Program-made: the position numbers and the translations under genes
The notes under the pieces: generated by a model
What the model was told of the DNA's origin: nothing
The model's input: the letters and a program-made list of their open reading frames with translations, nothing else
The model's database searches: none
Source of the DNA: a virus
Strand: one strand, 5' to 3'
Virus record (IMG/VR): IMGVR_UViG_3300025585_000057
Coordinates: 1 to 51,459 of that record
Length of the DNA stretch: 51,459 nt
Part shown: positions 1-51,459 of the stretch, piece after piece
How the letters are laid out: every line of letters begins with the position of its first letter
Position numbering within the stretch: the first letter of the stretch is position 1

Positions 1-2
1 CG

Positions 3-3000
3 ATGACCCTCGAACAGAAGCGACCTTTTCATGAACAATGGGCGCAGTCGTTTGAGCGCTACATCTTGGAAGGCAAAGCACCGACGGTCGAGATGCAGCC
101 GGTGTTCGCTCGATTCCGTGCGTGGATGATCAGCGTATACAAATCGATCAAAGAATTCCTTAAACAGAATCCGCTTGCCGGCAAGTTGAACGACGACGTT
201 CGCGCCATATTCGATCGATTGCTCGCAACCGAAGAGAAGATCACGGAAATGGAGCGTGCTCGCAGCATGATGCCGTTGTTTGCATCGGCTGATCAAGCGG
301 GAGTTACACAAGCGAAATTCGAAGCGTATCTCGCCGAAGGGCAAGCGGCTACCGACGAAGCTGTTTCACAACTCGCGGCTCGCAGTTTGCGCGATATGAA
401 ATGGGCCTCCGGTGCTCGTGACAAGGCGTTGCGCCAATTACAACGCGAAGCTAAAGCAAAGCGCAAAGCGTTGACCGAAGAGGTTGCCGCTGAGGTGGCG
501 CAGGAGCCGATCACACAGGCACGGAACTTCCTGCTGCGCGGAATTATCACCGGTGATGACGGAGTTAAGACGAAAGCCTCTACGACCTTCAAATTGGATC
601 GTGGCGCGATTAATGAACTTTACCCAGGCATAGACCTCACCCGGATCGAGAAAATGGTTTCTGACGCGGGTATGACGCCCGATGCTGCCGCCCAGATGTT
701 CGGCTTCAGCAGCGGACAGGAACTGATCGATGCGCTGCTCAATGAAGAGTCTACAACAGATAAAATTCAAGGGTTGGTCGATCAGCGGATGCTCGAACGC
801 TACGGCGATCTGGTTGACGACAGAGCGATCGAGGCAGCAGCGGACAAGGCGATACACAACCGGGTACGGGCGAAGTTCTTGGCTACCGGTCTGGCTATCC
901 TGAAGAAGCAACCCGGCGGTGCGGCAGCGCTCAATAAAGCTGCGAAGCTTGCAGCGGAAGGGGCTCTGTCGCGTAAGAAGCTCCGTGATATTACTCCAGG
1001 ACAATATGCCGCAGCAGAACGTCGGGCAAATGCTGAGGCGCTCAAACGGGTATCGGGTGACGAGAAAGCAGCTATAGAAGCCCAACGGGCGGCCTTGCTC
1101 AACAACCACCTAGCACGGCTATCCCGTGATATCCGCGAGGAAGTTGACGCGGCTCTGAAGTACCTCAAGAAGTTCGATAAGGTAGAACTGCGCAAGAAGC
1201 TGGGCCCAGACTACATGGAACAGATCGATGACCTGTTGCAGAACTTCGACTTCCGTAAGGGCACTCCGTTGTCTAAGATCGACAAGCAGCAAGCGTTGCG
1301 CGACTGGATCGAGGATCAACAGGCAGAAGGTTTCGAGCCAGCCATAGACGATTCCTTGTTAGATTCTCTGAAACTCAAGAGCTACAAGGAAATGACTCTC
1401 GACGAGTTTCGCGGCATCGTTGACGCCGTGAAGCAGATCGAGCACCTGGGGCGTTTAAAGGACAGGCTGCTCACGGCCAAAGAGGCCAAAGAGTTCAACG
1501 CCTCAGTTGAGAAGGCGACAGAATCCATCAAGGCGAACGCTAACAGAGTGGTGACGGAACACGAGACCCCGACTGACCTCTACGGTAAAACGAAGAAGTG
1601 GTTCCGTCAGATGTTCGCCGCGCACCGCAAATTCAACTCCGTTATCCGTGAGATGGACGGGTTCAAGAATGCCGGTGTTATGTGGGAGATGCTGGCTCGC
1701 CCGATGAATGAAGCCGGGGATGCCGAAGTTGAGATGCGCCAGAAGGCAGCCGAGGAACTCGGTCGGCTGTTCGGTATGCTAGAGAATACGGACACGGTTC
1801 CGGGCAACTTGTACTCTAAGAAACGCCTAGTGCCGGGGACAGATATCTCAATGACTCAGGAACAGCGGATCATGTTCGGCATGAACTGGGGCAACGAAGG
1901 AAACCGGCAACGGTTGATGGACGGCGGGCTGGCGGGGCGTAAGGCGCTCTCTATGCAGGAGGCCCAAGCTATTCTCGATACGCTCACCAAGCCCGAATGG
2001 GATTTCATACAATCCGTGTTGGATTTCGTGGGTTCCTATAAAGAGCAGATCGCAGCACTCGAGAGACAGGTAACAGGCATCGAACCGAAGTGGATCGACG
2101 CCATGCCGATAGAGACGAAGTTCGGAACCTACCGTGGAGGGTACTTCCCAGCAAAGTACGACGCGGACCTGTCTACCAGATCCGAGGTATTGGAAGCGGT
2201 CAACGACATGCGCATGGGCATGAAGGGGGCGTTTCAGTCTGCGGCTACAAAGAACGGATATACGAAAGAACGTTCTAAACAGGTTATAGGTCGCCCGATT
2301 CTCCTGAGCTTCAACACGATAGCTCAGCATGTGAGCGAGGTGACCCACCGCCTAGCGTGGCAGCCGTGGTTGATAGACGCGAATCGTCTATTACGTGCGC
2401 TGGATGAACCAATCCGAGAGCACTACGGAACTGAACTCCTGCGAGAACTACGCAATACTGTTTTAGATATCGCCACGGGTGACGTGGGCGCTAAGAACGC
2501 TATGGAAGCCGGTATCAATCACCTACGGACGGGATCGACTATCGTTGGCATGGGCTGGAGGGTGACTACCGCGTTATTGCAACCGAGTGGTCTGGCTCAA
2601 AGCTGGTCGCGTATCGGTAGCAGATCGATAGCTGCAGGGCTGGCCCAGTATCTTAAAAACCCGATAGTAGCCGGTAAGTTCGTAGACGAGAAATCGAGCC
2701 TGATGCGTAACCGCGGAATCACGATGCAGCGTGAGGTGAATGAGGTGTTGAATACTCTGAGATCCGGCAGTAAGGTGTCCGCCGTTACGGGGTCGTACTT
2801 CACCCTGATCGGCAAGATGCAACGCACCGTGGACATCCCAACATGGATCGGGGCTTACGAAAAGGATCTCGCGGAGCAGGGTTACGAGGCTGCAGAGAAC
2901 GAGGAAGAACGTGCTAAGATGGAAGCACGAGCCGTAGCAGTAGCCGATCAAACGGTAATCGATACGCAATCCGGGGGGCAGATAAAAGACCTTGCGAGCA

Positions 3001-3584
3001 TCCAGCGGGGGTCGCCTGTACAGAAATTGTTTACTAACTTCTACTCGTACTTCAGCGCCACATATAACTTGAATGTCGAAACGGTACGCAAAACAAACTT
3101 CCGTGATCCTGCCAGTGTTGGCCTGATGGCGGTAGACCTGTTGCTATTGAATACGGTTCCGGTGCTATTCGCCCTGGCTCTCAAACAAATGACGAAAGGT
3201 GAATGTGAATGGGATGATACGGAATGCCTATTAGAGAAAGCGGGGCAGGAGCAGATAAACTTCCTCATGGGGCAGATGATTATACTGAGAGAGGTCGCCG
3301 TGGCGGGACAGGCGTTGATAGGCGCGGATACCTACGGGTATCAAGGCCCGGCGGGGTTGAGGTTCTTCAGCGATCTGTATAAGTTAGGTACACAGGTAGA
3401 ACAAGGCGACGCGGATCTTGCGGCTTTCAAAGCTGCGAACTCGGTAGCGGGGGCGCTCTTTCATTACCCAGCCGGGCAGATTAATTCAACGCTCGATGGT
3501 ATACTCGCCATCGAAGACGGTAGAGTGGAAGGGGTAAGCATATTGCCAGCACTAATCGCGGGAGCACCGAAAGATGCTAGATAA
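3..3584 (+). CDS. Large polyvalent protein, C-terminal part (partial, 5' end outside window)
   Basis: At least 1193 codons, open to the left edge, so the first ATG may be internal. Residues 1-50 (FHEQWAQSFERYILEGKAP, then an FRAWM..VYKS segment) look like the tail of a zincin metallopeptidase domain; the glutamates around HEQWAQSFE could supply the third zinc ligand for the HEGGH motif at the right end of the window. Then come long charged helical or coiled-coil stretches (about 70-530), a conserved-looking central region (about 530-1000) with a YRGGYFPAKYD motif near 710, and a hydrophobic segment near 1040-1060 (VDLLLLNTVPVLFALAL) that could insert in a membrane. The gene overlaps the next one by 11 bases. 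In phages of this layout such proteins are virion-borne and injected with the DNA; that role is inference here. Probably the 3' end of the gene that starts at 44180. Confidence 0.8.
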   Translation: MTLEQKRPFHEQWAQSFERYILEGKAPTVEMQPVFARFRAWMISVYKSIKEFLKQNPLAGKLNDDVRAIFDRLLATEEKITEMERARSMMPLFASADQAGVTQAKFEAYLAEGQAATDEAVSQLAARSLRDMKWASGARDKALRQLQREAKAKRKALTEEVAAEVAQEPITQARNFLLRGIITGDDGVKTKASTTFKLDRGAINELYPGIDLTRIEKMVSDAGMTPDAAAQMFGFSSGQELIDALLNEESTTDKIQGLVDQRMLERYGDLVDDRAIEAAADKAIHNRVRAKFLATGLAILKKQPGGAAALNKAAKLAAEGALSRKKLRDITPGQYAAAERRANAEALKRVSGDEKAAIEAQRAALLNNHLARLSRDIREEVDAALKYLKKFDKVELRKKLGPDYMEQIDDLLQNFDFRKGTPLSKIDKQQALRDWIEDQQAEGFEPAIDDSLLDSLKLKSYKEMTLDEFRGIVDAVKQIEHLGRLKDRLLTAKEAKEFNASVEKATESIKANANRVVTEHETPTDLYGKTKKWFRQMFAAHRKFNSVIREMDGFKNAGVMWEMLARPMNEAGDAEVEMRQKAAEELGRLFGMLENTDTVPGNLYSKKRLVPGTDISMTQEQRIMFGMNWGNEGNRQRLMDGGLAGRKALSMQEAQAILDTLTKPEWDFIQSVLDFVGSYKEQIAALERQVTGIEPKWIDAMPIETKFGTYRGGYFPAKYDADLSTRSEVLEAVNDMRMGMKGAFQSAATKNGYTKERSKQVIGRPILLSFNTIAQHVSEVTHRLAWQPWLIDANRLLRALDEPIREHYGTELLRELRNTVLDIATGDVGAKNAMEAGINHLRTGSTIVGMGWRVTTALLQPSGLAQSWSRIGSRSIAAGLAQYLKNPIVAGKFVDEKSSLMRNRGITMQREVNEVLNTLRSGSKVSAVTGSYFTLIGKMQRTVDIPTWIGAYEKDLAEQGYEAAENEEERAKMEARAVAVADQTVIDTQSGGQIKDLASIQRGSPVQKLFTNFYSYFSATYNLNVETVRKTNFRDPASVGLMAVDLLLLNTVPVLFALALKQMTKGECEWDDTECLLEKAGQEQINFLMGQMIILREVAVAGQALIGADTYGYQGPAGLRFFSDLYKLGTQVEQGDADLAAFKAANSVAGALFHYPAGQINSTLDGILAIEDGRVEGVSILPALIAGAPKDAR

Positions 3585-4794
3585 ACTCAAACGACCTTAT
3601 GGTTACGAATATATCGGGGATAACGACCCCCTACTAGAGGCACGAAGGGTGGACCGCTGCCCGAACTGTTCGCCCCCTTCGGCGGATGGTAGCACGGGAG
3701 GAGACCCTGTGTGCACCGAACCTATATGGGCTGTTGTGTACGATTCCTGGTATCTGGCGACTAGAGAGTTCGCGGGTATGATTTTCCAGGATGCTCTGAT
3801 ATGGATCCCCGGTGGGGATAGCGGCAACATTGTAGCGCTCAGTATGGCAGATGGTAGTATTTCACGCACTATCGACATTGCTACCGCTGTTGGTACGAAT
3901 GATTTCTGGGAGATGTCGTCTTTCGCTGGGGTGGGAGCGGATGGTGTGACGCTATTTTTTAGTGGATTCGATGGGCTTAATATCGATGGTGACCAGATAG
4001 TAATGGTTAATACCACTACAGATGCCGTTACTACAGGGTTGCCGGGGCTCGAATATACTACTCCAGGTTTGGTAGACAATACAAATGGTGTTTTGTGGCT
4101 GGCGGGTAGCGCGTCGTCCGCGACTCCTGGCACATTATTTGCACTAGATCAAACGACGTTAGCGGCAACGGGGGTATCAATCGCCTGGATTAACGACGGC
4201 GTTAACGCCCCGAAATTGGCACATGACACAACCAACAACCACTTGTGGCGGACTAACACCGCCCTTACCAACATTTACATATACTCTGCTGTTGACGGTT
4301 CTTTGGTTACTACCCTCTCCGCTGTTACCACAGCCCCTGACGTAATAACATCCCTTGAGTTCGTACCAACTAAAGGTTGGGTGATCGTCGGGATGCGTAT
4401 CGGCGCGTACCACGAGTTCGCCATCTATGACGCGACCACGTACACGTTAGTGGCTTCCATCGCCGATGTTGAGGGGGCCCTTATAAAATCCGGTTACGAC
4501 TTCAAGTACGTCCCAACGGCTGATGAATTTCTATTGTCCGCTCAATTAACTAATACGAGCAAGCCACATAAGATGTACATATTTGACGGTACGGATTTCC
4601 ACTATAAGGGAGAGATCCCGTTGACCTACTTTAGTCCTCTGACAGATTTAACGGTGCCCTCTCTAACGGCTGCGACGGACCTTAACGGTGGAGGGTTATT
4701 CGTGGTAGATCGTTGTGACATATTCATACAGGATATCTATGCCCACCCAGTAACGGGTAACGTAGACTTAGTACTATTCCGTTTCAATAGGTAA
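3574..4794 (+). CDS. Beta-propeller-like protein, probable virion or surface protein
   Basis: 406 residues. The start lies inside the end of the polyvalent gene and is preceded by GGGAG. Residues 30-50 contain a short Cys pair (RCPNCSPP) and a later Cys, possibly a metal site. From about 50 the sequence is a run of short beta-strand repeats with DG, DTTT and DATT turns and aromatic strand ends (for example LFALDQTTLAATG and FAIYDATTYTLV), the pattern of YVTN/WD40-type propellers. No signal peptide or membrane segment is evident. Its place after a giant virion protein and before the lysis genes suggests a tail-associated or accessory surface protein. Fold is inferred from repeat rhythm only; function unknown. 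Confidence 0.7.
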   Translation: MLDKLKRPYGYEYIGDNDPLLEARRVDRCPNCSPPSADGSTGGDPVCTEPIWAVVYDSWYLATREFAGMIFQDALIWIPGGDSGNIVALSMADGSISRTIDIATAVGTNDFWEMSSFAGVGADGVTLFFSGFDGLNIDGDQIVMVNTTTDAVTTGLPGLEYTTPGLVDNTNGVLWLAGSASSATPGTLFALDQTTLAATGVSIAWINDGVNAPKLAHDTTNNHLWRTNTALTNIYIYSAVDGSLVTTLSAVTTAPDVITSLEFVPTKGWVIVGMRIGAYHEFAIYDATTYTLVASIADVEGALIKSGYDFKYVPTADEFLLSAQLTNTSKPHKMYIFDGTDFHYKGEIPLTYFSPLTDLTVPSLTAATDLNGGGLFVVDRCDIFIQDIYAHPVTGNVDLVLFRFNR

Positions 4795-4796
4795 GT

Positions 4797-4817
4797 AAAG
4801 GAAAACCGGTTTTCTTT
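4797..4817 (+). terminator. Perfect palindrome with short T run, possible weak terminator
   Basis: GAAAACCGGTTTTC (4801-4814) is a perfect 14-base palindrome extended by A and T bases on each side and followed by TTT. It sits between the propeller-like gene and the holin candidate. It could be a weak rho-independent terminator or a protein site; the stem is A/T-rich and the T run is short. Confidence 0.3.
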
Positions 4818-4834
4818 AACTAAGGACGCAGCTA

Positions 4835-5071
4835 ATGTTAATTAAGCTACTAGACGAGTACCAACTATTCCGAAGGGTAATAATCCTGGTACTAATCGTA
4901 CTCACAGCCTGGATCACGTACTGCTCACAGGCGTATGCTTTCGCAGCTCTGAACCACCCGGAGGTAACATGGCAGGGTGTCGTGGCAATCCTCGGAGCGA
5001 TGCAAGCCCCGATCCTAGGATTAACCGGATATGCTTTCAAGATATATTTGAACTCGCGCAAACAGGACTGA
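4835..5071 (+). CDS. Small two-span membrane protein, holin candidate
   Basis: 78 residues with a short charged N-terminus (LLDEYQLFRR), a first membrane segment at about 14-36 (VIILVLIVLTAWI), a second at about 46-70 (GVVAILGAMQAPILGLTGYAF) and a basic tail (NSRKQD). Size, topology and position directly before the Rz/Rz1 spanins fit a class II-type phage holin that permeabilises the inner membrane and lets the cytoplasmic endolysin (18263-18694) out. Start preceded by AAGGA at suitable distance. Holins are not conserved in sequence, so the assignment rests on topology and context; the small membrane proteins at 5637 and 5827 are alternatives or antiholins. Confidence 0.65.
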   Translation: MLIKLLDEYQLFRRVIILVLIVLTAWITYCSQAYAFAALNHPEVTWQGVVAILGAMQAPILGLTGYAFKIYLNSRKQD

Positions 5072-5102
5072 CAGTATATAATCCGGTGAAAGGACTTCTA
5101 AC

Positions 5103-5621
5103 ATGCCATTAATTCTACTCAGATTACTCCCCTACATTCTGGCCGTTCTTGCTGTCGCTGCTATTCTCTTCTTCGCCTATGACACAGGCCGTAAGTACGA
5201 ACGCGGGGTATGGGCCCAACGGGAACTGCAATTGAACCAGGACATCGAGAAGCAACGACATGCAGCAGAGAAACGAATCCGAGACCTCGAGGAACACCGG
5301 CAGGTCGAACTAGCTGAGGTACAAAATGCACACCTTAAGAATATCGCAAATCTCAACAATACTATTAATAGCCTTAGTAGCCGTGGGTTGTACATCACTG
5401 CCTCAACGTGCCCCGATGATAGAGTGCCCAACGGTAGAACCGGCGAAGGTTCCGGCGGACCTCCTACCGGACATAGCAACCAGTCAAAGATACGACTTCC
5501 CGATGAGATTACAAGCGGTCTTTGGGACGTCATCCGAGCAGCCGAAGAAGTAAAAGACCTGTACTTGGCATGCCGACGGATAGTAACTAGCTCGGCCTGC
5601 AACATCGAATTTATCAACTAG
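5103..5621 (+). CDS. Rz: Rz-like inner-membrane spanin
   Basis: 172 residues: an N-terminal signal-anchor (about 5-27, LLPYILAVLAVAAILFFAYDTG) followed by a long, charged, probably coiled-coil periplasmic domain (about 33-90, rich in E, R, Q) and a C-terminal tail. This is the architecture of Rz i-spanins, which pair with the Rz1 lipoprotein to fuse inner and outer membrane in the last step of lysis. A second gene of the expected Rz1 type is embedded in the +1 frame, the strongest support. AGGA precedes the start. The tail after residue 95 is compositionally odd (Gly/Thr/Pro-rich), explained by overlap with the Rz1 reading frame. The pair implies a Gram-negative host. Confidence 0.85.
   Translation: MPLILLRLLPYILAVLAVAAILFFAYDTGRKYERGVWAQRELQLNQDIEKQRHAAEKRIRDLEEHRQVELAEVQNAHLKNIANLNNTINSLSSRGLYITASTCPDDRVPNGRTGEGSGGPPTGHSNQSKIRLPDEITSGLWDVIRAAEEVKDLYLACRRIVTSSACNIEFIN
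5326..5553 (+). CDS. Rz1: Rz1-like outer-membrane spanin lipoprotein, nested in Rz
   Basis: 75 residues, entirely inside the Rz gene in the +1 frame. Signal peptide of lipoprotein type: basic start, hydrophobic core (ISTILLIALVAVG) and lipobox AVGC with the lipidated Cys at residue 22. The mature part is short and Pro-rich (LPQRAP, VEPAKVPADLLPD), as in known Rz1 proteins. It should be anchored in the outer membrane and bind the Rz periplasmic domain across the cell wall. The nested arrangement is the classical one of lambda-type spanin pairs. Confidence 0.85.
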   Translation: MHTLRISQISTILLIALVAVGCTSLPQRAPMIECPTVEPAKVPADLLPDIATSQRYDFPMRLQAVFGTSSEQPKK

Positions 5622-5636
5622 AAAGGGGGGTGATCC

Positions 5637-5825
5637 GTGTTTATTAATCCGATTAAGAAAGCTGAAGACGCAATCGAGAAAGGCAACAAGGAACTAGACA
5701 AAGAGGTTGACAGACAAGTGCGCAAGGCCACTCGTAGTCGCTTTACACTGGCCTGGTACTTACTCGGCGTCACAGTAATCGCCCTGCTCGGTGCGGGTGT
5801 CGGGATTCTGATACTGGAGTTATAG
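5637..5825 (+). CDS. Small membrane protein of the lysis cluster
   Basis: 62 residues with a GTG start directly after a very strong GGGGGG ribosome site (5625-5631). The N-terminal 35 residues are charged and helical (KKAEDAIEKGNKELDKEVDRQVRKATRSR); the C-terminal part is a single membrane segment (LAWYLLGVTVIALLGAGVGILILEL). One-span protein with a cytoplasmic amphipathic head. Could be an antiholin, pinholin-like or spanin accessory protein; the sequence does not decide. Followed by the next gene after one base. Confidence 0.7.
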   Translation: MFINPIKKAEDAIEKGNKELDKEVDRQVRKATRSRFTLAWYLLGVTVIALLGAGVGILILEL

Positions 5826-5826
5826 C

Positions 5827-6039
5827 ATGTGGGCGGAATACGGGCCGATAGCAATGTTCGTCGTGGGTCAGATCGTAGTCGCAGCGGCAATCTGGGGCGG
5901 TATCAAATCTGATATCGCCGCTATCCATCGAGAACTCACACTGAGGCACGAGAGTTATACCAACAGATTCACCCTGTTGGAGTCCCACGTATACCACGCC
6001 TGGGGCGGGAGGCGTGAACCTCCTCATGCTGATGAATAA
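5827..6039 (+). CDS. Small membrane protein of the lysis cluster
   Basis: 70 residues: N-terminal membrane segment (about 6-27, PIAMFVVGQIVVAAAIWGGI) followed by a charged helix (KSDIAAIHRELTLRHESYTNRFTLLESHVYHAWG). The shape, one N-terminal span plus a short coiled coil, recurs in phage lysis cassettes as accessory holin or antiholin. It overlaps the start of the next gene by 26 bases, so the small genes 5637-6442 are probably co-translated. Function not established. Confidence 0.65.
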   Translation: MWAEYGPIAMFVVGQIVVAAAIWGGIKSDIAAIHRELTLRHESYTNRFTLLESHVYHAWGGRREPPHADE

Positions 6040-6442
6040 GTTCGAGGACTTTGTAGTCTACGCCGCTTACGTAGCCATAGTATCATTGGTAGTAAGCGGC
6101 CTATTTAGCCTACCCGCGCAATCGGCGCACGTGGAAGATCCTCGTTATTGCGGGGAGCCAAAGCGCACACCAGCGGGTAAGATCCTCCGCAACAAAACTC
6201 TACGCCTAAAATTTGAGGCGATGTACCCGCTACCCACTGGATGGGATCGCGCCTTATGGCAAGTAGACCATGTGATACCGTTAGCACACGGGGGTTGTGA
6301 TTCCATATCGAACATGCAATGGCTGCCGAAGTCGATCAAGACCTGCTCCGGCACCCTATGCAAAGATCGTTGGGAGTTAAAGCTCTACCCCGAATGGAAC
6401 GGGTCTGCCATCCCGGCAGAAGCCACAAAGCCCGCCAACTAA
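6014..6442 (+). CDS. Membrane-anchored or exported HNH-type protein
   Basis: 142 residues, GTG start preceded by GGGAGG. Residues 8-37 form a hydrophobic signal or anchor segment (DFVVYAAYVAIVSLVVSGLFSLPAQSA has an A-x-A-like end). The rest carries an HNH-like core, VDHVIPLAHGGC followed by D and NMQWL, preceded by a conserved-looking YCGEPKRTPAG and a CSGTLCKDRW Cys pair that could bind zinc. HNH proteins with an export signal and one central histidine pair are known in phages; the substrate could be DNA in the periplasm, but this is inference. The last 66 bases overlap tail to tail with the TraR-like gene on the other strand. Confidence 0.7.
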   Translation: MNLLMLMNKFEDFVVYAAYVAIVSLVVSGLFSLPAQSAHVEDPRYCGEPKRTPAGKILRNKTLRLKFEAMYPLPTGWDRALWQVDHVIPLAHGGCDSISNMQWLPKSIKTCSGTLCKDRWELKLYPEWNGSAIPAEATKPAN

Positions 6443-6604
6443 ACGCGGGTATTCGAAACCACAACCATCGCATTCCCCAGGCTCCCCTGGGTCCATGCTA
6501 ACAGCGTTTTGTCGTATGGCTGCTACGGCGTATTCCGTCTCCAGCGCCATGTGCTTATTAGCGAGATCCACCTCATCCGCGTAATGTTCAGTATCTCCTA
6601 CCAT
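6377..6604 (-). CDS. DksA/TraR-type C4 zinc-finger protein
   Basis: 75 residues, last gene of the minus-strand operon. N-terminal helix (EHYADEVDLANKHMALETEYAVAAIRQ) and a C-terminal four-cysteine finger, CDGCGFEYPRLVGGLCGFC, matching the CxxC...CxxC of TraR/DksA proteins, which bind in the RNA polymerase secondary channel and change promoter choice. The length is that of plasmid and phage TraR. The helix start has acidic residues in the place expected for the tip. A good AAGGGG site precedes the start. Probably redirects host transcription; the exact effect cannot be read from the sequence. Confidence 0.75.
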   Translation of the reverse strand: MVGDTEHYADEVDLANKHMALETEYAVAAIRQNAVSMDPGEPGECDGCGFEYPRLVGGLCGFCRDGRPVPFGVEL

Positions 6605-6861
6605 GTCAGTAACCCCTTCTCTTTCAGAAAATCGTGCAGATCCGCTCTTATCTCGCGCGGGTCCGCAGCCCAGTCATAAACCCCGACAATTTTCTCCGAC
6701 ACCGTTTTGGGGCTCCGGAACAGCCTTTCGTAGTTACTCGTACCGCTCTTCACTGCGCGCAGCACTTCTCGCTCCCAAACGATCAATACCGGTACTTCCA
6801 AGGACATCACCTTATCGATTACCCACTCCACCTGCTCTTTCAAATCTCGTTCCTTAAGCAT
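6598..6861 (-). CDS. Hypothetical small protein of the early operon
   Basis: 87 residues, charged and helical (LKEQVEWVIDKVMSLEVPVLIVWEREVLRAV), no Cys, no membrane segment and no recognised motif. A strong GGGAGG lies before the start. It overlaps the helicase gene upstream by 8 bases and the TraR-like gene downstream by 7, typical of translational coupling. Function unknown. Confidence 0.7.
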   Translation of the reverse strand: MLKERDLKEQVEWVIDKVMSLEVPVLIVWEREVLRAVKSGTSNYERLFRSPKTVSEKIVGVYDWAADPREIRADLHDFLKEKGLLTW

Positions 6862-8278
6862 TTCTGCCTCCCTGTTTCTTAATTGATCGCGCTTCCAGGA
6901 TCAGATCCTGCACGCTTTTCTTAGTCTCTACGCGCGCCATTACCAACTCGTCGACGGTATCTCGGGCGATTATGTTGATGATATAAACGTTCCTATTCAA
7001 CCCGGCTTGCAATTGCCGTACCGGGCCTATCCTTTCCATTACCTGCAACCGTTCTTCCAGGTTCCAATTGTGTCCGAAAAACACCAGCACGTACCCGCCG
7101 TACTGCAGGTTGAGCCCATGCCCGGCACTCTTAGGATGTACAAACAACAGCGGGATCTTGCCCTCGTTCCACTCCTGCTCAATCAGGTTCGTATTCTGCG
7201 GCGTGATAGCGCGCCCCTTTGGGAACGCCCTCAATAGCCTCTCACGATCCGATCTGAAATTGTACGCTACCAGAAGATTCGCCCCAGAGAATTCGTTCAC
7301 GATACTCTCTAGTGCCTGGATCTTGGTGTCGTGAACTTCCTTCCAGGCTTTCGCCATTGGGTCGTCATCCTCCCGTTTCAACGGGTCGACGTAACACGCC
7401 CCGTTTGCTACCTGCAGGAGCTTCTGAGTCAGTACCGCAGAGTTGGCTACCGCTATCGGGTGCTGCTCTATCTCTGCGTAAAACTGCTTCTCCAGCTCTT
7501 TGTAGAGATTACGAGCTTTCGGTGGCAGGTCAACGTATCTGTCTACGACGATCGGGTCCTTCAGATCGAACCAATCTTCAGGCCTGAGCGAAATACAGAT
7601 ATCTGACAATAGTTCGTTGATCTCTCCGGCTGTGTGCGCCATAGGTTTCGGCGTACCAAACTCCCCCGGAGGAATCTTAAACCAACGATCAATGAAACCC
7701 GAGAATGTTCTCCCGAGGCGCTCCCCCTTGTCTAGCATCCATATCTGCCCCCACAGGTCTAGCAACCCATTTGGTGACGGAGTACCCGTCAATTGGTGAA
7801 AATACTTGACCTGGGTGTGCGCCACCTTACCCAACGCAGCAGCGCGTACCCCGCCTTGTCGGATACGGAAACTCTTCAGCCGAGTGGACTCATCCGCAAC
7901 CACCCGGATGAAGGGCCACTTGTCGCCGTACTGCGCCACCAACCACGGAAGATTCTCGTAGTTGGTGACGTATACAGAAGACCGAATCTTCAACGCCGAG
8001 AACCGTTCCTTCTCGTTACCTACTATGGGTACGACTCGTAGGTGGCGGAGGTGATCCCATTTAAGCGGCTCGTTTACCCAGGTCGTTTTGGCAACGAGCA
8101 GAGGCGCTATAACGAGCGTGGGGCGGTCCTCCCCCATGCACTGATGGTAATCGATAGACGTGAGCGCAGAAACGGTTTTACCCATACCCATGCCAGCCCA
8201 AACCGCATACCGCGGATTGTCTATCATCCTATCAATTATGATCTCTTGATAGGGCTTCTTTATAAGCTTCTGCCGCAC
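6854..8278 (-). CDS. SNF2-type DEAD/H-box helicase
   Basis: About 474 residues using a GTG start at 8278, chosen because GGAGAG lies seven bases before it; a longer frame from ATG 8311 exists but lacks a ribosome site. Walker A is AGMGMGKT (about 28-35), the DExx box is VADES (about 125-130), an SNF2-like LTGTPSPNG follows (about 165), and the second RecA domain has LQVMERIGPVRQ-like motif VI sequence near 430. Such compact SNF2 helicases are common in phages beside VRR-NUC nucleases and polymerases and probably remodel replication or recombination intermediates. It overlaps its upstream neighbour by 47 bases. Confidence 0.88.
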   Translation of the reverse strand: MRQKLIKKPYQEIIIDRMIDNPRYAVWAGMGMGKTVSALTSIDYHQCMGEDRPTLVIAPLLVAKTTWVNEPLKWDHLRHLRVVPIVGNEKERFSALKIRSSVYVTNYENLPWLVAQYGDKWPFIRVVADESTRLKSFRIRQGGVRAAALGKVAHTQVKYFHQLTGTPSPNGLLDLWGQIWMLDKGERLGRTFSGFIDRWFKIPPGEFGTPKPMAHTAGEINELLSDICISLRPEDWFDLKDPIVVDRYVDLPPKARNLYKELEKQFYAEIEQHPIAVANSAVLTQKLLQVANGACYVDPLKREDDDPMAKAWKEVHDTKIQALESIVNEFSGANLLVAYNFRSDRERLLRAFPKGRAITPQNTNLIEQEWNEGKIPLLFVHPKSAGHGLNLQYGGYVLVFFGHNWNLEERLQVMERIGPVRQLQAGLNRNVYIINIIARDTVDELVMARVETKKSVQDLILEARSIKKQGGRNA

Positions 8279-8534
8279 GTTTTCTCTCCTTGATACGTTG
8301 TTTGCTCTCATTCATTTTCTGTAGATAGTGAAACCTACAATACGGGTACGGCACGAATCGCTTCCCCCCTTCTTTCGCGGGCATACGGGTTTCATTACAA
8401 CCTGGTATAGCGCAAGGGGACTTCTGCGTGTCCGACAGGACAACAGTTTGCTTCGTGTTCAACTTCAAGAGCATGTCGTACATGCTCCCAAGTCGTTCGT
8501 ATAGAGGGGCTAGGCCCCGATTGCTCTCAACCAT
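8232..8534 (-). CDS. Small protein with putative Cys/His zinc site
   Basis: 100 residues. A helical N-terminus (LAPLYERLGSMYDMLLKLN) is followed by CAIPGCNE, then YPYCRFH about 20 residues later, so C-x4-C...C-x2-H could form a treble-clef or zinc-knuckle site; the C-terminal third is a basic helix. GGAGG lies seven bases before the start. Overlaps both neighbours (25 and 47 bases). Could be a DNA-binding or helicase-associated protein; not recognised. Confidence 0.65.
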   Translation of the reverse strand: MVESNRGLAPLYERLGSMYDMLLKLNTKQTVVLSDTQKSPCAIPGCNETRMPAKEGGKRFVPYPYCRFHYLQKMNESKQRIKERKRAAEAYKEALSRDHN

Positions 8535-8827
8535 TCATCTACCTCCCCTAACGTAAACAGTACCGCCACTCGGACGTCTTTCCCCATGAGTTCGTTGAGC
8601 TCGGCCACCTGCCCGAGAGAAAGCCTCCCGCCTCTGGGGCGTTTCAGCTCTACGAAACCCTGCCACTTCCCGGGTATTACCACAAACCGGTCCGGGCATC
8701 CCCGCCTTCCGATCCATTTTACTTTCCGTATGAAGCCTTTCCTCTCTTCCACTGCCCGCTTCAGGTACTTCTCGATTACCGCTTCCTTCGCGTTGTCCGT
8801 AACTTTCAAATCCTTCGTACCAGTCAT
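8510..8827 (-). CDS. VRR-NUC domain nuclease
   Basis: 105 residues with the start at 8827, where AAAGGA is well placed; the frame extends further upstream but without a ribosome site and over the neighbouring gene. The sequence AVIEKYLKRAVEE..., VKWIGRRGCPDRFVVIPG and FVELKRP is the catalytic core of stand-alone VRR-NUC proteins (PD-(D/E)xK superfamily): E of helix 1, then the D and ExK. The C-terminal part (VAELNELMGKDVRVAVLFTLGEVDEWL) completes the fold. Probably a structure-specific or Holliday-junction nuclease acting with the SNF2 helicase. A second frame runs through the same DNA (see the Rmf/CrpP-like entry). Confidence 0.85.
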   Translation of the reverse strand: MTGTKDLKVTDNAKEAVIEKYLKRAVEERKGFIRKVKWIGRRGCPDRFVVIPGKWQGFVELKRPRGGRLSLGQVAELNELMGKDVRVAVLFTLGEVDEWLRAIGA

Positions 8828-8936
8828 AGCACATATCCTTTTGTTGTTTGTTTTCCTTGACACCCTCGTATGGGTTGTCCCAAATGCGGCGGCCTTCCTT
8901 GGCCGCCTGTCGCCCTTCGGCAAAAGCCCCTCTCAT
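8535..8936 (-). CDS. Rmf/CrpP-like small protein, long frame overlapping the VRR-NUC gene
   Basis: 133 codons starting at an ATGA overlap with the upstream gene, so coupled translation is likely. Residues 2-46 (AFAEGRQAAKEGRR..DNPY, then W-x-x-GF) match the pattern of ribosome modulation factor and CrpP-like proteins: G..A...G, an NPY or CPY turn, and a final W..G. Those proteins are 50-70 residues; here the frame runs on for some 87 residues, all but the first of them out of frame over the nuclease gene, and that part is low-complexity Arg/Gly/Glu-rich as expected of an antisignal frame. Either a true overlapping gene or an indel-extended Rmf-like gene. Function in ribosome binding is inferred from the motif. 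Confidence 0.5.
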   Translation of the reverse strand: MRGAFAEGRQAAKEGRRIWDNPYEGVKENKQQKDMCYDWYEGFESYGQREGSGNREVPEAGSGREERLHTESKMDRKAGMPGPVCGNTREVAGFRRAETPQRREAFSRAGGRAQRTHGERRPSGGTVYVRGGR

Positions 8937-9460
8937 TGTACCGTACCACTATGCGGTGAAAAGGACCCTCCGTTACGCAGATCTTCCTCCGTTAGGTTCA
9001 CCTCGATAGGATCCCCGAGCCACCGGTGAAAGTACTGCGGCAACTCAGGTGGCCTAGGACCCGGCTCCCACATAGCAGTACCAATCCCGTACCCGCCATT
9101 CATCTCAAAGATATAAAACTGCGTTACGAAGTGAAGTGGTAGGGTCCGCAGGTCCTCTACCTCTTCTTCAACCTGATCCTTATCTGCCTCCTGTTGTGCG
9201 ATGTACTGGCGTATCACTTCGAAGTTATCTTCGAGTACTTTATGAACTTCTTGTCTCCTCTTCAGATGTTGTTGCACCGCCTCTTTCAGCGTCGTAACGG
9301 CGTCCGAGTAGTTGAGAGTGAAAGACCGATGTGCCGTGCATGTAACGACGATCCCAGACTCCAGGTGCACAATTTCTACCCCCTCCCATTTTCCGAAATC
9401 ATTGAGAATGTTCGCGGAGTACGCATCTTTTTCTTTGGTATGGAATAAACTGATTAACAT
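8933..9460 (-). CDS. Hypothetical protein with coiled-coil centre
   Basis: 175 residues. The N-terminal 55 residues look beta-rich, the middle (about 60-110, LKEAVQQHLKRRQEVHKVLEDNFEVIRQYIAQQEADKDQVEEEVEDL) is a long charged helix, and the C-terminal part is Pro- and aromatic-rich (WEPGPRPPELPQYFHRWLGD). A ribosome site GGAGAA precedes the start. Lies between the DNA polymerase and the Rmf-like frame. No family recognised. Confidence 0.7.
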   Translation of the reverse strand: MLISLFHTKEKDAYSANILNDFGKWEGVEIVHLESGIVVTCTAHRSFTLNYSDAVTTLKEAVQQHLKRRQEVHKVLEDNFEVIRQYIAQQEADKDQVEEEVEDLRTLPLHFVTQFYIFEMNGGYGIGTAMWEPGPRPPELPQYFHRWLGDPIEVNLTEEDLRNGGSFSPHSGTVQ

Positions 9461-9477
9461 TTTTCCTTCTCCTAAAA

Positions 9478-11544
9478 TTATTTACGATACCGAAGCATCG
9501 TTTCCCCTGCTGCTGCTAGCGGTAGGCCAACAGACCAGTTACGAGGTTCTGACATTATTTCAGAAAGCCCCTCGGCTGTCAACTCCCGTCTGGACTCACA
9601 AACTAATTCATCGTGAACCCTTATCAATACCTGGTATCCAGCCTCTTCTGCGTGCGGCATTGCGTGGAACAGAACATCCCGAGCACCGGCCTGACAGATA
9701 TTCTCAAACAACTTCCCCCCGTGGGTATCGATACGGGTCCACTTCCGTGTGAACTGATTGACGCCCATATAACTGATCTTCCCTTCCGTGTCGATCCTCG
9801 GCGACGGGTAGCACAGATACCGGCCCGATTGCAGGCGTATGCGCAGCCAAGCGCCCTTGCGGTCTACGATCAGCCCTCGCACGTTCACGGTCGTCTGACG
9901 TCCTATCGCAACGCGGCAGGCGTTCTCAAGTTCCGCCCATAGGCTAGTGATAGCCGGGTGTGCTTCGCGCCATAGGCGTTTCAATACGTCACACGTCAGA
10001 AAGGCTTTGTCCGACAGGCCGTACCGATTCATTTTTTTCTTCTCAGCAAACGCCAAGAATTTCTTGGCCTCGTTCACTGTAGCCACCGGTAGGGTGTCGT
10101 AGATGTTCGACGCCAGATCCTCGACGCTGAACCCATAGGTAGCGGCCCCTGTTACGAACGCACCGACACCGCCTTGGTACTGCAACATCAATTCCTGAAC
10201 CTTACCGATCTGCCGTTGGTCCTTGGTGACGGTATCGGGTTCGACCCGGAACGATCTCGCGTAGGCTAATATGTACAGATCAGGTCCTAGCCCCGCGTCG
10301 AAATCGCGGAACGCCTGGAGCTTCCACTCCTCCCCGGCGGTCCATGCGGCGTAACGGCCTTCGATGTTCGAAAGATCCGATACATTCAATACCTTCCCGG
10401 CAGTTGGTACCAGCACGCCTCGCACGCACGATACCGCGAGCAGCATTGGGTCTTCGAAGAAATAATCCCGAACCGGCAAGCGCTCTTTGATACACTCCGC
10501 CCCGAAGTCTATTTCAGAGGCGGACAACAGCCCGCGACTCGGTAGGTTCTGCGGTTGGAACGTTCTACCAGCGTCACGCCCGGTTCGTTGTGCACCGCAA
10601 AACTGTAGTGTACCCCGGCAGCGCCCGTCGTCGTTAACTGCACGTGCCAATGCCTTATACTTACTTGTTGATGTAGAGGTCGCAGCGAGTCTGATACGCA
10701 CCAGTTCACGCACCTCGGCGGGCATGTTCTCGTCGTCAAGGGCCCGCTTCAGGGTATCTTTCTGTAGATCCTTGAAATGCCATCCATGCGCCTCAAATAT
10801 GTACGCCAACAACAGATCGCGTTTCGTGGCGCTTGATACCTCGTTGTTTGTTTGTTCTTGAATTTGTTGTTTCAGCAGGCGCTGCTCATCGTTAACCATT
10901 TGTATCGCGCCCTCGATCAGCTCCTGATCGGTATTGAAACCGTGATCGTTTATGCGCTGATCCAGGAACCAGAAATTCAGTTCGTCCGTATTGTTCGGGT
11001 AGTTCCATTTCGGCATTTTATTATGAAGTGCTCGCGTCGCCTCCACGTCACGGATCGCATACTCGCAGAATCGTTTCCATTCCTCCGGATGCGTCTCATG
11101 CGTGGCACGGCGAATCTTCACGTTTACCGGGCGAGGTTTGCAAAATAGATGGATAAGCTTCGATCCGTCTTTCATCTTCGCTTCTTCGGGGTTCAGGTTG
11201 AAGATCGTCCCGAGGGTGCCCATACTACCTGGCAGGCCGTGTGCAAGAGCCTGCACCATCGTGTCACGCCATCGCTTTATGGGAGCCGTTAACCCAAGAG
11301 CGTACCGGAGTACGGTACGGTCGAACATTGTATTATGCCCCCAGATCTCAACATCCGCGCTATAGATGAAGGCGTCGAGGAATTCTTGGTGGGTTTCGTC
11401 GCCTTTTGTATAATCAACCAGTTTCACTGGGCCATCATCAATCGCGTATGTGAGTATCATCACCTCGCAATCCTCCGCGTATCGGTAAGTTCCGTGTGCT
11501 ATTGGTGTCTCTGAATATGTTTCTGTGTCAAACCATAGTTTCAT
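9478..11544 (-). CDS. DNA polymerase, family A, with 3'-5' exonuclease domain
   Basis: 688 residues. Proofreading exonuclease at the N-terminus: FDTETY (Exo I, about 5-10), WGHNTMFDRTVL (Exo II, about 93-104) and a YAIRDVEAT Exo III-like segment near 165. Polymerase motifs follow: motif A VSDLSNIEGRYAAW (about 385-400), where DLSNIE stands in the place of the usual DYSQIE; motif B RQIGKVQELMLQYQGGVGAF (about 445); motif C VHDELVCE (about 640) with the catalytic Asp. There is no 5'-3' exonuclease, as in other phage family A replicases. GGAGG lies before the start, and a strong terminator sits just upstream. Confidence 0.95.
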   Translation of the reverse strand: MKLWFDTETYSETPIAHGTYRYAEDCEVMILTYAIDDGPVKLVDYTKGDETHQEFLDAFIYSADVEIWGHNTMFDRTVLRYALGLTAPIKRWRDTMVQALAHGLPGSMGTLGTIFNLNPEEAKMKDGSKLIHLFCKPRPVNVKIRRATHETHPEEWKRFCEYAIRDVEATRALHNKMPKWNYPNNTDELNFWFLDQRINDHGFNTDQELIEGAIQMVNDEQRLLKQQIQEQTNNEVSSATKRDLLLAYIFEAHGWHFKDLQKDTLKRALDDENMPAEVRELVRIRLAATSTSTSKYKALARAVNDDGRCRGTLQFCGAQRTGRDAGRTFQPQNLPSRGLLSASEIDFGAECIKERLPVRDYFFEDPMLLAVSCVRGVLVPTAGKVLNVSDLSNIEGRYAAWTAGEEWKLQAFRDFDAGLGPDLYILAYARSFRVEPDTVTKDQRQIGKVQELMLQYQGGVGAFVTGAATYGFSVEDLASNIYDTLPVATVNEAKKFLAFAEKKKMNRYGLSDKAFLTCDVLKRLWREAHPAITSLWAELENACRVAIGRQTTVNVRGLIVDRKGAWLRIRLQSGRYLCYPSPRIDTEGKISYMGVNQFTRKWTRIDTHGGKLFENICQAGARDVLFHAMPHAEEAGYQVLIRVHDELVCESRRELTAEGLSEIMSEPRNWSVGLPLAAAGETMLRYRK

Positions 11545-11557
11545 AAATGCCTCCGGT

Positions 11558-11590
11558 AAAAAAAAGGGGGAGGAGCCTAAGCCCCCCCCC
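11558..11590 (-). terminator. Rho-independent terminator between SSB and polymerase genes
   Basis: On the minus strand a run of nine to ten G, a 10-base loop (TTAGGCTCCT), CCCCC and eight T form a terminator-type hairpin immediately upstream of the polymerase start codon. As no obvious promoter lies between it and the polymerase, it probably acts as an attenuator that lowers polymerase expression relative to the upstream SSB and nuclease genes. Confidence 0.65.
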
Positions 11591-11744
11591 GTACCTCTCT
11601 ACCTTTCCCGTGTTTAGTCAGTAGATCGCCGGGTTTGCGTAAGCTGCAGCGTGATTTGTGGGGCCACTGCAGGTGAACGAGGTAGAGTATCCGCGTTCCT
11701 GGTACTCGGGAACCCTGGAGATGCGACCGCCCCTGTCATATTAG
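11591..11744 (-). other. Spacer between SSB and polymerase genes with a doubtful 41-codon frame
   Basis: 154 bases with no good gene. A minus-strand frame at 11739-11614 has an ATG and 41 codons but no ribosome site and no recognisable composition. CTGCAG is found twice about 30 bases apart. I see no strong promoter for the polymerase here. Confidence 0.3.
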
Positions 11745-12329
11745 TTATGCATCCTGGAAGAAGTCGTCTTCCTCATCGGTTCCTTCAGAGAGATCGTCGA
11801 AATCACCATCGGCTACTCTAGCCGGTGCGGTAGTAAACGCCTCGCCATCTTGTGCGAACTGGACCGCGATTAATGTCGCGCGAATTCCCTGGTATGTTTT
11901 AGTCTGTATCCACAGATCCACGGTTGCGTTAACGTAGCAGCCTGGGTATGGGCGTCCATCTTTGGACGTCAGACGTACCTCTGGGTTGCGGTCGACGACC
12001 ATAGGAGCCCCGGAAGCTTCTCCACGGTGGCATCCCAGAACCATGTGTCCCTCGAACGATTCGTCTGAGCTGTCGCGCATATCACCGTCGGTATAGCAGC
12101 ATTTCTGATTCGAGGCCGACCAGGCCTTGATAGCCGCCTCGGCTTTCTTGCCCATCTTCTCTACTGCGAGATCGCTGATAGCCTTGGATAGTTCCTTATC
12201 TAGTGCGCTACCTTTCGGGATTAAGAACGTGGCGCTGTATCGTGGGTTGGAGTTTTCTTCGCCGTTGAATTTAACGGCTTCGAATAAATCTTCGTATTTC
12301 AATCTTACGTTCTTCAGTTTAATTTTCAT
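11745..12329 (-). CDS. Single-stranded DNA-binding protein, DUF2815 type
   Basis: 194 residues. KIKLKNVRLKYEDLFEA..., NPRYSATFLIPKGS, YPGCYVNATVDLW and GIRATLIAVQFAQDGEAF follow the pattern of phage DUF2815 proteins, which have an OB-like fold and bind ssDNA. The C-terminus is strongly acidic (DGDFDDLSEGTDEEDDFFQDA), like the protein-interaction tail of SSBs and of T7 gp2.5. GAGGA precedes the start. In many phages this gene is next to a DUF2800 nuclease and a family A polymerase, as here, so it is the replication SSB. Confidence 0.88.
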   Translation of the reverse strand: MKIKLKNVRLKYEDLFEAVKFNGEENSNPRYSATFLIPKGSALDKELSKAISDLAVEKMGKKAEAAIKAWSASNQKCCYTDGDMRDSSDESFEGHMVLGCHRGEASGAPMVVDRNPEVRLTSKDGRPYPGCYVNATVDLWIQTKTYQGIRATLIAVQFAQDGEAFTTAPARVADGDFDDLSEGTDEEDDFFQDA

Positions 12330-12345
12330 TTCTAGGTCCTCTATC

Positions 12346-13578
12346 TCATTTCTCTAAATTGTCGAAATCGCTCGACGGACTTACCTCTACCGCCGTTCGT
12401 TTATCCGACTCTGGTACTACAGTCAACTTCGCTGCCTCGCGTGTGATGTACCCTTCAACCTCGGACATCGACACTTTCGGCATCTTCAGTTTATCAACAT
12501 CCGCCGGTGAGATCAACTGCTGTTTGTATATCTCACGAACGGACAACCCTGCTAACTGAAGCGCTGCTGCGGCGCGTGCTTCATCGTTCCACTTGCGGTT
12601 GCCCTGACGACCGTAGACAGCCTTGAACCCAGGCACCTTCTCACCGTCCAGTACCTTACTCGTCACCAACGCTTCAACTGCATCGAAATACCCTCGGGCA
12701 ACCGGTATCTTCGCGGCGATCTCACTCAGCCGCTTGTTATCCATCCGCCCTTCAGCAGCTACTGACGCCTCCTCCGTAACAGCTAGGGCGTACTTCTGTA
12801 ATGCGGGACATGTGGCTCTCGCGTTGCAGAAATTGTCGATGCAATGCCCCCCAGCTTCCAAATACAGATCCAGGTTCGCCACCTCGAAATCTTGTACCAG
12901 ACTCAAAGCTACCGCGGCTTTGATCTTCACTAACTCACCGAACTCTAGGAGCTCCTCTATCGTGAGGACCCATTCCGGATGGTGGTTGAGTCGTGGTTGG
13001 TGAATCACTAGGCGAACGGTTTTGATCTCGCCGAACATCTGATACACCTCCCAAGCCGCAAGAGCATACAGCATTAACTGTTTGTTCTTCTCGGCCTCGA
13101 CTACCACTCCACGCCCATATTTCAGGTCGTGTACCTGCAGCTCGTCACCGACCAGGATAACCACATCGGCGGTGCCGAAGGCGTCCTCCTCCCCCGTCCA
13201 GGTCGTGAGCGGTAGACGTTGCTCAGAATCTATTACCGCTGCACCACCCGCTGCGTACTCTTGTATCACGTTGAACGTCCGCGTGATGTTATCGACCATT
13301 TCCATGTCTACCGTGAAGGTACGACGGTTGCCGGTATCCTCTAACTTCTTATTGGTCCAAGAAGCCTCACCGTTGATAACCTCAATAAACTCTCGGGCAT
13401 TAACCACTGGCGGCTCGTTTTTGTTGATACATTCTGACAACAGGAAATGCGCCGCCGTACCCTCATCCGCATACGCAGATGAACTGCTCGCTACCTTCGG
13501 CTCCAACACCACGGAGCCGGGGCAGTTCATCCACTTCTCGGCTTTTGATGGCCCGAGTAGGGCGTGTTTATTACTCAT
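12346..13578 (-). CDS. DUF2800 RecB/Cas4-like PD-(D/E)xK nuclease
   Basis: 410 residues. N-terminal WMNCPGSV and GTAAHFLLSEC (about 16-50), catalytic region FGTADVVILVGDELQVHDLKYGRG (about 131-154, with the D and the D-x-K), a QLMLYALAAW helix (about 165), and a C-terminal cysteine group CIDNFCNARATC (about 245-257) which with another Cys could hold an iron-sulphur cluster as in Cas4 and AddB. Likely an exonuclease for recombination or end processing together with the DUF2815 SSB. Start overlaps the upstream stop by 4 bases. Confidence 0.87.
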   Translation of the reverse strand: MSNKHALLGPSKAEKWMNCPGSVVLEPKVASSSSAYADEGTAAHFLLSECINKNEPPVVNAREFIEVINGEASWTNKKLEDTGNRRTFTVDMEMVDNITRTFNVIQEYAAGGAAVIDSEQRLPLTTWTGEEDAFGTADVVILVGDELQVHDLKYGRGVVVEAEKNKQLMLYALAAWEVYQMFGEIKTVRLVIHQPRLNHHPEWVLTIEELLEFGELVKIKAAVALSLVQDFEVANLDLYLEAGGHCIDNFCNARATCPALQKYALAVTEEASVAAEGRMDNKRLSEIAAKIPVARGYFDAVEALVTSKVLDGEKVPGFKAVYGRQGNRKWNDEARAAAALQLAGLSVREIYKQQLISPADVDKLKMPKVSMSEVEGYITREAAKLTVVPESDKRTAVEVSPSSDFDNLEK

Positions 13579-14138
13579 GCTAAACCCTCTTTCGTGAGTA
13601 CGACATGCACGGCATCGTAGAACGCCTCGTACTGCTCGCTCTTCAACGTGGTCTCGTCGAGCACTTTTACACCAGTGCCGCAGAACTTGCCAAGCAGATC
13701 CATCCCGAGTTCACGAGCCTTCAACGCCCCGTGTTGCTTGCTGCCTCTGATAGTGTTCAGGGCGTCATAGAAATACGAGCGAACCTCGGAGAACTTCAAC
13801 TTGCCCTTGGCCTGTTGTTTAACCGGTTCTGCAACTGGTTCTGCAACTGGTTCTGCAACTGGTTCTGCAACTGGTTCTGCAACTGGCGTGGGGACCGGGG
13901 CGGTATCGGCCTCCGCCGGTAAGGATACGCCCGCGGCTAACTCTGCGATCTTCTTCGCCGCTTTCTTCTTTGTGTCCCCTTTAACTGCCGGGGGGTCCAC
14001 TTGTGCCGTTAATACCTTTAAGGCCCCTGCGATCTCATAGAGGCTCGTGGAGATATCACTAAGATACTCCGCCACATTCAACCTCTCCTCTACTCTGTTT
14101 AGCGAGCTCACTAACTCATCCAATTTATCCTCAAGCAT
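13575..14138 (-). CDS. Hypothetical protein with VAEP tandem repeats
   Basis: 187 residues in three parts: a helical N-terminus with coiled-coil character (1-45), a Lys/Ala then Pro-rich linker containing five perfect V-A-E-P repeats (about 85-104), and a compact helical C-terminus (KLKFSEVRSYFYDALNTIRGSK..., about 112-187). The linker is encoded by five identical 12-base units. The architecture suggests two small domains joined by a stiff extendable spacer. A good GGGAGAAGGA precedes the start. No family recognised; its place between nuclease and unknown early genes suggests a replication accessory role. Confidence 0.7.
   Translation of the reverse strand: MLEDKLDELVSSLNRVEERLNVAEYLSDISTSLYEIAGALKVLTAQVDPPAVKGDTKKKAAKKIAELAAGVSLPAEADTAPVPTPVAEPVAEPVAEPVAEPVAEPVKQQAKGKLKFSEVRSYFYDALNTIRGSKQHGALKARELGMDLLGKFCGTGVKVLDETTLKSEQYEAFYDAVHVVLTKEGLA
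13825..13884 (-). repeat. Five perfect 12-base tandem repeats (VAEP linker)
   Basis: Plus-strand unit GGTTCTGCAACT is repeated five times without a mismatch inside the gene at 13575-14138. Because the unit is 4 codons long, slippage changes linker length without breaking the frame. Confidence 0.95.
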
Positions 14139-14457
14139 GTCCTTCTCCCTCGTAATTTGTTTCGTTCTTATTGAATATGCCTCTCAATTTCCGTGCTAGC
14201 GCTGATTCCAGTACCGTCGGGAACTGTACGCCTTCGAGCAACACCAGCAGTTCTTCTAGGTCCCTAGTCTCAAGTGCTTTTATGCGATCTTCCCGTTCTG
14301 CGTTCGCCCTGTTAACGGCGGCCTGATAGTTCTTGTCGAAAGGGTTGACCTTGCCCTCTCGGGCCTTTTCCGCCTCAGCCAATATCTTCTCAGCAGCGCC
14401 GGGTGCGTTATGTGCGGCCAACTCGTTTAATTCTCTGATTTTCTCTAATCCGTGCAT
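14131..14457 (-). CDS. Hypothetical early protein
   Basis: 108 residues, almost entirely helical and charged (EKIRELNELAAHNAPGAAEKILAEAEKAREGK, NRANAEREDRIKALETRDLEELLVLL). No metal site, no membrane segment and no known motif. Overlaps the next gene by 8 bases and is part of the same operon. Function unknown. Confidence 0.65.
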   Translation of the reverse strand: MHGLEKIRELNELAAHNAPGAAEKILAEAEKAREGKVNPFDKNYQAAVNRANAEREDRIKALETRDLEELLVLLEGVQFPTVLESALARKLRGIFNKNETNYEGEGHA

Positions 14458-14467
14458 TTTAATACTC

Positions 14468-14704
14468 CTATTCGTGTTTGGTTCTGGTGTCAGTTATATA
14501 CAATCGATGGTATGTACTACGTTTCGGGGAGTAATACCCCTTTCCTTCAGCAGCTAAGTGTATCACCTGCGCGAGTCTCTCGCGCAATTCATCCGCATTT
14601 AGATCGACCAGACGAATAGCTTCATACCCTGGTTGATGTAAAACCAGTTCATCTACCTCTGGTATTGGGTTTGATCTTGATATTTCGAATCCGAATATTC
14701 TCAT
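14468..14704 (-). CDS. Hypothetical early protein, first gene of the minus operon
   Basis: 78 residues from ATG 14704, chosen because GGAG lies six bases upstream; a TTG four codons earlier is less likely because it would use that very GGAG as coding sequence. Contains LVLHQPGYEAIRLVDLNADELRERLAQVIHLAAEGKGYYSP. No family recognised. As the promoter-proximal gene it is among the first expressed on this strand. Confidence 0.65.
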   Translation of the reverse strand: MRIFGFEISRSNPIPEVDELVLHQPGYEAIRLVDLNADELRERLAQVIHLAAEGKGYYSPKRSTYHRLYITDTRTKHE

Positions 14705-14746
14705 TTCTATCTCCAAAAATTTAGTTAATTGAAAACAACAAAACGG

Positions 14747-14775
14747 ATGATCCTCTCATTTCGGTTCGCTGTCAA
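14747..14775 (-). promoter_or_regulatory. Putative promoter of the minus-strand early operon
   Basis: Reading the minus strand, TTGACA (14775-14770) is followed after 17 bases by GATCAT (14752-14747, four of six consensus). The -35 box overlaps the left half of the inverted repeat TTCGCTGT/ACAGCGAA, so a protein bound there would block it. Confidence 0.5.
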
Positions 14776-14800
14776 ATGTTTTTTTTCTATATACAGCGAA
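14765..14800. promoter_or_regulatory. Inverted-repeat operator in the divergent control region
   Basis: TTCGCTGT (14765-14772) and ACAGCGAA (14793-14800) are perfect complementary half-sites, centres about 28 bases apart, in the 138-base gap between the two divergent early operons. One half overlaps the minus-strand -35 and the other the -35 region of the plus-strand promoter. Likely site for the regulator encoded at 14843. Confidence 0.6.
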
Positions 14801-14816
14801 TAGTTTTATGGTAGTC

Positions 14817-14822
14817 TATAAA
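14817..14822 (+). promoter_or_regulatory. Putative -10 box of the plus-strand early promoter
   Basis: TATAAA 20-odd bases before the start of the regulator gene, five of six matches to the sigma70 consensus; 17 bases upstream lies the operator half-site rather than a good -35 box, suggesting an activator-dependent or repressed promoter. Confidence 0.45.
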
Positions 14823-14842
14823 AAAGACACAGAGGAGCAACA

Positions 14843-15136
14843 ATGATACCTGACTATTACGACGAGGATAATATGCCGGAGAAGTACCAGAAAATCAGCC
14901 AGTGGATGCGAGCGGCAACTAGACAAGAGCGCGATATTGTTTGTTCAATGACTGGTACGACGAAAAACTACATATACCAGTTAGCCGGGGGGCATCGAAC
15001 AAACCCGTCCCTACGTTTAGCAGTGTCTTTAGTGAAGGCCATGAACAAAGTTCGTGAGCAGCGTATGTTGCCGGGGGAGCCCGATGCCCGCTGCGCACTG
15101 CCACGTATACACTTGGAAGATTTTATCCGGGACTAA
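14843..15136 (+). CDS. Cro/YdaS-like helix-turn-helix regulator
   Basis: 97 residues, ATG after GAGGAG. The helix-turn-helix is about 34-63: RQERDIVCSMTGTTKNYIYQ then LAGGHRTNPSLRLAVSLVKAM, the pattern of phage Cro/YdaS proteins (helix, TTxNYxYQLAGGHR recognition helix, and a capping helix). First gene on the plus side of a divergent region with an inverted-repeat operator, so it probably regulates both promoters. Whether repressor, Cro or antirepressor cannot be told. Next gene starts four bases after its stop. Confidence 0.8.
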   Translation: MIPDYYDEDNMPEKYQKISQWMRAATRQERDIVCSMTGTTKNYIYQLAGGHRTNPSLRLAVSLVKAMNKVREQRMLPGEPDARCALPRIHLEDFIRD

Positions 15137-15139
15137 ACC

Positions 15140-17119
15140 ATGAATAAAATTAACTGGGGAGCTACCGCCGACGAGTGGATGCTCTTCGATTTCGTATTGG
15201 AGTTGACGAGTGACCTGTTACCGGTGGTTAGTAACCCGCACGCAGAGATATCGCCGAATAGCAAGATGCAGAGGCTCGGGAAAACCCCGAGCTTTTACAA
15301 CCGGAATCGGCAGGTTGTCGGTTTTCCGGATTGGACATCGCATCACGCTACCGCTCAGGATATCGAGCGGTGGTCCGCCGAACCCGACAACGGTATTTGC
15401 CTCAGAGCTCGGGATGCCCGTGCTGCGGATATCGATATAACCGATCAACCTACGGCGGATCGGGTAGTCGCCCGCATTGACGATATAGTAGGATTCAAAC
15501 TGCCGAGGCGGTTTCGCAGTAATTCATCGAAAACCCTATTGTCATTCAGGATCTCGGATTACGCTGGAGTGTTGTTAAAACGTGTCATTCGTTGTGAGCA
15601 CGGGATAATCGAATTCCTCGGGGATAGGCAGCAGTTCATCGTCGCGGGACATCACGAGTCGGGTGTCAGGTACGAATGGGCTGAACTCGGCAACGGCATC
15701 CCAGAGATTTCGTTGGAAACTTTCGAGCGCATGTTCGCCACGTTGCAGGCAGAGTTCGGTATCGAGAAACCTCGCATCGGTAAAGAGCGCAAAGCTCCGA
15801 TCCTGATTGACTCTGAGGAGCCCGTGCTGGCAGCGTTATCCGAGAAGGGCATGGTTCTATCGAGCGAGCCTGATGGACGGGTGCACATAGTCTGCCCGTT
15901 TGAGCACGAACACACTACCGAATCAGTGGAGTCGGCCACGACATACTGGCCCGCACACACTGGCGGGTACGCCAACCCGGCAATAAAATGCCTACACGCG
16001 CATTGTGAGGCTCGGACGTTCGACGAGTATTCTGAGGCGTTAGGTATCTCGCCAGCGGACGATTTCGAGGACATATCCGACACGCCCCTGCGGCACAAAG
16101 ATGTTCTCGACGTTTACAAAGCACCTGAGCCCGAGCGGTTCGCGATCGTTAATTCTGTCGCATATTCCGAGATTCCGACGAACGATAATCACTATTGTCA
16201 AGGGGTCCTACCTCGGGACTCAATAGGTGTCTTATGGGGGGCATCCGCTGCTGGCAAGAGCTTCGTCACGTTCGATCTGATGGCGTCTATCGCACGTGGC
16301 CTCGAATGGAACGGGTGTCCTACAAATAGGACCAGAGTATTATATGTGTGCGCCGAGGGGCAGATAGGTTTCCGTAATCGTATCCGTGCGTATCTGATAG
16401 CTCGGGGAATCGACGCCCTCGACATTGATGTCATGGCCGGGGGGCCGGATCTGCTCACGAAGGGCGACATCCGCGCCTTCCTCGAAATGATACAGTCTAC
16501 CGGCTACCGCTACGGAGTCATAGTTATCGACACCTATGCCAATTGCATGTCCGGGGACGAGAACTCCGGCAAAGACGTAGGCGTTGCCGTCATGAGTTGC
16601 AAGCTGATCAATCGGGTGCTCGGTTCTACCGTGTTGCTGATCCACCACAGCCCCAAAGCCGGGGGTGGCGCTCGTGGGCATTCTGCCTTGAAAGCCGCCT
16701 GTGACTTCGAGCTCGGGGTTGAACGTGATGGCGACCTGCGGATGATACGAGTCACGAAAATGAAAGACGGGTTTGATGAGTTGTCATTCGGGTTCCAGTT
16801 GAAGGAAGTCGAAATACGTCAGCGGGACAACGGCTCTCCGGTTACGAGTTGTGTCGTCGAATACGTCGATGCGGTAATACTGAAAACCGAGAACAAGCGC
16901 GGCAGTACGCCAAGCCTGGGCACGAACGAGACGGTAGTACACAGTCTGATCCAGGATCTATTCGAGACGGATCAGTTGTGGCCGGATCGTGATTATGTAG
17001 TACAGGAAGTGAAACGGGTCTATAACCTGAAGGTTTCGAACATAAAACGGGCTATAGATAATTTGGTAGATAAACAGAGGGTTATAGACAACGATGGGAT
17101 TCTTTCAATCAATTGTTGA
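15140..17119 (+). CDS. Primase-polymerase / RecA-like helicase fusion
   Basis: 659 residues. The N-terminal 200 residues match an archaeo-eukaryotic-type prim-pol domain (NSKMQRLGKTPSFYN, HHATAQDIERW, NGICLRARDARAADIDI with the metal-binding D-x-D, and FLGDRQQFIVAGHHESG). A middle Cys/His region (CPFEHEH...CLHAHCE, about 250-295) could be a zinc site. The C-terminal half is a RepA/DnaB-like ATPase: Walker A GASAAGKS (about 369-376), Walker B GVIVIDTYAN (about 456-465) and LLIHHSPKAGGGARGHSALK (about 500). It should prime and unwind at the fork, partnering the family A polymerase coded on the opposite strand. A short winged-helix-like tail (550-659) ends the protein. Confidence 0.9.
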   Translation: MNKINWGATADEWMLFDFVLELTSDLLPVVSNPHAEISPNSKMQRLGKTPSFYNRNRQVVGFPDWTSHHATAQDIERWSAEPDNGICLRARDARAADIDITDQPTADRVVARIDDIVGFKLPRRFRSNSSKTLLSFRISDYAGVLLKRVIRCEHGIIEFLGDRQQFIVAGHHESGVRYEWAELGNGIPEISLETFERMFATLQAEFGIEKPRIGKERKAPILIDSEEPVLAALSEKGMVLSSEPDGRVHIVCPFEHEHTTESVESATTYWPAHTGGYANPAIKCLHAHCEARTFDEYSEALGISPADDFEDISDTPLRHKDVLDVYKAPEPERFAIVNSVAYSEIPTNDNHYCQGVLPRDSIGVLWGASAAGKSFVTFDLMASIARGLEWNGCPTNRTRVLYVCAEGQIGFRNRIRAYLIARGIDALDIDVMAGGPDLLTKGDIRAFLEMIQSTGYRYGVIVIDTYANCMSGDENSGKDVGVAVMSCKLINRVLGSTVLLIHHSPKAGGGARGHSALKAACDFELGVERDGDLRMIRVTKMKDGFDELSFGFQLKEVEIRQRDNGSPVTSCVVEYVDAVILKTENKRGSTPSLGTNETVVHSLIQDLFETDQLWPDRDYVVQEVKRVYNLKVSNIKRAIDNLVDKQRVIDNDGILSINC

Positions 17120-17144
17120 CAGAAAACCGTTCGCTATGGCACAC
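17116..17144 (+). promoter_or_regulatory. Possible promoter after the primase gene
   Basis: TTGACA overlaps the primase stop codon; 17 to 18 bases later GCACAC or CACACT is only a weak -10. TTCGCT, the half-site core of the early operator, lies in the spacer. Could feed the small genes at 17165-18694. Confidence 0.35.
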
Positions 17145-17164
17145 TACGCACTGAGAGGTTAAGA

Positions 17165-17473
17165 ATGGAAACAGCAAGGGAAATTTTGAAGGCGGTAATC
17201 GAGCACAAGTTGGCACACAAAGGCCAACCACCGATCGCGTTGGAGTTGAATCACCAACATGTGTTGGATGTGCTGTCTGATGAGCACTACTGCATGAATG
17301 TGGAACTCAACAGCGATGGCAAGATCGAGGCTATGTGGGAAATTCCTGTGATACGCAGATACGATTGTTCTGAGGCCGCGCTGCACGATATAAACGGGAC
17401 CCGTCACATCATCCAGCCGTTGGCAGCCCCTGACCTCTCAATACCGATAGACCATTTTAGTAAAGGAGAATGA
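17165..17473 (+). CDS. Hypothetical early protein
   Basis: 102 residues, GAGAGG before the start. Mixed helix and strand (AREILKAVIEHKLAHKGQPPIALELNHQHVLDVLSDEHY, VELNSDGKIEAMWEIPVI). No motif recognised. First of four closely packed genes ending with the endolysin. Confidence 0.6.
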   Translation: METAREILKAVIEHKLAHKGQPPIALELNHQHVLDVLSDEHYCMNVELNSDGKIEAMWEIPVIRRYDCSEAALHDINGTRHIIQPLAAPDLSIPIDHFSKGE

Positions 17474-17476
17474 AGA

Positions 17477-17932
17477 ATGAATCTTTTTGAACCACAAACA
17501 TATACAACCGAGGAGGCAATACGCTCCTCAACCATTTACAACGCGGAAGGCAGTACCAAATGCTTCCACGGGCAGGAGGTATACGGTTTCGTAGGACACT
17601 TCGCGTATGCCGTGGGGTATAACGACGACGGGACCCTATCCGCCGGACCCCGAATAGCCTGCCCCTATTTTGAAGCTGTGTGGTGTTCCCCGCATGTTGG
17701 GACCTTGGACACCGCATTTATACAACCTGGCGAGTTCGCAGCTCCTTATTTTATTCTGTATGACTATTGCACGAATGACGTCGTTGGACGTTTCCTTTTC
17801 GATGAGCAGTATGGCTGGTGCCTGTCAGTGCGTAACGAGTTCGTTGATAAATTCGACTCCATACCCACTACTCTGTGGCCCGACGCACCCGCGCCTAGCC
17901 CCTGGCGTATCCTCCGGGAGTTGTTCAAATGA
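17477..17932 (+). CDS. Hypothetical early protein, aromatic- and Cys-rich
   Basis: 151 residues, strong AAAGGAG. Contains KCFHGQEVYGFVGHFAYAVGY, ACPYFEAVWCSPHVG and YGWCLSVRNEFVDKF; five scattered Cys do not form a clear CxxC finger. Beta-rich appearance. Overlaps the next gene by ATGA. Function unknown. Confidence 0.6.
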   Translation: MNLFEPQTYTTEEAIRSSTIYNAEGSTKCFHGQEVYGFVGHFAYAVGYNDDGTLSAGPRIACPYFEAVWCSPHVGTLDTAFIQPGEFAAPYFILYDYCTNDVVGRFLFDEQYGWCLSVRNEFVDKFDSIPTTLWPDAPAPSPWRILRELFK

Positions 17933-18276
17933 AGCCCGAGGATTTGAGGGAGGGGGTAGTACCCCCGAATGGTGTTTTACTTCAACCACCGGTCAGCATG
18001 TTGATACGGGAAACACCCCCGATCGTCTCCGAGGATTGGGCGTTCTACCGTATCAAGGCGAATCGAGAGGGCACCGTGGTGTCCCTGAAACTCGTGGCCC
18101 TGGAGCCCGTAGTGTTCAAGGCAAACTATCGGTTATACTACAATATGCCTGAGCGTAGGTTTATCCTAAGCTCCGACTACCTCAAGTTGCTGAAACATGG
18201 TAGGGAGAAATTGGCTTCATGCATAGAGGCATGCTACTTCGAACAACTAATAGGAGAACAGAATGTTAGTAAGTAG
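17929..18276 (+). CDS. Hypothetical early protein
   Basis: 115 residues, start coupled to the previous stop (ATGA). Pro-rich N-terminus (VVPPNGVLLQPPVSM), then a beta-rich central part (DWAFYRIKANREGTVVSLKLVALEPVVFKANYRLYYN) and a helical end. Overlaps the endolysin start by 14 bases. No family recognised. Confidence 0.6.
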   Translation: MKPEDLREGVVPPNGVLLQPPVSMLIRETPPIVSEDWAFYRIKANREGTVVSLKLVALEPVVFKANYRLYYNMPERRFILSSDYLKLLKHGREKLASCIEACYFEQLIGEQNVSK

Positions 18277-18694
18277 AAGAATCACAGATTTGGAACCCAA
18301 AACTCGCGCTTTGTGTGAGGCGTTTCTACTCGCCTGCAAGGCGCACAATATCGAGATCCTAGTCACCTGCACCTTGCGTGACAACGAAGCCCAGGCCGAG
18401 TTATATGCCCAGGGCAGAACGAAACCTGGGAAAATTGTCACCCACGTGCAACCTGGTAATTCAGCGCACAACCACGGTAGAGCATTCGATATCGTACCTC
18501 TCAGACAGGGCAAGGCGGTCTGGGGTACTACCGGTGAGGATGCCGTGTTGTGGGAGCGTATAGGGGCTCTGGGCGAGGCCCAAGGGCTTACTTGGGGCGG
18601 TAGGTGGCACATGGCAGATTTCGTGCACTTCCAATACGATGCCCCGAAGACGAAGCTTGAGGACATTGACATGTTTAAGGAGCAGGCGTTATGA
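18263..18694 (+). CDS. Endolysin, M15 (VanY/CwlK-type) peptidase
   Basis: 143 residues, a single catalytic domain. The zinc-site motif S-x-H-x-x-G-x-A-x-D is present as SAHNHGRAFD (about 68-77), and the third ligand region is WHMADFVHFQY (about 114-124). This is the L-alanyl-D-glutamate or D,D-carboxypeptidase fold used by many phage endolysins, with the usual length. No signal peptide, so it needs a holin. It lies 12 kb from the spanins and the holin candidate, inside an early-type operon and directly before a terminator. TAGGAG precedes the start. Confidence 0.88.
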   Translation: MLVSRRITDLEPKTRALCEAFLLACKAHNIEILVTCTLRDNEAQAELYAQGRTKPGKIVTHVQPGNSAHNHGRAFDIVPLRQGKAVWGTTGEDAVLWERIGALGEAQGLTWGGRWHMADFVHFQYDAPKTKLEDIDMFKEQAL

Positions 18695-18725
18695 AATTGA
18701 TTGCTATGTGAATAACGGTAACGAC

Positions 18726-18752
18726 ACCCCGGAGAGACGGGGGTTTTTTTTT
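18726..18752 (+). terminator. Rho-independent terminator after the endolysin gene
   Basis: CCCCG / CGGGG stem with a GAGAGA loop (18727-18742) followed by an uninterrupted run of nine T. It ends the early plus-strand operon; a new promoter begins 12 bases further on. Confidence 0.85.
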
Positions 18753-18759
18753 GCATCGG

Positions 18760-18793
18760 ATACTTGACATACGAAATATAAGTCAAGTATACT
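18760..18793 (+). promoter_or_regulatory. Sigma70 promoter wrapped in a perfect inverted-repeat operator
   Basis: TTGACA (18764-18769), an 18-base spacer, and TATACT (18788-18793) form a strong promoter. ATACTTGAC (18760-18768) and GTCAAGTAT (18782-18790) are perfect 9-base inverted repeats that overlap the -35 and the -10. A dimeric repressor bound here would shut the promoter. Confidence 0.75.
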
Positions 18794-18855
18794 TATCTCA
18801 AGTTGGTAATAATACTAACTACGACACCGACGGTAATCGGTAATTGGAGACTGAA

Positions 18856-19131
18856 ATGAACAAGATCGAACAATTAGCAATTGAAGCAAGTGACATCTGC
18901 ATGTATGACGAGGATGGATACCTAGAAAACCCAGGAGAGGTACAGAATATCGTATACGAGCGGGTGTGTGAGGTGTTCGCAGATAGACTACCACCCGATA
19001 ATCTGCTGGAGAGACACAGTACTGATTTCGAGGAGGATGCCATCGGTGAATGGGGAGATCGTTTGAATCGTGCCGCTAGAACGATGCAGACAATCTACAA
19101 TCGCTCTCTTGATATAGCCGAGGGTGTGTAA
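18856..19131 (+). CDS. Hypothetical acidic early protein
   Basis: 91 residues from ATG 18856 with GGAGA five bases upstream (an in-frame TTG at 18844 is less likely). Acidic and helical: DICMYDEDGYLENPGEVQNIVYERVCEVFADRLPPDNLLERH, FEEDAIGEWGDRLNRAARTMQTIYN. No motif recognised. It is the first gene of the strong regulated promoter at 18764, so possibly an inhibitor or host-directed protein; that is inference from context only. Confidence 0.6.
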   Translation: MNKIEQLAIEASDICMYDEDGYLENPGEVQNIVYERVCEVFADRLPPDNLLERHSTDFEEDAIGEWGDRLNRAARTMQTIYNRSLDIAEGV

Positions 19132-19134
19132 CCA

Positions 19135-19177
19135 AACCGGTAGATTTTCGGGGTATTTGAGGAAAAATCTACCGGTT
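19135..19177 (+). promoter_or_regulatory. Long perfect hairpin between two small genes
   Basis: AACCGGTAGATTTT (19135-19148) and AAAATCTACCGGTT (19164-19177) pair perfectly over 14 bases around a 15-base loop. No T run follows, so it is not a typical terminator; it ends 8 bases before the ribosome site of the next gene. Candidate attenuator, mRNA-stabilising hairpin or repressor site. Confidence 0.55.
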
Positions 19178-19194
19178 ATTATTAGGAGACTGGA

Positions 19195-19461
19195 ATGTAT
19201 AAATACTTAATAGTTACCGAACTTGGTACGGTAAAGGGGCAAGGGATGACGGTTCAAGAGGCCCTATTCACCGCTATCGAGGTAAAGATAGGGTTCGATG
19301 TTATTCATGGCGTGCATCAATGTTATTTCAATCGTCAATTAGACACCTTAGTTCTTGCGGGGGACCTCCCCCCGGGCGACATCTACCGAGTGGTACGCAT
19401 CCGGTTGTTGCAAATACTAGAGAGGGATTTCAGAATGTATCTATTTATAAGACATGACTAG
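19195..19461 (+). CDS. Hypothetical small protein
   Basis: 88 residues, TTAGGAG site before the start. N-terminus MYKYLIVTELGTVKGQGMTVQEAL resembles small alpha/beta proteins; ends RMYLFIRHD. No motif recognised. Its last 8 bases overlap the start of a small HTH gene. Confidence 0.55.
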   Translation: MYKYLIVTELGTVKGQGMTVQEALFTAIEVKIGFDVIHGVHQCYFNRQLDTLVLAGDLPPGDIYRVVRIRLLQILERDFRMYLFIRHD

Positions 19462-19612
19462 ACCAAGGGCGTTTAAAACGCAAGAAGCGCTTGATGATAT
19501 CGAGCGCGGTATGACCCAGTATGCCGCTGCCAAAAAGCACGGCGTTAACCAATCAGTATTAAGCCGAATTAGGAGAAGAGAAAATGAGAAACGCAGGATT
19601 GAAAACCACTAA
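19454..19612 (+). CDS. 52-residue homeodomain-like HTH protein
   Basis: A short frame overlapping both neighbours (8 and 29 bases). Translation shows two helices and a turn of the Psq/transposase-type HTH: FKTQEALDDIERGMTQY, AAAKKHGVNQSVLSRIRRR, then a basic tail. The A-x-x-x-G-V-x-x-S-x-L-S-R-I pattern is that of a recognition helix. It could be the operator-binding protein for the 18764 promoter. The start lacks a strong ribosome site but can be coupled to the previous gene. Confidence 0.6.
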   Translation: MTRPRAFKTQEALDDIERGMTQYAAAKKHGVNQSVLSRIRRRENEKRRIENH

Positions 19613-20036
19613 AGACGCTATCGTCGCCCTTAACGCAGGTAGGGTGTTCTATTACAAAGGGTACAGATTATACAAATCTGACGGGTATTTGTTTAACGGT
19701 AAATCACCCTACCGCCGTGAGCGTATGGGGTTCTTAGGGGCCCCGGAGCTTGTACGAGGCATCACTAAAGGGGTGTGGAACCACGTAGACCTCTGGACGG
19801 AGGAGCTCCCCTGGTTCGAGGGGGTCGCATTTACGCAAGGTATTTTATGTTGGGCAAGGTACGAGATCGACAGCATCCCGAAGTTGGTGAATATAACGTC
19901 GTATATCGAGGACAGCGGGTTCCCCTTCCGTACTGTTATCGGGCAGGATACTCTGCTATTCAAATACGCCGTGCCTGCTACTAAAGAGGAAGTTCTCCGC
20001 CACGTATTCGGGTGCCGCGCGGGGGACACCGTGTAG
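19584..20036 (+). CDS. Hypothetical protein
   Basis: 150 residues, AGGAGAAGAG before the start. Opens with a region (KTTKDAIVALNAGRVFYYKGYRLYKSDGYLFNG) resembling small phage proteins that handle nucleotides or bind RNA, but no catalytic motif is visible. Last plus-strand gene before the large non-coding region. Confidence 0.6.
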   Translation: MRNAGLKTTKDAIVALNAGRVFYYKGYRLYKSDGYLFNGKSPYRRERMGFLGAPELVRGITKGVWNHVDLWTEELPWFEGVAFTQGILCWARYEIDSIPKLVNITSYIEDSGFPFRTVIGQDTLLFKYAVPATKEEVLRHVFGCRAGDTV

Positions 20037-20047
20037 ACCCCCAGGAG

Positions 20048-20338
20048 TCAATAATCAATACCGGCCCAGCGCACCGCTGGGTCTTTGCTATACGGCCTCC
20101 GGAGCAGGTAATGTATCCTGTGCATACTGCCCCGGGGCAACACATACCCCACCGCAAACTGTTTTTCTACGTTATCTAACAACCAAACGGAATAACAACC
20201 GTCGATCGGTATGAGTTCTTTTGTGCCCTTCACGTAGATTTTGGCCTTCAATTTCTGCAGATCCAGCAGCAATCTCCCTACGTCCGAGTAGGTTTTCTCC
20301 CCCATATAGGGGTCGTCTATGTAGAATTTGGCGGCCAT
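20048..20338 (-). CDS. Hypothetical protein on the opposite strand
   Basis: 96 residues, convergent with the gene at 19584 and ending 11 bases after it. Sequence appears protein-like (FYIDDPYMGEKTYSDVGRLLLDLQKLKAKIYVKGTKELIPIDGCYSVWLLDN) but the start has no clear ribosome site and no promoter was recognised. It is the only minus-strand gene among plus-strand ones. Tentative. Confidence 0.45.
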   Translation of the reverse strand: MAAKFYIDDPYMGEKTYSDVGRLLLDLQKLKAKIYVKGTKELIPIDGCYSVWLLDNVEKQFAVGYVLPRGSMHRIHYLLRRPYSKDPAVRWAGIDY

Positions 20339-20644
20339 CTTGGGAGAATATCATAATATTTCTAGCCCCTCAAATCGGCAGTTTTGTAGGCGCGTTCCTT
20401 CCCTTTTTGTAGGATATTGGAGGGGTGTGCTCGTTATGTTAATTTAACCTTAATGGTGGGAAATGTGTAGGAAAACAGGAAAAGTGTTGCGGGAATGGTA
20501 CACTCTGATGAGCCCGCCGAGGGGGTATTCGTGAGGGGCGCTTCTGGGGGTGGATTTGGGGGCGGTTTTGCAGGCCACCTAATATATAGGAGTGCGCGGT
20601 ATGGGGTGTTCGAGGGGTGAATTGCTAATGAAATCATGGTGTTA

Positions 20645-20689
20645 GGGGGTGGTTGGGGGTTGGTGGTTGGTGGTTCGAGGGGGGCGGGG
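20645..20689 (+). other. Potential G-quadruplex tract
   Basis: G runs of 5, 5, 6 and 4 bases separated by loops of 5, about 19 and 1 bases, with several GG pairs in the long loop. It can form a two- or three-layer quadruplex in the plus strand. Sequence-based possibility only. Confidence 0.4.
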
Positions 20690-20900
20690 CGTCAGGATGC
20701 GCTATGCGCGCTTAAAAACTTGTGGGACATACGAAACCATTCGGAACGAAATAAAATCGATTCTAGGGGCCAAAGAATCGAAATTAGACCCCCTGGCGGG
20801 GCAGATTGAGAGTGCAAAAACGGGATCTGGTAGAAAAATGCTACCGAGTTGGGTAGGATCAGCTCACAGCTCATACCCAGCCCGGGGAGGGGATGAGGGG

Positions 20901-20928
20901 TAGGGGGGGTCCCCCTAGGGGGGCCCTA
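20901..20928. repeat. Overlapping palindromes of G and C runs
   Basis: TAGGGGG and CCCCCTA pair with a 3-base loop (20901-20917), and TAGGG and CCCTA pair immediately after (20916-20928), sharing the TA. Such structures can stall polymerases or bind replication proteins. Confidence 0.5.
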
Positions 20929-20979
20929 TCCCCCACCCTCACCCAACCGGGAAATTGAGGTTTTTTAGGAAAACCGAAA

Positions 20980-21035
20980 GAGCCGAGTGAGCCGAGGATT
21001 CATGCGGGTCTTCGGGCGTTTGGCTCACTCGGCTC
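20980..21035. repeat. 14-base perfect inverted repeat
   Basis: GAGCCGAGTGAGCC (20980-20993) and GGCTCACTCGGCTC (21022-21035) flank a 28-base GC-rich loop. The GAAAGAGCCG motif next to the left arm is found again at 21052. No T run follows, so a protein-binding cruciform is more likely than a terminator. Confidence 0.65.
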
Positions 21036-21151
21036 ACAGCTCGAAAAAAGCGAAAGAGCCGGGCTTTTTTGCCCCACAATCGGTGTCTCATTCCTGCAAC
21101 ACTATTGTGTAGGAAATGTCTGTTAAAGAATTAGTAAAGTGTCGGGGTCGC

Positions 21152-21337
21152 TTTACGTTTCAGGTGAGGTAGGTTTACGTTTAATGTGGGATATTTGAGC
21201 TTCAAGTGGGGGTCGCTTTACGTTTAATGTGGGGTATTTGAGCTTCAAGTGGGAGATGGGTACGTTTCAGGTGGGGTATTTACGCTTCAAGTGGGGCGGC
21301 CTTACGTTTAATGTGGGGTATTTGAGCTTCAGGTGGG
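21152..21337 (+). repeat. Nine iterons with two-helical-turn spacing
   Basis: Nine direct copies of TTTACGYTTMARGTGGG (variants with GAGC in place of ACGY) start near 21152, 21174, 21194, 21217, 21237, 21259, 21279, 21300 and 21321. Distances are 20 to 23 bases, mean about 21, so every copy faces the same side of the helix. All are in the same direction. An AT-rich stretch follows at about 21410-21495. This is the plan of an iteron-type replication origin; a late-promoter regulator array is the alternative. Confidence 0.7.
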
Positions 21338-21364
21338 AGGAACTGACTTTTCTGTCCGCTGGTA

Positions 21365-21393
21365 TTGACCTTTCCGTTCGCGTATGCGAATAT
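21365..21393 (+). promoter_or_regulatory. Possible promoter with a small palindrome
   Basis: TTGACC (21365-21370) and, after 17 bases, GAATAT (21388-21393) give a weak sigma70 match. TTCGC-GTAT-GCGAA (21377-21390) is an inverted repeat in the spacer and shares the TTCGC core with the early operator at 14765. Confidence 0.35.
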
Positions 21394-21404
21394 AACGGGA
21401 AATG

Positions 21405-21495
21405 GGTTTTTTAAACGGTGTGGGTATAGATTTCCGTTATAAGAAACCCGTTTTATATAACTTTTAGTTATAACTATGATAAGTGATTAATTTTA
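21405..21495. other. AT-rich stretch next to the iterons, candidate unwinding element
   Basis: About 90 bases of mostly A and T with TTATAAGAAACCCG, TTATATAAC and TTATAAC repeats, directly after the iteron array and before the gene at 21511. AT-rich DNA beside iterons is where iteron-type origins melt. Confidence 0.45.
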
Positions 21496-21510
21496 TAGGA
21501 GAAATGAGAG

Positions 21511-22314
21511 ATGGAACAGACACCGTGCGAGGAGTTGGGGTACAAGGTTGGTGACAAGTTTGAGGTGCTTACTGATAATCATGAGGTTTTTAAAGCGGGG
21601 GAGGTGGTGGAGTTGCATGTTGATGATGGATCGAATGTGCCATACTTCGTAAACGATACCAGCAGCGCAGGTATACAAGCTGTATTCTTAACCGATGTAC
21701 GGAAGATAGAACCTACCCCCGAGAAACAAACACCATGCGAGAGATTGGGGTACAAGGTTGGTGACAAGTTTGAGGTGCTTGGGTCGCTTGGGTCGCCGCT
21801 TATAAACGAAAGAACGGTATTTACGTTACGTGTTGATGATGGATCGGATTGTCCTCATTTTGAGGTAGGGCACCCCTGTATGGGCGTGCAGTGCATACAT
21901 TTAGATGACGTGCGGAAGATAGAACCGGCGGGATTCGCAGCCATACCCCCATCGGAATACTACGACGTGTATTTCCGTTGGAACGTGGATTCCGGGGTGT
22001 TGGTAGCGAAGCATGTAACGAAAGGCGATATCGGCAAGTACCCTAACGTGGATAGGACAGAACCCTCAACACCACGGCCCCCACAACGGAAGCACAGCCA
22101 CTATTTCAAGGATGTCCGGCACCTGGAAGAGATAGACGTGTACCGGGTATTGGAGTTATTTGAGGTGCGTGATAGTCGTGTGGCACATGCTGTAAAGAAG
22201 CTGCTGGTGTCAGGGGCCCGGGGAACGAAAGATCAGGAGCAGGACATCCAAGAGGCGCTGGACACGTTATTACGGCGTAAGGAGATGTTAGAGGAGGATG
22301 GGAGTCGGGGTTGA
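21511..22314 (+). CDS. Protein with duplicated module and DUF3310-like C-terminus
   Basis: 267 residues. Two copies of a roughly 70-residue module (1-67 and 72-140) begin CE-x-LGYKVGDKFEVL and end DVRKIEP, with a V-DDGS centre; small SH3-like barrels are likely. The two copies share a 36-base exact DNA repeat (21535-21570 and 21745-21780), so the duplication is recent or maintained by recombination. The last 65 residues (HYFKDVRHLEEIDVYRVLELF, AVKKLL, DIQEALDTLLRR) resemble DUF3310-type phage domains. TAGGAG lies nine bases before the start. First gene after the iterons. Function unknown. Confidence 0.7.
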   Translation: MEQTPCEELGYKVGDKFEVLTDNHEVFKAGEVVELHVDDGSNVPYFVNDTSSAGIQAVFLTDVRKIEPTPEKQTPCERLGYKVGDKFEVLGSLGSPLINERTVFTLRVDDGSDCPHFEVGHPCMGVQCIHLDDVRKIEPAGFAAIPPSEYYDVYFRWNVDSGVLVAKHVTKGDIGKYPNVDRTEPSTPRPPQRKHSHYFKDVRHLEEIDVYRVLELFEVRDSRVAHAVKKLLVSGARGTKDQEQDIQEALDTLLRRKEMLEEDGSRG

Positions 22315-22322
22315 AAACACCA

Positions 22323-22351
22323 TTGACCTCATAACGTTACTGTAGTAGTCT
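22323..22351 (+). promoter_or_regulatory. Possible promoter just before the small terminase gene
   Basis: TTGACC (22323-22328), 17 bases, then TAGTCT (22346-22351). The -10 match is weak. If used, transcription would begin only a few bases before the ATG, giving a nearly leaderless message, in line with the absence of a ribosome site. Confidence 0.35.
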
Positions 22352-22381
22352 CTAGCGCATTATGGCTATAGACTACTACAG
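22340..22381 (+). promoter_or_regulatory. Hairpin enclosing the small terminase start codon
   Basis: CTGTAGTAGTCT (22340-22351) and AGACTACTACAG (22370-22381) are perfect 12-base inverted repeats. After one mismatch TAGC pairs with GCTA, leaving the 8-base loop GCATTATG, which contains the ATG of the small terminase (22362). No ribosome site is present upstream. Either a translational control hairpin or the DNA site recognised by the terminase (pac or cos-like). Confidence 0.65.
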
Positions 22382-22952
22382 AGACGACACCGACTTCGGC
22401 GACCTCTTCGGAGATATGCCGAATGAACTATCGCCCCTAGAAGCGAAGTGGTTCGCGATATTCAAAGAGACTCGAGGAGATCGGGTAGCAGCGGACAACG
22501 CCACGGGCAACCCGTTCCGGCATACCTCACCCTCATTAATGCTTCAGCACGAGCTGAGAGCCTATCGTAATTTCAGCAAATGCGATCCACTGTCACGGGA
22601 ACAACGCATCACCAACGAGACCGCCGACGTAGCATTCGCGGATGTAAGGGATCTTCTGGACCCCGATACGGGAGCTCCTAGACCTATTCAGGATTTACCC
22701 AGGCACGTAGCAGCAGCCATTTCTGCAGTCGACGTAACCACGGACGACACCGGCAGAGTCACTATAAAATACAAGATGCATAATAAGCTGGTAGCGTTGG
22801 ACGCGCTCGCTAAGCAGAATAATATGTACAAAGAAAACAACAAGATAGAAGCGGATATCAAGACGGAGGATGTCGGGGATAAGGATATCGCTCGACGGCT
22901 CGCGTTCGTGTTACGACGCGGGATAGAGAGCAAACAGAACTCGGAAGAGTGA
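22362..22952 (+). CDS. terS: Terminase small subunit
   Basis: 196 residues. The N-terminal part is helical with an acidic start (DTDFGDLFGDMPNELSPLEAKWFAIFKET) and the segment RVAADNATGNPFRHTS reads like the HTH region of phage small terminases. The C-terminal half holds the family signature: a beta-hairpin VTTDDTGRVTIKYK followed by helix HNKLVALDALAKQNNMYKEN. Fits the Terminase_2-type small subunit that recognises packaging DNA. The large subunit lies 7 kb downstream. The start codon sits in a hairpin loop. Confidence 0.75.
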   Translation: MAIDYYRDDTDFGDLFGDMPNELSPLEAKWFAIFKETRGDRVAADNATGNPFRHTSPSLMLQHELRAYRNFSKCDPLSREQRITNETADVAFADVRDLLDPDTGAPRPIQDLPRHVAAAISAVDVTTDDTGRVTIKYKMHNKLVALDALAKQNNMYKENNKIEADIKTEDVGDKDIARRLAFVLRRGIESKQNSEE

Positions 22953-22996
22953 AGCACCACTAAGCATAGACGTTCAACTATTATAGGAGCATCACC

Positions 22997-23821
22997 ATGT
23001 CACGCATTCTAAAATCAATCATGGGCCGCAAGCTTGGCCTAGACCACGGAAACGTATTACTGTCGCAAAAGGGGTTTGTATCCGGCGACAACGGCAAACA
23101 AATCGCGCTACCGAGCCCGACTCGTGTAGCGCTATTCGACGATTTCATCGGCGATAGGGTATCAACTAGCGTATGGCAGTTCGTTGAGGGAACCGACTCG
23201 GCTACCTCCTCTGCGGCCATATTAACCGGCGGCATCGGCGGCGTATTACGACTCACAACCGGCGACGCTGGTACAGGTCTGGCTGCCGACACGGAACAAA
23301 TGACCGCGAATCAGTTGATGTGGCAGGCCAGCAATGGCGGGCTATCATTACAGGCGAGATTGAAACTGAGTCAGATTACTGAATGTTACGTGTTCGTCGG
23401 GTTCACCGACACCGTAGCCGCGTCTCTTGAAGCGCCTATCATGTCAGCCGGGTCAGCAGATACGTTCACAACCAACGCGAGCGATGCGGTAGGATTCATG
23501 TTTGACACCCGTATGACAACCGACAACATCTGGTTGACAGGGGTCAAGGCGGATGTTGATGCGACTCACCAGAACTCAGGCGTAGCACCAGTAGCGGCGC
23601 AGTACCTGACGTTACGAGTAGACGTAGATAGCAGCGGCAACGCCACTTTCTACATCAACGGCGTACAACGCGGTACGACTCTGGCCAACGCTATCACAGC
23701 AGCCACGGATCTCACCCCAGTCGTAACGGTATCCAAAACAGCAACCGCGTCTAGCATGACTCTGGACCTGGACTACCTCCATATCACGATGGATCGTGCT
23801 GCGGACGGCGGAGCGGTGTAA
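22997..23821 (+). CDS. Jelly-roll/lectin-like structural protein
   Basis: 274 residues. A short N-terminal helix (1-30) is followed by a beta-sandwich with concanavalin/laminin-G-like strand pattern: LFDDFIGDRVSTSVWQF, GGVLRLTTGD, LSLQARLKLSQITECYVFVGFTD, YLTLRVDVDSSGNATFYINGVQRGT and a final LDLDYLHITMD. That DGNATFYINGV turn is typical of the carbohydrate- or capsid-binding lectin folds found on phage heads and fibres. TAGGAG precedes the start. Likely exposed on the virion. Confidence 0.75.
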   Translation: MSRILKSIMGRKLGLDHGNVLLSQKGFVSGDNGKQIALPSPTRVALFDDFIGDRVSTSVWQFVEGTDSATSSAAILTGGIGGVLRLTTGDAGTGLAADTEQMTANQLMWQASNGGLSLQARLKLSQITECYVFVGFTDTVAASLEAPIMSAGSADTFTTNASDAVGFMFDTRMTTDNIWLTGVKADVDATHQNSGVAPVAAQYLTLRVDVDSSGNATFYINGVQRGTTLANAITAATDLTPVVTVSKTATASSMTLDLDYLHITMDRAADGGAV

Positions 23822-23830
23822 CGTTTTAAC

Positions 23831-23846
23831 GGCCCCTTCGGGGGCC
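23831..23846 (+). terminator. UUCG hairpin after the lectin-like gene
   Basis: GGCCCC-TTCG-GGGGCC forms a very stable six-pair hairpin with a UUCG loop right after the stop codon. No T run follows, so it more likely protects or pauses RNA than terminates; it lies before the ribosome site of the next gene. Confidence 0.5.
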
Positions 23847-23864
23847 TCACTATCGGGGGTTACT

Positions 23865-24107
23865 ATGGCACGACGTAAAGCAGTACTACCGGAAGAAGGA
23901 CAAGTGGGAGCGCCGACATTCGGGGGTCCTGTAGTGTTGGTGTGGTTGGAGCGACTTGAACGGCTATTCGGTATGCCTGAAGGGCACGAAGGAGTCGCGG
24001 AACGTATTCAGGTATACCAGGACAAAGTAAAAGAGGAACTCGGGCGTATTCCTGAGAATAAGGAAGATGTCCTCAACCTCATCTACGAAATCAGGAGCAA
24101 GCAATAA
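23865..24107 (+). CDS. Hypothetical small protein
   Basis: 80 residues from ATG 23865, which follows GGGGG; the longer frame reads back into the lectin-like gene and is rejected. Pro/Gly-rich start (RRKAVLPEEGQVGAPTFGGPVV), then an amphipathic helix (WLERLERLFGMPEGHEGVAERIQVYQDKVKEELG). Stop and next start overlap by one base. Probably a virion-assembly or chaperone-like protein; not recognised. Confidence 0.6.
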   Translation: MARRKAVLPEEGQVGAPTFGGPVVLVWLERLERLFGMPEGHEGVAERIQVYQDKVKEELGRIPENKEDVLNLIYEIRSKQ

Positions 24108-24439
24108 TGAGCGCGCATCCAAGACAACGAAACGGGGTTATCACTCTGATCGCGAACCCATCGGCAGCGGCCACTGCAGAATTGTTAGCGGCACAAGGGA
24201 CGGGGATCAAGATCGAGGTAGTTTCGCTCAAAGTCGTGTCGACCGGGGCGAATACTGTCACGTTCAAATCCGCGACGACAGCCATCGGTTCCGCAGATGA
24301 TCTAGCCGCTAACGGCGGGTACGTTCTGCCGTATAACGAGAACGGTTGGATGGTAACAGCGGCAAATGAAGCGCTAAACGTAACCCTATCGGCAGCTACG
24401 AAAGTAGCGATCCATCTACAGTACAGGTTGACAAAATGA
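24107..24439 (+). CDS. Small beta-rich structural protein
   Basis: 110 residues, AGGAGC site. Sequence TGIKIEVVSLKVVSTGANTVTFKSATTAIGSADDLAANGGYVLPYNENGWMVTAANEALNVTLSAATKVAIHLQYRL is an all-beta sandwich pattern typical of small decoration or fibre-attachment proteins. Followed by an overlapping ATGA start. Confidence 0.65.
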   Translation: MSAHPRQRNGVITLIANPSAAATAELLAAQGTGIKIEVVSLKVVSTGANTVTFKSATTAIGSADDLAANGGYVLPYNENGWMVTAANEALNVTLSAATKVAIHLQYRLTK

Positions 24440-24714
24440 CGAACGTAGCGAACCTAATTGACGCGGTACTGGACCAACCAACAACCAAAAGTGAGCTGCA
24501 AGCGCATCCAGTTGAGGTTGTTGTGGGGAAGTCGATACACGCGATAAAGGCCAAACGCGCTGCGTCACGATTGGCCCGGTTACTATCTGCACCCGCGACG
24601 ACTGAGATTACACAGGCGATCAACACGCACAAGCAGATCCTATTCGATCTCGGGTTCCGCCAACCTAACACGTTGAAAGAATGCAACGAATTGCTGGCAC
24701 GATTGGGGGATTAA
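24436..24714 (+). CDS. Hypothetical helical protein
   Basis: 92 residues, start coupled to the previous stop. Helical throughout (NVANLIDAVLDQPTTKSELQAH, AIKAKRAASRLARLLSA, EITQAINTHKQILFDLGFRQ). Lies inside the cassette of surface proteins, so may be an assembly factor or adaptor. No motif recognised. Confidence 0.55.
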   Translation: MTNVANLIDAVLDQPTTKSELQAHPVEVVVGKSIHAIKAKRAASRLARLLSAPATTEITQAINTHKQILFDLGFRQPNTLKECNELLARLGD

Positions 24715-24717
24715 GCT

Positions 24718-25173
24718 ATGGCAACAACATTAAATCTGTTTGATAATTGGCGTAAGATCGTTGCCGATCCGACAAGGGCGGCAGCGGTATCGGGTACGCT
24801 CAAGATCGCGCTATTTGCATCGTTCAGCCCGAATCAGAATACCTACGACTACTACGACGACTGCACCCCGGGTACAAACGAGGTGACGGGATCGAACTAT
24901 ACGGCGAGGGGTAATGCTCTGGCGTCACCAACCTGGACGGGACCGAGTGGTGCGGGGTTATTGACGTTCGACGCTGACGACCCGACGGCGTGGTCCCAAC
25001 ACGCATCGGGTTTTAGTAATGCCCGAAGAGCGGTTATTTACTACGATACCGGGGTCAACAGTACTTCGACATTGGTAGGCTATACAGATGATTTCGGTGC
25101 GGACGTGGGTAACGTGGCAGCGGATTTCTCTATAACGCTGAACGCCTCTGGCATTTACACCTCACCGAGGTAG
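24718..25173 (+). CDS. Beta-rich structural protein
   Basis: 151 residues. Begins NLFDNWRKIVADPTRAA, then a beta-sandwich with many T, S, G and aromatics (YDYYDDCTPGTNEVTGSNYTARGNAL, WTGPSGAGLLTFDADDPTAWSQ, ARRAVIYYDTGVNSTSTLVGYTDDFG). Such proteins occur beside fibre genes in phages. Followed after three bases by the first glycine-rich fibre. Confidence 0.65.
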   Translation: MATTLNLFDNWRKIVADPTRAAAVSGTLKIALFASFSPNQNTYDYYDDCTPGTNEVTGSNYTARGNALASPTWTGPSGAGLLTFDADDPTAWSQHASGFSNARRAVIYYDTGVNSTSTLVGYTDDFGADVGNVAADFSITLNASGIYTSPR

Positions 25174-25176
25174 CGC

Positions 25177-26520
25177 ATGTACATACTCGCGAGTACGTCA
25201 GACGTCATTCGCGTTACCACCGATGCAGCCGCAGCGGTGGATTGTCACGCCACCTGGGTGGACAACAACGCGGGTACTATCACACCGGGGCGGACCAATA
25301 CCGCCTCGATTACTACAGCCACGACCACACCGGTCGTGAGTTCGCCAGCAGCCTCGACTTACCGAGGAATCAAGAAGTTAGCCATATTCAACACACACGG
25401 GAGCGTACGAACGTCCATCGACGTTGGGCATTACGACGGAACCACGGAAGAGACGATCTACTCGACGATTCTGGGACCTGGGGAATTCGTAATATACACC
25501 GAAGGGGTTGGCTGGCAACGTTTCAACGCCAATGGTGAATTGATGAAGGCCGGTGTCGCTCAGGCTGCGTGCGACAAACAGGCATTCGCGGCGGACGGAA
25601 CCTGGACTAAACCCACTGGGTTCACCCCGAAATTTGTTATCGTCGATCTATGGGGCGCGGGCGGGGGAGGTGGAGCCGGAGCTTCACTTGCTACTGCAGT
25701 CGCGGCTCACGGAGGCGGCGGAGGTGGGGGCGGGGCGTTCGTGCGCCAAGTATTTATGGCCTCGGATCTCACCAGTACGGTAGCTGTCACGATCGGGGTA
25801 GCGGGGACTGCGGGGACACCAGGAGCAGCAGGTGCGCTTGGCGGGGATGGCGGCGTCGGAGGTACAACCACTTTCGGAAGCTATTTATCTGCATACGGCG
25901 GCGGCGGCGGTAGAGGCGGTGCGATAACCGCAGCGATATCAGGAGGCGGCGGAGGCGGCGGCGGTGAAGGCGCTGGCGGTACAGGAACGACAGTCGGGGG
26001 GACCGGAGGCGTGCCTACTGCAACAACAGTAGCGATAGGGTTTCAGGGAGTTACAGGCAGCGCAGCGGCGAACCCGAATGGGGCCGACTGGGGCGGGGCC
26101 CCTGGCGGGAGCGCCTCTAGCGCGGCAACCCCGGTGGCGTTTCCTGGGGGTACTTCCATGCGCGGCGGCGGCGGCGGAGGTCAAGGGGGTTGCCATACCA
26201 GTACCCCAGCGGTAACAACCGGGTCGGATGGCGGGGCTTCTGGAACGTATTCAGCAACCGGCGGTGGCGGGGGCGCAGTTGGTACGAGTGGCCCGTCACC
26301 GACGGTGGGCACTGCGGGGTCTGATGGATCTTCTCTACGCGGCGGACACGGAGGAGGAGGTGGTGGCTCTACGGTAACAGCCGCGACTGCTGGTAAGGCT
26401 GGCGGAAACGGGGGGCGTGGAGGTGGAGGCGGAGGTGGCGGAGGTATTGGGCAAAACCCAGGATTGGGGGGCGCTGGCGGGGCTGGCGGAGCGGGATACG
26501 CGATAATTTACAGTTACTAA
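25177..26520 (+). CDS. Glycine-rich fibre protein, first of three paralogues
   Basis: 447 residues. The N-terminal 130 residues (ILASTSDVIRV, DCHATWVDN, TITPGRTNTASITT, ..GWQRFNANG) form a conserved attachment domain shared with the two following genes. Next comes a KP-T-x-F-x-P-K-x-VIVDLWGAGGGGG segment and a long Gly-rich region (about 160-440) of GGGGG-type clusters ending YAIIYSY. The Gly-rich part fits polyglycine-II-like sandwich folds of fibre-tip adhesins. Ribosome site GAGGT. Probable receptor-binding fibre. Confidence 0.8.
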   Translation: MYILASTSDVIRVTTDAAAAVDCHATWVDNNAGTITPGRTNTASITTATTTPVVSSPAASTYRGIKKLAIFNTHGSVRTSIDVGHYDGTTEETIYSTILGPGEFVIYTEGVGWQRFNANGELMKAGVAQAACDKQAFAADGTWTKPTGFTPKFVIVDLWGAGGGGGAGASLATAVAAHGGGGGGGGAFVRQVFMASDLTSTVAVTIGVAGTAGTPGAAGALGGDGGVGGTTTFGSYLSAYGGGGGRGGAITAAISGGGGGGGGEGAGGTGTTVGGTGGVPTATTVAIGFQGVTGSAAANPNGADWGGAPGGSASSAATPVAFPGGTSMRGGGGGGQGGCHTSTPAVTTGSDGGASGTYSATGGGGGAVGTSGPSPTVGTAGSDGSSLRGGHGGGGGGSTVTAATAGKAGGNGGRGGGGGGGGGIGQNPGLGGAGGAGGAGYAIIYSY

Positions 26521-26521
26521 A

Positions 26522-27874
26522 ATGATAATACTTGCAAGCACTTCCGATGTAATACGAGTCATAACCGGTACAACCGGATCGGCTATCGATTGCCACGCCT
26601 CGTGGGTGGACAACTCATCGAGCACGATTACGCCGGGTAGGACCAACACGGCCTCGATAACGACCAACACGACAACCACGGTATGCGGATCGCCTGGGGC
26701 GTCGGCGTATCGGGTACTGAAGAACCTCACGATCTGTAACACTCATGCCTCGGTAGCCACCTCGATTGAGGTTGAACACTTCGATGGAACAACGGCGGAG
26801 ACTCTATACAAAACAACATTGCTGCCAGGGGAGTTCGTCGTTTATGACGACGACGCTGGCTGGCAGAGGTTCAACAGCGAAGGCTCGGAAGCTGGTGTAG
26901 GTCGCGCAGGAATAAATGTGGATGTCCAGGAATTCAGCGCGAATGGAACCTGGGTAAAGCCCACGACCTTTAAACCGAAGCAGGTAATAGTCGACATGTG
27001 GGGCGGTGGCGGTGGTGGGGGTAGTGGCGGTTTTGCTGCCTCCGCCGCCACGGTGCACAAAGGCGGGGGAGGTGGAGGGGGAGGTTGCTTTCGTCGGTAC
27101 ATAATAGATCCTTCTGTACTACCCGATACCGTGGCGGTTGTGGTAGGACTCGGGGGACAAGGAGGTATTGAGACCACGACCACCGCGCCACAAGCGGGAA
27201 CCGCCGGAGCGGTTGGGGGCACTACCTCTTTCAATGGGAACTATCTAGCCTACGGCGGCGGCGGCGGCGCTGGAGGAGTAAACACCGCCGCCAACTCGGG
27301 CGGCGGCGGCGGTGCGGGGTGGAACGGCGCGGGGGGCACTGGGGGGGCCACGGGGGGCTCTGGGGGGGTTCCTGCTGTTACAACTAACGCGACAAACGGA
27401 AACGGAGTAGCGTCAAGTGTAGCTACGGTGCCAATACCGGCCTATGAAGGTGGCGCGGGCGGCGGGGGTTCCTCAAACACACCCGCGGTATTCGCCGGTG
27501 GTACGTCTATGAGAGGCGGCGGCGGCGGAGGGGCCGGGGGGTGTACCGATGCAGTACCCGCGGTTGTTGCACCATCGGCGGGCGGCGCTTCAGGAACGTA
27601 CAGTCTATCCGGGGGAGGGGGAGGAGCAGCAGGAACCAGCGGCGCTTCTCCGACAGATGGCACAGCAGGATCGGCAGGAACTTCACTACGCGGCGGCCAT
27701 GGTGGGGGAGGTGGCGGGTCTACGGTTACTGCGGCTACTAATGCGGGTAAGGGGGGCAACGGAGGTGCGCGAGGAGGCGGCGGCGGCGGCGGGGGGACGA
27801 CCACTGCAGTTACAACCGACGGCGGAGCGGGGGGTAAAGGGGGAGATGGTTATGTTATTGTTTATACATACTAA
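26522..27874 (+). CDS. Glycine-rich fibre protein, second paralogue
   Basis: 450 residues with the same plan as the first: attachment domain (1-130), KPTTFKPKQVIVDMWGGGGGGG boundary, Gly-rich body, end YVIVYTY. No ribosome site precedes it, so coupling to the upstream gene is likely (its start is one base after the stop). Its first 90 bases are almost identical to the third paralogue. The Gly-rich loops differ strongly from its neighbours, as expected if they determine receptor choice. Confidence 0.8.
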   Translation: MIILASTSDVIRVITGTTGSAIDCHASWVDNSSSTITPGRTNTASITTNTTTTVCGSPGASAYRVLKNLTICNTHASVATSIEVEHFDGTTAETLYKTTLLPGEFVVYDDDAGWQRFNSEGSEAGVGRAGINVDVQEFSANGTWVKPTTFKPKQVIVDMWGGGGGGGSGGFAASAATVHKGGGGGGGGCFRRYIIDPSVLPDTVAVVVGLGGQGGIETTTTAPQAGTAGAVGGTTSFNGNYLAYGGGGGAGGVNTAANSGGGGGAGWNGAGGTGGATGGSGGVPAVTTNATNGNGVASSVATVPIPAYEGGAGGGGSSNTPAVFAGGTSMRGGGGGGAGGCTDAVPAVVAPSAGGASGTYSLSGGGGGAAGTSGASPTDGTAGSAGTSLRGGHGGGGGGSTVTAATNAGKGGNGGARGGGGGGGGTTTAVTTDGGAGGKGGDGYVIVYTY

Positions 27875-27877
27875 AAT

Positions 27878-29239
27878 ATGATAATACTTGCAAGCACATC
27901 AGACGTAATACGAGTCATAACCGGTACAACCGGATCGGCTATCGATTGTCATGCTTCGTGGATAGACAACGCCTCGGGCGTAATGACTCCCGGACGAACG
28001 AATACCGCCTCGATAACAACCAACACGACTACGACTATTGTAGCCGCGCCAGCCGCATCGACCTATAGATCGATACGGCACATAACAATATTCAACACAC
28101 ACGCATCCGTAGCAACCTCGGTGGAGGTCGAACACTACGACGGCACAACGGCGGAATCCTTATACAAAATTACGTTAGCAGCCGGGGAATCGGTGCAGTT
28201 CATCGATGACCGCGGTTGGTTCGAGTACAACGCCAGTGGAGTACAGCAGCCTATAGACGACATTACTGCGATAGGTTCTGCGGTTGATAGACAAGAATTC
28301 TCGGGTACAGGAACCTGGACCAAACCAACGCACATGAAAGCAACGATGGTGGTTGTTGAGCTATGGGGTGGAGGAGGTGGAGGCGGCGGAGGAGGAGTGA
28401 ACAACGCGGTGGCTACGAAAGGCGGCGGCGGTGGGGGAGGTGGCGCTTATATGCAGCAGATCTTCGCAGCTAGTGATCTAACAGATACAGTTACCGTGAC
28501 GATAGGCAATGGCGGAACGGCTGGCACGAGCGTAGCAGGTAGCGGGGGAGCCGCAGCCGGGGGTAATGGGGGCACGGGCGGTACGACTACTTTCGGGAGT
28601 TATCTATCAGCATTCGGCGGCGGGGGTGGAGTGGGCGGGGCTAGTTCTGGCGTGGCGAGTGGAGGAGGGGGAGGCGCGGGTCTAGGTGCCGCTGGAAGCG
28701 TTGGCACAACTGTGGGCGGCGCGGCTGGATGGCCAACAGGGGTAGGGTTATTAGGCTCAGGGGAGCCGGGGCAAGCCACGGTGGTCTCGAATACTACAGA
28801 ATTCGGGGGGTGTGGTGGCGGGGGCTCCAGTGCCATCCCTGGAACGGGGGGTGCGGGGGGTGCCTCTCGGTACGGCGGAGCTGGCGGCGGGTCGGGCGGG
28901 GCGCATACCGCTACGCCTGCCGCCGTCGCGGCAGGACCCGGCGGGGCTTCTGGTTTCAGTGCAGGTAATGCTGGGGGAACAGCGGGGTTTATAGGTGGTA
29001 AAGGCGGCGGGGCGGGCGGACCTGGGGCCAGTTTGCTCACTACCGGAGGCGGGGGGTCCGGCGGCGGCGGTGGTGGTGCTAATGCCCTGGCGGTTACAGT
29101 GGATGCAGGAGCCGGAGGTGCTGGAGGTTTAGGCGGCGGGGGAGGTGGCGGAGGTGGGGCCAGCCTAGCCACGACAGGAACCAGCAGCGGAGCGGGTGGT
29201 CTGGGTGGGGGTGGGTATGCGATAATACATACCTACTAA
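27878..29239 (+). CDS. Glycine-rich fibre protein, third paralogue
   Basis: 453 residues: attachment domain with REWD-free variant loops (FIDDRGWFEYNASG), KPTHMKATMVVVELWGGGGGG boundary, Gly-rich body and end YAIIHTY. Shares a 44-base exact stretch with the second copy (26549-26592 and 27905-27948). No ribosome site. Together the three genes encode alternative or co-assembled fibre tips. Confidence 0.8.
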   Translation: MIILASTSDVIRVITGTTGSAIDCHASWIDNASGVMTPGRTNTASITTNTTTTIVAAPAASTYRSIRHITIFNTHASVATSVEVEHYDGTTAESLYKITLAAGESVQFIDDRGWFEYNASGVQQPIDDITAIGSAVDRQEFSGTGTWTKPTHMKATMVVVELWGGGGGGGGGGVNNAVATKGGGGGGGGAYMQQIFAASDLTDTVTVTIGNGGTAGTSVAGSGGAAAGGNGGTGGTTTFGSYLSAFGGGGGVGGASSGVASGGGGGAGLGAAGSVGTTVGGAAGWPTGVGLLGSGEPGQATVVSNTTEFGGCGGGGSSAIPGTGGAGGASRYGGAGGGSGGAHTATPAAVAAGPGGASGFSAGNAGGTAGFIGGKGGGAGGPGASLLTTGGGGSGGGGGGANALAVTVDAGAGGAGGLGGGGGGGGGASLATTGTSSGAGGLGGGGYAIIHTY

Positions 29240-29248
29240 GAGGCGGCT

Positions 29249-30037
29249 ATGGCTATCGTAAAAGGGCTTTGGGACAAGACAGCGGTAAATAAGGGGTGGT
29301 TCGATCCACAACTTATAACCGTTGGTTGGTTTGATAAGCGCCTCATCGATGACCTGAATCCGCCAGTAGTCAAGGATCTGACAGCGGCCACGTTCACCTT
29401 TACTTCTGCCACACTGCAGAACCGATTGACTCTGAACCCGACAACAGGCGCGCTTACTTTTAGCCCTAAAACGACGCAGAATACCCAGACAAATAGGCCG
29501 ACAGCGGCTACATTCAACTTCAGCGGGCAGGCGTATAACAGCTTCCTTGCGATGTCTACCACAGCAGCGGTATTCAGCTTTACCAGCAATGCTATAGCGA
29601 GTGCCAACTCACACGGGCTATCTACGCCATCCTTTGGGTTCGATGGCACAGACGTTAGCCTCGCGATGAACAACACGCCAACCGCAGCGACATTCAACTT
29701 TACTGCAGGTGCTTTAACACAAACCCTCGATGCTACGCTTACGACACCGACAGCGACCTTCACAGCGAATACGATACAGAATCGGAATACCGTCACACCT
29801 ACCCCTCCAGAGTTTTTATTTGTGCCGCAGGATGTCACCTATGTCGCGAATGTTGTTTTAGAACTAACCGTGGCCACGCTTGCACTAACACCGGCAACTA
29901 CCCAGAATACGAATACGATAGAACTATCAGCAGCAACATTCCTGATTCAATCAGCGGGAGACCTGGAGCTGGTTATAGGCGGGGGCGTTCTGCCAGATCC
30001 GTTGAAAATACGACCACTAATTGGAGTTGGTTTATAG
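29249..30037 (+). CDS. Repeat-built beta protein of the fibre cassette
   Basis: 262 residues, AGAGG site. Opens with a short repeat pair (KGLWDKTAVNKGWFDPQL and VGWFDKRLIDD). From about 45 to 240 eight or nine degenerate repeats of about 24-28 residues follow, each with TAATFxF and TQNTxT or LxMxTT segments (for example TAATFTFTSATLQNRL, AATFNFSGQAYNSF). An extended beta-solenoid or stacked beta-sandwich is likely. Probably a fibre shaft or virion decoration. Ends two bases before the large terminase start. Confidence 0.7.
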   Translation: MAIVKGLWDKTAVNKGWFDPQLITVGWFDKRLIDDLNPPVVKDLTAATFTFTSATLQNRLTLNPTTGALTFSPKTTQNTQTNRPTAATFNFSGQAYNSFLAMSTTAAVFSFTSNAIASANSHGLSTPSFGFDGTDVSLAMNNTPTAATFNFTAGALTQTLDATLTTPTATFTANTIQNRNTVTPTPPEFLFVPQDVTYVANVVLELTVATLALTPATTQNTNTIELSAATFLIQSAGDLELVIGGGVLPDPLKIRPLIGVGL

Positions 30038-30038
30038 A

Positions 30039-33000
30039 ATGTTTAGAGCAGATGATTTACTACAGATACTGAATGAGTTGTCACCGAGCGACAGGAAGGA
30101 GGCTATCGCGCTTGCTTCAGCAGTCACGGAGCATTTGCCGTGGGTACCGAACCCGGGTCCTCAAACGGAAGCGTTCTTCAGCCAAGCGGACGAGGTATTC
30201 TATGGCGGGGCTGCAGGTGGTGGAAAGCTTCAATCAATTCAATCACTTACACTAACCCCAACTGGTTGGCGCAAGATTGGCGACCTCAAAGTTGGGGATA
30301 AATTGTGCGCGACAGATGGCACCGTACAAGAAGTTATAGGGGTATTTCCGCAGGGTACGGTAAGTATATACCGGGTGACAATGCGAGACGGAGGTGCGAC
30401 TGAGGCGGGGTTGGACCACAACTGGCTGGCCTGGAGAACGCACGCGAACACCAAGAAGGGCAATAGGGTGACTTGCGGCGCTGAGTCAGCACGTAAGTGG
30501 ACAACCCGGCAGATGATAGCCGAGATGGAAAAGGGAACCCGCGATGATGGCAGGAGGAGAGGATTCGCGATACCAGTAACGGAACCTGTCAACTTCACTG
30601 TGGCGGGGCAGTTGAAAGGCCGAGGGGTGTTCGTTGGTCGAGAGATTGACCCTTATATATTGGGTTTGCTGCTTGGGGACGGGCATATTACAGAAAAAGG
30701 CATTGGACTAACATCTATGGACGCGGAGATCGCCTCCGCTTTTATGGCCTGGGCCGGTGAGGACTGTCGGGTTAAGGTAGAGCAAAATAAGCGTTCGGAT
30801 ACCTATGCGTTACGCGGACCTATGTTGAAGAAGCTTAAGGACCAGCTATCCGACCTGGACCTCCTCGGCTGTAAATCGCACGATAAGTTTATACCGAGGC
30901 AATACCTATTCGCACCGATAGAAGAGAGATGGGCTTTATTGCAAGGGCTTATGGATACTGATGGGTGGGTGGAGCCTAGAAGGGCCTGTTATTACACAAC
31001 GGTGTCGGAGGTGTTAGCCTCTGACGTTGAGCACTTGGCCCGCTCACTTGGGGCGGTTACGACTCGAACCGAGAAGAACCCGAACTATACTTATAAAGGT
31101 GAGAAGTTAACGGGGCAGAAAGCATATTGTATTCGTATCAAGCTGCCGAACCCCGAATGCGCTTTTAGACTCCCCCGCAAGATAGCGGTAGCGGCGAGCA
31201 TAGAACATCAAAGCGAAGGAAGGGTTATCGAGAGCATAACGTATGTACGGGAAGATGAGGCGGTATGTATCGCCGTATCAAACGCCAATTCTCTGTACAT
31301 AACCGACGATTTCATCGTAACACACAACACGGACCTACTACTCGGATTAGCGCTCACAGGGCATACCAAGTCGCTCGTGTTGCGAAGAACGAATCGAGAG
31401 GTTAACGGCCTAGTGGAGAGGATGACTGAAATCCTGGGAGCAAGAGAGGGCTACAACAGCCAATCAGGAATCTGGCGGTATTCGGACAAACTAATCGAAC
31501 TCGGGGGTTGTCAGTTAGAAGAAGATAAACAAAAGTATAAGGGCAACGCGAAGGATCTGTACTGTGTCGGGCCGGATACCGAAGTGCTCATGGCAGATGG
31601 ATGTTATCGGAGAATGGTAGAGATAGTACCAGGGGATCTTGTTGCCACCTTGGAGGGACCGAAACGGGTCAACAGAGTCTACACTATACCAAACAAAGAC
31701 ACGGTAGAACTTTCGGTACAGCACCCCGATGGTAGGAATATTAGACAGCTACAGTCCTCCGCTCACTATCTCTTTACAGGAAGTGGTTGGGAGGTGCCGA
31801 CGAACACCACCGAACGACTGGCGCTACTGTCTGCCGGGACGCGCACAGGTACAGAGTACCCCCACCCGTATACGGGTGGGTTACGAAAGGTACAGACGGG
31901 CCTTATATACACTACCGCCCCGACAGTAACTCCAATCGGGGTACGAACGCTATATGACATGGAAGTGGAAGAAGTCAATCACTTCATAACAAAGGGCGGA
32001 ATAGTTAATAAGAACTGTTTTGATGAGTTGTCAGATTTCACCGAATCACAGTACGTGTTTATTACCGGGTGGAACCGATCGACGAAACCCGGGCAACGTT
32101 GCCGGATCATCGGAGCGGGGAACCCACCGACGAGGCCCGAGGGGCAATGGGTTGTGAGGCGTTGGGCTGCCTGGCTGGACCCACGGCACCCGAGGCCCGC
32201 GAAACCCGGGGAGTTGCGTTGGTACACGACGAACAATAAAGGCGAAGAGGAAGAGGTCGACGGACCAGGGCCGCATTACCTGGACGGCGATAGGCCGCTG
32301 TACGCGAGATCCAGGACGTTCATCCCGGCAGCGCTGGCAGATAATCCGGATCTGGTAGGCACCGGTTACCAAGCGAGTCTGGATTCTTTACCGGCGGAGC
32401 TTAGGGCCGCGTACCGCGACGGCAACTTTCATACCGGTATCCAGGACGACCCGTATCAACTGATCCCGTCCGCGTGGGTTATAGCAGCTCAAGAGCGGTG
32501 GAGGCCGAATCCTCCAGTAGGTATCCCGATGTGCGCAATCGGTTGTGATGTAGCGGTGGCAAAAGACAAATTCGTAATAGCTCAAAGACACGATTCCTGG
32601 TTCGCTCCTCTGATAGTGATACCGGGAAAAGAAGTCGCGGACCCGAAGCAGGCAGCGGGCCGCGTACTCGCCCTACGGAGGGATAACGCGAAGGTTATCG
32701 TCGACGTCGGCGGCGGCTGGGGGGCAGATTGCTACGGGCAGCTTACGTCGAACCAGATTGACGCGCTCGCTTACATGGGGGTGAAAGCATCTAAGCGTAA
32801 AACATTAGACGGAAAATTCGGTTTCTCGAATGTGAGAACTGAGGCGCTATGGAAATTAAGAGAGGCGCTAGACCCCTCACAACCCGGGGGTTCGACGATG
32901 CAGCTTCCTCAAAGTGTTACGCTTCGGGCGGACTTATGTGCACCTTACTATGCTGTTAAGAAACAAGGTGATACAATAATGCTAGTTGCTGAGAGTAAAG

Positions 33001-33164
33001 AGGACGTGAGGGACAAACTCGGGAGATCCCCGGACGAGGGCGACGCGGTAGTGATGGCATGGTATGATGGATTCAGACTGGCTAACGTCCAAGGCGGCTG
33101 GGAGGATAACGTTTACAATAAAACGCGAACGATATCTGTGAATCGTGGAAGGCGGTATAACTGA
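30039..33164 (+). CDS. terL: Terminase large subunit containing two inteins
   Basis: 1041 residues as translated; 523 after removal of two inteins. Start ATG 30039 with GGAG upstream; a GTG at 30021 is less likely. The N-extein ends FYGGAAGGGK (54-63), the first part of Walker A; intein 1 is 64-430; extein resumes TDLLLGLAL (431); intein 2 is 509-659; extein resumes CFDELSDF (660) with Walker B FDE. The nuclease has an RNase-H-like GCDVA (about 834) and SPDEGDAVVMA (about 996). Joined exteins give GGAAGGGKTDLLLG and DLYCFDELSDF, both normal for TerL. It packages DNA into the capsid and cuts it. Confidence 0.95.
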   Translation: MFRADDLLQILNELSPSDRKEAIALASAVTEHLPWVPNPGPQTEAFFSQADEVFYGGAAGGGKLQSIQSLTLTPTGWRKIGDLKVGDKLCATDGTVQEVIGVFPQGTVSIYRVTMRDGGATEAGLDHNWLAWRTHANTKKGNRVTCGAESARKWTTRQMIAEMEKGTRDDGRRRGFAIPVTEPVNFTVAGQLKGRGVFVGREIDPYILGLLLGDGHITEKGIGLTSMDAEIASAFMAWAGEDCRVKVEQNKRSDTYALRGPMLKKLKDQLSDLDLLGCKSHDKFIPRQYLFAPIEERWALLQGLMDTDGWVEPRRACYYTTVSEVLASDVEHLARSLGAVTTRTEKNPNYTYKGEKLTGQKAYCIRIKLPNPECAFRLPRKIAVAASIEHQSEGRVIESITYVREDEAVCIAVSNANSLYITDDFIVTHNTDLLLGLALTGHTKSLVLRRTNREVNGLVERMTEILGAREGYNSQSGIWRYSDKLIELGGCQLEEDKQKYKGNAKDLYCVGPDTEVLMADGCYRRMVEIVPGDLVATLEGPKRVNRVYTIPNKDTVELSVQHPDGRNIRQLQSSAHYLFTGSGWEVPTNTTERLALLSAGTRTGTEYPHPYTGGLRKVQTGLIYTTAPTVTPIGVRTLYDMEVEEVNHFITKGGIVNKNCFDELSDFTESQYVFITGWNRSTKPGQRCRIIGAGNPPTRPEGQWVVRRWAAWLDPRHPRPAKPGELRWYTTNNKGEEEEVDGPGPHYLDGDRPLYARSRTFIPAALADNPDLVGTGYQASLDSLPAELRAAYRDGNFHTGIQDDPYQLIPSAWVIAAQERWRPNPPVGIPMCAIGCDVAVAKDKFVIAQRHDSWFAPLIVIPGKEVADPKQAAGRVLALRRDNAKVIVDVGGGWGADCYGQLTSNQIDALAYMGVKASKRKTLDGKFGFSNVRTEALWKLREALDPSQPGGSTMQLPQSVTLRADLCAPYYAVKKQGDTIMLVAESKEDVRDKLGRSPDEGDAVVMAWYDGFRLANVQGGWEDNVYNKTRTISVNRGRRYN
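30228..31328 (+). other. Intein 1 in TerL Walker A, class 3 type with LAGLIDADG endonuclease
   Basis: 367 residues inserted between K and T of GGGKT. The first residue is Leu, not Cys or Ser. Splicing block B is LDHNW with Trp at intein residue 66; block F carries Cys (EAVCIAV, intein residue 347); the last residue is Asn and the following extein residue is Thr. Trp B:12, Cys F:4 and Thr G:1 are the triad of class 3 inteins, which do not need an N-terminal nucleophile. The LAGLIDADG motifs are YILGLLLGDG (intein about 143-152) and LLQGLMDTDG (about 237-246), so the homing endonuclease may be active. Confidence 0.88.
31563..32015 (+). other. Intein 2 just before TerL Walker B, mini-intein
   Basis: 151 residues, from Cys (CVGPDTEVLMADG) to Asn (IVNKN) with Cys as first downstream residue. 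Block A, a block B-like SSAHYLFT, block F-like VRTLYDMEVEEVNHF and block G ITKGGIVNKN are visible; no endonuclease. The usual penultimate His is Lys (NKN). Standard class 1 chemistry is expected (Cys1, Asn, Cys+1). Confidence 0.85.
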
Positions 33165-33174
33165 GGGGGAATAG

Positions 33175-33291
33175 ATGGAATCCTTGAAAACGATCGCGTG
33201 TATCATGCTTACTAGCGTAGCAGTAGTGGTAGTTCTATCGCTGGCGTTCACTTTCGGATCTTTATTAACCAGTGTAATGCAAACTCTATAG
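33175..33291 (+). CDS. 38-residue single-span membrane peptide
   Basis: Too short for usual gene calling. ATG preceded by GAGGGGG. Residues about 8-34 are one hydrophobic span (ACIMLTSVAVVVVLSLAFTFGSLL). Lies between TerL and a small virion gene and fits a tiny phage membrane protein; function unknown. Confidence 0.55.
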   Translation: MESLKTIACIMLTSVAVVVVLSLAFTFGSLLTSVMQTL

Positions 33292-33299
33292 AGGTGATT

Positions 33300-33464
33300 A
33301 TGGGATTGTTGAAAAAACCTAAGATGCCGCCGCCGCCGAAAGTGATACCGATGGCGGACCCTATGGCGACAGCCGCAGCAAAACGACGTTCGATGCTGAA
33401 ACAGCAAGCCGGTAAGGGGCGAACGAGTACGATACTGTCCCAGGGGGACGCACTCGGAGGCTAG
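33300..33464 (+). CDS. 54-residue portal-adjacent protein
   Basis: Starts with GAGG upstream. Basic, Pro-rich N-terminus (LLKKPKMPPPPKVIPM), then AKRRSMLKQQAGKGRTSTILSQGDALGG. The RTSTIL...GG ending is typical of small proteins encoded just before podovirus portals. Ends one base before the portal start. Probably a head-tail assembly or scaffold accessory protein. Confidence 0.65.
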   Translation: MGLLKKPKMPPPPKVIPMADPMATAAAKRRSMLKQQAGKGRTSTILSQGDALGG

Positions 33465-33465
33465 T

Positions 33466-35139
33466 ATGACCCTAGAATTCATCCTACACCAAGGGCATAA
33501 GCTCTTCGAAGAGAAGCGCCCTTTGTTACGGCTTTGGCAAGAGATCGCGGAGAACTTCTACCCCGAGAGGGCAGATTTCACCACACCGATACGAATCGGG
33601 AACGATCTTACCCCAGGCATATCGGCTAGTACACCCTTGCTGGTTCGCAGAGAACTGGCAAATGCTATCAGCACTATGCTGAGGCCGACGAATAAGAGCT
33701 GGATGCATCCTAGGGTGCAAGGCTATGATAAGCTGAGTCACGAAGCAAAAGTCTGGCTAGACGAAGCGGAACGAGTGCAGCGGGTAGCGATGTACCACAA
33801 ACCTACAGGATTCAACAAAGCTACGAAGCAAGCTGATAATGACTACGTGACCTTTGGCCAAGCGGTGATGCAGATCACAGATAATCGTGAGCTCAACGGA
33901 TTGCTATTCCGGACGTGGCACCTGCGTGATTGTGTGTGGTGCGAGGATGAGGAAGGCATCATTGATACCGTCTATAGGTTGTGGGATGATGTTACTCTGG
34001 CAGCTTTGAATCGCAAGTTCCCCAAGACGATGCCGAAGGAGCTCAAAGAGAAGATGGAGAAGAACCCCTACGACAAGGCGAAAGTCTGGCACGTAGAGCT
34101 ACCCTCCCACATATACACCTCGGAAAAGAACAAAGGGAACCGGTTTCCGTATGTGTCTCTGTACATTGAACTGAGTACAAAAACCATACTGGAAGAGGTG
34201 CCGATACCTGAGTGCACGTATATAATCCCTAGATGGCACACAGTCTCAGGATCTCAGTATGCGTACTCGCCAGCGGTAGTGATAGCCACACCGGATGCGC
34301 GTACCCTGCAAGAGATGACAGTGACATTGCTTGAAGCCGGAGAGAAAGCCGTTACGCCGCCGATGTTGGGAGTACAAGGGGCACTCCGAAGCGATGTGAA
34401 CGTCATGGCCGGGGGGCTCACCTGGGTAGATCGTGAGTACGACGAGAGACTCGGTGAGGTATTGCGACCGCTTACCATAGATAAAGGTGGCATCCCGCTC
34501 GGCATGGATATGCACGACAGGATCAAGAACGATCTTTATGAGGCGTTCTTCCTGAACAAGATTCAACTACCACCACCTACACCGAATATGACCGCTTATG
34601 AGGCGGCAGAACGAGTGCAGGAGTACATACGGGGCGCATTGCCCTTATTCGAGCCAATGGAGATCGAATATAACGGGCCGCTATGTGAGAAGAGCTTCAG
34701 CAACATGCTACGCGCGGGAGTTTTCGGTGTCTATGTAGGACCGATACCAGAAGATCTGCAAGGGGCGGATATTAAGTTTGAGTTTGAATCCCCGCTACAC
34801 GACGCCATTGAGAAAGCTAAGATGCAGAAGTACCTAGAAGCCACGGCGACATTGGCGCAGGCAGCGGCAGCCGATCCTAGTGTTATAAACCTATTGAACG
34901 TACCGAAGGCTACACGTGAGGCGTTGATCGCTTCTGGTGTACCGCCTGGATGGCTGCGTTCTGAAGGCGAGGTCGATGACATGGTGCGGCAACAACAGCA
35001 ACAGCAGCAGATCGCGCAATTGTTGGAACAAATGAAAACCGGTTCGGAGATCGCTAAAAATGTAGGATCGACACCGATGCCGGCGGGGACAATGGGCGGG
35101 GCGAATGCCGCGCCTAACGTGGGAGGGGTAGCAATTTGA
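33466..35139 (+). CDS. Portal (head-to-tail connecting) protein
   Basis: 557 residues. Follows the T7-like connector pattern: LFEEKRPLLRLWQEIAENFYPERADFT, RRELANAISTMLRPTNKSWMHPRVQG, TLQEMTVTLLEAGEKAVTPPMLGV and TAYEAAERVQEYIRGALPLFEPMEIEYNGPL. The C-terminus has a Gln-rich run (RQQQQQQQI) and a flexible Gly/Ala end. Twelve copies should form the ring through which DNA passes. Located between the small RTSTIL gene and the scaffold genes as in other podoviruses. Confidence 0.93.
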   Translation: MTLEFILHQGHKLFEEKRPLLRLWQEIAENFYPERADFTTPIRIGNDLTPGISASTPLLVRRELANAISTMLRPTNKSWMHPRVQGYDKLSHEAKVWLDEAERVQRVAMYHKPTGFNKATKQADNDYVTFGQAVMQITDNRELNGLLFRTWHLRDCVWCEDEEGIIDTVYRLWDDVTLAALNRKFPKTMPKELKEKMEKNPYDKAKVWHVELPSHIYTSEKNKGNRFPYVSLYIELSTKTILEEVPIPECTYIIPRWHTVSGSQYAYSPAVVIATPDARTLQEMTVTLLEAGEKAVTPPMLGVQGALRSDVNVMAGGLTWVDREYDERLGEVLRPLTIDKGGIPLGMDMHDRIKNDLYEAFFLNKIQLPPPTPNMTAYEAAERVQEYIRGALPLFEPMEIEYNGPLCEKSFSNMLRAGVFGVYVGPIPEDLQGADIKFEFESPLHDAIEKAKMQKYLEATATLAQAAAADPSVINLLNVPKATREALIASGVPPGWLRSEGEVDDMVRQQQQQQQIAQLLEQMKTGSEIAKNVGSTPMPAGTMGGANAAPNVGGVAI

Positions 35140-35411
35140 AGAAGATACCAGAAGCTTTCGCGCCGCCAGTATGGGAATTGGCCGATGTGATGGCGATACA
35201 GGCGTGTGTAGCAGGAACCGCAACACCGGAGCAACAGAAGCGGGCGATCGATTGGATCGTGTACCGGGCAGCCGGTACGGATGAGGTAGATTATCGCCCC
35301 ATTGAAAGGGAGCATGTATTCGTATCAGGTAGGCGTTTCGTGGGCCTACAGGTACGCAAACTGATGGCGTTGAGGCCACAGGCTTTTTCCAAGACTAACC
35401 AGGAGGACTGA
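35136..35411 (+). CDS. Small protein, Bbp19-like
   Basis: 91 residues, start overlapping the portal stop by 4. Sequence PPVWELADVMAIQACVAGTATPEQQKRAIDWIV, EHVFVSGRRFVGLQVRKLMALRP resembles the small proteins encoded between portal and scaffold of many podoviruses (the FxxGRRxVG-like end is characteristic of Bbp19-type proteins). Virion assembly role presumed. Confidence 0.55.
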   Translation: MKKIPEAFAPPVWELADVMAIQACVAGTATPEQQKRAIDWIVYRAAGTDEVDYRPIEREHVFVSGRRFVGLQVRKLMALRPQAFSKTNQED

Positions 35412-35413
35412 AA

Positions 35414-36403
35414 ATGGCAGGAACTGAAGGAAACGGAGCAACTATTCTTAATACGGAGAATACGCCAGATGCGAAAACGACAGATGCTGCGCCAGCAACA
35501 ATCACGACGCCTCCAGCAGATGAGGCGGCAGGAACTAATACGAATAGCAATGACTCCGGACAAGGGGCTACAGGAGGCGATAAGGACGGGGCTGCTGCTG
35601 GAGGACACGAGGACTGGGACGCCATGCGAACCCGACTCTCGAACGGGGACGATAAGTTACTCAAACGGTTGTCTCGTTACAGCACGCTAGACGATTATAT
35701 CAAGGCCGGGTATGAGGCTCAGAATAAGTTAAGTTCAATTAAAGCGAACTCCAAGCCTGGTAAGGACGCAACACCGGAAGAGATCGCAGAATATAGAAAA
35801 GCAAACGGGGTGCCAGATGACCCTACAGGGTACGACATCGCGCTACCCGACGGGCTGATTCTCGGGGACAATGACCGCCCGATAGCCGAGAGTTTCATGC
35901 AGGTGGCGCATAAACATAACTTGCCGAACGATGTTGTGAATGACATCATCGCACAGCATTTACAGTTACAGGAGCAATCGGTATCCGAACGGATAGACGA
36001 GGATAACCGGCAATACGAGGCCACGATGGAGACTCTAAGAAGCCCTGAAGTATGGGGCGGGGAATTCGCCCGAAACCGTAACATGATCCTGAACCTATTG
36101 AATGAGGCCCCTCCAGGCGTGAGCGATCTTGTTCAGGGCGCACGTCTACCGGATGGTTCCGCATTGGCAAACAATCCGGAAGTGCTGGTGTGGCTGAACA
36201 ACCTGGCACGTAAAATTAACCCAACGGCGACTCTGACGGACGGCAATCGTAGCATGGCTGTGAGCCAGATAGAGGACGAGATGGCCGATATTCAGAAGCT
36301 AATGGGCGATTCCAATTCCGAATACTGGAAAGGACCGAAGTCTGAAAAGATGCAGGCTCGGTTCCGTGAATTAACATCGGTCTTGCAAGATGCGAAAAGA
36401 TGA
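35414..36403 (+). CDS. Capsid scaffolding protein
   Basis: 329 residues. A low-complexity acidic and Thr/Ala/Gly-rich N-terminus (1-70) is followed by a region typical of phage scaffolds: TLDDYIKAGYEAQNKLSSI, PEEIAEYRKANGVPDDPTGYDIALPDG, FMQVAHKHNLPNDVVNDIIAQH, then a C-terminal helical part. Immediately upstream of the major capsid gene. Helps assemble the prohead and leaves before packaging. AGGAGG site. Confidence 0.88.
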   Translation: MAGTEGNGATILNTENTPDAKTTDAAPATITTPPADEAAGTNTNSNDSGQGATGGDKDGAAAGGHEDWDAMRTRLSNGDDKLLKRLSRYSTLDDYIKAGYEAQNKLSSIKANSKPGKDATPEEIAEYRKANGVPDDPTGYDIALPDGLILGDNDRPIAESFMQVAHKHNLPNDVVNDIIAQHLQLQEQSVSERIDEDNRQYEATMETLRSPEVWGGEFARNRNMILNLLNEAPPGVSDLVQGARLPDGSALANNPEVLVWLNNLARKINPTATLTDGNRSMAVSQIEDEMADIQKLMGDSNSEYWKGPKSEKMQARFRELTSVLQDAKR

Positions 36404-36451
36404 GGTAGACTACGCTCATTCATGTACTTTCCTTGCTTGTTGAGAGCATTT

Positions 36452-36481
36452 CACCACCGACACAATCGGTGGTGTTTTTTT
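36452..36481 (+). terminator. Rho-independent terminator between scaffold and capsid genes
   Basis: CACCACCGA / TCGGTGGTG, a perfect nine-pair stem with a CACAA loop, followed by seven T. It separates capsid expression from the upstream packaging operon. Confidence 0.9.
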
Positions 36482-36530
36482 GTTGCAATTACGCCACACA
36501 TGTGGTAAGTTCGCCCTAGTATTAAGTGAA

Positions 36531-36649
36531 GGCCCTGTGTAGGCTCCTTCCGACACCCCTCGCAAGAGGCCCGGAGCCAAGCTGAGAGGCACCCCTGAGA
36601 CTTGATCGAGTATTAATTTACTTTATCATATTTTATAGGAGTGCCAAAA
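36531..36649 (+). promoter_or_regulatory. Leader of the capsid gene with nested hairpins and a possible promoter
   Basis: GGCTCC (36542-36547) pairs with GGAGCC (36573-36578), enclosing CCTC-GCAA-GAGG, a hairpin with a GNRA tetraloop. Downstream, TTGATC (36602-36607) and TATCAT (36624-36629) with a 16-base spacer make a reasonable sigma70 promoter. Then TAGGAG and the capsid start. The hairpins would be read only from a promoter further upstream. Confidence 0.5.
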
Positions 36650-37486
36650 ATGGCTGAATCCGCATTTCAGATTCAATACCGACAAGAGTTTATCGCCGGT
36701 TTTGAACAAACCCAATCCCTCGTAAGAGACACCGTAACTACCGAAGCCGTTATTAGCGGAAATCAGGCTGTGTTCCTGGTAGCCGATTCAGGTGACGCTT
36801 CCGCTGTTACTCGTGGCCTGAATGGTTTGATTCCAGGTCGTGCAGACAACTTGAACCAGAACACTGCGACACTTGTTGAATGGCATGACAAACCTGTCAA
36901 GACCAATTTCAACATCTTCGCCTCACAAGGCAATCAGCGCCAAATCATGCAGTACACCTCTATGGCCGTGATGAACCGTCGTATCGACGCTGACATCATC
37001 AACGAACTGAACGGTGGTAGCGTGACACAGGATACCGGTGCTACAGCACAGGCATCGCTGGATCTGGCCATGTATGCTCTGACTATCCTCGGCAACAACG
37101 CGGTGCCTCTGGATGGCAATATCAGTGCCCTGATTACCCCAGCTTTCTGGGCGTATTTGATGCAGACCAAAGAGTTCACCAACGTCGACTACGTGAACAA
37201 CAAGCCGTTTACGAACAGCTTGACAATGTTCCGCTGGGCGAACGTGAACTGGATCGTGCACCCGAACCTGCCTGGTAAAGGCACGAGCGCAGAGAAATGT
37301 TTCATGTTCCACAAATCCGCAATGGGCCATGCTATTGACCGGGCCGGTGTCCAGTCAGAAGTAGGCTACAACGGCGAGAACAACTACTCTTGGGCTCGTT
37401 GCAGCGCTTACATGGGTGCGAAACTTCTGCAGGCAGAAGGCGCGGTTATTATTAATCACGACGGTTCTGGCTACGCAGCCCAGTAA
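36650..37486 (+). CDS. Major capsid protein
   Basis: 278 residues from ATG 36650 (TAGGAG eight bases upstream; a GTG three codons earlier is less likely). Sequence AESAFQIQYRQEFIAGFEQTQSLVRDTV, LVADSGDASAVTRGLNGLIPGR, MQYTSMAVMNRRIDADIINEL and ...SYMGAKLLQAEGAVIINHD is the pattern of podovirus coat proteins of this length with an HK97-like fold. Codon use is noticeably more biased to C-ending codons than in neighbours, fitting high expression. Lies between two terminators with its own leader. Confidence 0.9.
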   Translation: MAESAFQIQYRQEFIAGFEQTQSLVRDTVTTEAVISGNQAVFLVADSGDASAVTRGLNGLIPGRADNLNQNTATLVEWHDKPVKTNFNIFASQGNQRQIMQYTSMAVMNRRIDADIINELNGGSVTQDTGATAQASLDLAMYALTILGNNAVPLDGNISALITPAFWAYLMQTKEFTNVDYVNNKPFTNSLTMFRWANVNWIVHPNLPGKGTSAEKCFMFHKSAMGHAIDRAGVQSEVGYNGENNYSWARCSAYMGAKLLQAEGAVIINHDGSGYAAQ

Positions 37487-37513
37487 TCCTGACATTGAAT
37501 AGGAGCATTTAAC

Positions 37514-37810
37514 ATGGCATACGCAACTACTGATCCTCTGATCTGTTTAACAACCGCCGCACTCGGTGGCTCCGGCCCTCGTTTGTGGTACCACGAATCC
37601 GCTGATGCACTGGCCGCAGCTAATACCTCGGGGTTTATTACCGATGGTGGTAGTAAGGGTTTGCGAGTTGGCGATTACGTCTGGCATCAAGACACACAGA
37701 CCGACGGTGATCTGTCTATGCACCGAGTTATTACGGTAAGTGCTACTTACCCAGGGGCAGTCGACTTATCTGATGGCACCGCTATCTGCGAGAAGGCTAA
37801 CGCCGACTAA
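37514..37810 (+). CDS. Small capsid-associated protein
   Basis: 98 residues, AGGAGC site, directly after the capsid gene and before a terminator, so co-expressed with it. Beta-rich (PRLWYHESADALAAANTSGFITDGGSKGLRVGDYVWHQ, MHRVITVSATYPGAVDLSDGTAI). Size and place suggest a head decoration or stabilising protein. Confidence 0.65.
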   Translation: MAYATTDPLICLTTAALGGSGPRLWYHESADALAAANTSGFITDGGSKGLRVGDYVWHQDTQTDGDLSMHRVITVSATYPGAVDLSDGTAICEKANAD

Positions 37811-37843
37811 GCTTGACTGAGCACCGAATAGGTGACAGAATTG

Positions 37844-37880
37844 AGGGGTTGTGGTGTCACCGCAACCCCTTATATTTTTA
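37844..37880 (+). terminator. Terminator after the capsid pair
   Basis: AGGGGTTGTGG and CCGCAACCCCT form an eleven-pair stem (one G-T pair) with a five-base loop, followed by TATATTTTTA. With the terminator at 36452 it brackets the capsid genes. Confidence 0.7.
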
Positions 37881-37890
37881 GGAGAATCAC

Positions 37891-38322
37891 ATGCCGGAAA
37901 TGAAACTACTGCCAAACCAGCTTAAAGAAGCAGCATACCAACGCCCGCATTACGCGGCGACACCTGTGGAAGGCACTACAAAGGAAGACATTCTGAATAA
38001 CAGCTATTGGACCCATATAGCACGCAAGGTAACTCCGGGGTCGATTATCGATGTAGTACCCGAGGACATGGCGTTTTTCGCGCAGTTGATAGTTACCTGG
38101 GTGGGGCACTTCGACATCCGTGTGAAACTATTGAATTACGTGGATCTGGCGGACGAGATGCCGATGCCCAACGGCGCGGACTTCACCCCGGTGTGGCGTA
38201 ACAGTAGAAAGTGGTGTGTCCAACGAGCCAAAGATGGTGCTATAATAGCGGAAAATCTGCCCTCGAAGAAGGACGCGGCAGTCTGGATCGCTGAGTACGA
38301 AACCAACCAAATGACGGGGTAA
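37891..38322 (+). CDS. Hypothetical virion-morphogenesis protein
   Basis: 143 residues, TTAGGAG site. Contains EEDMAFFAQLIVTWVGHFDIRVKLLNYVDL-like strand pattern (residues about 60-90) and a helical end (KKDAAVWIAEYETNQ). Located between capsid and tail-tube genes as in other podoviruses, where such genes are of unknown function. Confidence 0.6.
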   Translation: MPEMKLLPNQLKEAAYQRPHYAATPVEGTTKEDILNNSYWTHIARKVTPGSIIDVVPEDMAFFAQLIVTWVGHFDIRVKLLNYVDLADEMPMPNGADFTPVWRNSRKWCVQRAKDGAIIAENLPSKKDAAVWIAEYETNQMTG

Positions 38323-38325
38323 GCA

Positions 38326-38964
38326 ATGGCCACGAAGCTGGGTATCTGGAACGAAGCACTTGCAGCGCTGGGTCTGCGTATCGTGACGGCAGCACAGGTC
38401 ACGACACCGAATGACGAGCCGAGTAGAGTACTCAATGAGATCTACGATAGCGCGGTGGCTACTTGCCTAGAAACAGGACACTGGAAGTTCGCCTCGAAAG
38501 TAGCAGCACTCACGCCATCACTCACAGAGATACCCACCTTCGGGTACACGAACGCATTCGCTAAACCTACCGATTACGTTCGAGCAAACCAAATAGCAAC
38601 CGACGAATACTTCAATTCACCGCTATCTCGATATGCAGATAGGGGTGGCTACTGGTACGCGGAAGAGGAGACGTTATACGTTGAGTACGTCTCGAACGCT
38701 ACCACACTGGGGCTGGATCTTACGTTATGGCCTCAGACATTCGCAGATTATGTGGCGCTGTATCTGGCGCATAAAGTCTCACGCCGCCTACAACCCGACA
38801 AGGAGACCGACGTAGAGGACAAGGTGGAGAGAGCAAAACTCAATGCCTTGGCAAAAGATGCTGTCCTGGGGCCGACTCAGTTTCTGCCTCCAGGACGGTG
38901 GTCTTCTGCTCGTGTAGGTAACAGGCAATTCCGGCAATCTAATAGTTCACTATATGGCAGCTAA
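38326..38964 (+). CDS. Tail tubular protein A (gp11-like adaptor)
   Basis: 212 residues. Opens KLGIWNEALAALGLRIV and holds YDSAVATCLETGHWKFASK, FAKPTDYVRANQ, LYVEYVSNATTLGLDLTLWPQTFADYVALYLAHKV, the pattern of T7 gp11-type adaptors that form the ring beneath the portal. Overlaps the nozzle gene by 11 bases. Confidence 0.9.
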   Translation: MATKLGIWNEALAALGLRIVTAAQVTTPNDEPSRVLNEIYDSAVATCLETGHWKFASKVAALTPSLTEIPTFGYTNAFAKPTDYVRANQIATDEYFNSPLSRYADRGGYWYAEEETLYVEYVSNATTLGLDLTLWPQTFADYVALYLAHKVSRRLQPDKETDVEDKVERAKLNALAKDAVLGPTQFLPPGRWSSARVGNRQFRQSNSSLYGS

Positions 38965-41632
38965 AGATTACCAGATCGCGTTCAACCGCGGTATCGTTGA
39001 TAAGAAGGCAAAGGCCCGGGGGGATGTAAAACGCATCGCCATGTCTGCTGAAGAGCAGATGAACTGGGTTCCGCAAACACTCGGAGCGATGACGTTACGC
39101 CCGGGGTGGGAGTACATAGGGGCCGCCGCTACGGAGATCGGGGCAATCCGTTATATACCATTTGTGTTCTCACTGACGGATACGGCGTTAATCGAGGTAA
39201 CGGACGAGGCGCTCCGGTTCTGGGTAGATGACGAACTGGTGACACGCCCCTCGGTGGCGACTGCTTTCTCAAATGGCACTTTTGCCACGGCCCTGACGGA
39301 TTGGACCGACAACGATGAGGGCGTCGACGCAATATCGGATTGGTATACGGGCGGGTACATGCGGCTCACCGGTGGTGGCGCGAATGGGGCTAAACGCTCC
39401 CAGACGCTGACAATCGCAGCCGGGGACCAGAACATGGAACACGCAATCCGGATAAATGTTACGACGGGCTCGTGCCTGCTGCGCGTTGGCAGTACTACCG
39501 ACCTGGATGATTACATTACCGAAACCGAATTGGGGCCGGGGGTTCACTCCCTGACGTTCACCCCTACGGGCGCATCGGCTTTCGTGCACCTGATAAACCG
39601 GAGAACAGTGTATTGCCTCATCGATTCCGTTGCCATAGAGAGCGCCGGAGTATTGTCTATCGCGACAGGGCTCTTGCCCGAGGAAACGTTGGACGAACTG
39701 CGGTATGCACAGTCTGGTGACATACTTTTCATTGCGAGGGGTACGACACGTCAGCACGTAAAGATCGAAAGGCGCAGCACCCGATCGTGGTCTGTAGTCT
39801 ATTACTTGACAGAGGACGGGCCCTTCAGGGTCCCGAACACTACGGGTACGACTATCACACCATCGGCTATAAGTTCATCCGCAGCGGCACCTACTATCAC
39901 GCTCACCGCTTCCAAAGGGATATTCAAAGAGACCAACGTAGGATCTCTCTACCGGTTGACCTCTAAGGGACAAACGGTGTTTGAGGACAACGCTGCAGCA
40001 GCCCCCACGTCATCGAACTCGGTACGGGTATTCGGCATAGAGGCGGGGCGGACGATAACCATAACACTGGTGGGAACCGGTTTTACGGGGACCGTCGACT
40101 TGGAGCAGTCAATCGGGGAAGAGGGTTCCTGGACTGTTGTGCAGTCGTGGACCGCAGATGTGACTACTACGTATAACGACGCACTAGACAATCAGGTGGT
40201 CTACTACAGATTGACCCTGAGTGCGTATACCGCCGGCAGTATTGACATGACGATCACATTCTCGACGGGCTCGATTACCGGAGTGGCCCGTGTGACTGCG
40301 TACACAAGCCCGACAGTGGTTACCGCGGTCGTGCTTGAGGACTTCGGCGAGGCTACGGCGACAGATGACTGGTCTGAGAGCGCGTGGTCCGATAGGCGTG
40401 GGTACCCGTCAGCAGTAGCGCTGTACCAATCCCGTTTATACTGGGCAGGCAAGGACAAAATATGGGGCTCTGCAGTCAACGATTACTACAGCTTCACCGA
40501 CTTGAATGAGGGCGACGCGGAGCCGATATCACGAAGTATTGGAGCAGGCCCAGTTGATTCTATCAATTGGCTTCTGGCTTCGAGGCAGCTATTGGTAGGG
40601 GCGCAGGCAGCGGAGATCCTGGCGCGGTCGAATTCTATAGACGAGCCTTTGACTCCTTCCAACTTCAACTTGAAGGAAGGCAGCACGAACGGAACCTCGG
40701 CAGTCGATCCGATGAAGGTGGACGAGATAGCGTTCTTCGCAGATCGTGTCGGGCAACGGGTGTTTCAGGTATTGGCCTCCTCAGAGAATTTCGAAGTCAA
40801 CGAACTTACAGTAATGGTTCCGGATTTATGCTACCCGAAAATCGTTAGAACAGCCGTGCAACGTAGACCAGAAACCCGCTTGTACCTACTCACCTGTGAT
40901 GGGCGTGTGGTTGTAGTAACGTTCGACAAAGCGGAGGAGGTGAAGGCCTTCTGGACTATGGAAACAAGGGGCATTGTTGAGGATGTAGTCGTACTACCCG
41001 GTGCCTGTGGGGAGGATTTAGTTTATTTCTCTGTAGTGCGGGTTATCGACGACACGGTAGTTCGATACCTGGAGAAATCCGCGAAGATGACGGAGGCACG
41101 GGGTGGCGCGACATGTAAGCTCGCGGATTCTTTTGTCACCTATGACGGGGGTCTGACGAATATAATAGCCGGGTTGGACCATCTTGAGGGGCAGACAGTA
41201 GTCGCCTGGGGGAATAGTAAGGACCTCGGTGAATATCTTGTGAGCTCTGGAGTTGTTTATCTATCGGAGGAGGTCGAGCAGGCTTGCGTAGGGTTGTCTT
41301 ATTACGCGATGTTCGTGAGCAATAAGCTGGGCTTCTCTACATTCGGCTTACCAGCAATGGGCCCGAACACGAGAGTTTCGGAGGTATCGTTATTGTTGGT
41401 CGACACCGATGCAGATGGACTGGAGTACGGAACCGATGAGAACTATCTCGACACGTTACCGACTATTGACGACGGTACTGAAACCGAGGTAGGCTATCTA
41501 TGGAATTACTACGACAAACAGCCGCTGCCAGTAAACGGTGCTAATAGCACCGATGCGGTATTATATCTGAGAGCTACGGCACCTAGACCGTGTACGGTAC
41601 TGGGCGCTATTGCACAAGTGGAGGGACTATGA
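38954..41632 (+). CDS. Tail tubular protein B (gp12-like nozzle)
   Basis: 892 residues. N-terminal FNRGIVDKKAKARGDVKRIAMSAEEQMNWVPQTLGAMTLRPGWEYIG, then YIPFVFSLTDTALIEVTDEALRFWVDD and LDELRYAQSGDILFIARGTTRQHVKIERRS are characteristic of podovirus nozzle proteins; the middle has inserted Ig-like or jelly-roll domains (about 120-240 and 300-470), then GYPSAVALYQSRLYWAGK and the propeller end. Longer than T7 gp12 (794), as in phages with extra receptor-binding insertions. GGCAGC... start within adaptor end. Confidence 0.9.
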   Translation: MAAKDYQIAFNRGIVDKKAKARGDVKRIAMSAEEQMNWVPQTLGAMTLRPGWEYIGAAATEIGAIRYIPFVFSLTDTALIEVTDEALRFWVDDELVTRPSVATAFSNGTFATALTDWTDNDEGVDAISDWYTGGYMRLTGGGANGAKRSQTLTIAAGDQNMEHAIRINVTTGSCLLRVGSTTDLDDYITETELGPGVHSLTFTPTGASAFVHLINRRTVYCLIDSVAIESAGVLSIATGLLPEETLDELRYAQSGDILFIARGTTRQHVKIERRSTRSWSVVYYLTEDGPFRVPNTTGTTITPSAISSSAAAPTITLTASKGIFKETNVGSLYRLTSKGQTVFEDNAAAAPTSSNSVRVFGIEAGRTITITLVGTGFTGTVDLEQSIGEEGSWTVVQSWTADVTTTYNDALDNQVVYYRLTLSAYTAGSIDMTITFSTGSITGVARVTAYTSPTVVTAVVLEDFGEATATDDWSESAWSDRRGYPSAVALYQSRLYWAGKDKIWGSAVNDYYSFTDLNEGDAEPISRSIGAGPVDSINWLLASRQLLVGAQAAEILARSNSIDEPLTPSNFNLKEGSTNGTSAVDPMKVDEIAFFADRVGQRVFQVLASSENFEVNELTVMVPDLCYPKIVRTAVQRRPETRLYLLTCDGRVVVVTFDKAEEVKAFWTMETRGIVEDVVVLPGACGEDLVYFSVVRVIDDTVVRYLEKSAKMTEARGGATCKLADSFVTYDGGLTNIIAGLDHLEGQTVVAWGNSKDLGEYLVSSGVVYLSEEVEQACVGLSYYAMFVSNKLGFSTFGLPAMGPNTRVSEVSLLLVDTDADGLEYGTDENYLDTLPTIDDGTETEVGYLWNYYDKQPLPVNGANSTDAVLYLRATAPRPCTVLGAIAQVEGL

Positions 41633-41967
41633 CATTGATGGTTAGAAATTCGAATAACAGTGATCTGACGGTGTTCTTCGGGGCGGGGGTGCCGATCTCT
41701 TTTCGGGGGGTAACGGTGACGGAAGATGACACTCCTATCGCGATCACGGGTATTTATTCCTGGGGCGGGAAGCGGATCATATTCTCGGATATACGAGCCG
41801 CTGGACGCAAATACAAACGAGAGATCATACGCTTCGCCAGACAATACCTGAACAGTATTCAAGGAGAATTGTTCGCGCTTGAGGACGAGAACGAACCGAC
41901 ATCGGCTGGGTTCCTCGAACACTTCGGATTTGTGAAAGTTAAAGACGGGATTTATAGGAGAGAATGA
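41629..41967 (+). CDS. Small internal virion protein with GNAT-like C-terminus
   Basis: 112 residues from ATG 41629 (GGAGG upstream; stop and start overlap by ATGA). The longer frame reading back from 41590 is rejected. The end ENEPTSAGFLEHFGFVKVKDGIYRRE looks like the last helix and strand of a GNAT acetyltransferase, and RFARQYLNSI precedes it, but the acetyl-CoA-binding motif is not evident. In this position many podoviruses carry a gp13-type or GNAT-like protein. An incomplete enzyme reused in the virion is my reading. Confidence 0.65.
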   Translation: MTLMVRNSNNSDLTVFFGAGVPISFRGVTVTEDDTPIAITGIYSWGGKRIIFSDIRAAGRKYKREIIRFARQYLNSIQGELFALEDENEPTSAGFLEHFGFVKVKDGIYRRE

Positions 41968-41968
41968 C

Positions 41969-42445
41969 ATGGCGCAGATAATGATGCCTATGTTGGCCAT
42001 TGGCGGCGCGGGGATCTCGGCGCTTAGTAGTATCCAGGCAGGGCGGCAACAGAAAGCTGCGGCCAAATATGAAGCGAGGGTGCTGGATTTTAACGCCAAG
42101 CAGCAAGAAGCCGCCGGGCAGCAGGAGGCTATCAAGGCGCATCGTGAAGCGGACCTCATGGCTTCGAGGGCCTTGGCTATAGCAGGGGCTTCGGGTGCGG
42201 GAACTGTCGACCCGAATGTGCTCAATATCGTAAGCGGCATCCAACGTGAGGGCGAATACAACGCCCAACAAGCACGATACAACTACGGCTCTCAAGCCGC
42301 GAGCATGAGAGCTCAAGCGGGGGCCAGACGCCTGGAGGGTAAGAACGCAGCCAAAGCTGGGTGGATCAACGCCGGGGCCACCGTATTGAGTGGGGCAGCA
42401 ACCGCCGGGGATATGTTCTACGGCATGACTAGACCGAATGCTTGA
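41969..42445 (+). CDS. Internal virion protein (ejection protein, gp14-like)
   Basis: 158 residues. N-terminal membrane-like helix (IMMPMLAIGGAGISALSSIQ), central long helices (AAAKYEARVLDFNAKQQEAAGQQEA), and the segment ALAIAGASGAGTVDPNVLNIVSGIQREGEYNAQQARYNYG is a signature of small podovirus ejection proteins that form the channel across the cell envelope. Overlaps nothing; one base after the previous gene. Confidence 0.85.
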   Translation: MAQIMMPMLAIGGAGISALSSIQAGRQQKAAAKYEARVLDFNAKQQEAAGQQEAIKAHREADLMASRALAIAGASGAGTVDPNVLNIVSGIQREGEYNAQQARYNYGSQAASMRAQAGARRLEGKNAAKAGWINAGATVLSGAATAGDMFYGMTRPNA

Positions 42446-42458
42446 GAGGAATTCAATA

Positions 42459-44180
42459 ATGCCTGTATTACCCACAGCAGCGGATATCACGAGAGCACCA
42501 GCGAGACCGTCTTCAGCGGTTGCGCAGTATAACCCAGGTGCAGTCGAAGAAGCGACAGCCAACTTAGGGCGCACGATAACCCGCACGGCAGATGCTGTTG
42601 TCGACATACAACACCGGCTGGCGCGATTGCATGCGCAGGATGCGCTGCTCGATCTCAAGAGGGCGCATAACGAACTTACCTACGGAGAGAACGGTTACGC
42701 CCGCTTGCAGAACGGAGCGGCTGCGGCTCCTGGGGTCTATAAGAAGTATGAGGATCTACACCGAGCAACGGCTGCAAAGTTCGCAGAGAAACTGAACCCG
42801 CTGGCTCGACAATATTTCGAAGTCGAGGCAAAAGACCTCGGCGATAATTTTCAGGCAGGATTTCTCCGACACGCGATGTCAGAAGAGCTTAAGCATCGCG
42901 GTGCGGTGTTTAAATCTTCCATCGACGTGTCAGCACAGACGGCAGCGTTGAACTACAACAACCCTGAGGTGCTGGCGCGAGAGAAGACATCCCGCGACAA
43001 ACTGCTGGCGGATTACTTTGCGGAGAACATTCCAGGCAACGACGAAGGGGATCAGAAACTACGGCTCTCTATAATGCACTCTGTACACGGCGAGGCGCAC
43101 GAAGCTGTCGTTAGAGCGATGTTGTTAAACGATAGGGTGCAAGACGCCAAGGAGTACCTGACCGCGAACAAGGATGAAATGTCCGGCAATCGGTTCCAGG
43201 CATTGCAGGACACGATGAAGAGCGAGGTCGCCGCAGATGAGGCGAGGGATATCGCCACCGAAATGTATAACATGCGTATCAAAGGCGCGTCGGAAATACA
43301 GATACAACAGCGGAAATTGGAACTCACGAAAGGGAAAAGCTCAACGACATCGAACTTCGTTGATAACGTTTACGGCGATCTGGTACGTGCACGCGAAACG
43401 GACGAACGCCGAGCTGTGGGCTCGCTGTTAATGGAAGCCGCGAACGGCGGCCTCAGCCCGAAAGATCCGAGGCTATTGGATCTCAAGATAAACAACCCGG
43501 CTTTGGCGCTGCAGGTACAGAAAGCCATGCAGAGACAGGCGGGGGGCGGCGGGGGCAAGGGCAGTAAGATGACGGATATGGCTTTGTACGCCGACATCGC
43601 AGACAAAATACGTACAGGCAAAGCTGTAGACGCGAACGATATCTACGGCTACGCGGGGGGCGGGTTGAGTGATGCTGACGCGAAGAAGCTCGTCGGTATG
43701 TTGGAGAAACGCGACACCGCAGCCGGCAAGTTCAAGATAAGTTCCGTACTGATCAAGGCCAACAAGCCGAAAAGCGCCAGCGGGAATAAGGAGCGCGATG
43801 CGGCTTACGCAGGATTCGTCGAATCCCAATTGGCGGAATGGAAAGAACAGAACCCAGGGAAGATCCCTACGCGGCAGGAGCAGATGGAAATCGTACAGTC
43901 GGCCAGCGAAGAGTATGTCGGGGTAGACCATGGAATGCTCTGGAGGGACATCACTGAGGAGTCTTACCGAATGGAGAATTTTAGCAATATCTACCCGAAA
44001 CGTTACGACAAAATAGAGGGGTTAAAAGGCCTCGGCCCTAATCAGAAGGTATACATCTACGAAGCCTGGAAGAAAGAAAAAGCACTCCCGGCAAAAGAAC
44101 GCAAGTATAATAGCGAAGCGGAATTTATAGTAGAAGGAGTCCCTTCGATACTCGAAGCGTTTAATAAGGCGAAAAAATAA
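42459..44180 (+). CDS. Internal virion protein, helical
   Basis: 573 residues from ATG 42459, preceded by AGAGGA; the earlier frame start at 42438 overlaps the previous gene. Long coiled-coil-rich protein (LGRTITRTADAVVDIQHRLARLHAQDALLDLKRAHNEL..., KYEDLHRATAAKFAEKLNPLARQYFEVEAKDLG...). Fits the second ejection protein (gp15-like) of podoviruses. Stop overlaps the start of the giant polyvalent gene by one base. Confidence 0.8.
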   Translation: MPVLPTAADITRAPARPSSAVAQYNPGAVEEATANLGRTITRTADAVVDIQHRLARLHAQDALLDLKRAHNELTYGENGYARLQNGAAAAPGVYKKYEDLHRATAAKFAEKLNPLARQYFEVEAKDLGDNFQAGFLRHAMSEELKHRGAVFKSSIDVSAQTAALNYNNPEVLAREKTSRDKLLADYFAENIPGNDEGDQKLRLSIMHSVHGEAHEAVVRAMLLNDRVQDAKEYLTANKDEMSGNRFQALQDTMKSEVAADEARDIATEMYNMRIKGASEIQIQQRKLELTKGKSSTTSNFVDNVYGDLVRARETDERRAVGSLLMEAANGGLSPKDPRLLDLKINNPALALQVQKAMQRQAGGGGGKGSKMTDMALYADIADKIRTGKAVDANDIYGYAGGGLSDADAKKLVGMLEKRDTAAGKFKISSVLIKANKPKSASGNKERDAAYAGFVESQLAEWKEQNPGKIPTRQEQMEIVQSASEEYVGVDHGMLWRDITEESYRMENFSNIYPKRYDKIEGLKGLGPNQKVYIYEAWKKEKALPAKERKYNSEAEFIVEGVPSILEAFNKAKK

Positions 44181-47100
44181 TGGCGGACATACTGGAACAA
44201 CCCGAAGACAACAACGATATCCCACCAGTACCTAGGATTAAACCTCTAAGTGCCAAAGCGCTGCAAGCCGACCGAGTGTCGGTTGCGATTAATCGGGGGC
44301 TTATGGGCAACCCGGCGGACGCCGCGAAGCGCAAAGAGTACTCGAAGGAACTCGGGGTAGAGCCACACGAGATCAGGGACTTGAACGAAGCGAAAGCGGA
44401 GGTGATCAAGAAACGGTCGCAGATGGACCAACTCATTGAGACGAATCCGGGGTTAGCCCGGTATTTGTTAAACAATCCGATTACTCCCGAATTGGCTTCT
44501 GAAGATCTGCCGGCGTTACATAAGATCGCCCGCATGTGGCGGCGTACTGCTCTCGATCCTATCGTGCAAGTTTTTGGCAAGGGCAGTTCGATGTTGGCGC
44601 AGGGCGCTGTTGGTGCCGCTGATATAGCGACCAGATTTGTTCCAGGTAAAACACAGGATCTGGGTAAGACGCTCGAAGACGCCGGGTTCAAGTTTAAAGA
44701 ACTCGATCAGATTCTCGAGGGGATGCTCTCGCCCGAACAACAGCTCGCGAACATGAAACGCGCAGAGCAAAAAACATTCACCGGTGCTTTGGAAGCGATG
44801 GTGGAAAGCCCGAGCGCGGCATCCGACATGGTGTTGAGTAGTCTGGCTGCGATGTACGGCGGCGGGGCACTTGGCGCTGTGCTGAAGAAGGTCGCGCCAG
44901 CAGCCAGCGCGGCTGTAGCGGCGGCACTTGGGGAGAGCGTGGTGATAACCGGCGGGTTGCAAGAGAAGATCCGCCAGGAATCTAAGACGGGCACCACAAC
45001 CGAGGCACAAAAATCAATAGCAACCTTGGCGGGCACGGCAGCCGGTGGGGTAAGCGCGATATCGAACGTCATAGCACGCAAACTGGGGCTACCGGATATC
45101 GATGCGTACATAGCCTCTGGCGGTCTTAAAAACGCCCTGAGTACCTCCGGCGTTCCTCCTTCTTTGGCCAAAGTGATCTTATCAGGCACCGTTGTGGAAG
45201 GGGCCGAGGAGATGTCACAATCGGCCTTGGAGAGTGTGGCCGAAAACGTAGCACTAGGCAAACAATGGGACGACGGTCTCGGTGCAGCCGCAGCTCAGGG
45301 CTTGGTAGCGGGGTCGCTGACTCAGCTCGGTTTCTCGCCGATGATGATTCGTGATGCACAGAATACGATCGAGGATAACATCTCGAGGGAGCGCCACAAG
45401 GCGGCTTCGGATGCGCTTCAGAATACTTTCAAAGCGATGCGTGCCGAGGGCACCCGCGACATGCTGGCGAAAGTCGGAGAGGCGGTATCGGAATCTAATC
45501 TGAGAAACTTATCCACAGATGCGTTCGCCGAATTCGTCGATCACATGACAGAGGATTCTGACGTGGATGCGGTCTACGTTCCGGTCGAGAAACTCGACGA
45601 AGTGCTGTTGCAGAGCGGCATGTCTGAGTCAGAACTTACTGACAAGATGCCAGAAGTTGCTGACAACATCCGTATCGCTCGTGCGACGAAAGGCGACGTT
45701 CGGATACCGGTCAAGGATTACCTGGTGAACTTCGCCGGAACACCAACAGAGAAATCCCTGCTCGATCACCTGAAGATCGATCCGGAAGGCATGACCTTCG
45801 CCGAATCCCAGGAGTTCATGCAATCGCAGAAAACCGAATTTGAAGCGCAGGCACAGCAAATCATAGCTGCCGATCAACCGGTATTGAGCGCGGAAGAGTA
45901 TGCGAAACAACCGGTGGAAGGTAAGACTTATAAACAATACCTGCAGGAACACCCCGATCAGAACGCCGTAATCGAGGCAGATTCAAAAAATGTTGAGCGG
46001 GTAATAGTAGGGGAACTAAATAAAGCCGGACGCTTTAATAGAGAGGCTAACGCGGTTTACGCGGTACCGTTCCGTGAGTTCTTCAGAACTGCGGCTATTC
46101 GAGAAACCCGGAGCACGGGTAAATTGGTAACGCCGACTGAAATATATGAACGCTATCCGCTCAAGTACCAAATGCGGGGCGAGACCCCAACGGCAACACC
46201 GGATACGCTGACGCAGCCGGTTACCGCTGCTACGCCCGAGGATTTCAAGACCGAGAACATTCAGGACATTCTGGAGAACGGCAACTGGATGATCGTCGCG
46301 GCGACCAATCCGAACGCCAGCACTTTGACTGACGAAGAGAATGAGAAGTTGCACGCGAAATTGTTGGCAGATCTTGATGCTCGCGGGTTGAAGTATGAAG
46401 TCGTGTACGGCAGATATCCCGGAGACGCGACAGAAATGCCCTCCGTGTTGGTATACGACGTTGACAACGCAACCGCTCGGGATTTCGCGAACAGATATGA
46501 TCAGGACTCAGTCCTGGTTCGTGATGGCTTTATCTACCGTGACGGGCAGGTTAAACCCCATCTAGGCAATGTGACGACGTATAGCGACACCGCGTCTGCG
46601 TTTTCCGCCGGCGGGTACACGAGAGTACCATCAACCGGTGCGATTTTCTCTGTTGATTTCGATTGGGATGCTAACGACAGGTATACACCCGGAGCTGATT
46701 TTTACACGCAACCTACGATACAGAAACCCGGATCGATGACCTTGGTCGGCGTGCACTACTCGCATGAGAAGAGAACTGTTCTCGACGGCATGAAGTACGG
46801 AACAGGGCTGACGGGCAAAGAAAGGGATCGGGTGTTGTACGGTGCTAATACCGATGACAATATCAAAACCAGAGTAGATTTCTACACCGACACCGGTAAC
46901 GGTGTTACTCCGGAGAGTGGCTTAGGTGGGGTTAAGCATGAAGTGCTGTTGACCGACATCTATGACGCATCGGTAAACCCGCTGAATCTCAGCTATCCGC
47001 CGACGTGGGACGGGGGCAATACCTTCGAGCAACAGGTACTCGCGAACGGGTTCAAAGGATACTTCGTAAATCAAGGCAAACAAGGTCGAGTGGTACTGCT

Positions 47101-50100
47101 GGGCGAAGCCGCTCGCGCCGTGCCGGTGCCAACACCGGAACAACTGGAGGAACAGAAATATGAACAACGCAGAAGAAGTGGGTTTCCATCGGCAGAGACA
47201 AGGGCGTATCAGGGCACTCGTGAAGCAGATGGAAGTCTCAAAGGGCTCCCCCGACAAGTCGGGGGATTCAACGCCGCGCACTACCGCAAAGCGGAAGAAG
47301 TAACCCGTAAATATATGGCCGATGCGGGGTTACCTTATAACCCGCCTAGTCAGTATGTCACCGTCGATCCGGAACGCGCAAAACGCATAGCGTCTGCATT
47401 CGACGCGATGAAGCACGATCCGCAAGATCCGCTGGTTAAGGAAGCCTATGCGGCGCTCGCAGCAGAAACTATAGCACAGTACAAAGCGGTGTTGGATTCA
47501 GGGCTCGTCATTGAGTTCATCGATTTCAGTAAAACGGGCGACCCGTATGAGGGCAACCCGCGCAAAATGACTGAGGATGTTATCAACAACAACCATATGT
47601 GGGTCTTCAGTACTCGCGAGGGTTTCGGATCTGATGCCGCCTTTGACCCTACAGATAACCCGCTGTTGGCAGAAACTGAATTTGAGATAAGCGGGCAGAA
47701 GGCTTTAGTTAACGATCTTTTCCGTGTTGTGCATGATTATTTCGGCCATGTAAAAGAGGGCGTTGGCTTCCGGGCCTCGGGCGAGGAGAACGCTTGGCGG
47801 GCGCACATGAGCATGTTCAGCCCACTTGCGGGCAGAGCTTTGACCACCGAGACTAGAGGGCAAAATTCTTGGGTGAATTTCGGACCTTACGCGGAGCACA
47901 ACAAAACGGCCAGCGGAGCTGACACGCATTACGCGGATCAGAAGATCGGGCTGTTACCCGAATGGGTCTCGGCTGATGGAGTCAACGATTCTGTAGGAGC
48001 GGAGGGGTACCAGCAATCGGCTCGTCGTTTGATGCTGAAGACGGAGAACCTCAAAAAGTATGGTTTGAAACCCGGCGGTAAATACACCACACGGGAAGTC
48101 GTCGCGGCTCTCGAGGCGCGTCAACGCGATAAATACGGGATCATCGAAAAGGGCGATTATTCTGAAGAAGCTATAAATAAAATCTCTAGTTGGATAGCGG
48201 AAGAGGTTCGCTTTGAAATGTCGGACCCCGACAACTCCGGTCTCGGGTGGTATTCGTGGAAATACCAGAGGGCGCTCGATATCATGGGGGAAAAATACCC
48301 CGAATTGCTAACAGATAAAAACGCTCGCAGCACATTTACCGCGTTGTTAGCGATAACGTCTGACGGTAACCGTCCGAGTATCAACACGATATTGGCGGAC
48401 GTCGCTTACGCGGAGTACCGCAAGACGGGACGTTTTGGGTCTCTGGAGGGCAAAACTGCACGCACAAATATACCTGTCGTAATCTCCCGCCTACAGTCCT
48501 TATACGACGAGTTCGGCGGAGATGTAGAAAAGGTGCACCAATACCTGATGTCTGAAAAGACCTTAGGGGAGCTGAAGCGCGAAGCGGAAGCAGCGGGTAA
48601 AACACTGTCCTCGCCGTATGAAGTATCTACTATGCTGCCTATGGCGGCGCTGGAATTCGGGCCGAAACTTGGCGCTTTCTACGCGAATCTCATGGGCTCA
48701 CATGGGTACCTCACGATGGATCGGTGGTGGTCTAGGACTTTTAATCGGTATCGTGGGTTGTTACTGACGGCACCTACCAAGGAAGGGCTCAACACGTTCA
48801 GGAACCTGATAGGCCAACCGGAGTTAAGCGACGACGAGGTTGTGTCGGCGGTAGTACCGTTCGCGGAAAGACTAGGGGCACGTAAGTTCAAAACCCGCTT
48901 GGCGCAATTGGTTGGCAAGTCCGAGCCTTCGAAAAAGGCGGATGCTGAAAAGTGGATGAAGATTGCGAGAGAGAAAGCGGGTGACGCTTTCGAAGAGTTG
49001 CTCGCGGAGCACAACATAGAGAGGGCTGCTAACACTATATATAAAGCAGCTTTTATCAGCATAGAGGATTCACCTTTCGGCGCAAAGGATCGTACCTTCA
49101 TGATCAATGCGACAAAGAAAGCACGGCGTAAATTGAAGGCGACCGGGTTGGACATAAGCATATCCGACATCCAGGCGGTTTTATGGTTCTTCGAGAAAAA
49201 ACTATACGGAGAACTTGGTACTAAATTTTCAGGAACGGTATCCTATGAAGACACAGCAAGAAAAATTATCAGTGGACAACTCACTGCCTCCGATCTCGGA
49301 TCCGAAGACGATGGAGCTATTGACGGGGTTGATGAGGAAGAAGTTTCTGTCGGGGACGAAGACTATGCCGATGAAGGGGGCTACCAACAGTCCTCCTTCT
49401 ACTCAGCCCTAGAACGCGAAATCGGCGGACTCAATAAGATCGCGAATAAGGAAGGCTCGGTAAAACCCGACCAAGCGATCAAGTGGATCGAGGCGCGACA
49501 GAAAGAGGGCAAGTTTAAGAAAGAGGAAGTCGAGGCTGTCGGCGTCCTCGATTGGTTACAGACGAGAACGGGCGACGTGAAGGTCGCCGCTGTCGAGGAT
49601 TTCGTTCGCCAGAACGGTGTGCAGTTAGAAGTAATGGTGTTAGGTGATAATCCCATAGACGAGGATCGTGTTTACGAGGTCGCTAGAGAGAGCTTCTTTA
49701 ACAACTTCGATGTGTACCAACACCCCTACTATGAAAGTTTGATCGAAAATGCGGTTCGCGACACTGCGCGGGAGATGCTGGACGACCCTGAGCATCTGGT
49801 TTGGGAACTCTACGGGGAGAATTGGCACGACACTGAGGACCTCGAAAGTTACTCCCGAGACGATGTATCCGAGTTAGCGCGTCGTCTGCAGGAGTCTCTG
49901 TCTGTTTACGAGATAATAGGAGAGGACGTCGAGGATGATATCAGGGATGAAGTGTACACCCTCGTTTGGGACGAGGAGTCAGATTATTATCTGGATGACG
50001 CCCGAACGTTCCTTCAGGAACAAGAAGGGAGCTACCCGGCAGAATTCGAGGACTACCAACTAGACGGCGGGGAGAATTACCGAGAGATCCTCTTCCGGTT

Positions 50101-51459
50101 GCCTTATCTCGACCTCCGAAGCAGTTTCGACGCCCCCCATTTCAGGGAAGAATTATCGGAAAACCTTATAGCACACACACGGGTCAATGAGCGCTTCGCT
50201 AAGAACTACACGCCTGAGGAACAGGCACAACTAGATGAATTTAAAAAACAGCACGCGGAGTGGGTTGCGGGTAATAGAACCCAGGAGATACAAGACCTAT
50301 TCGCCGCGTTGAATAAGGCCTACGAGGATCTTCGCAACGCGGCTAACGGGCGCATCATTACGCCTGAATTAGAGGCTGAAGATCCCGTACTTGCAGAAGC
50401 TGCGGATCGCGATCGTAGGCTGTCCGCAGAAATCAAAGCACTACAAGAAACCCGCCGAGCGGCAGAACCCAAGCGCCCCGATATAAAACCCAAAACGGAG
50501 AAGGTGCTCTTTGTCGAGGAAGTGCAATCAGATTGGGCGCAGCAAGGACGGGACTTCGGGTTCATCTTGAAAAACCCACCTAAACTCACAGCGGACGAAC
50601 TTGAGTACGAAGCGATAATCGCCCGTATATCTAGTCCCGAAAATTCTGAATTGAATAAAATAGCAGGGCTCCCTCCAACGAGAGAGGAACAGGAGCGACT
50701 GGAAGAACTCCGCGCACATAATGTCGACAAGTCATATAAGAAGAAGATTAAACCGGATATTAAAGCTGCACCCTTTGTTACCGACACCCAGGCATGGGTG
50801 ACGCTAGTAACTAAGCGCCTCTTACGTTATGCAGCCGAAAACGGATTCACCAGGATTAGTTGGACTACAGGAGCCCAGCAGGCGGAGCGGTACCGTGCCG
50901 CTCTGTTAGCTCAAGTTGATGAGATACTCTACTCTAAGAATAAATACGGTACCTATAGCTTCGAACTGTACAAGAACGGCAATCCGTCGAACCAAAGGAT
51001 ATGGGAGGAAAACGTTTCCGCAGACCGTATCATGGCGGTGTTCGGAAAGGATATCGGCGAGAAGATAGTAAACGGCCCTGTTACTGAGGGCGACAATAAG
51101 AATGTTATATCTGCCGACGGCTTAACCGTCGGGGGTCAGGGCATGAAGGACTTCTACGACAAACTGCTGCCTTCAGTGGTATCTAAAGTAACGAAGTCCC
51201 TCGGGGGATCCGGTAAGATTGAAATTATCGATTTCACCGGTAAGGGCAAAGTCTACGATGACGAAATCGGTGTGCAGCAGTCGATAGCCATTACCCCTGC
51301 TATGGTTGAGAAGATCATGTCGGGGCTGCCGCTGTTCAAGGGCGAGAGGGGTAGTTTTAACCCGAACACCTTCATTACCACGTTGACCGATGGCAGCGAC
51401 AAATCAACGGTAATCCACGAAGGCGGGCACTTCTACCTGGAAGCTCTTGCGGATATGGC
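44180..51459 (+). CDS. Giant large polyvalent protein, N-terminal 2426 residues (partial)
   Basis: Open from ATG 44180 to the edge. Segments: charged helical N-terminus (1-120); Gly/Ala-rich hydrophobic stretch (about 215-390) that may insert in membranes; a domain around 850-970 (VGVHYSHEKRT, YGTGLTGKERDRV) reminiscent of ADP-ribosyltransferase-like LPP modules; a domain around 1030-1280 with NNNHMWVF, VHDYFGH and ETRGQNSWVNFG; helical region 1340-1680 (MGSHGYLTMDRWW, DIQAVLWFF); a domain around 1970-2290 (LFRLPYLD, FVEEVQSDWAQQGRDFGF, FVTDTQAWVTLVTKR, ISWTTGAQQAERY); and zincin HEGGH (2413-2417). Probably injected with the DNA and active against host functions; the first residues of the left-edge gene continue the domain. 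Confidence 0.9.
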   Translation, partial: MADILEQPEDNNDIPPVPRIKPLSAKALQADRVSVAINRGLMGNPADAAKRKEYSKELGVEPHEIRDLNEAKAEVIKKRSQMDQLIETNPGLARYLLNNPITPELASEDLPALHKIARMWRRTALDPIVQVFGKGSSMLAQGAVGAADIATRFVPGKTQDLGKTLEDAGFKFKELDQILEGMLSPEQQLANMKRAEQKTFTGALEAMVESPSAASDMVLSSLAAMYGGGALGAVLKKVAPAASAAVAAALGESVVITGGLQEKIRQESKTGTTTEAQKSIATLAGTAAGGVSAISNVIARKLGLPDIDAYIASGGLKNALSTSGVPPSLAKVILSGTVVEGAEEMSQSALESVAENVALGKQWDDGLGAAAAQGLVAGSLTQLGFSPMMIRDAQNTIEDNISRERHKAASDALQNTFKAMRAEGTRDMLAKVGEAVSESNLRNLSTDAFAEFVDHMTEDSDVDAVYVPVEKLDEVLLQSGMSESELTDKMPEVADNIRIARATKGDVRIPVKDYLVNFAGTPTEKSLLDHLKIDPEGMTFAESQEFMQSQKTEFEAQAQQIIAADQPVLSAEEYAKQPVEGKTYKQYLQEHPDQNAVIEADSKNVERVIVGELNKAGRFNREANAVYAVPFREFFRTAAIRETRSTGKLVTPTEIYERYPLKYQMRGETPTATPDTLTQPVTAATPEDFKTENIQDILENGNWMIVAATNPNASTLTDEENEKLHAKLLADLDARGLKYEVVYGRYPGDATEMPSVLVYDVDNATARDFANRYDQDSVLVRDGFIYRDGQVKPHLGNVTTYSDTASAFSAGGYTRVPSTGAIFSVDFDWDANDRYTPGADFYTQPTIQKPGSMTLVGVHYSHEKRTVLDGMKYGTGLTGKERDRVLYGANTDDNIKTRVDFYTDTGNGVTPESGLGGVKHEVLLTDIYDASVNPLNLSYPPTWDGGNTFEQQVLANGFKGYFVNQGKQGRVVLLGEAARAVPVPTPEQLEEQKYEQRRRSGFPSAETRAYQGTREADGSLKGLPRQVGGFNAAHYRKAEEVTRKYMADAGLPYNPPSQYVTVDPERAKRIASAFDAMKHDPQDPLVKEAYAALAAETIAQYKAVLDSGLVIEFIDFSKTGDPYEGNPRKMTEDVINNNHMWVFSTREGFGSDAAFDPTDNPLLAETEFEISGQKALVNDLFRVVHDYFGHVKEGVGFRASGEENAWRAHMSMFSPLAGRALTTETRGQNSWVNFGPYAEHNKTASGADTHYADQKIGLLPEWVSADGVNDSVGAEGYQQSARRLMLKTENLKKYGLKPGGKYTTREVVAALEARQRDKYGIIEKGDYSEEAINKISSWIAEEVRFEMSDPDNSGLGWYSWKYQRALDIMGEKYPELLTDKNARSTFTALLAITSDGNRPSINTILADVAYAEYRKTGRFGSLEGKTARTNIPVVISRLQSLYDEFGGDVEKVHQYLMSEKTLGELKREAEAAGKTLSSPYEVSTMLPMAALEFGPKLGAFYANLMGSHGYLTMDRWWSRTFNRYRGLLLTAPTKEGLNTFRNLIGQPELSDDEVVSAVVPFAERLGARKFKTRLAQLVGKSEPSKKADAEKWMKIAREKAGDAFEELLAEHNIERAANTIYKAAFISIEDSPFGAKDRTFMINATKKARRKLKATGLDISISDIQAVLWFFEKKLYGELGTKFSGTVSYEDTARKIISGQLTASDLGSEDDGAIDGVDEEEVSVGDEDYADEGGYQQSSFYSALEREIGGLNKIANKEGSVKPDQAIKWIEARQKEGKFKKEEVEAVGVLDWLQTRTGDVKVAAVEDFVRQNGVQLEVMVLGDNPIDEDRVYEVARESFFNNFDVYQHPYYESLIENAVRDTAREMLDDPEHLVWELYGENWHDTEDLESYSRDDVSELARRLQESLSVYEIIGEDVEDDIRDEVYTLVWDEESDYYLDDARTFLQEQEGSYPAEFEDYQLDGGENYREILFRLPYLDLRSSFDAPHFREELSENLIAHTRVNERFAKNYTPEEQAQLDEFKKQHAEWVAGNRTQEIQDLFAALNKAYEDLRNAANGRIITPELEAEDPVLAEAADRDRRLSAEIKALQETRRAAEPKRPDIKPKTEKVLFVEEVQSDWAQQGRDFGFILKNPPKLTADELEYEAIIARISSPENSELNKIAGLPPTREEQERLEELRAHNVDKSYKKKIKPDIKAAPFVTDTQAWVTLVTKRLLRYAAENGFTRISWTTGAQQAERYRAALLAQVDEILYSKNKYGTYSFELYKNGNPSNQRIWEENVSADRIMAVFGKDIGEKIVNGPVTEGDNKNVISADGLTVGGQGMKDFYDKLLPSVVSKVTKSLGGSGKIEIIDFTGKGKVYDDEIGVQQSIAITPAMVEKIMSGLPLFKGERGSFNPNTFITTLTDGSDKSTVIHEGGHFYLEALADM

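Follow-up and report, generated by a model that had tools for sequence, protein, structure and literature searches.

A hairpin enclosing the small terminase start codon of an uncultured podovirus-like phage, and its possible role as a temporal switch

How is a small terminase made when its start codon sits in the loop of a hairpin and no ribosome site precedes it? The question arises from IMG/VR record IMGVR_UViG_3300025585_000057, a podovirus-like phage, and the window that we analysed is this whole record of 51,459 nucleotides. Distant relatives of its portal are found both among phages that infect Proteobacteria and among proteobacterial genome bins. Judged by Pfam and PHROG profiles, the gene at 22362 is a genuine small terminase: its product scores 28.4 bits against Pfam Terminase_2, above the curated cut-off of 26.1, and matches phrog_51 (E 1.8e-5). 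In addition to carrying this domain, terS opens the packaging and head module; a conserved gene at 22997 comes next, and TerL lies further on, behind other genes.

The original prediction placed the terS ATG in an 8-nt loop closed by a 4-bp stem and perfect 12-bp inverted repeats, and we could reproduce this geometry base by base. Positions 22340-22351 (CTGTAGTAGTCT) pair perfectly with 22370-22381 (AGACTACTACAG); directly inside this stem lies a C x T mismatch (22352/22369), followed by the inner TAGC/GCTA stem (22353-22356/22365-22368) and the loop GCATTATG, which holds the ATG at 22362-22364. Outward of the 12-bp stem, one A x A mismatch is succeeded by four further pairs, one of them G-U, and over this full extent of 22335-22386 the arms are 86% complementary (Table 1). 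The hairpin is the top-scoring close inverted repeat of the whole 51-kb record, with a score of 15 against best scores of 9-13 when the full window was simulated 30 times with an order-2 Markov model. Folded as RNA it reaches z = -6.1, and 0 of 200 shuffles equal it. The lack of a ribosome site, also part of the original prediction, holds as well, with no Shine-Dalgarno sequence in 22315-22362, unlike most other genes of the phage, which have AGGAG-like sites. Nothing in the whole window matched Rfam above the gathering score, and the hairpin does not have the form of an intrinsic terminator, as no T run follows the stem on either strand and the site is absent from the terminator scan.

Table 1. 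Positions of the terS hairpin, the candidate promoter and the genes around them in the window
Feature	Position	Strand	Basis
Upstream gene (function not assigned), SD AGGAG; proposed source of read-through mRNA	21511..22314	+	ORF
Candidate -35 box TTGACC	22323..22328	+	consensus match only; TTGAC kept in L007
Hairpin 5' arm (outer stem, 12-bp perfect stem, inner 4-bp stem)	22335..22356	+	repeat search, RNA fold
Candidate -10 box TAGTCT inside hairpin 5' arm	22346..22351	+	17 bp from TTGACC; identical in L007
Hairpin loop GCATTATG	22357..22364	+	RNA fold
terS, terminase small subunit, 196 aa, ATG in loop, no Shine-Dalgarno	22362..22952	+	Pfam, PHROG, L007 orthologue
Hairpin 3' arm = terS codons 2 to 9 (DYYR core)	22365..22386	+	repeat search, RNA fold, alignment

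Relatives of the phage allow the hairpin to be followed over a considerable protein distance, with a single diverged relative that carries it. The same hairpin is present in a twin contig (L003/L084) of 99.4% identity. The diverged relative, L007, was reached through a portal-based search; its TerS is 59% identical, begins at the aligned Met and scores 28.8 bits against Terminase_2. At the same place it has a hairpin, GGTAGTAGTCTAC-gcgcATGaca-GTGGACTACTACC, that folds into a 16-bp stem, G-U pairs counted, with the ATG in a 10-nt loop. Within the inner non-coding 5' arm, five of the five bases changed in L007 still pair, whereas random bases would keep all five pairs in 0.8% of trials (a chance of about 0.008). 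From the window to L007 we counted two two-sided compensatory changes (T-A to G-C and T-A to C-G), two one-sided changes (C-G to U-G and U-A to U-G), two mismatches that became pairs and two outer-end pairs that were lost. Sliding the partner by 1-3 columns lowered the paired cells from 89% to 21-55%; a column-shuffle control, which has no power with two sequences, gave 116/500. Conservation of compensatory changes in relatives had been put forward in the original prediction as a check on the hairpin, and L007 indeed keeps the structure with two two-sided changes and two gained pairs. As a comparison of only two independent sequences, this compensation is suggestive of a selected stem-loop. 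The alignment also bears on the choice of start: an internal ATG at 22416 was considered as the true terS start and rejected, as it is not conserved in L007, whereas codons 4-17 are.

In the sequences searched, the hairpin is confined to these contigs. An exact-pattern search of IMG/VR for the dyad matched only the phage's twin and L007, and a scan for hairpins over gene starts in all fetched loci found none at terS outside the window, L003 and L007. Searching with the TerS protein returned no relative in genome contigs or phage records, and the portal relatives at 84% identity (L005, L006, L008 and L009) stop short of terS. A more distant locus, L010, encodes a TerS that scores 50.2 bits against Terminase_2 and is 31% identical over the alignment; it has neither the DYYR residues nor a hairpin. 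The L010 TerL has distant relatives that include those of Acidovorax phage AP1 and Bordetella phage BPP-1.

Folding energies indicate how strongly the hairpin would conceal the start. On read-through RNA, opening the terS start is predicted to cost 25.1 kcal/mol, the highest of 39 starts in the window (median 7.9), compared with 2.4 kcal/mol on an RNA beginning at 22358. The corresponding values for L007 are 22.6 and 2.2 kcal/mol, and relatives without the hairpin range from 10.6 to 14.6. By folding prediction, both the window and L007 thus have the stable stem that sequesters the start in T4-type switches. The setting, read from sequence only, would allow co-transcription: the upstream gene shares the strand of terS and ends 47 nt before it, with no terminator-like site between the two in the scan, and in L007 the upstream homologues overlap or adjoin one another and stop 20 nt short of terS.

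What the original prediction appears to have overlooked is a candidate sigma-70-like promoter, TTGACC-17-TAGTCT, whose -10 box would lie within the 5' arm. L007 has TTGACG-17-TAGTCT, ending 6 nt before the ATG, so that TTGAC and TAGTCT are 17 bp apart in both phages, although outside the stem core the spacer is largely diverged. Since the letters of the -10 box must also pair with the conserved D-Y-Y codons, their conservation is not independent. In the window the match is 8/12, with a weak -10, and the same score is found at 5/38 other gene starts. From the distance to the -10 box, assuming a start 6-8 nt after it, transcription is predicted to begin at about 22357-22359, in the loop; this places it 3-5 nt ahead of the window ATG and directly at the ATG of L007. 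A transcript begun in the loop would be without the 5' arm of the hairpin; with its leader of 3-5 nt, the predicted window mRNA is near-leaderless rather than leaderless.

To learn whether such a promoter is frequent at terS, we fetched 43 loci with the downstream neighbour gene and read their terS starts. Among these are TTGACA-18-TATAAG-7-ATG (L117), TTGATA-17-TATAAC-7-ATG (L107), TTGCTG-17-TATAAG-7-ATG (L108) and TTGCCT-17-TACCAT-6-ATG (L010), all four without a ribosome site or a hairpin. A promoter score of at least 8 of 12 was reached by 6/20 terS starts, 2% of shuffled upstream sequences and 0/22 neighbouring-gene starts, where the six terS starts represent about two terS lineages and are not independent. 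A promoter abutting terS is thus likely across the group, whereas for the window taken by itself it is no more than plausible. The starts at L107:1926, L108:1031 and L117:735 each combine a good promoter, which stops 7 nt short of the ATG, with the lack of a ribosome site, and they suggest leaderless terS mRNAs in this phage group. Leaderless phage mRNA is exemplified by lambda cI expressed from PRM, where transcription starts at or near the AUG; the promoter placement is alike, but the cI case involves neither a hairpin nor a terminase. Elsewhere in the window, the best sigma-70 match (TTGACA-18-TATACT, 11/12) lies at 18760-18793, and an inverted repeat, ATACTTGACATA/TAAGTCAAGTAT, covers its -35 box and spacer in an operator-like manner.

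Two kinds of transcript with contrasting opening energies, together with the proven logic of T4 e and I-TevI, lead us to favour a temporal switch in which a promoter is nested in the hairpin, a reading that we hold at about an even chance. An mRNA read through from the upstream gene would carry both arms, so that the start codon would be trapped within the loop and the lower stem and, with no Shine-Dalgarno sequence to help, terS would stay untranslated. The sigma-70-like promoter would initiate in the loop just before the ATG, and the resulting mRNA, without the 5' arm, would form no hairpin and present an accessible, near-leaderless AUG. TerS synthesis would then be confined to the period, presumably late, in which the nested promoter fires. 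What we infer here is the activity of this promoter, where it starts, its timing and the effect on translation. Of the original prediction, the translational switch survives as the favoured function, and its stem-loop is kept in L007, but the putative binding of TerS to its own message gained no support from the analysis. The candidate promoter in the 5' arm changes the likely mechanism: a switch in which the promoter-derived mRNA is made without that arm can do without TerS binding.

The closest parallels come from phage T4. Longer early transcripts of T4 gene e form an inhibitory structure that lowers lysozyme synthesis about 100-fold, and late transcripts without the 5' part of this structure are translated well (PMC3014915); I-TevI follows the same hairpin and late-promoter logic (PMC2988022). 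As in T4 e, soc, 49 and I-TevI (PMC3014915, PMC2988022), the terS hairpin is predicted to lock the start region on read-through transcripts, and a promoter at or inside the 5' strand would yield mRNA without that strand. Unlike in the T4 set, the regulated gene is terS and the phage is unrelated to T4. The T4 hairpins contain the late promoter TATAAATA and a Shine-Dalgarno sequence, neither of which is present in window positions 22315-22362, and the terS phage has instead a sigma-70-like candidate promoter, an AUG in the loop and a predicted near-leaderless mRNA. Since these two T4-specific features are absent, the element would work like the T4 set without being a member of it. Phage Aeh1 mobE and T4 segB also conceal the translation start in an RNA hairpin on long phage transcripts, but these are homing endonuclease genes with a Shine-Dalgarno sequence in the hairpin (PMC2988022). 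In the open-access literature we found no precedent for a leaderless, hairpin-controlled terminase or for a TerS that represses its own message. If the temporal switch is real, T4-style hiding of a start until a nested promoter fires would also have evolved in unrelated uncultured phages, here at terS without any ribosome site and governing DNA packaging rather than lysis or homing. In this phage group, a dedicated and nearly leaderless terS promoter would then look common, and this yields a testable rule for the onset of packaging.

Several other readings of the element deserve weight. The hairpin might by itself keep terS translation low on a polycistronic mRNA, with no functional internal promoter and with a trans-acting opener, which could be TerS, another phage protein or the ribosome finishing the upstream gene. 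The occlusion is strong and conserved, and in L007 2 nt separate the hairpin from the upstream stop (2074), where a terminating ribosome could disturb the stem. Such coupling is not conserved, however, since in the window the distance from the upstream stop is 21 nt to the outer stem and 26 nt to the 12-bp stem; an opened stem would still offer no Shine-Dalgarno sequence, making translation on the long mRNA unlikely, and TTGAC at 17 bp would be left unexplained. We consider control by the hairpin alone unlikely, and we think much the same of a double-stranded DNA operator, in which the dyad over the -10 box and start of the terS promoter would bind a dimeric phage repressor or activator and RNA pairing would be incidental. 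A site over a promoter is typical of operators, the half-sites TAGTAGTC/GACTACTA are identical in the window phage and L007, and the promoter at 18760-18793 has an overlapping dyad too. The conserved half-cores are nevertheless spaced 20 nt apart in the window and 16 nt in L007, a 4-nt difference that would rotate the halves by about 140 degrees and suits a stem-loop better than a rigid DNA-bound dimer. The conserved core is moreover the D-Y-Y coding part and its pairing partner, the divergence of the arms is compensated, with G-U pairs among the changes, and we found no second matched dyad with the hairpin sequence elsewhere in the genome. A tyrosine-recombinase site with loxP-like arms and an 8-bp spacer was set aside, as neither spacer length nor arm spacing is conserved.

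The packaging signal that the original prediction offered as the other possibility would be a pac or cos initiation element at the terS start, recognised as DNA by TerS with or without RNA binding. Several phages have pac sites at terS, and in SPP1/SF6 pac a special DNA region likewise spans promoters and the terS start (PMC4737164). Synonymous identity to L007 in terS codons 4-17 is 10/13, against about 46% in the rest of the gene, and this stretch extends past the stem; the stem appears to explain part of the excess, and the remainder could reflect an unrecognised DNA or RNA element, or chance. In SPP1, however, pac is recognisable by direct repeats that occur in sets and by a cut site that is known (PMC4737164), whereas the window has a dyad with no direct repeats of at least 9 nt inside the element, and the dyad is missing from relatives that share the gene order. 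We regard this reading as quite improbable. Very unlikely, in our estimate, is a combination of roles in which one 50-bp sequence would serve as promoter -10, read-through off-switch, TerS codons 2-9 and putative TerS target in DNA or RNA, a leaderless autoregulatory switch tying the TerS level to packaging-site occupancy. At the far end stands chance, or a recent inverted duplication without function: the hairpin occurs in only two lineages of the collection, but its score exceeds that of all 30 simulated genomes and its conservation is compensated at 59% protein identity, and we give this account very little credence.

The ends of the record are uninformative on physical or packaging ends, since both assemblies of the phage stop at one and the same position (window 51459), within a giant ORF (>2,400 aa) and far from terS. 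The first ORF of the window (position 1) resembles the C-terminal part of the giant ORF in another frame, and the phage map is probably a circle from which a short piece is missing.

Other features of the window may also be of interest. The large terminase ORF (30021-33164, 1047 aa) apparently contains two in-frame inteins, the first with a LAGLIDADG domain (PF14528, 1e-10); the TerL of L010 (528 aa) has none. Three neighbouring glycine-rich tail-fibre-like paralogues lie between terS and terL (25177-29239). Ahead of the gene at 21511, a non-coding stretch of ~600-900 b holds about four 42-bp tandem repeats (21175-21339), with a 14-bp perfect hairpin nearby (20980-21035), and the repeat region could be an origin or packaging region. 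Finally, the start at 36650 is the second most occluded of the 39 (18.3 kcal/mol) and has a promoter-like TTGATC-16-TATCAT close upstream, making it a possible second case of the same switch logic.
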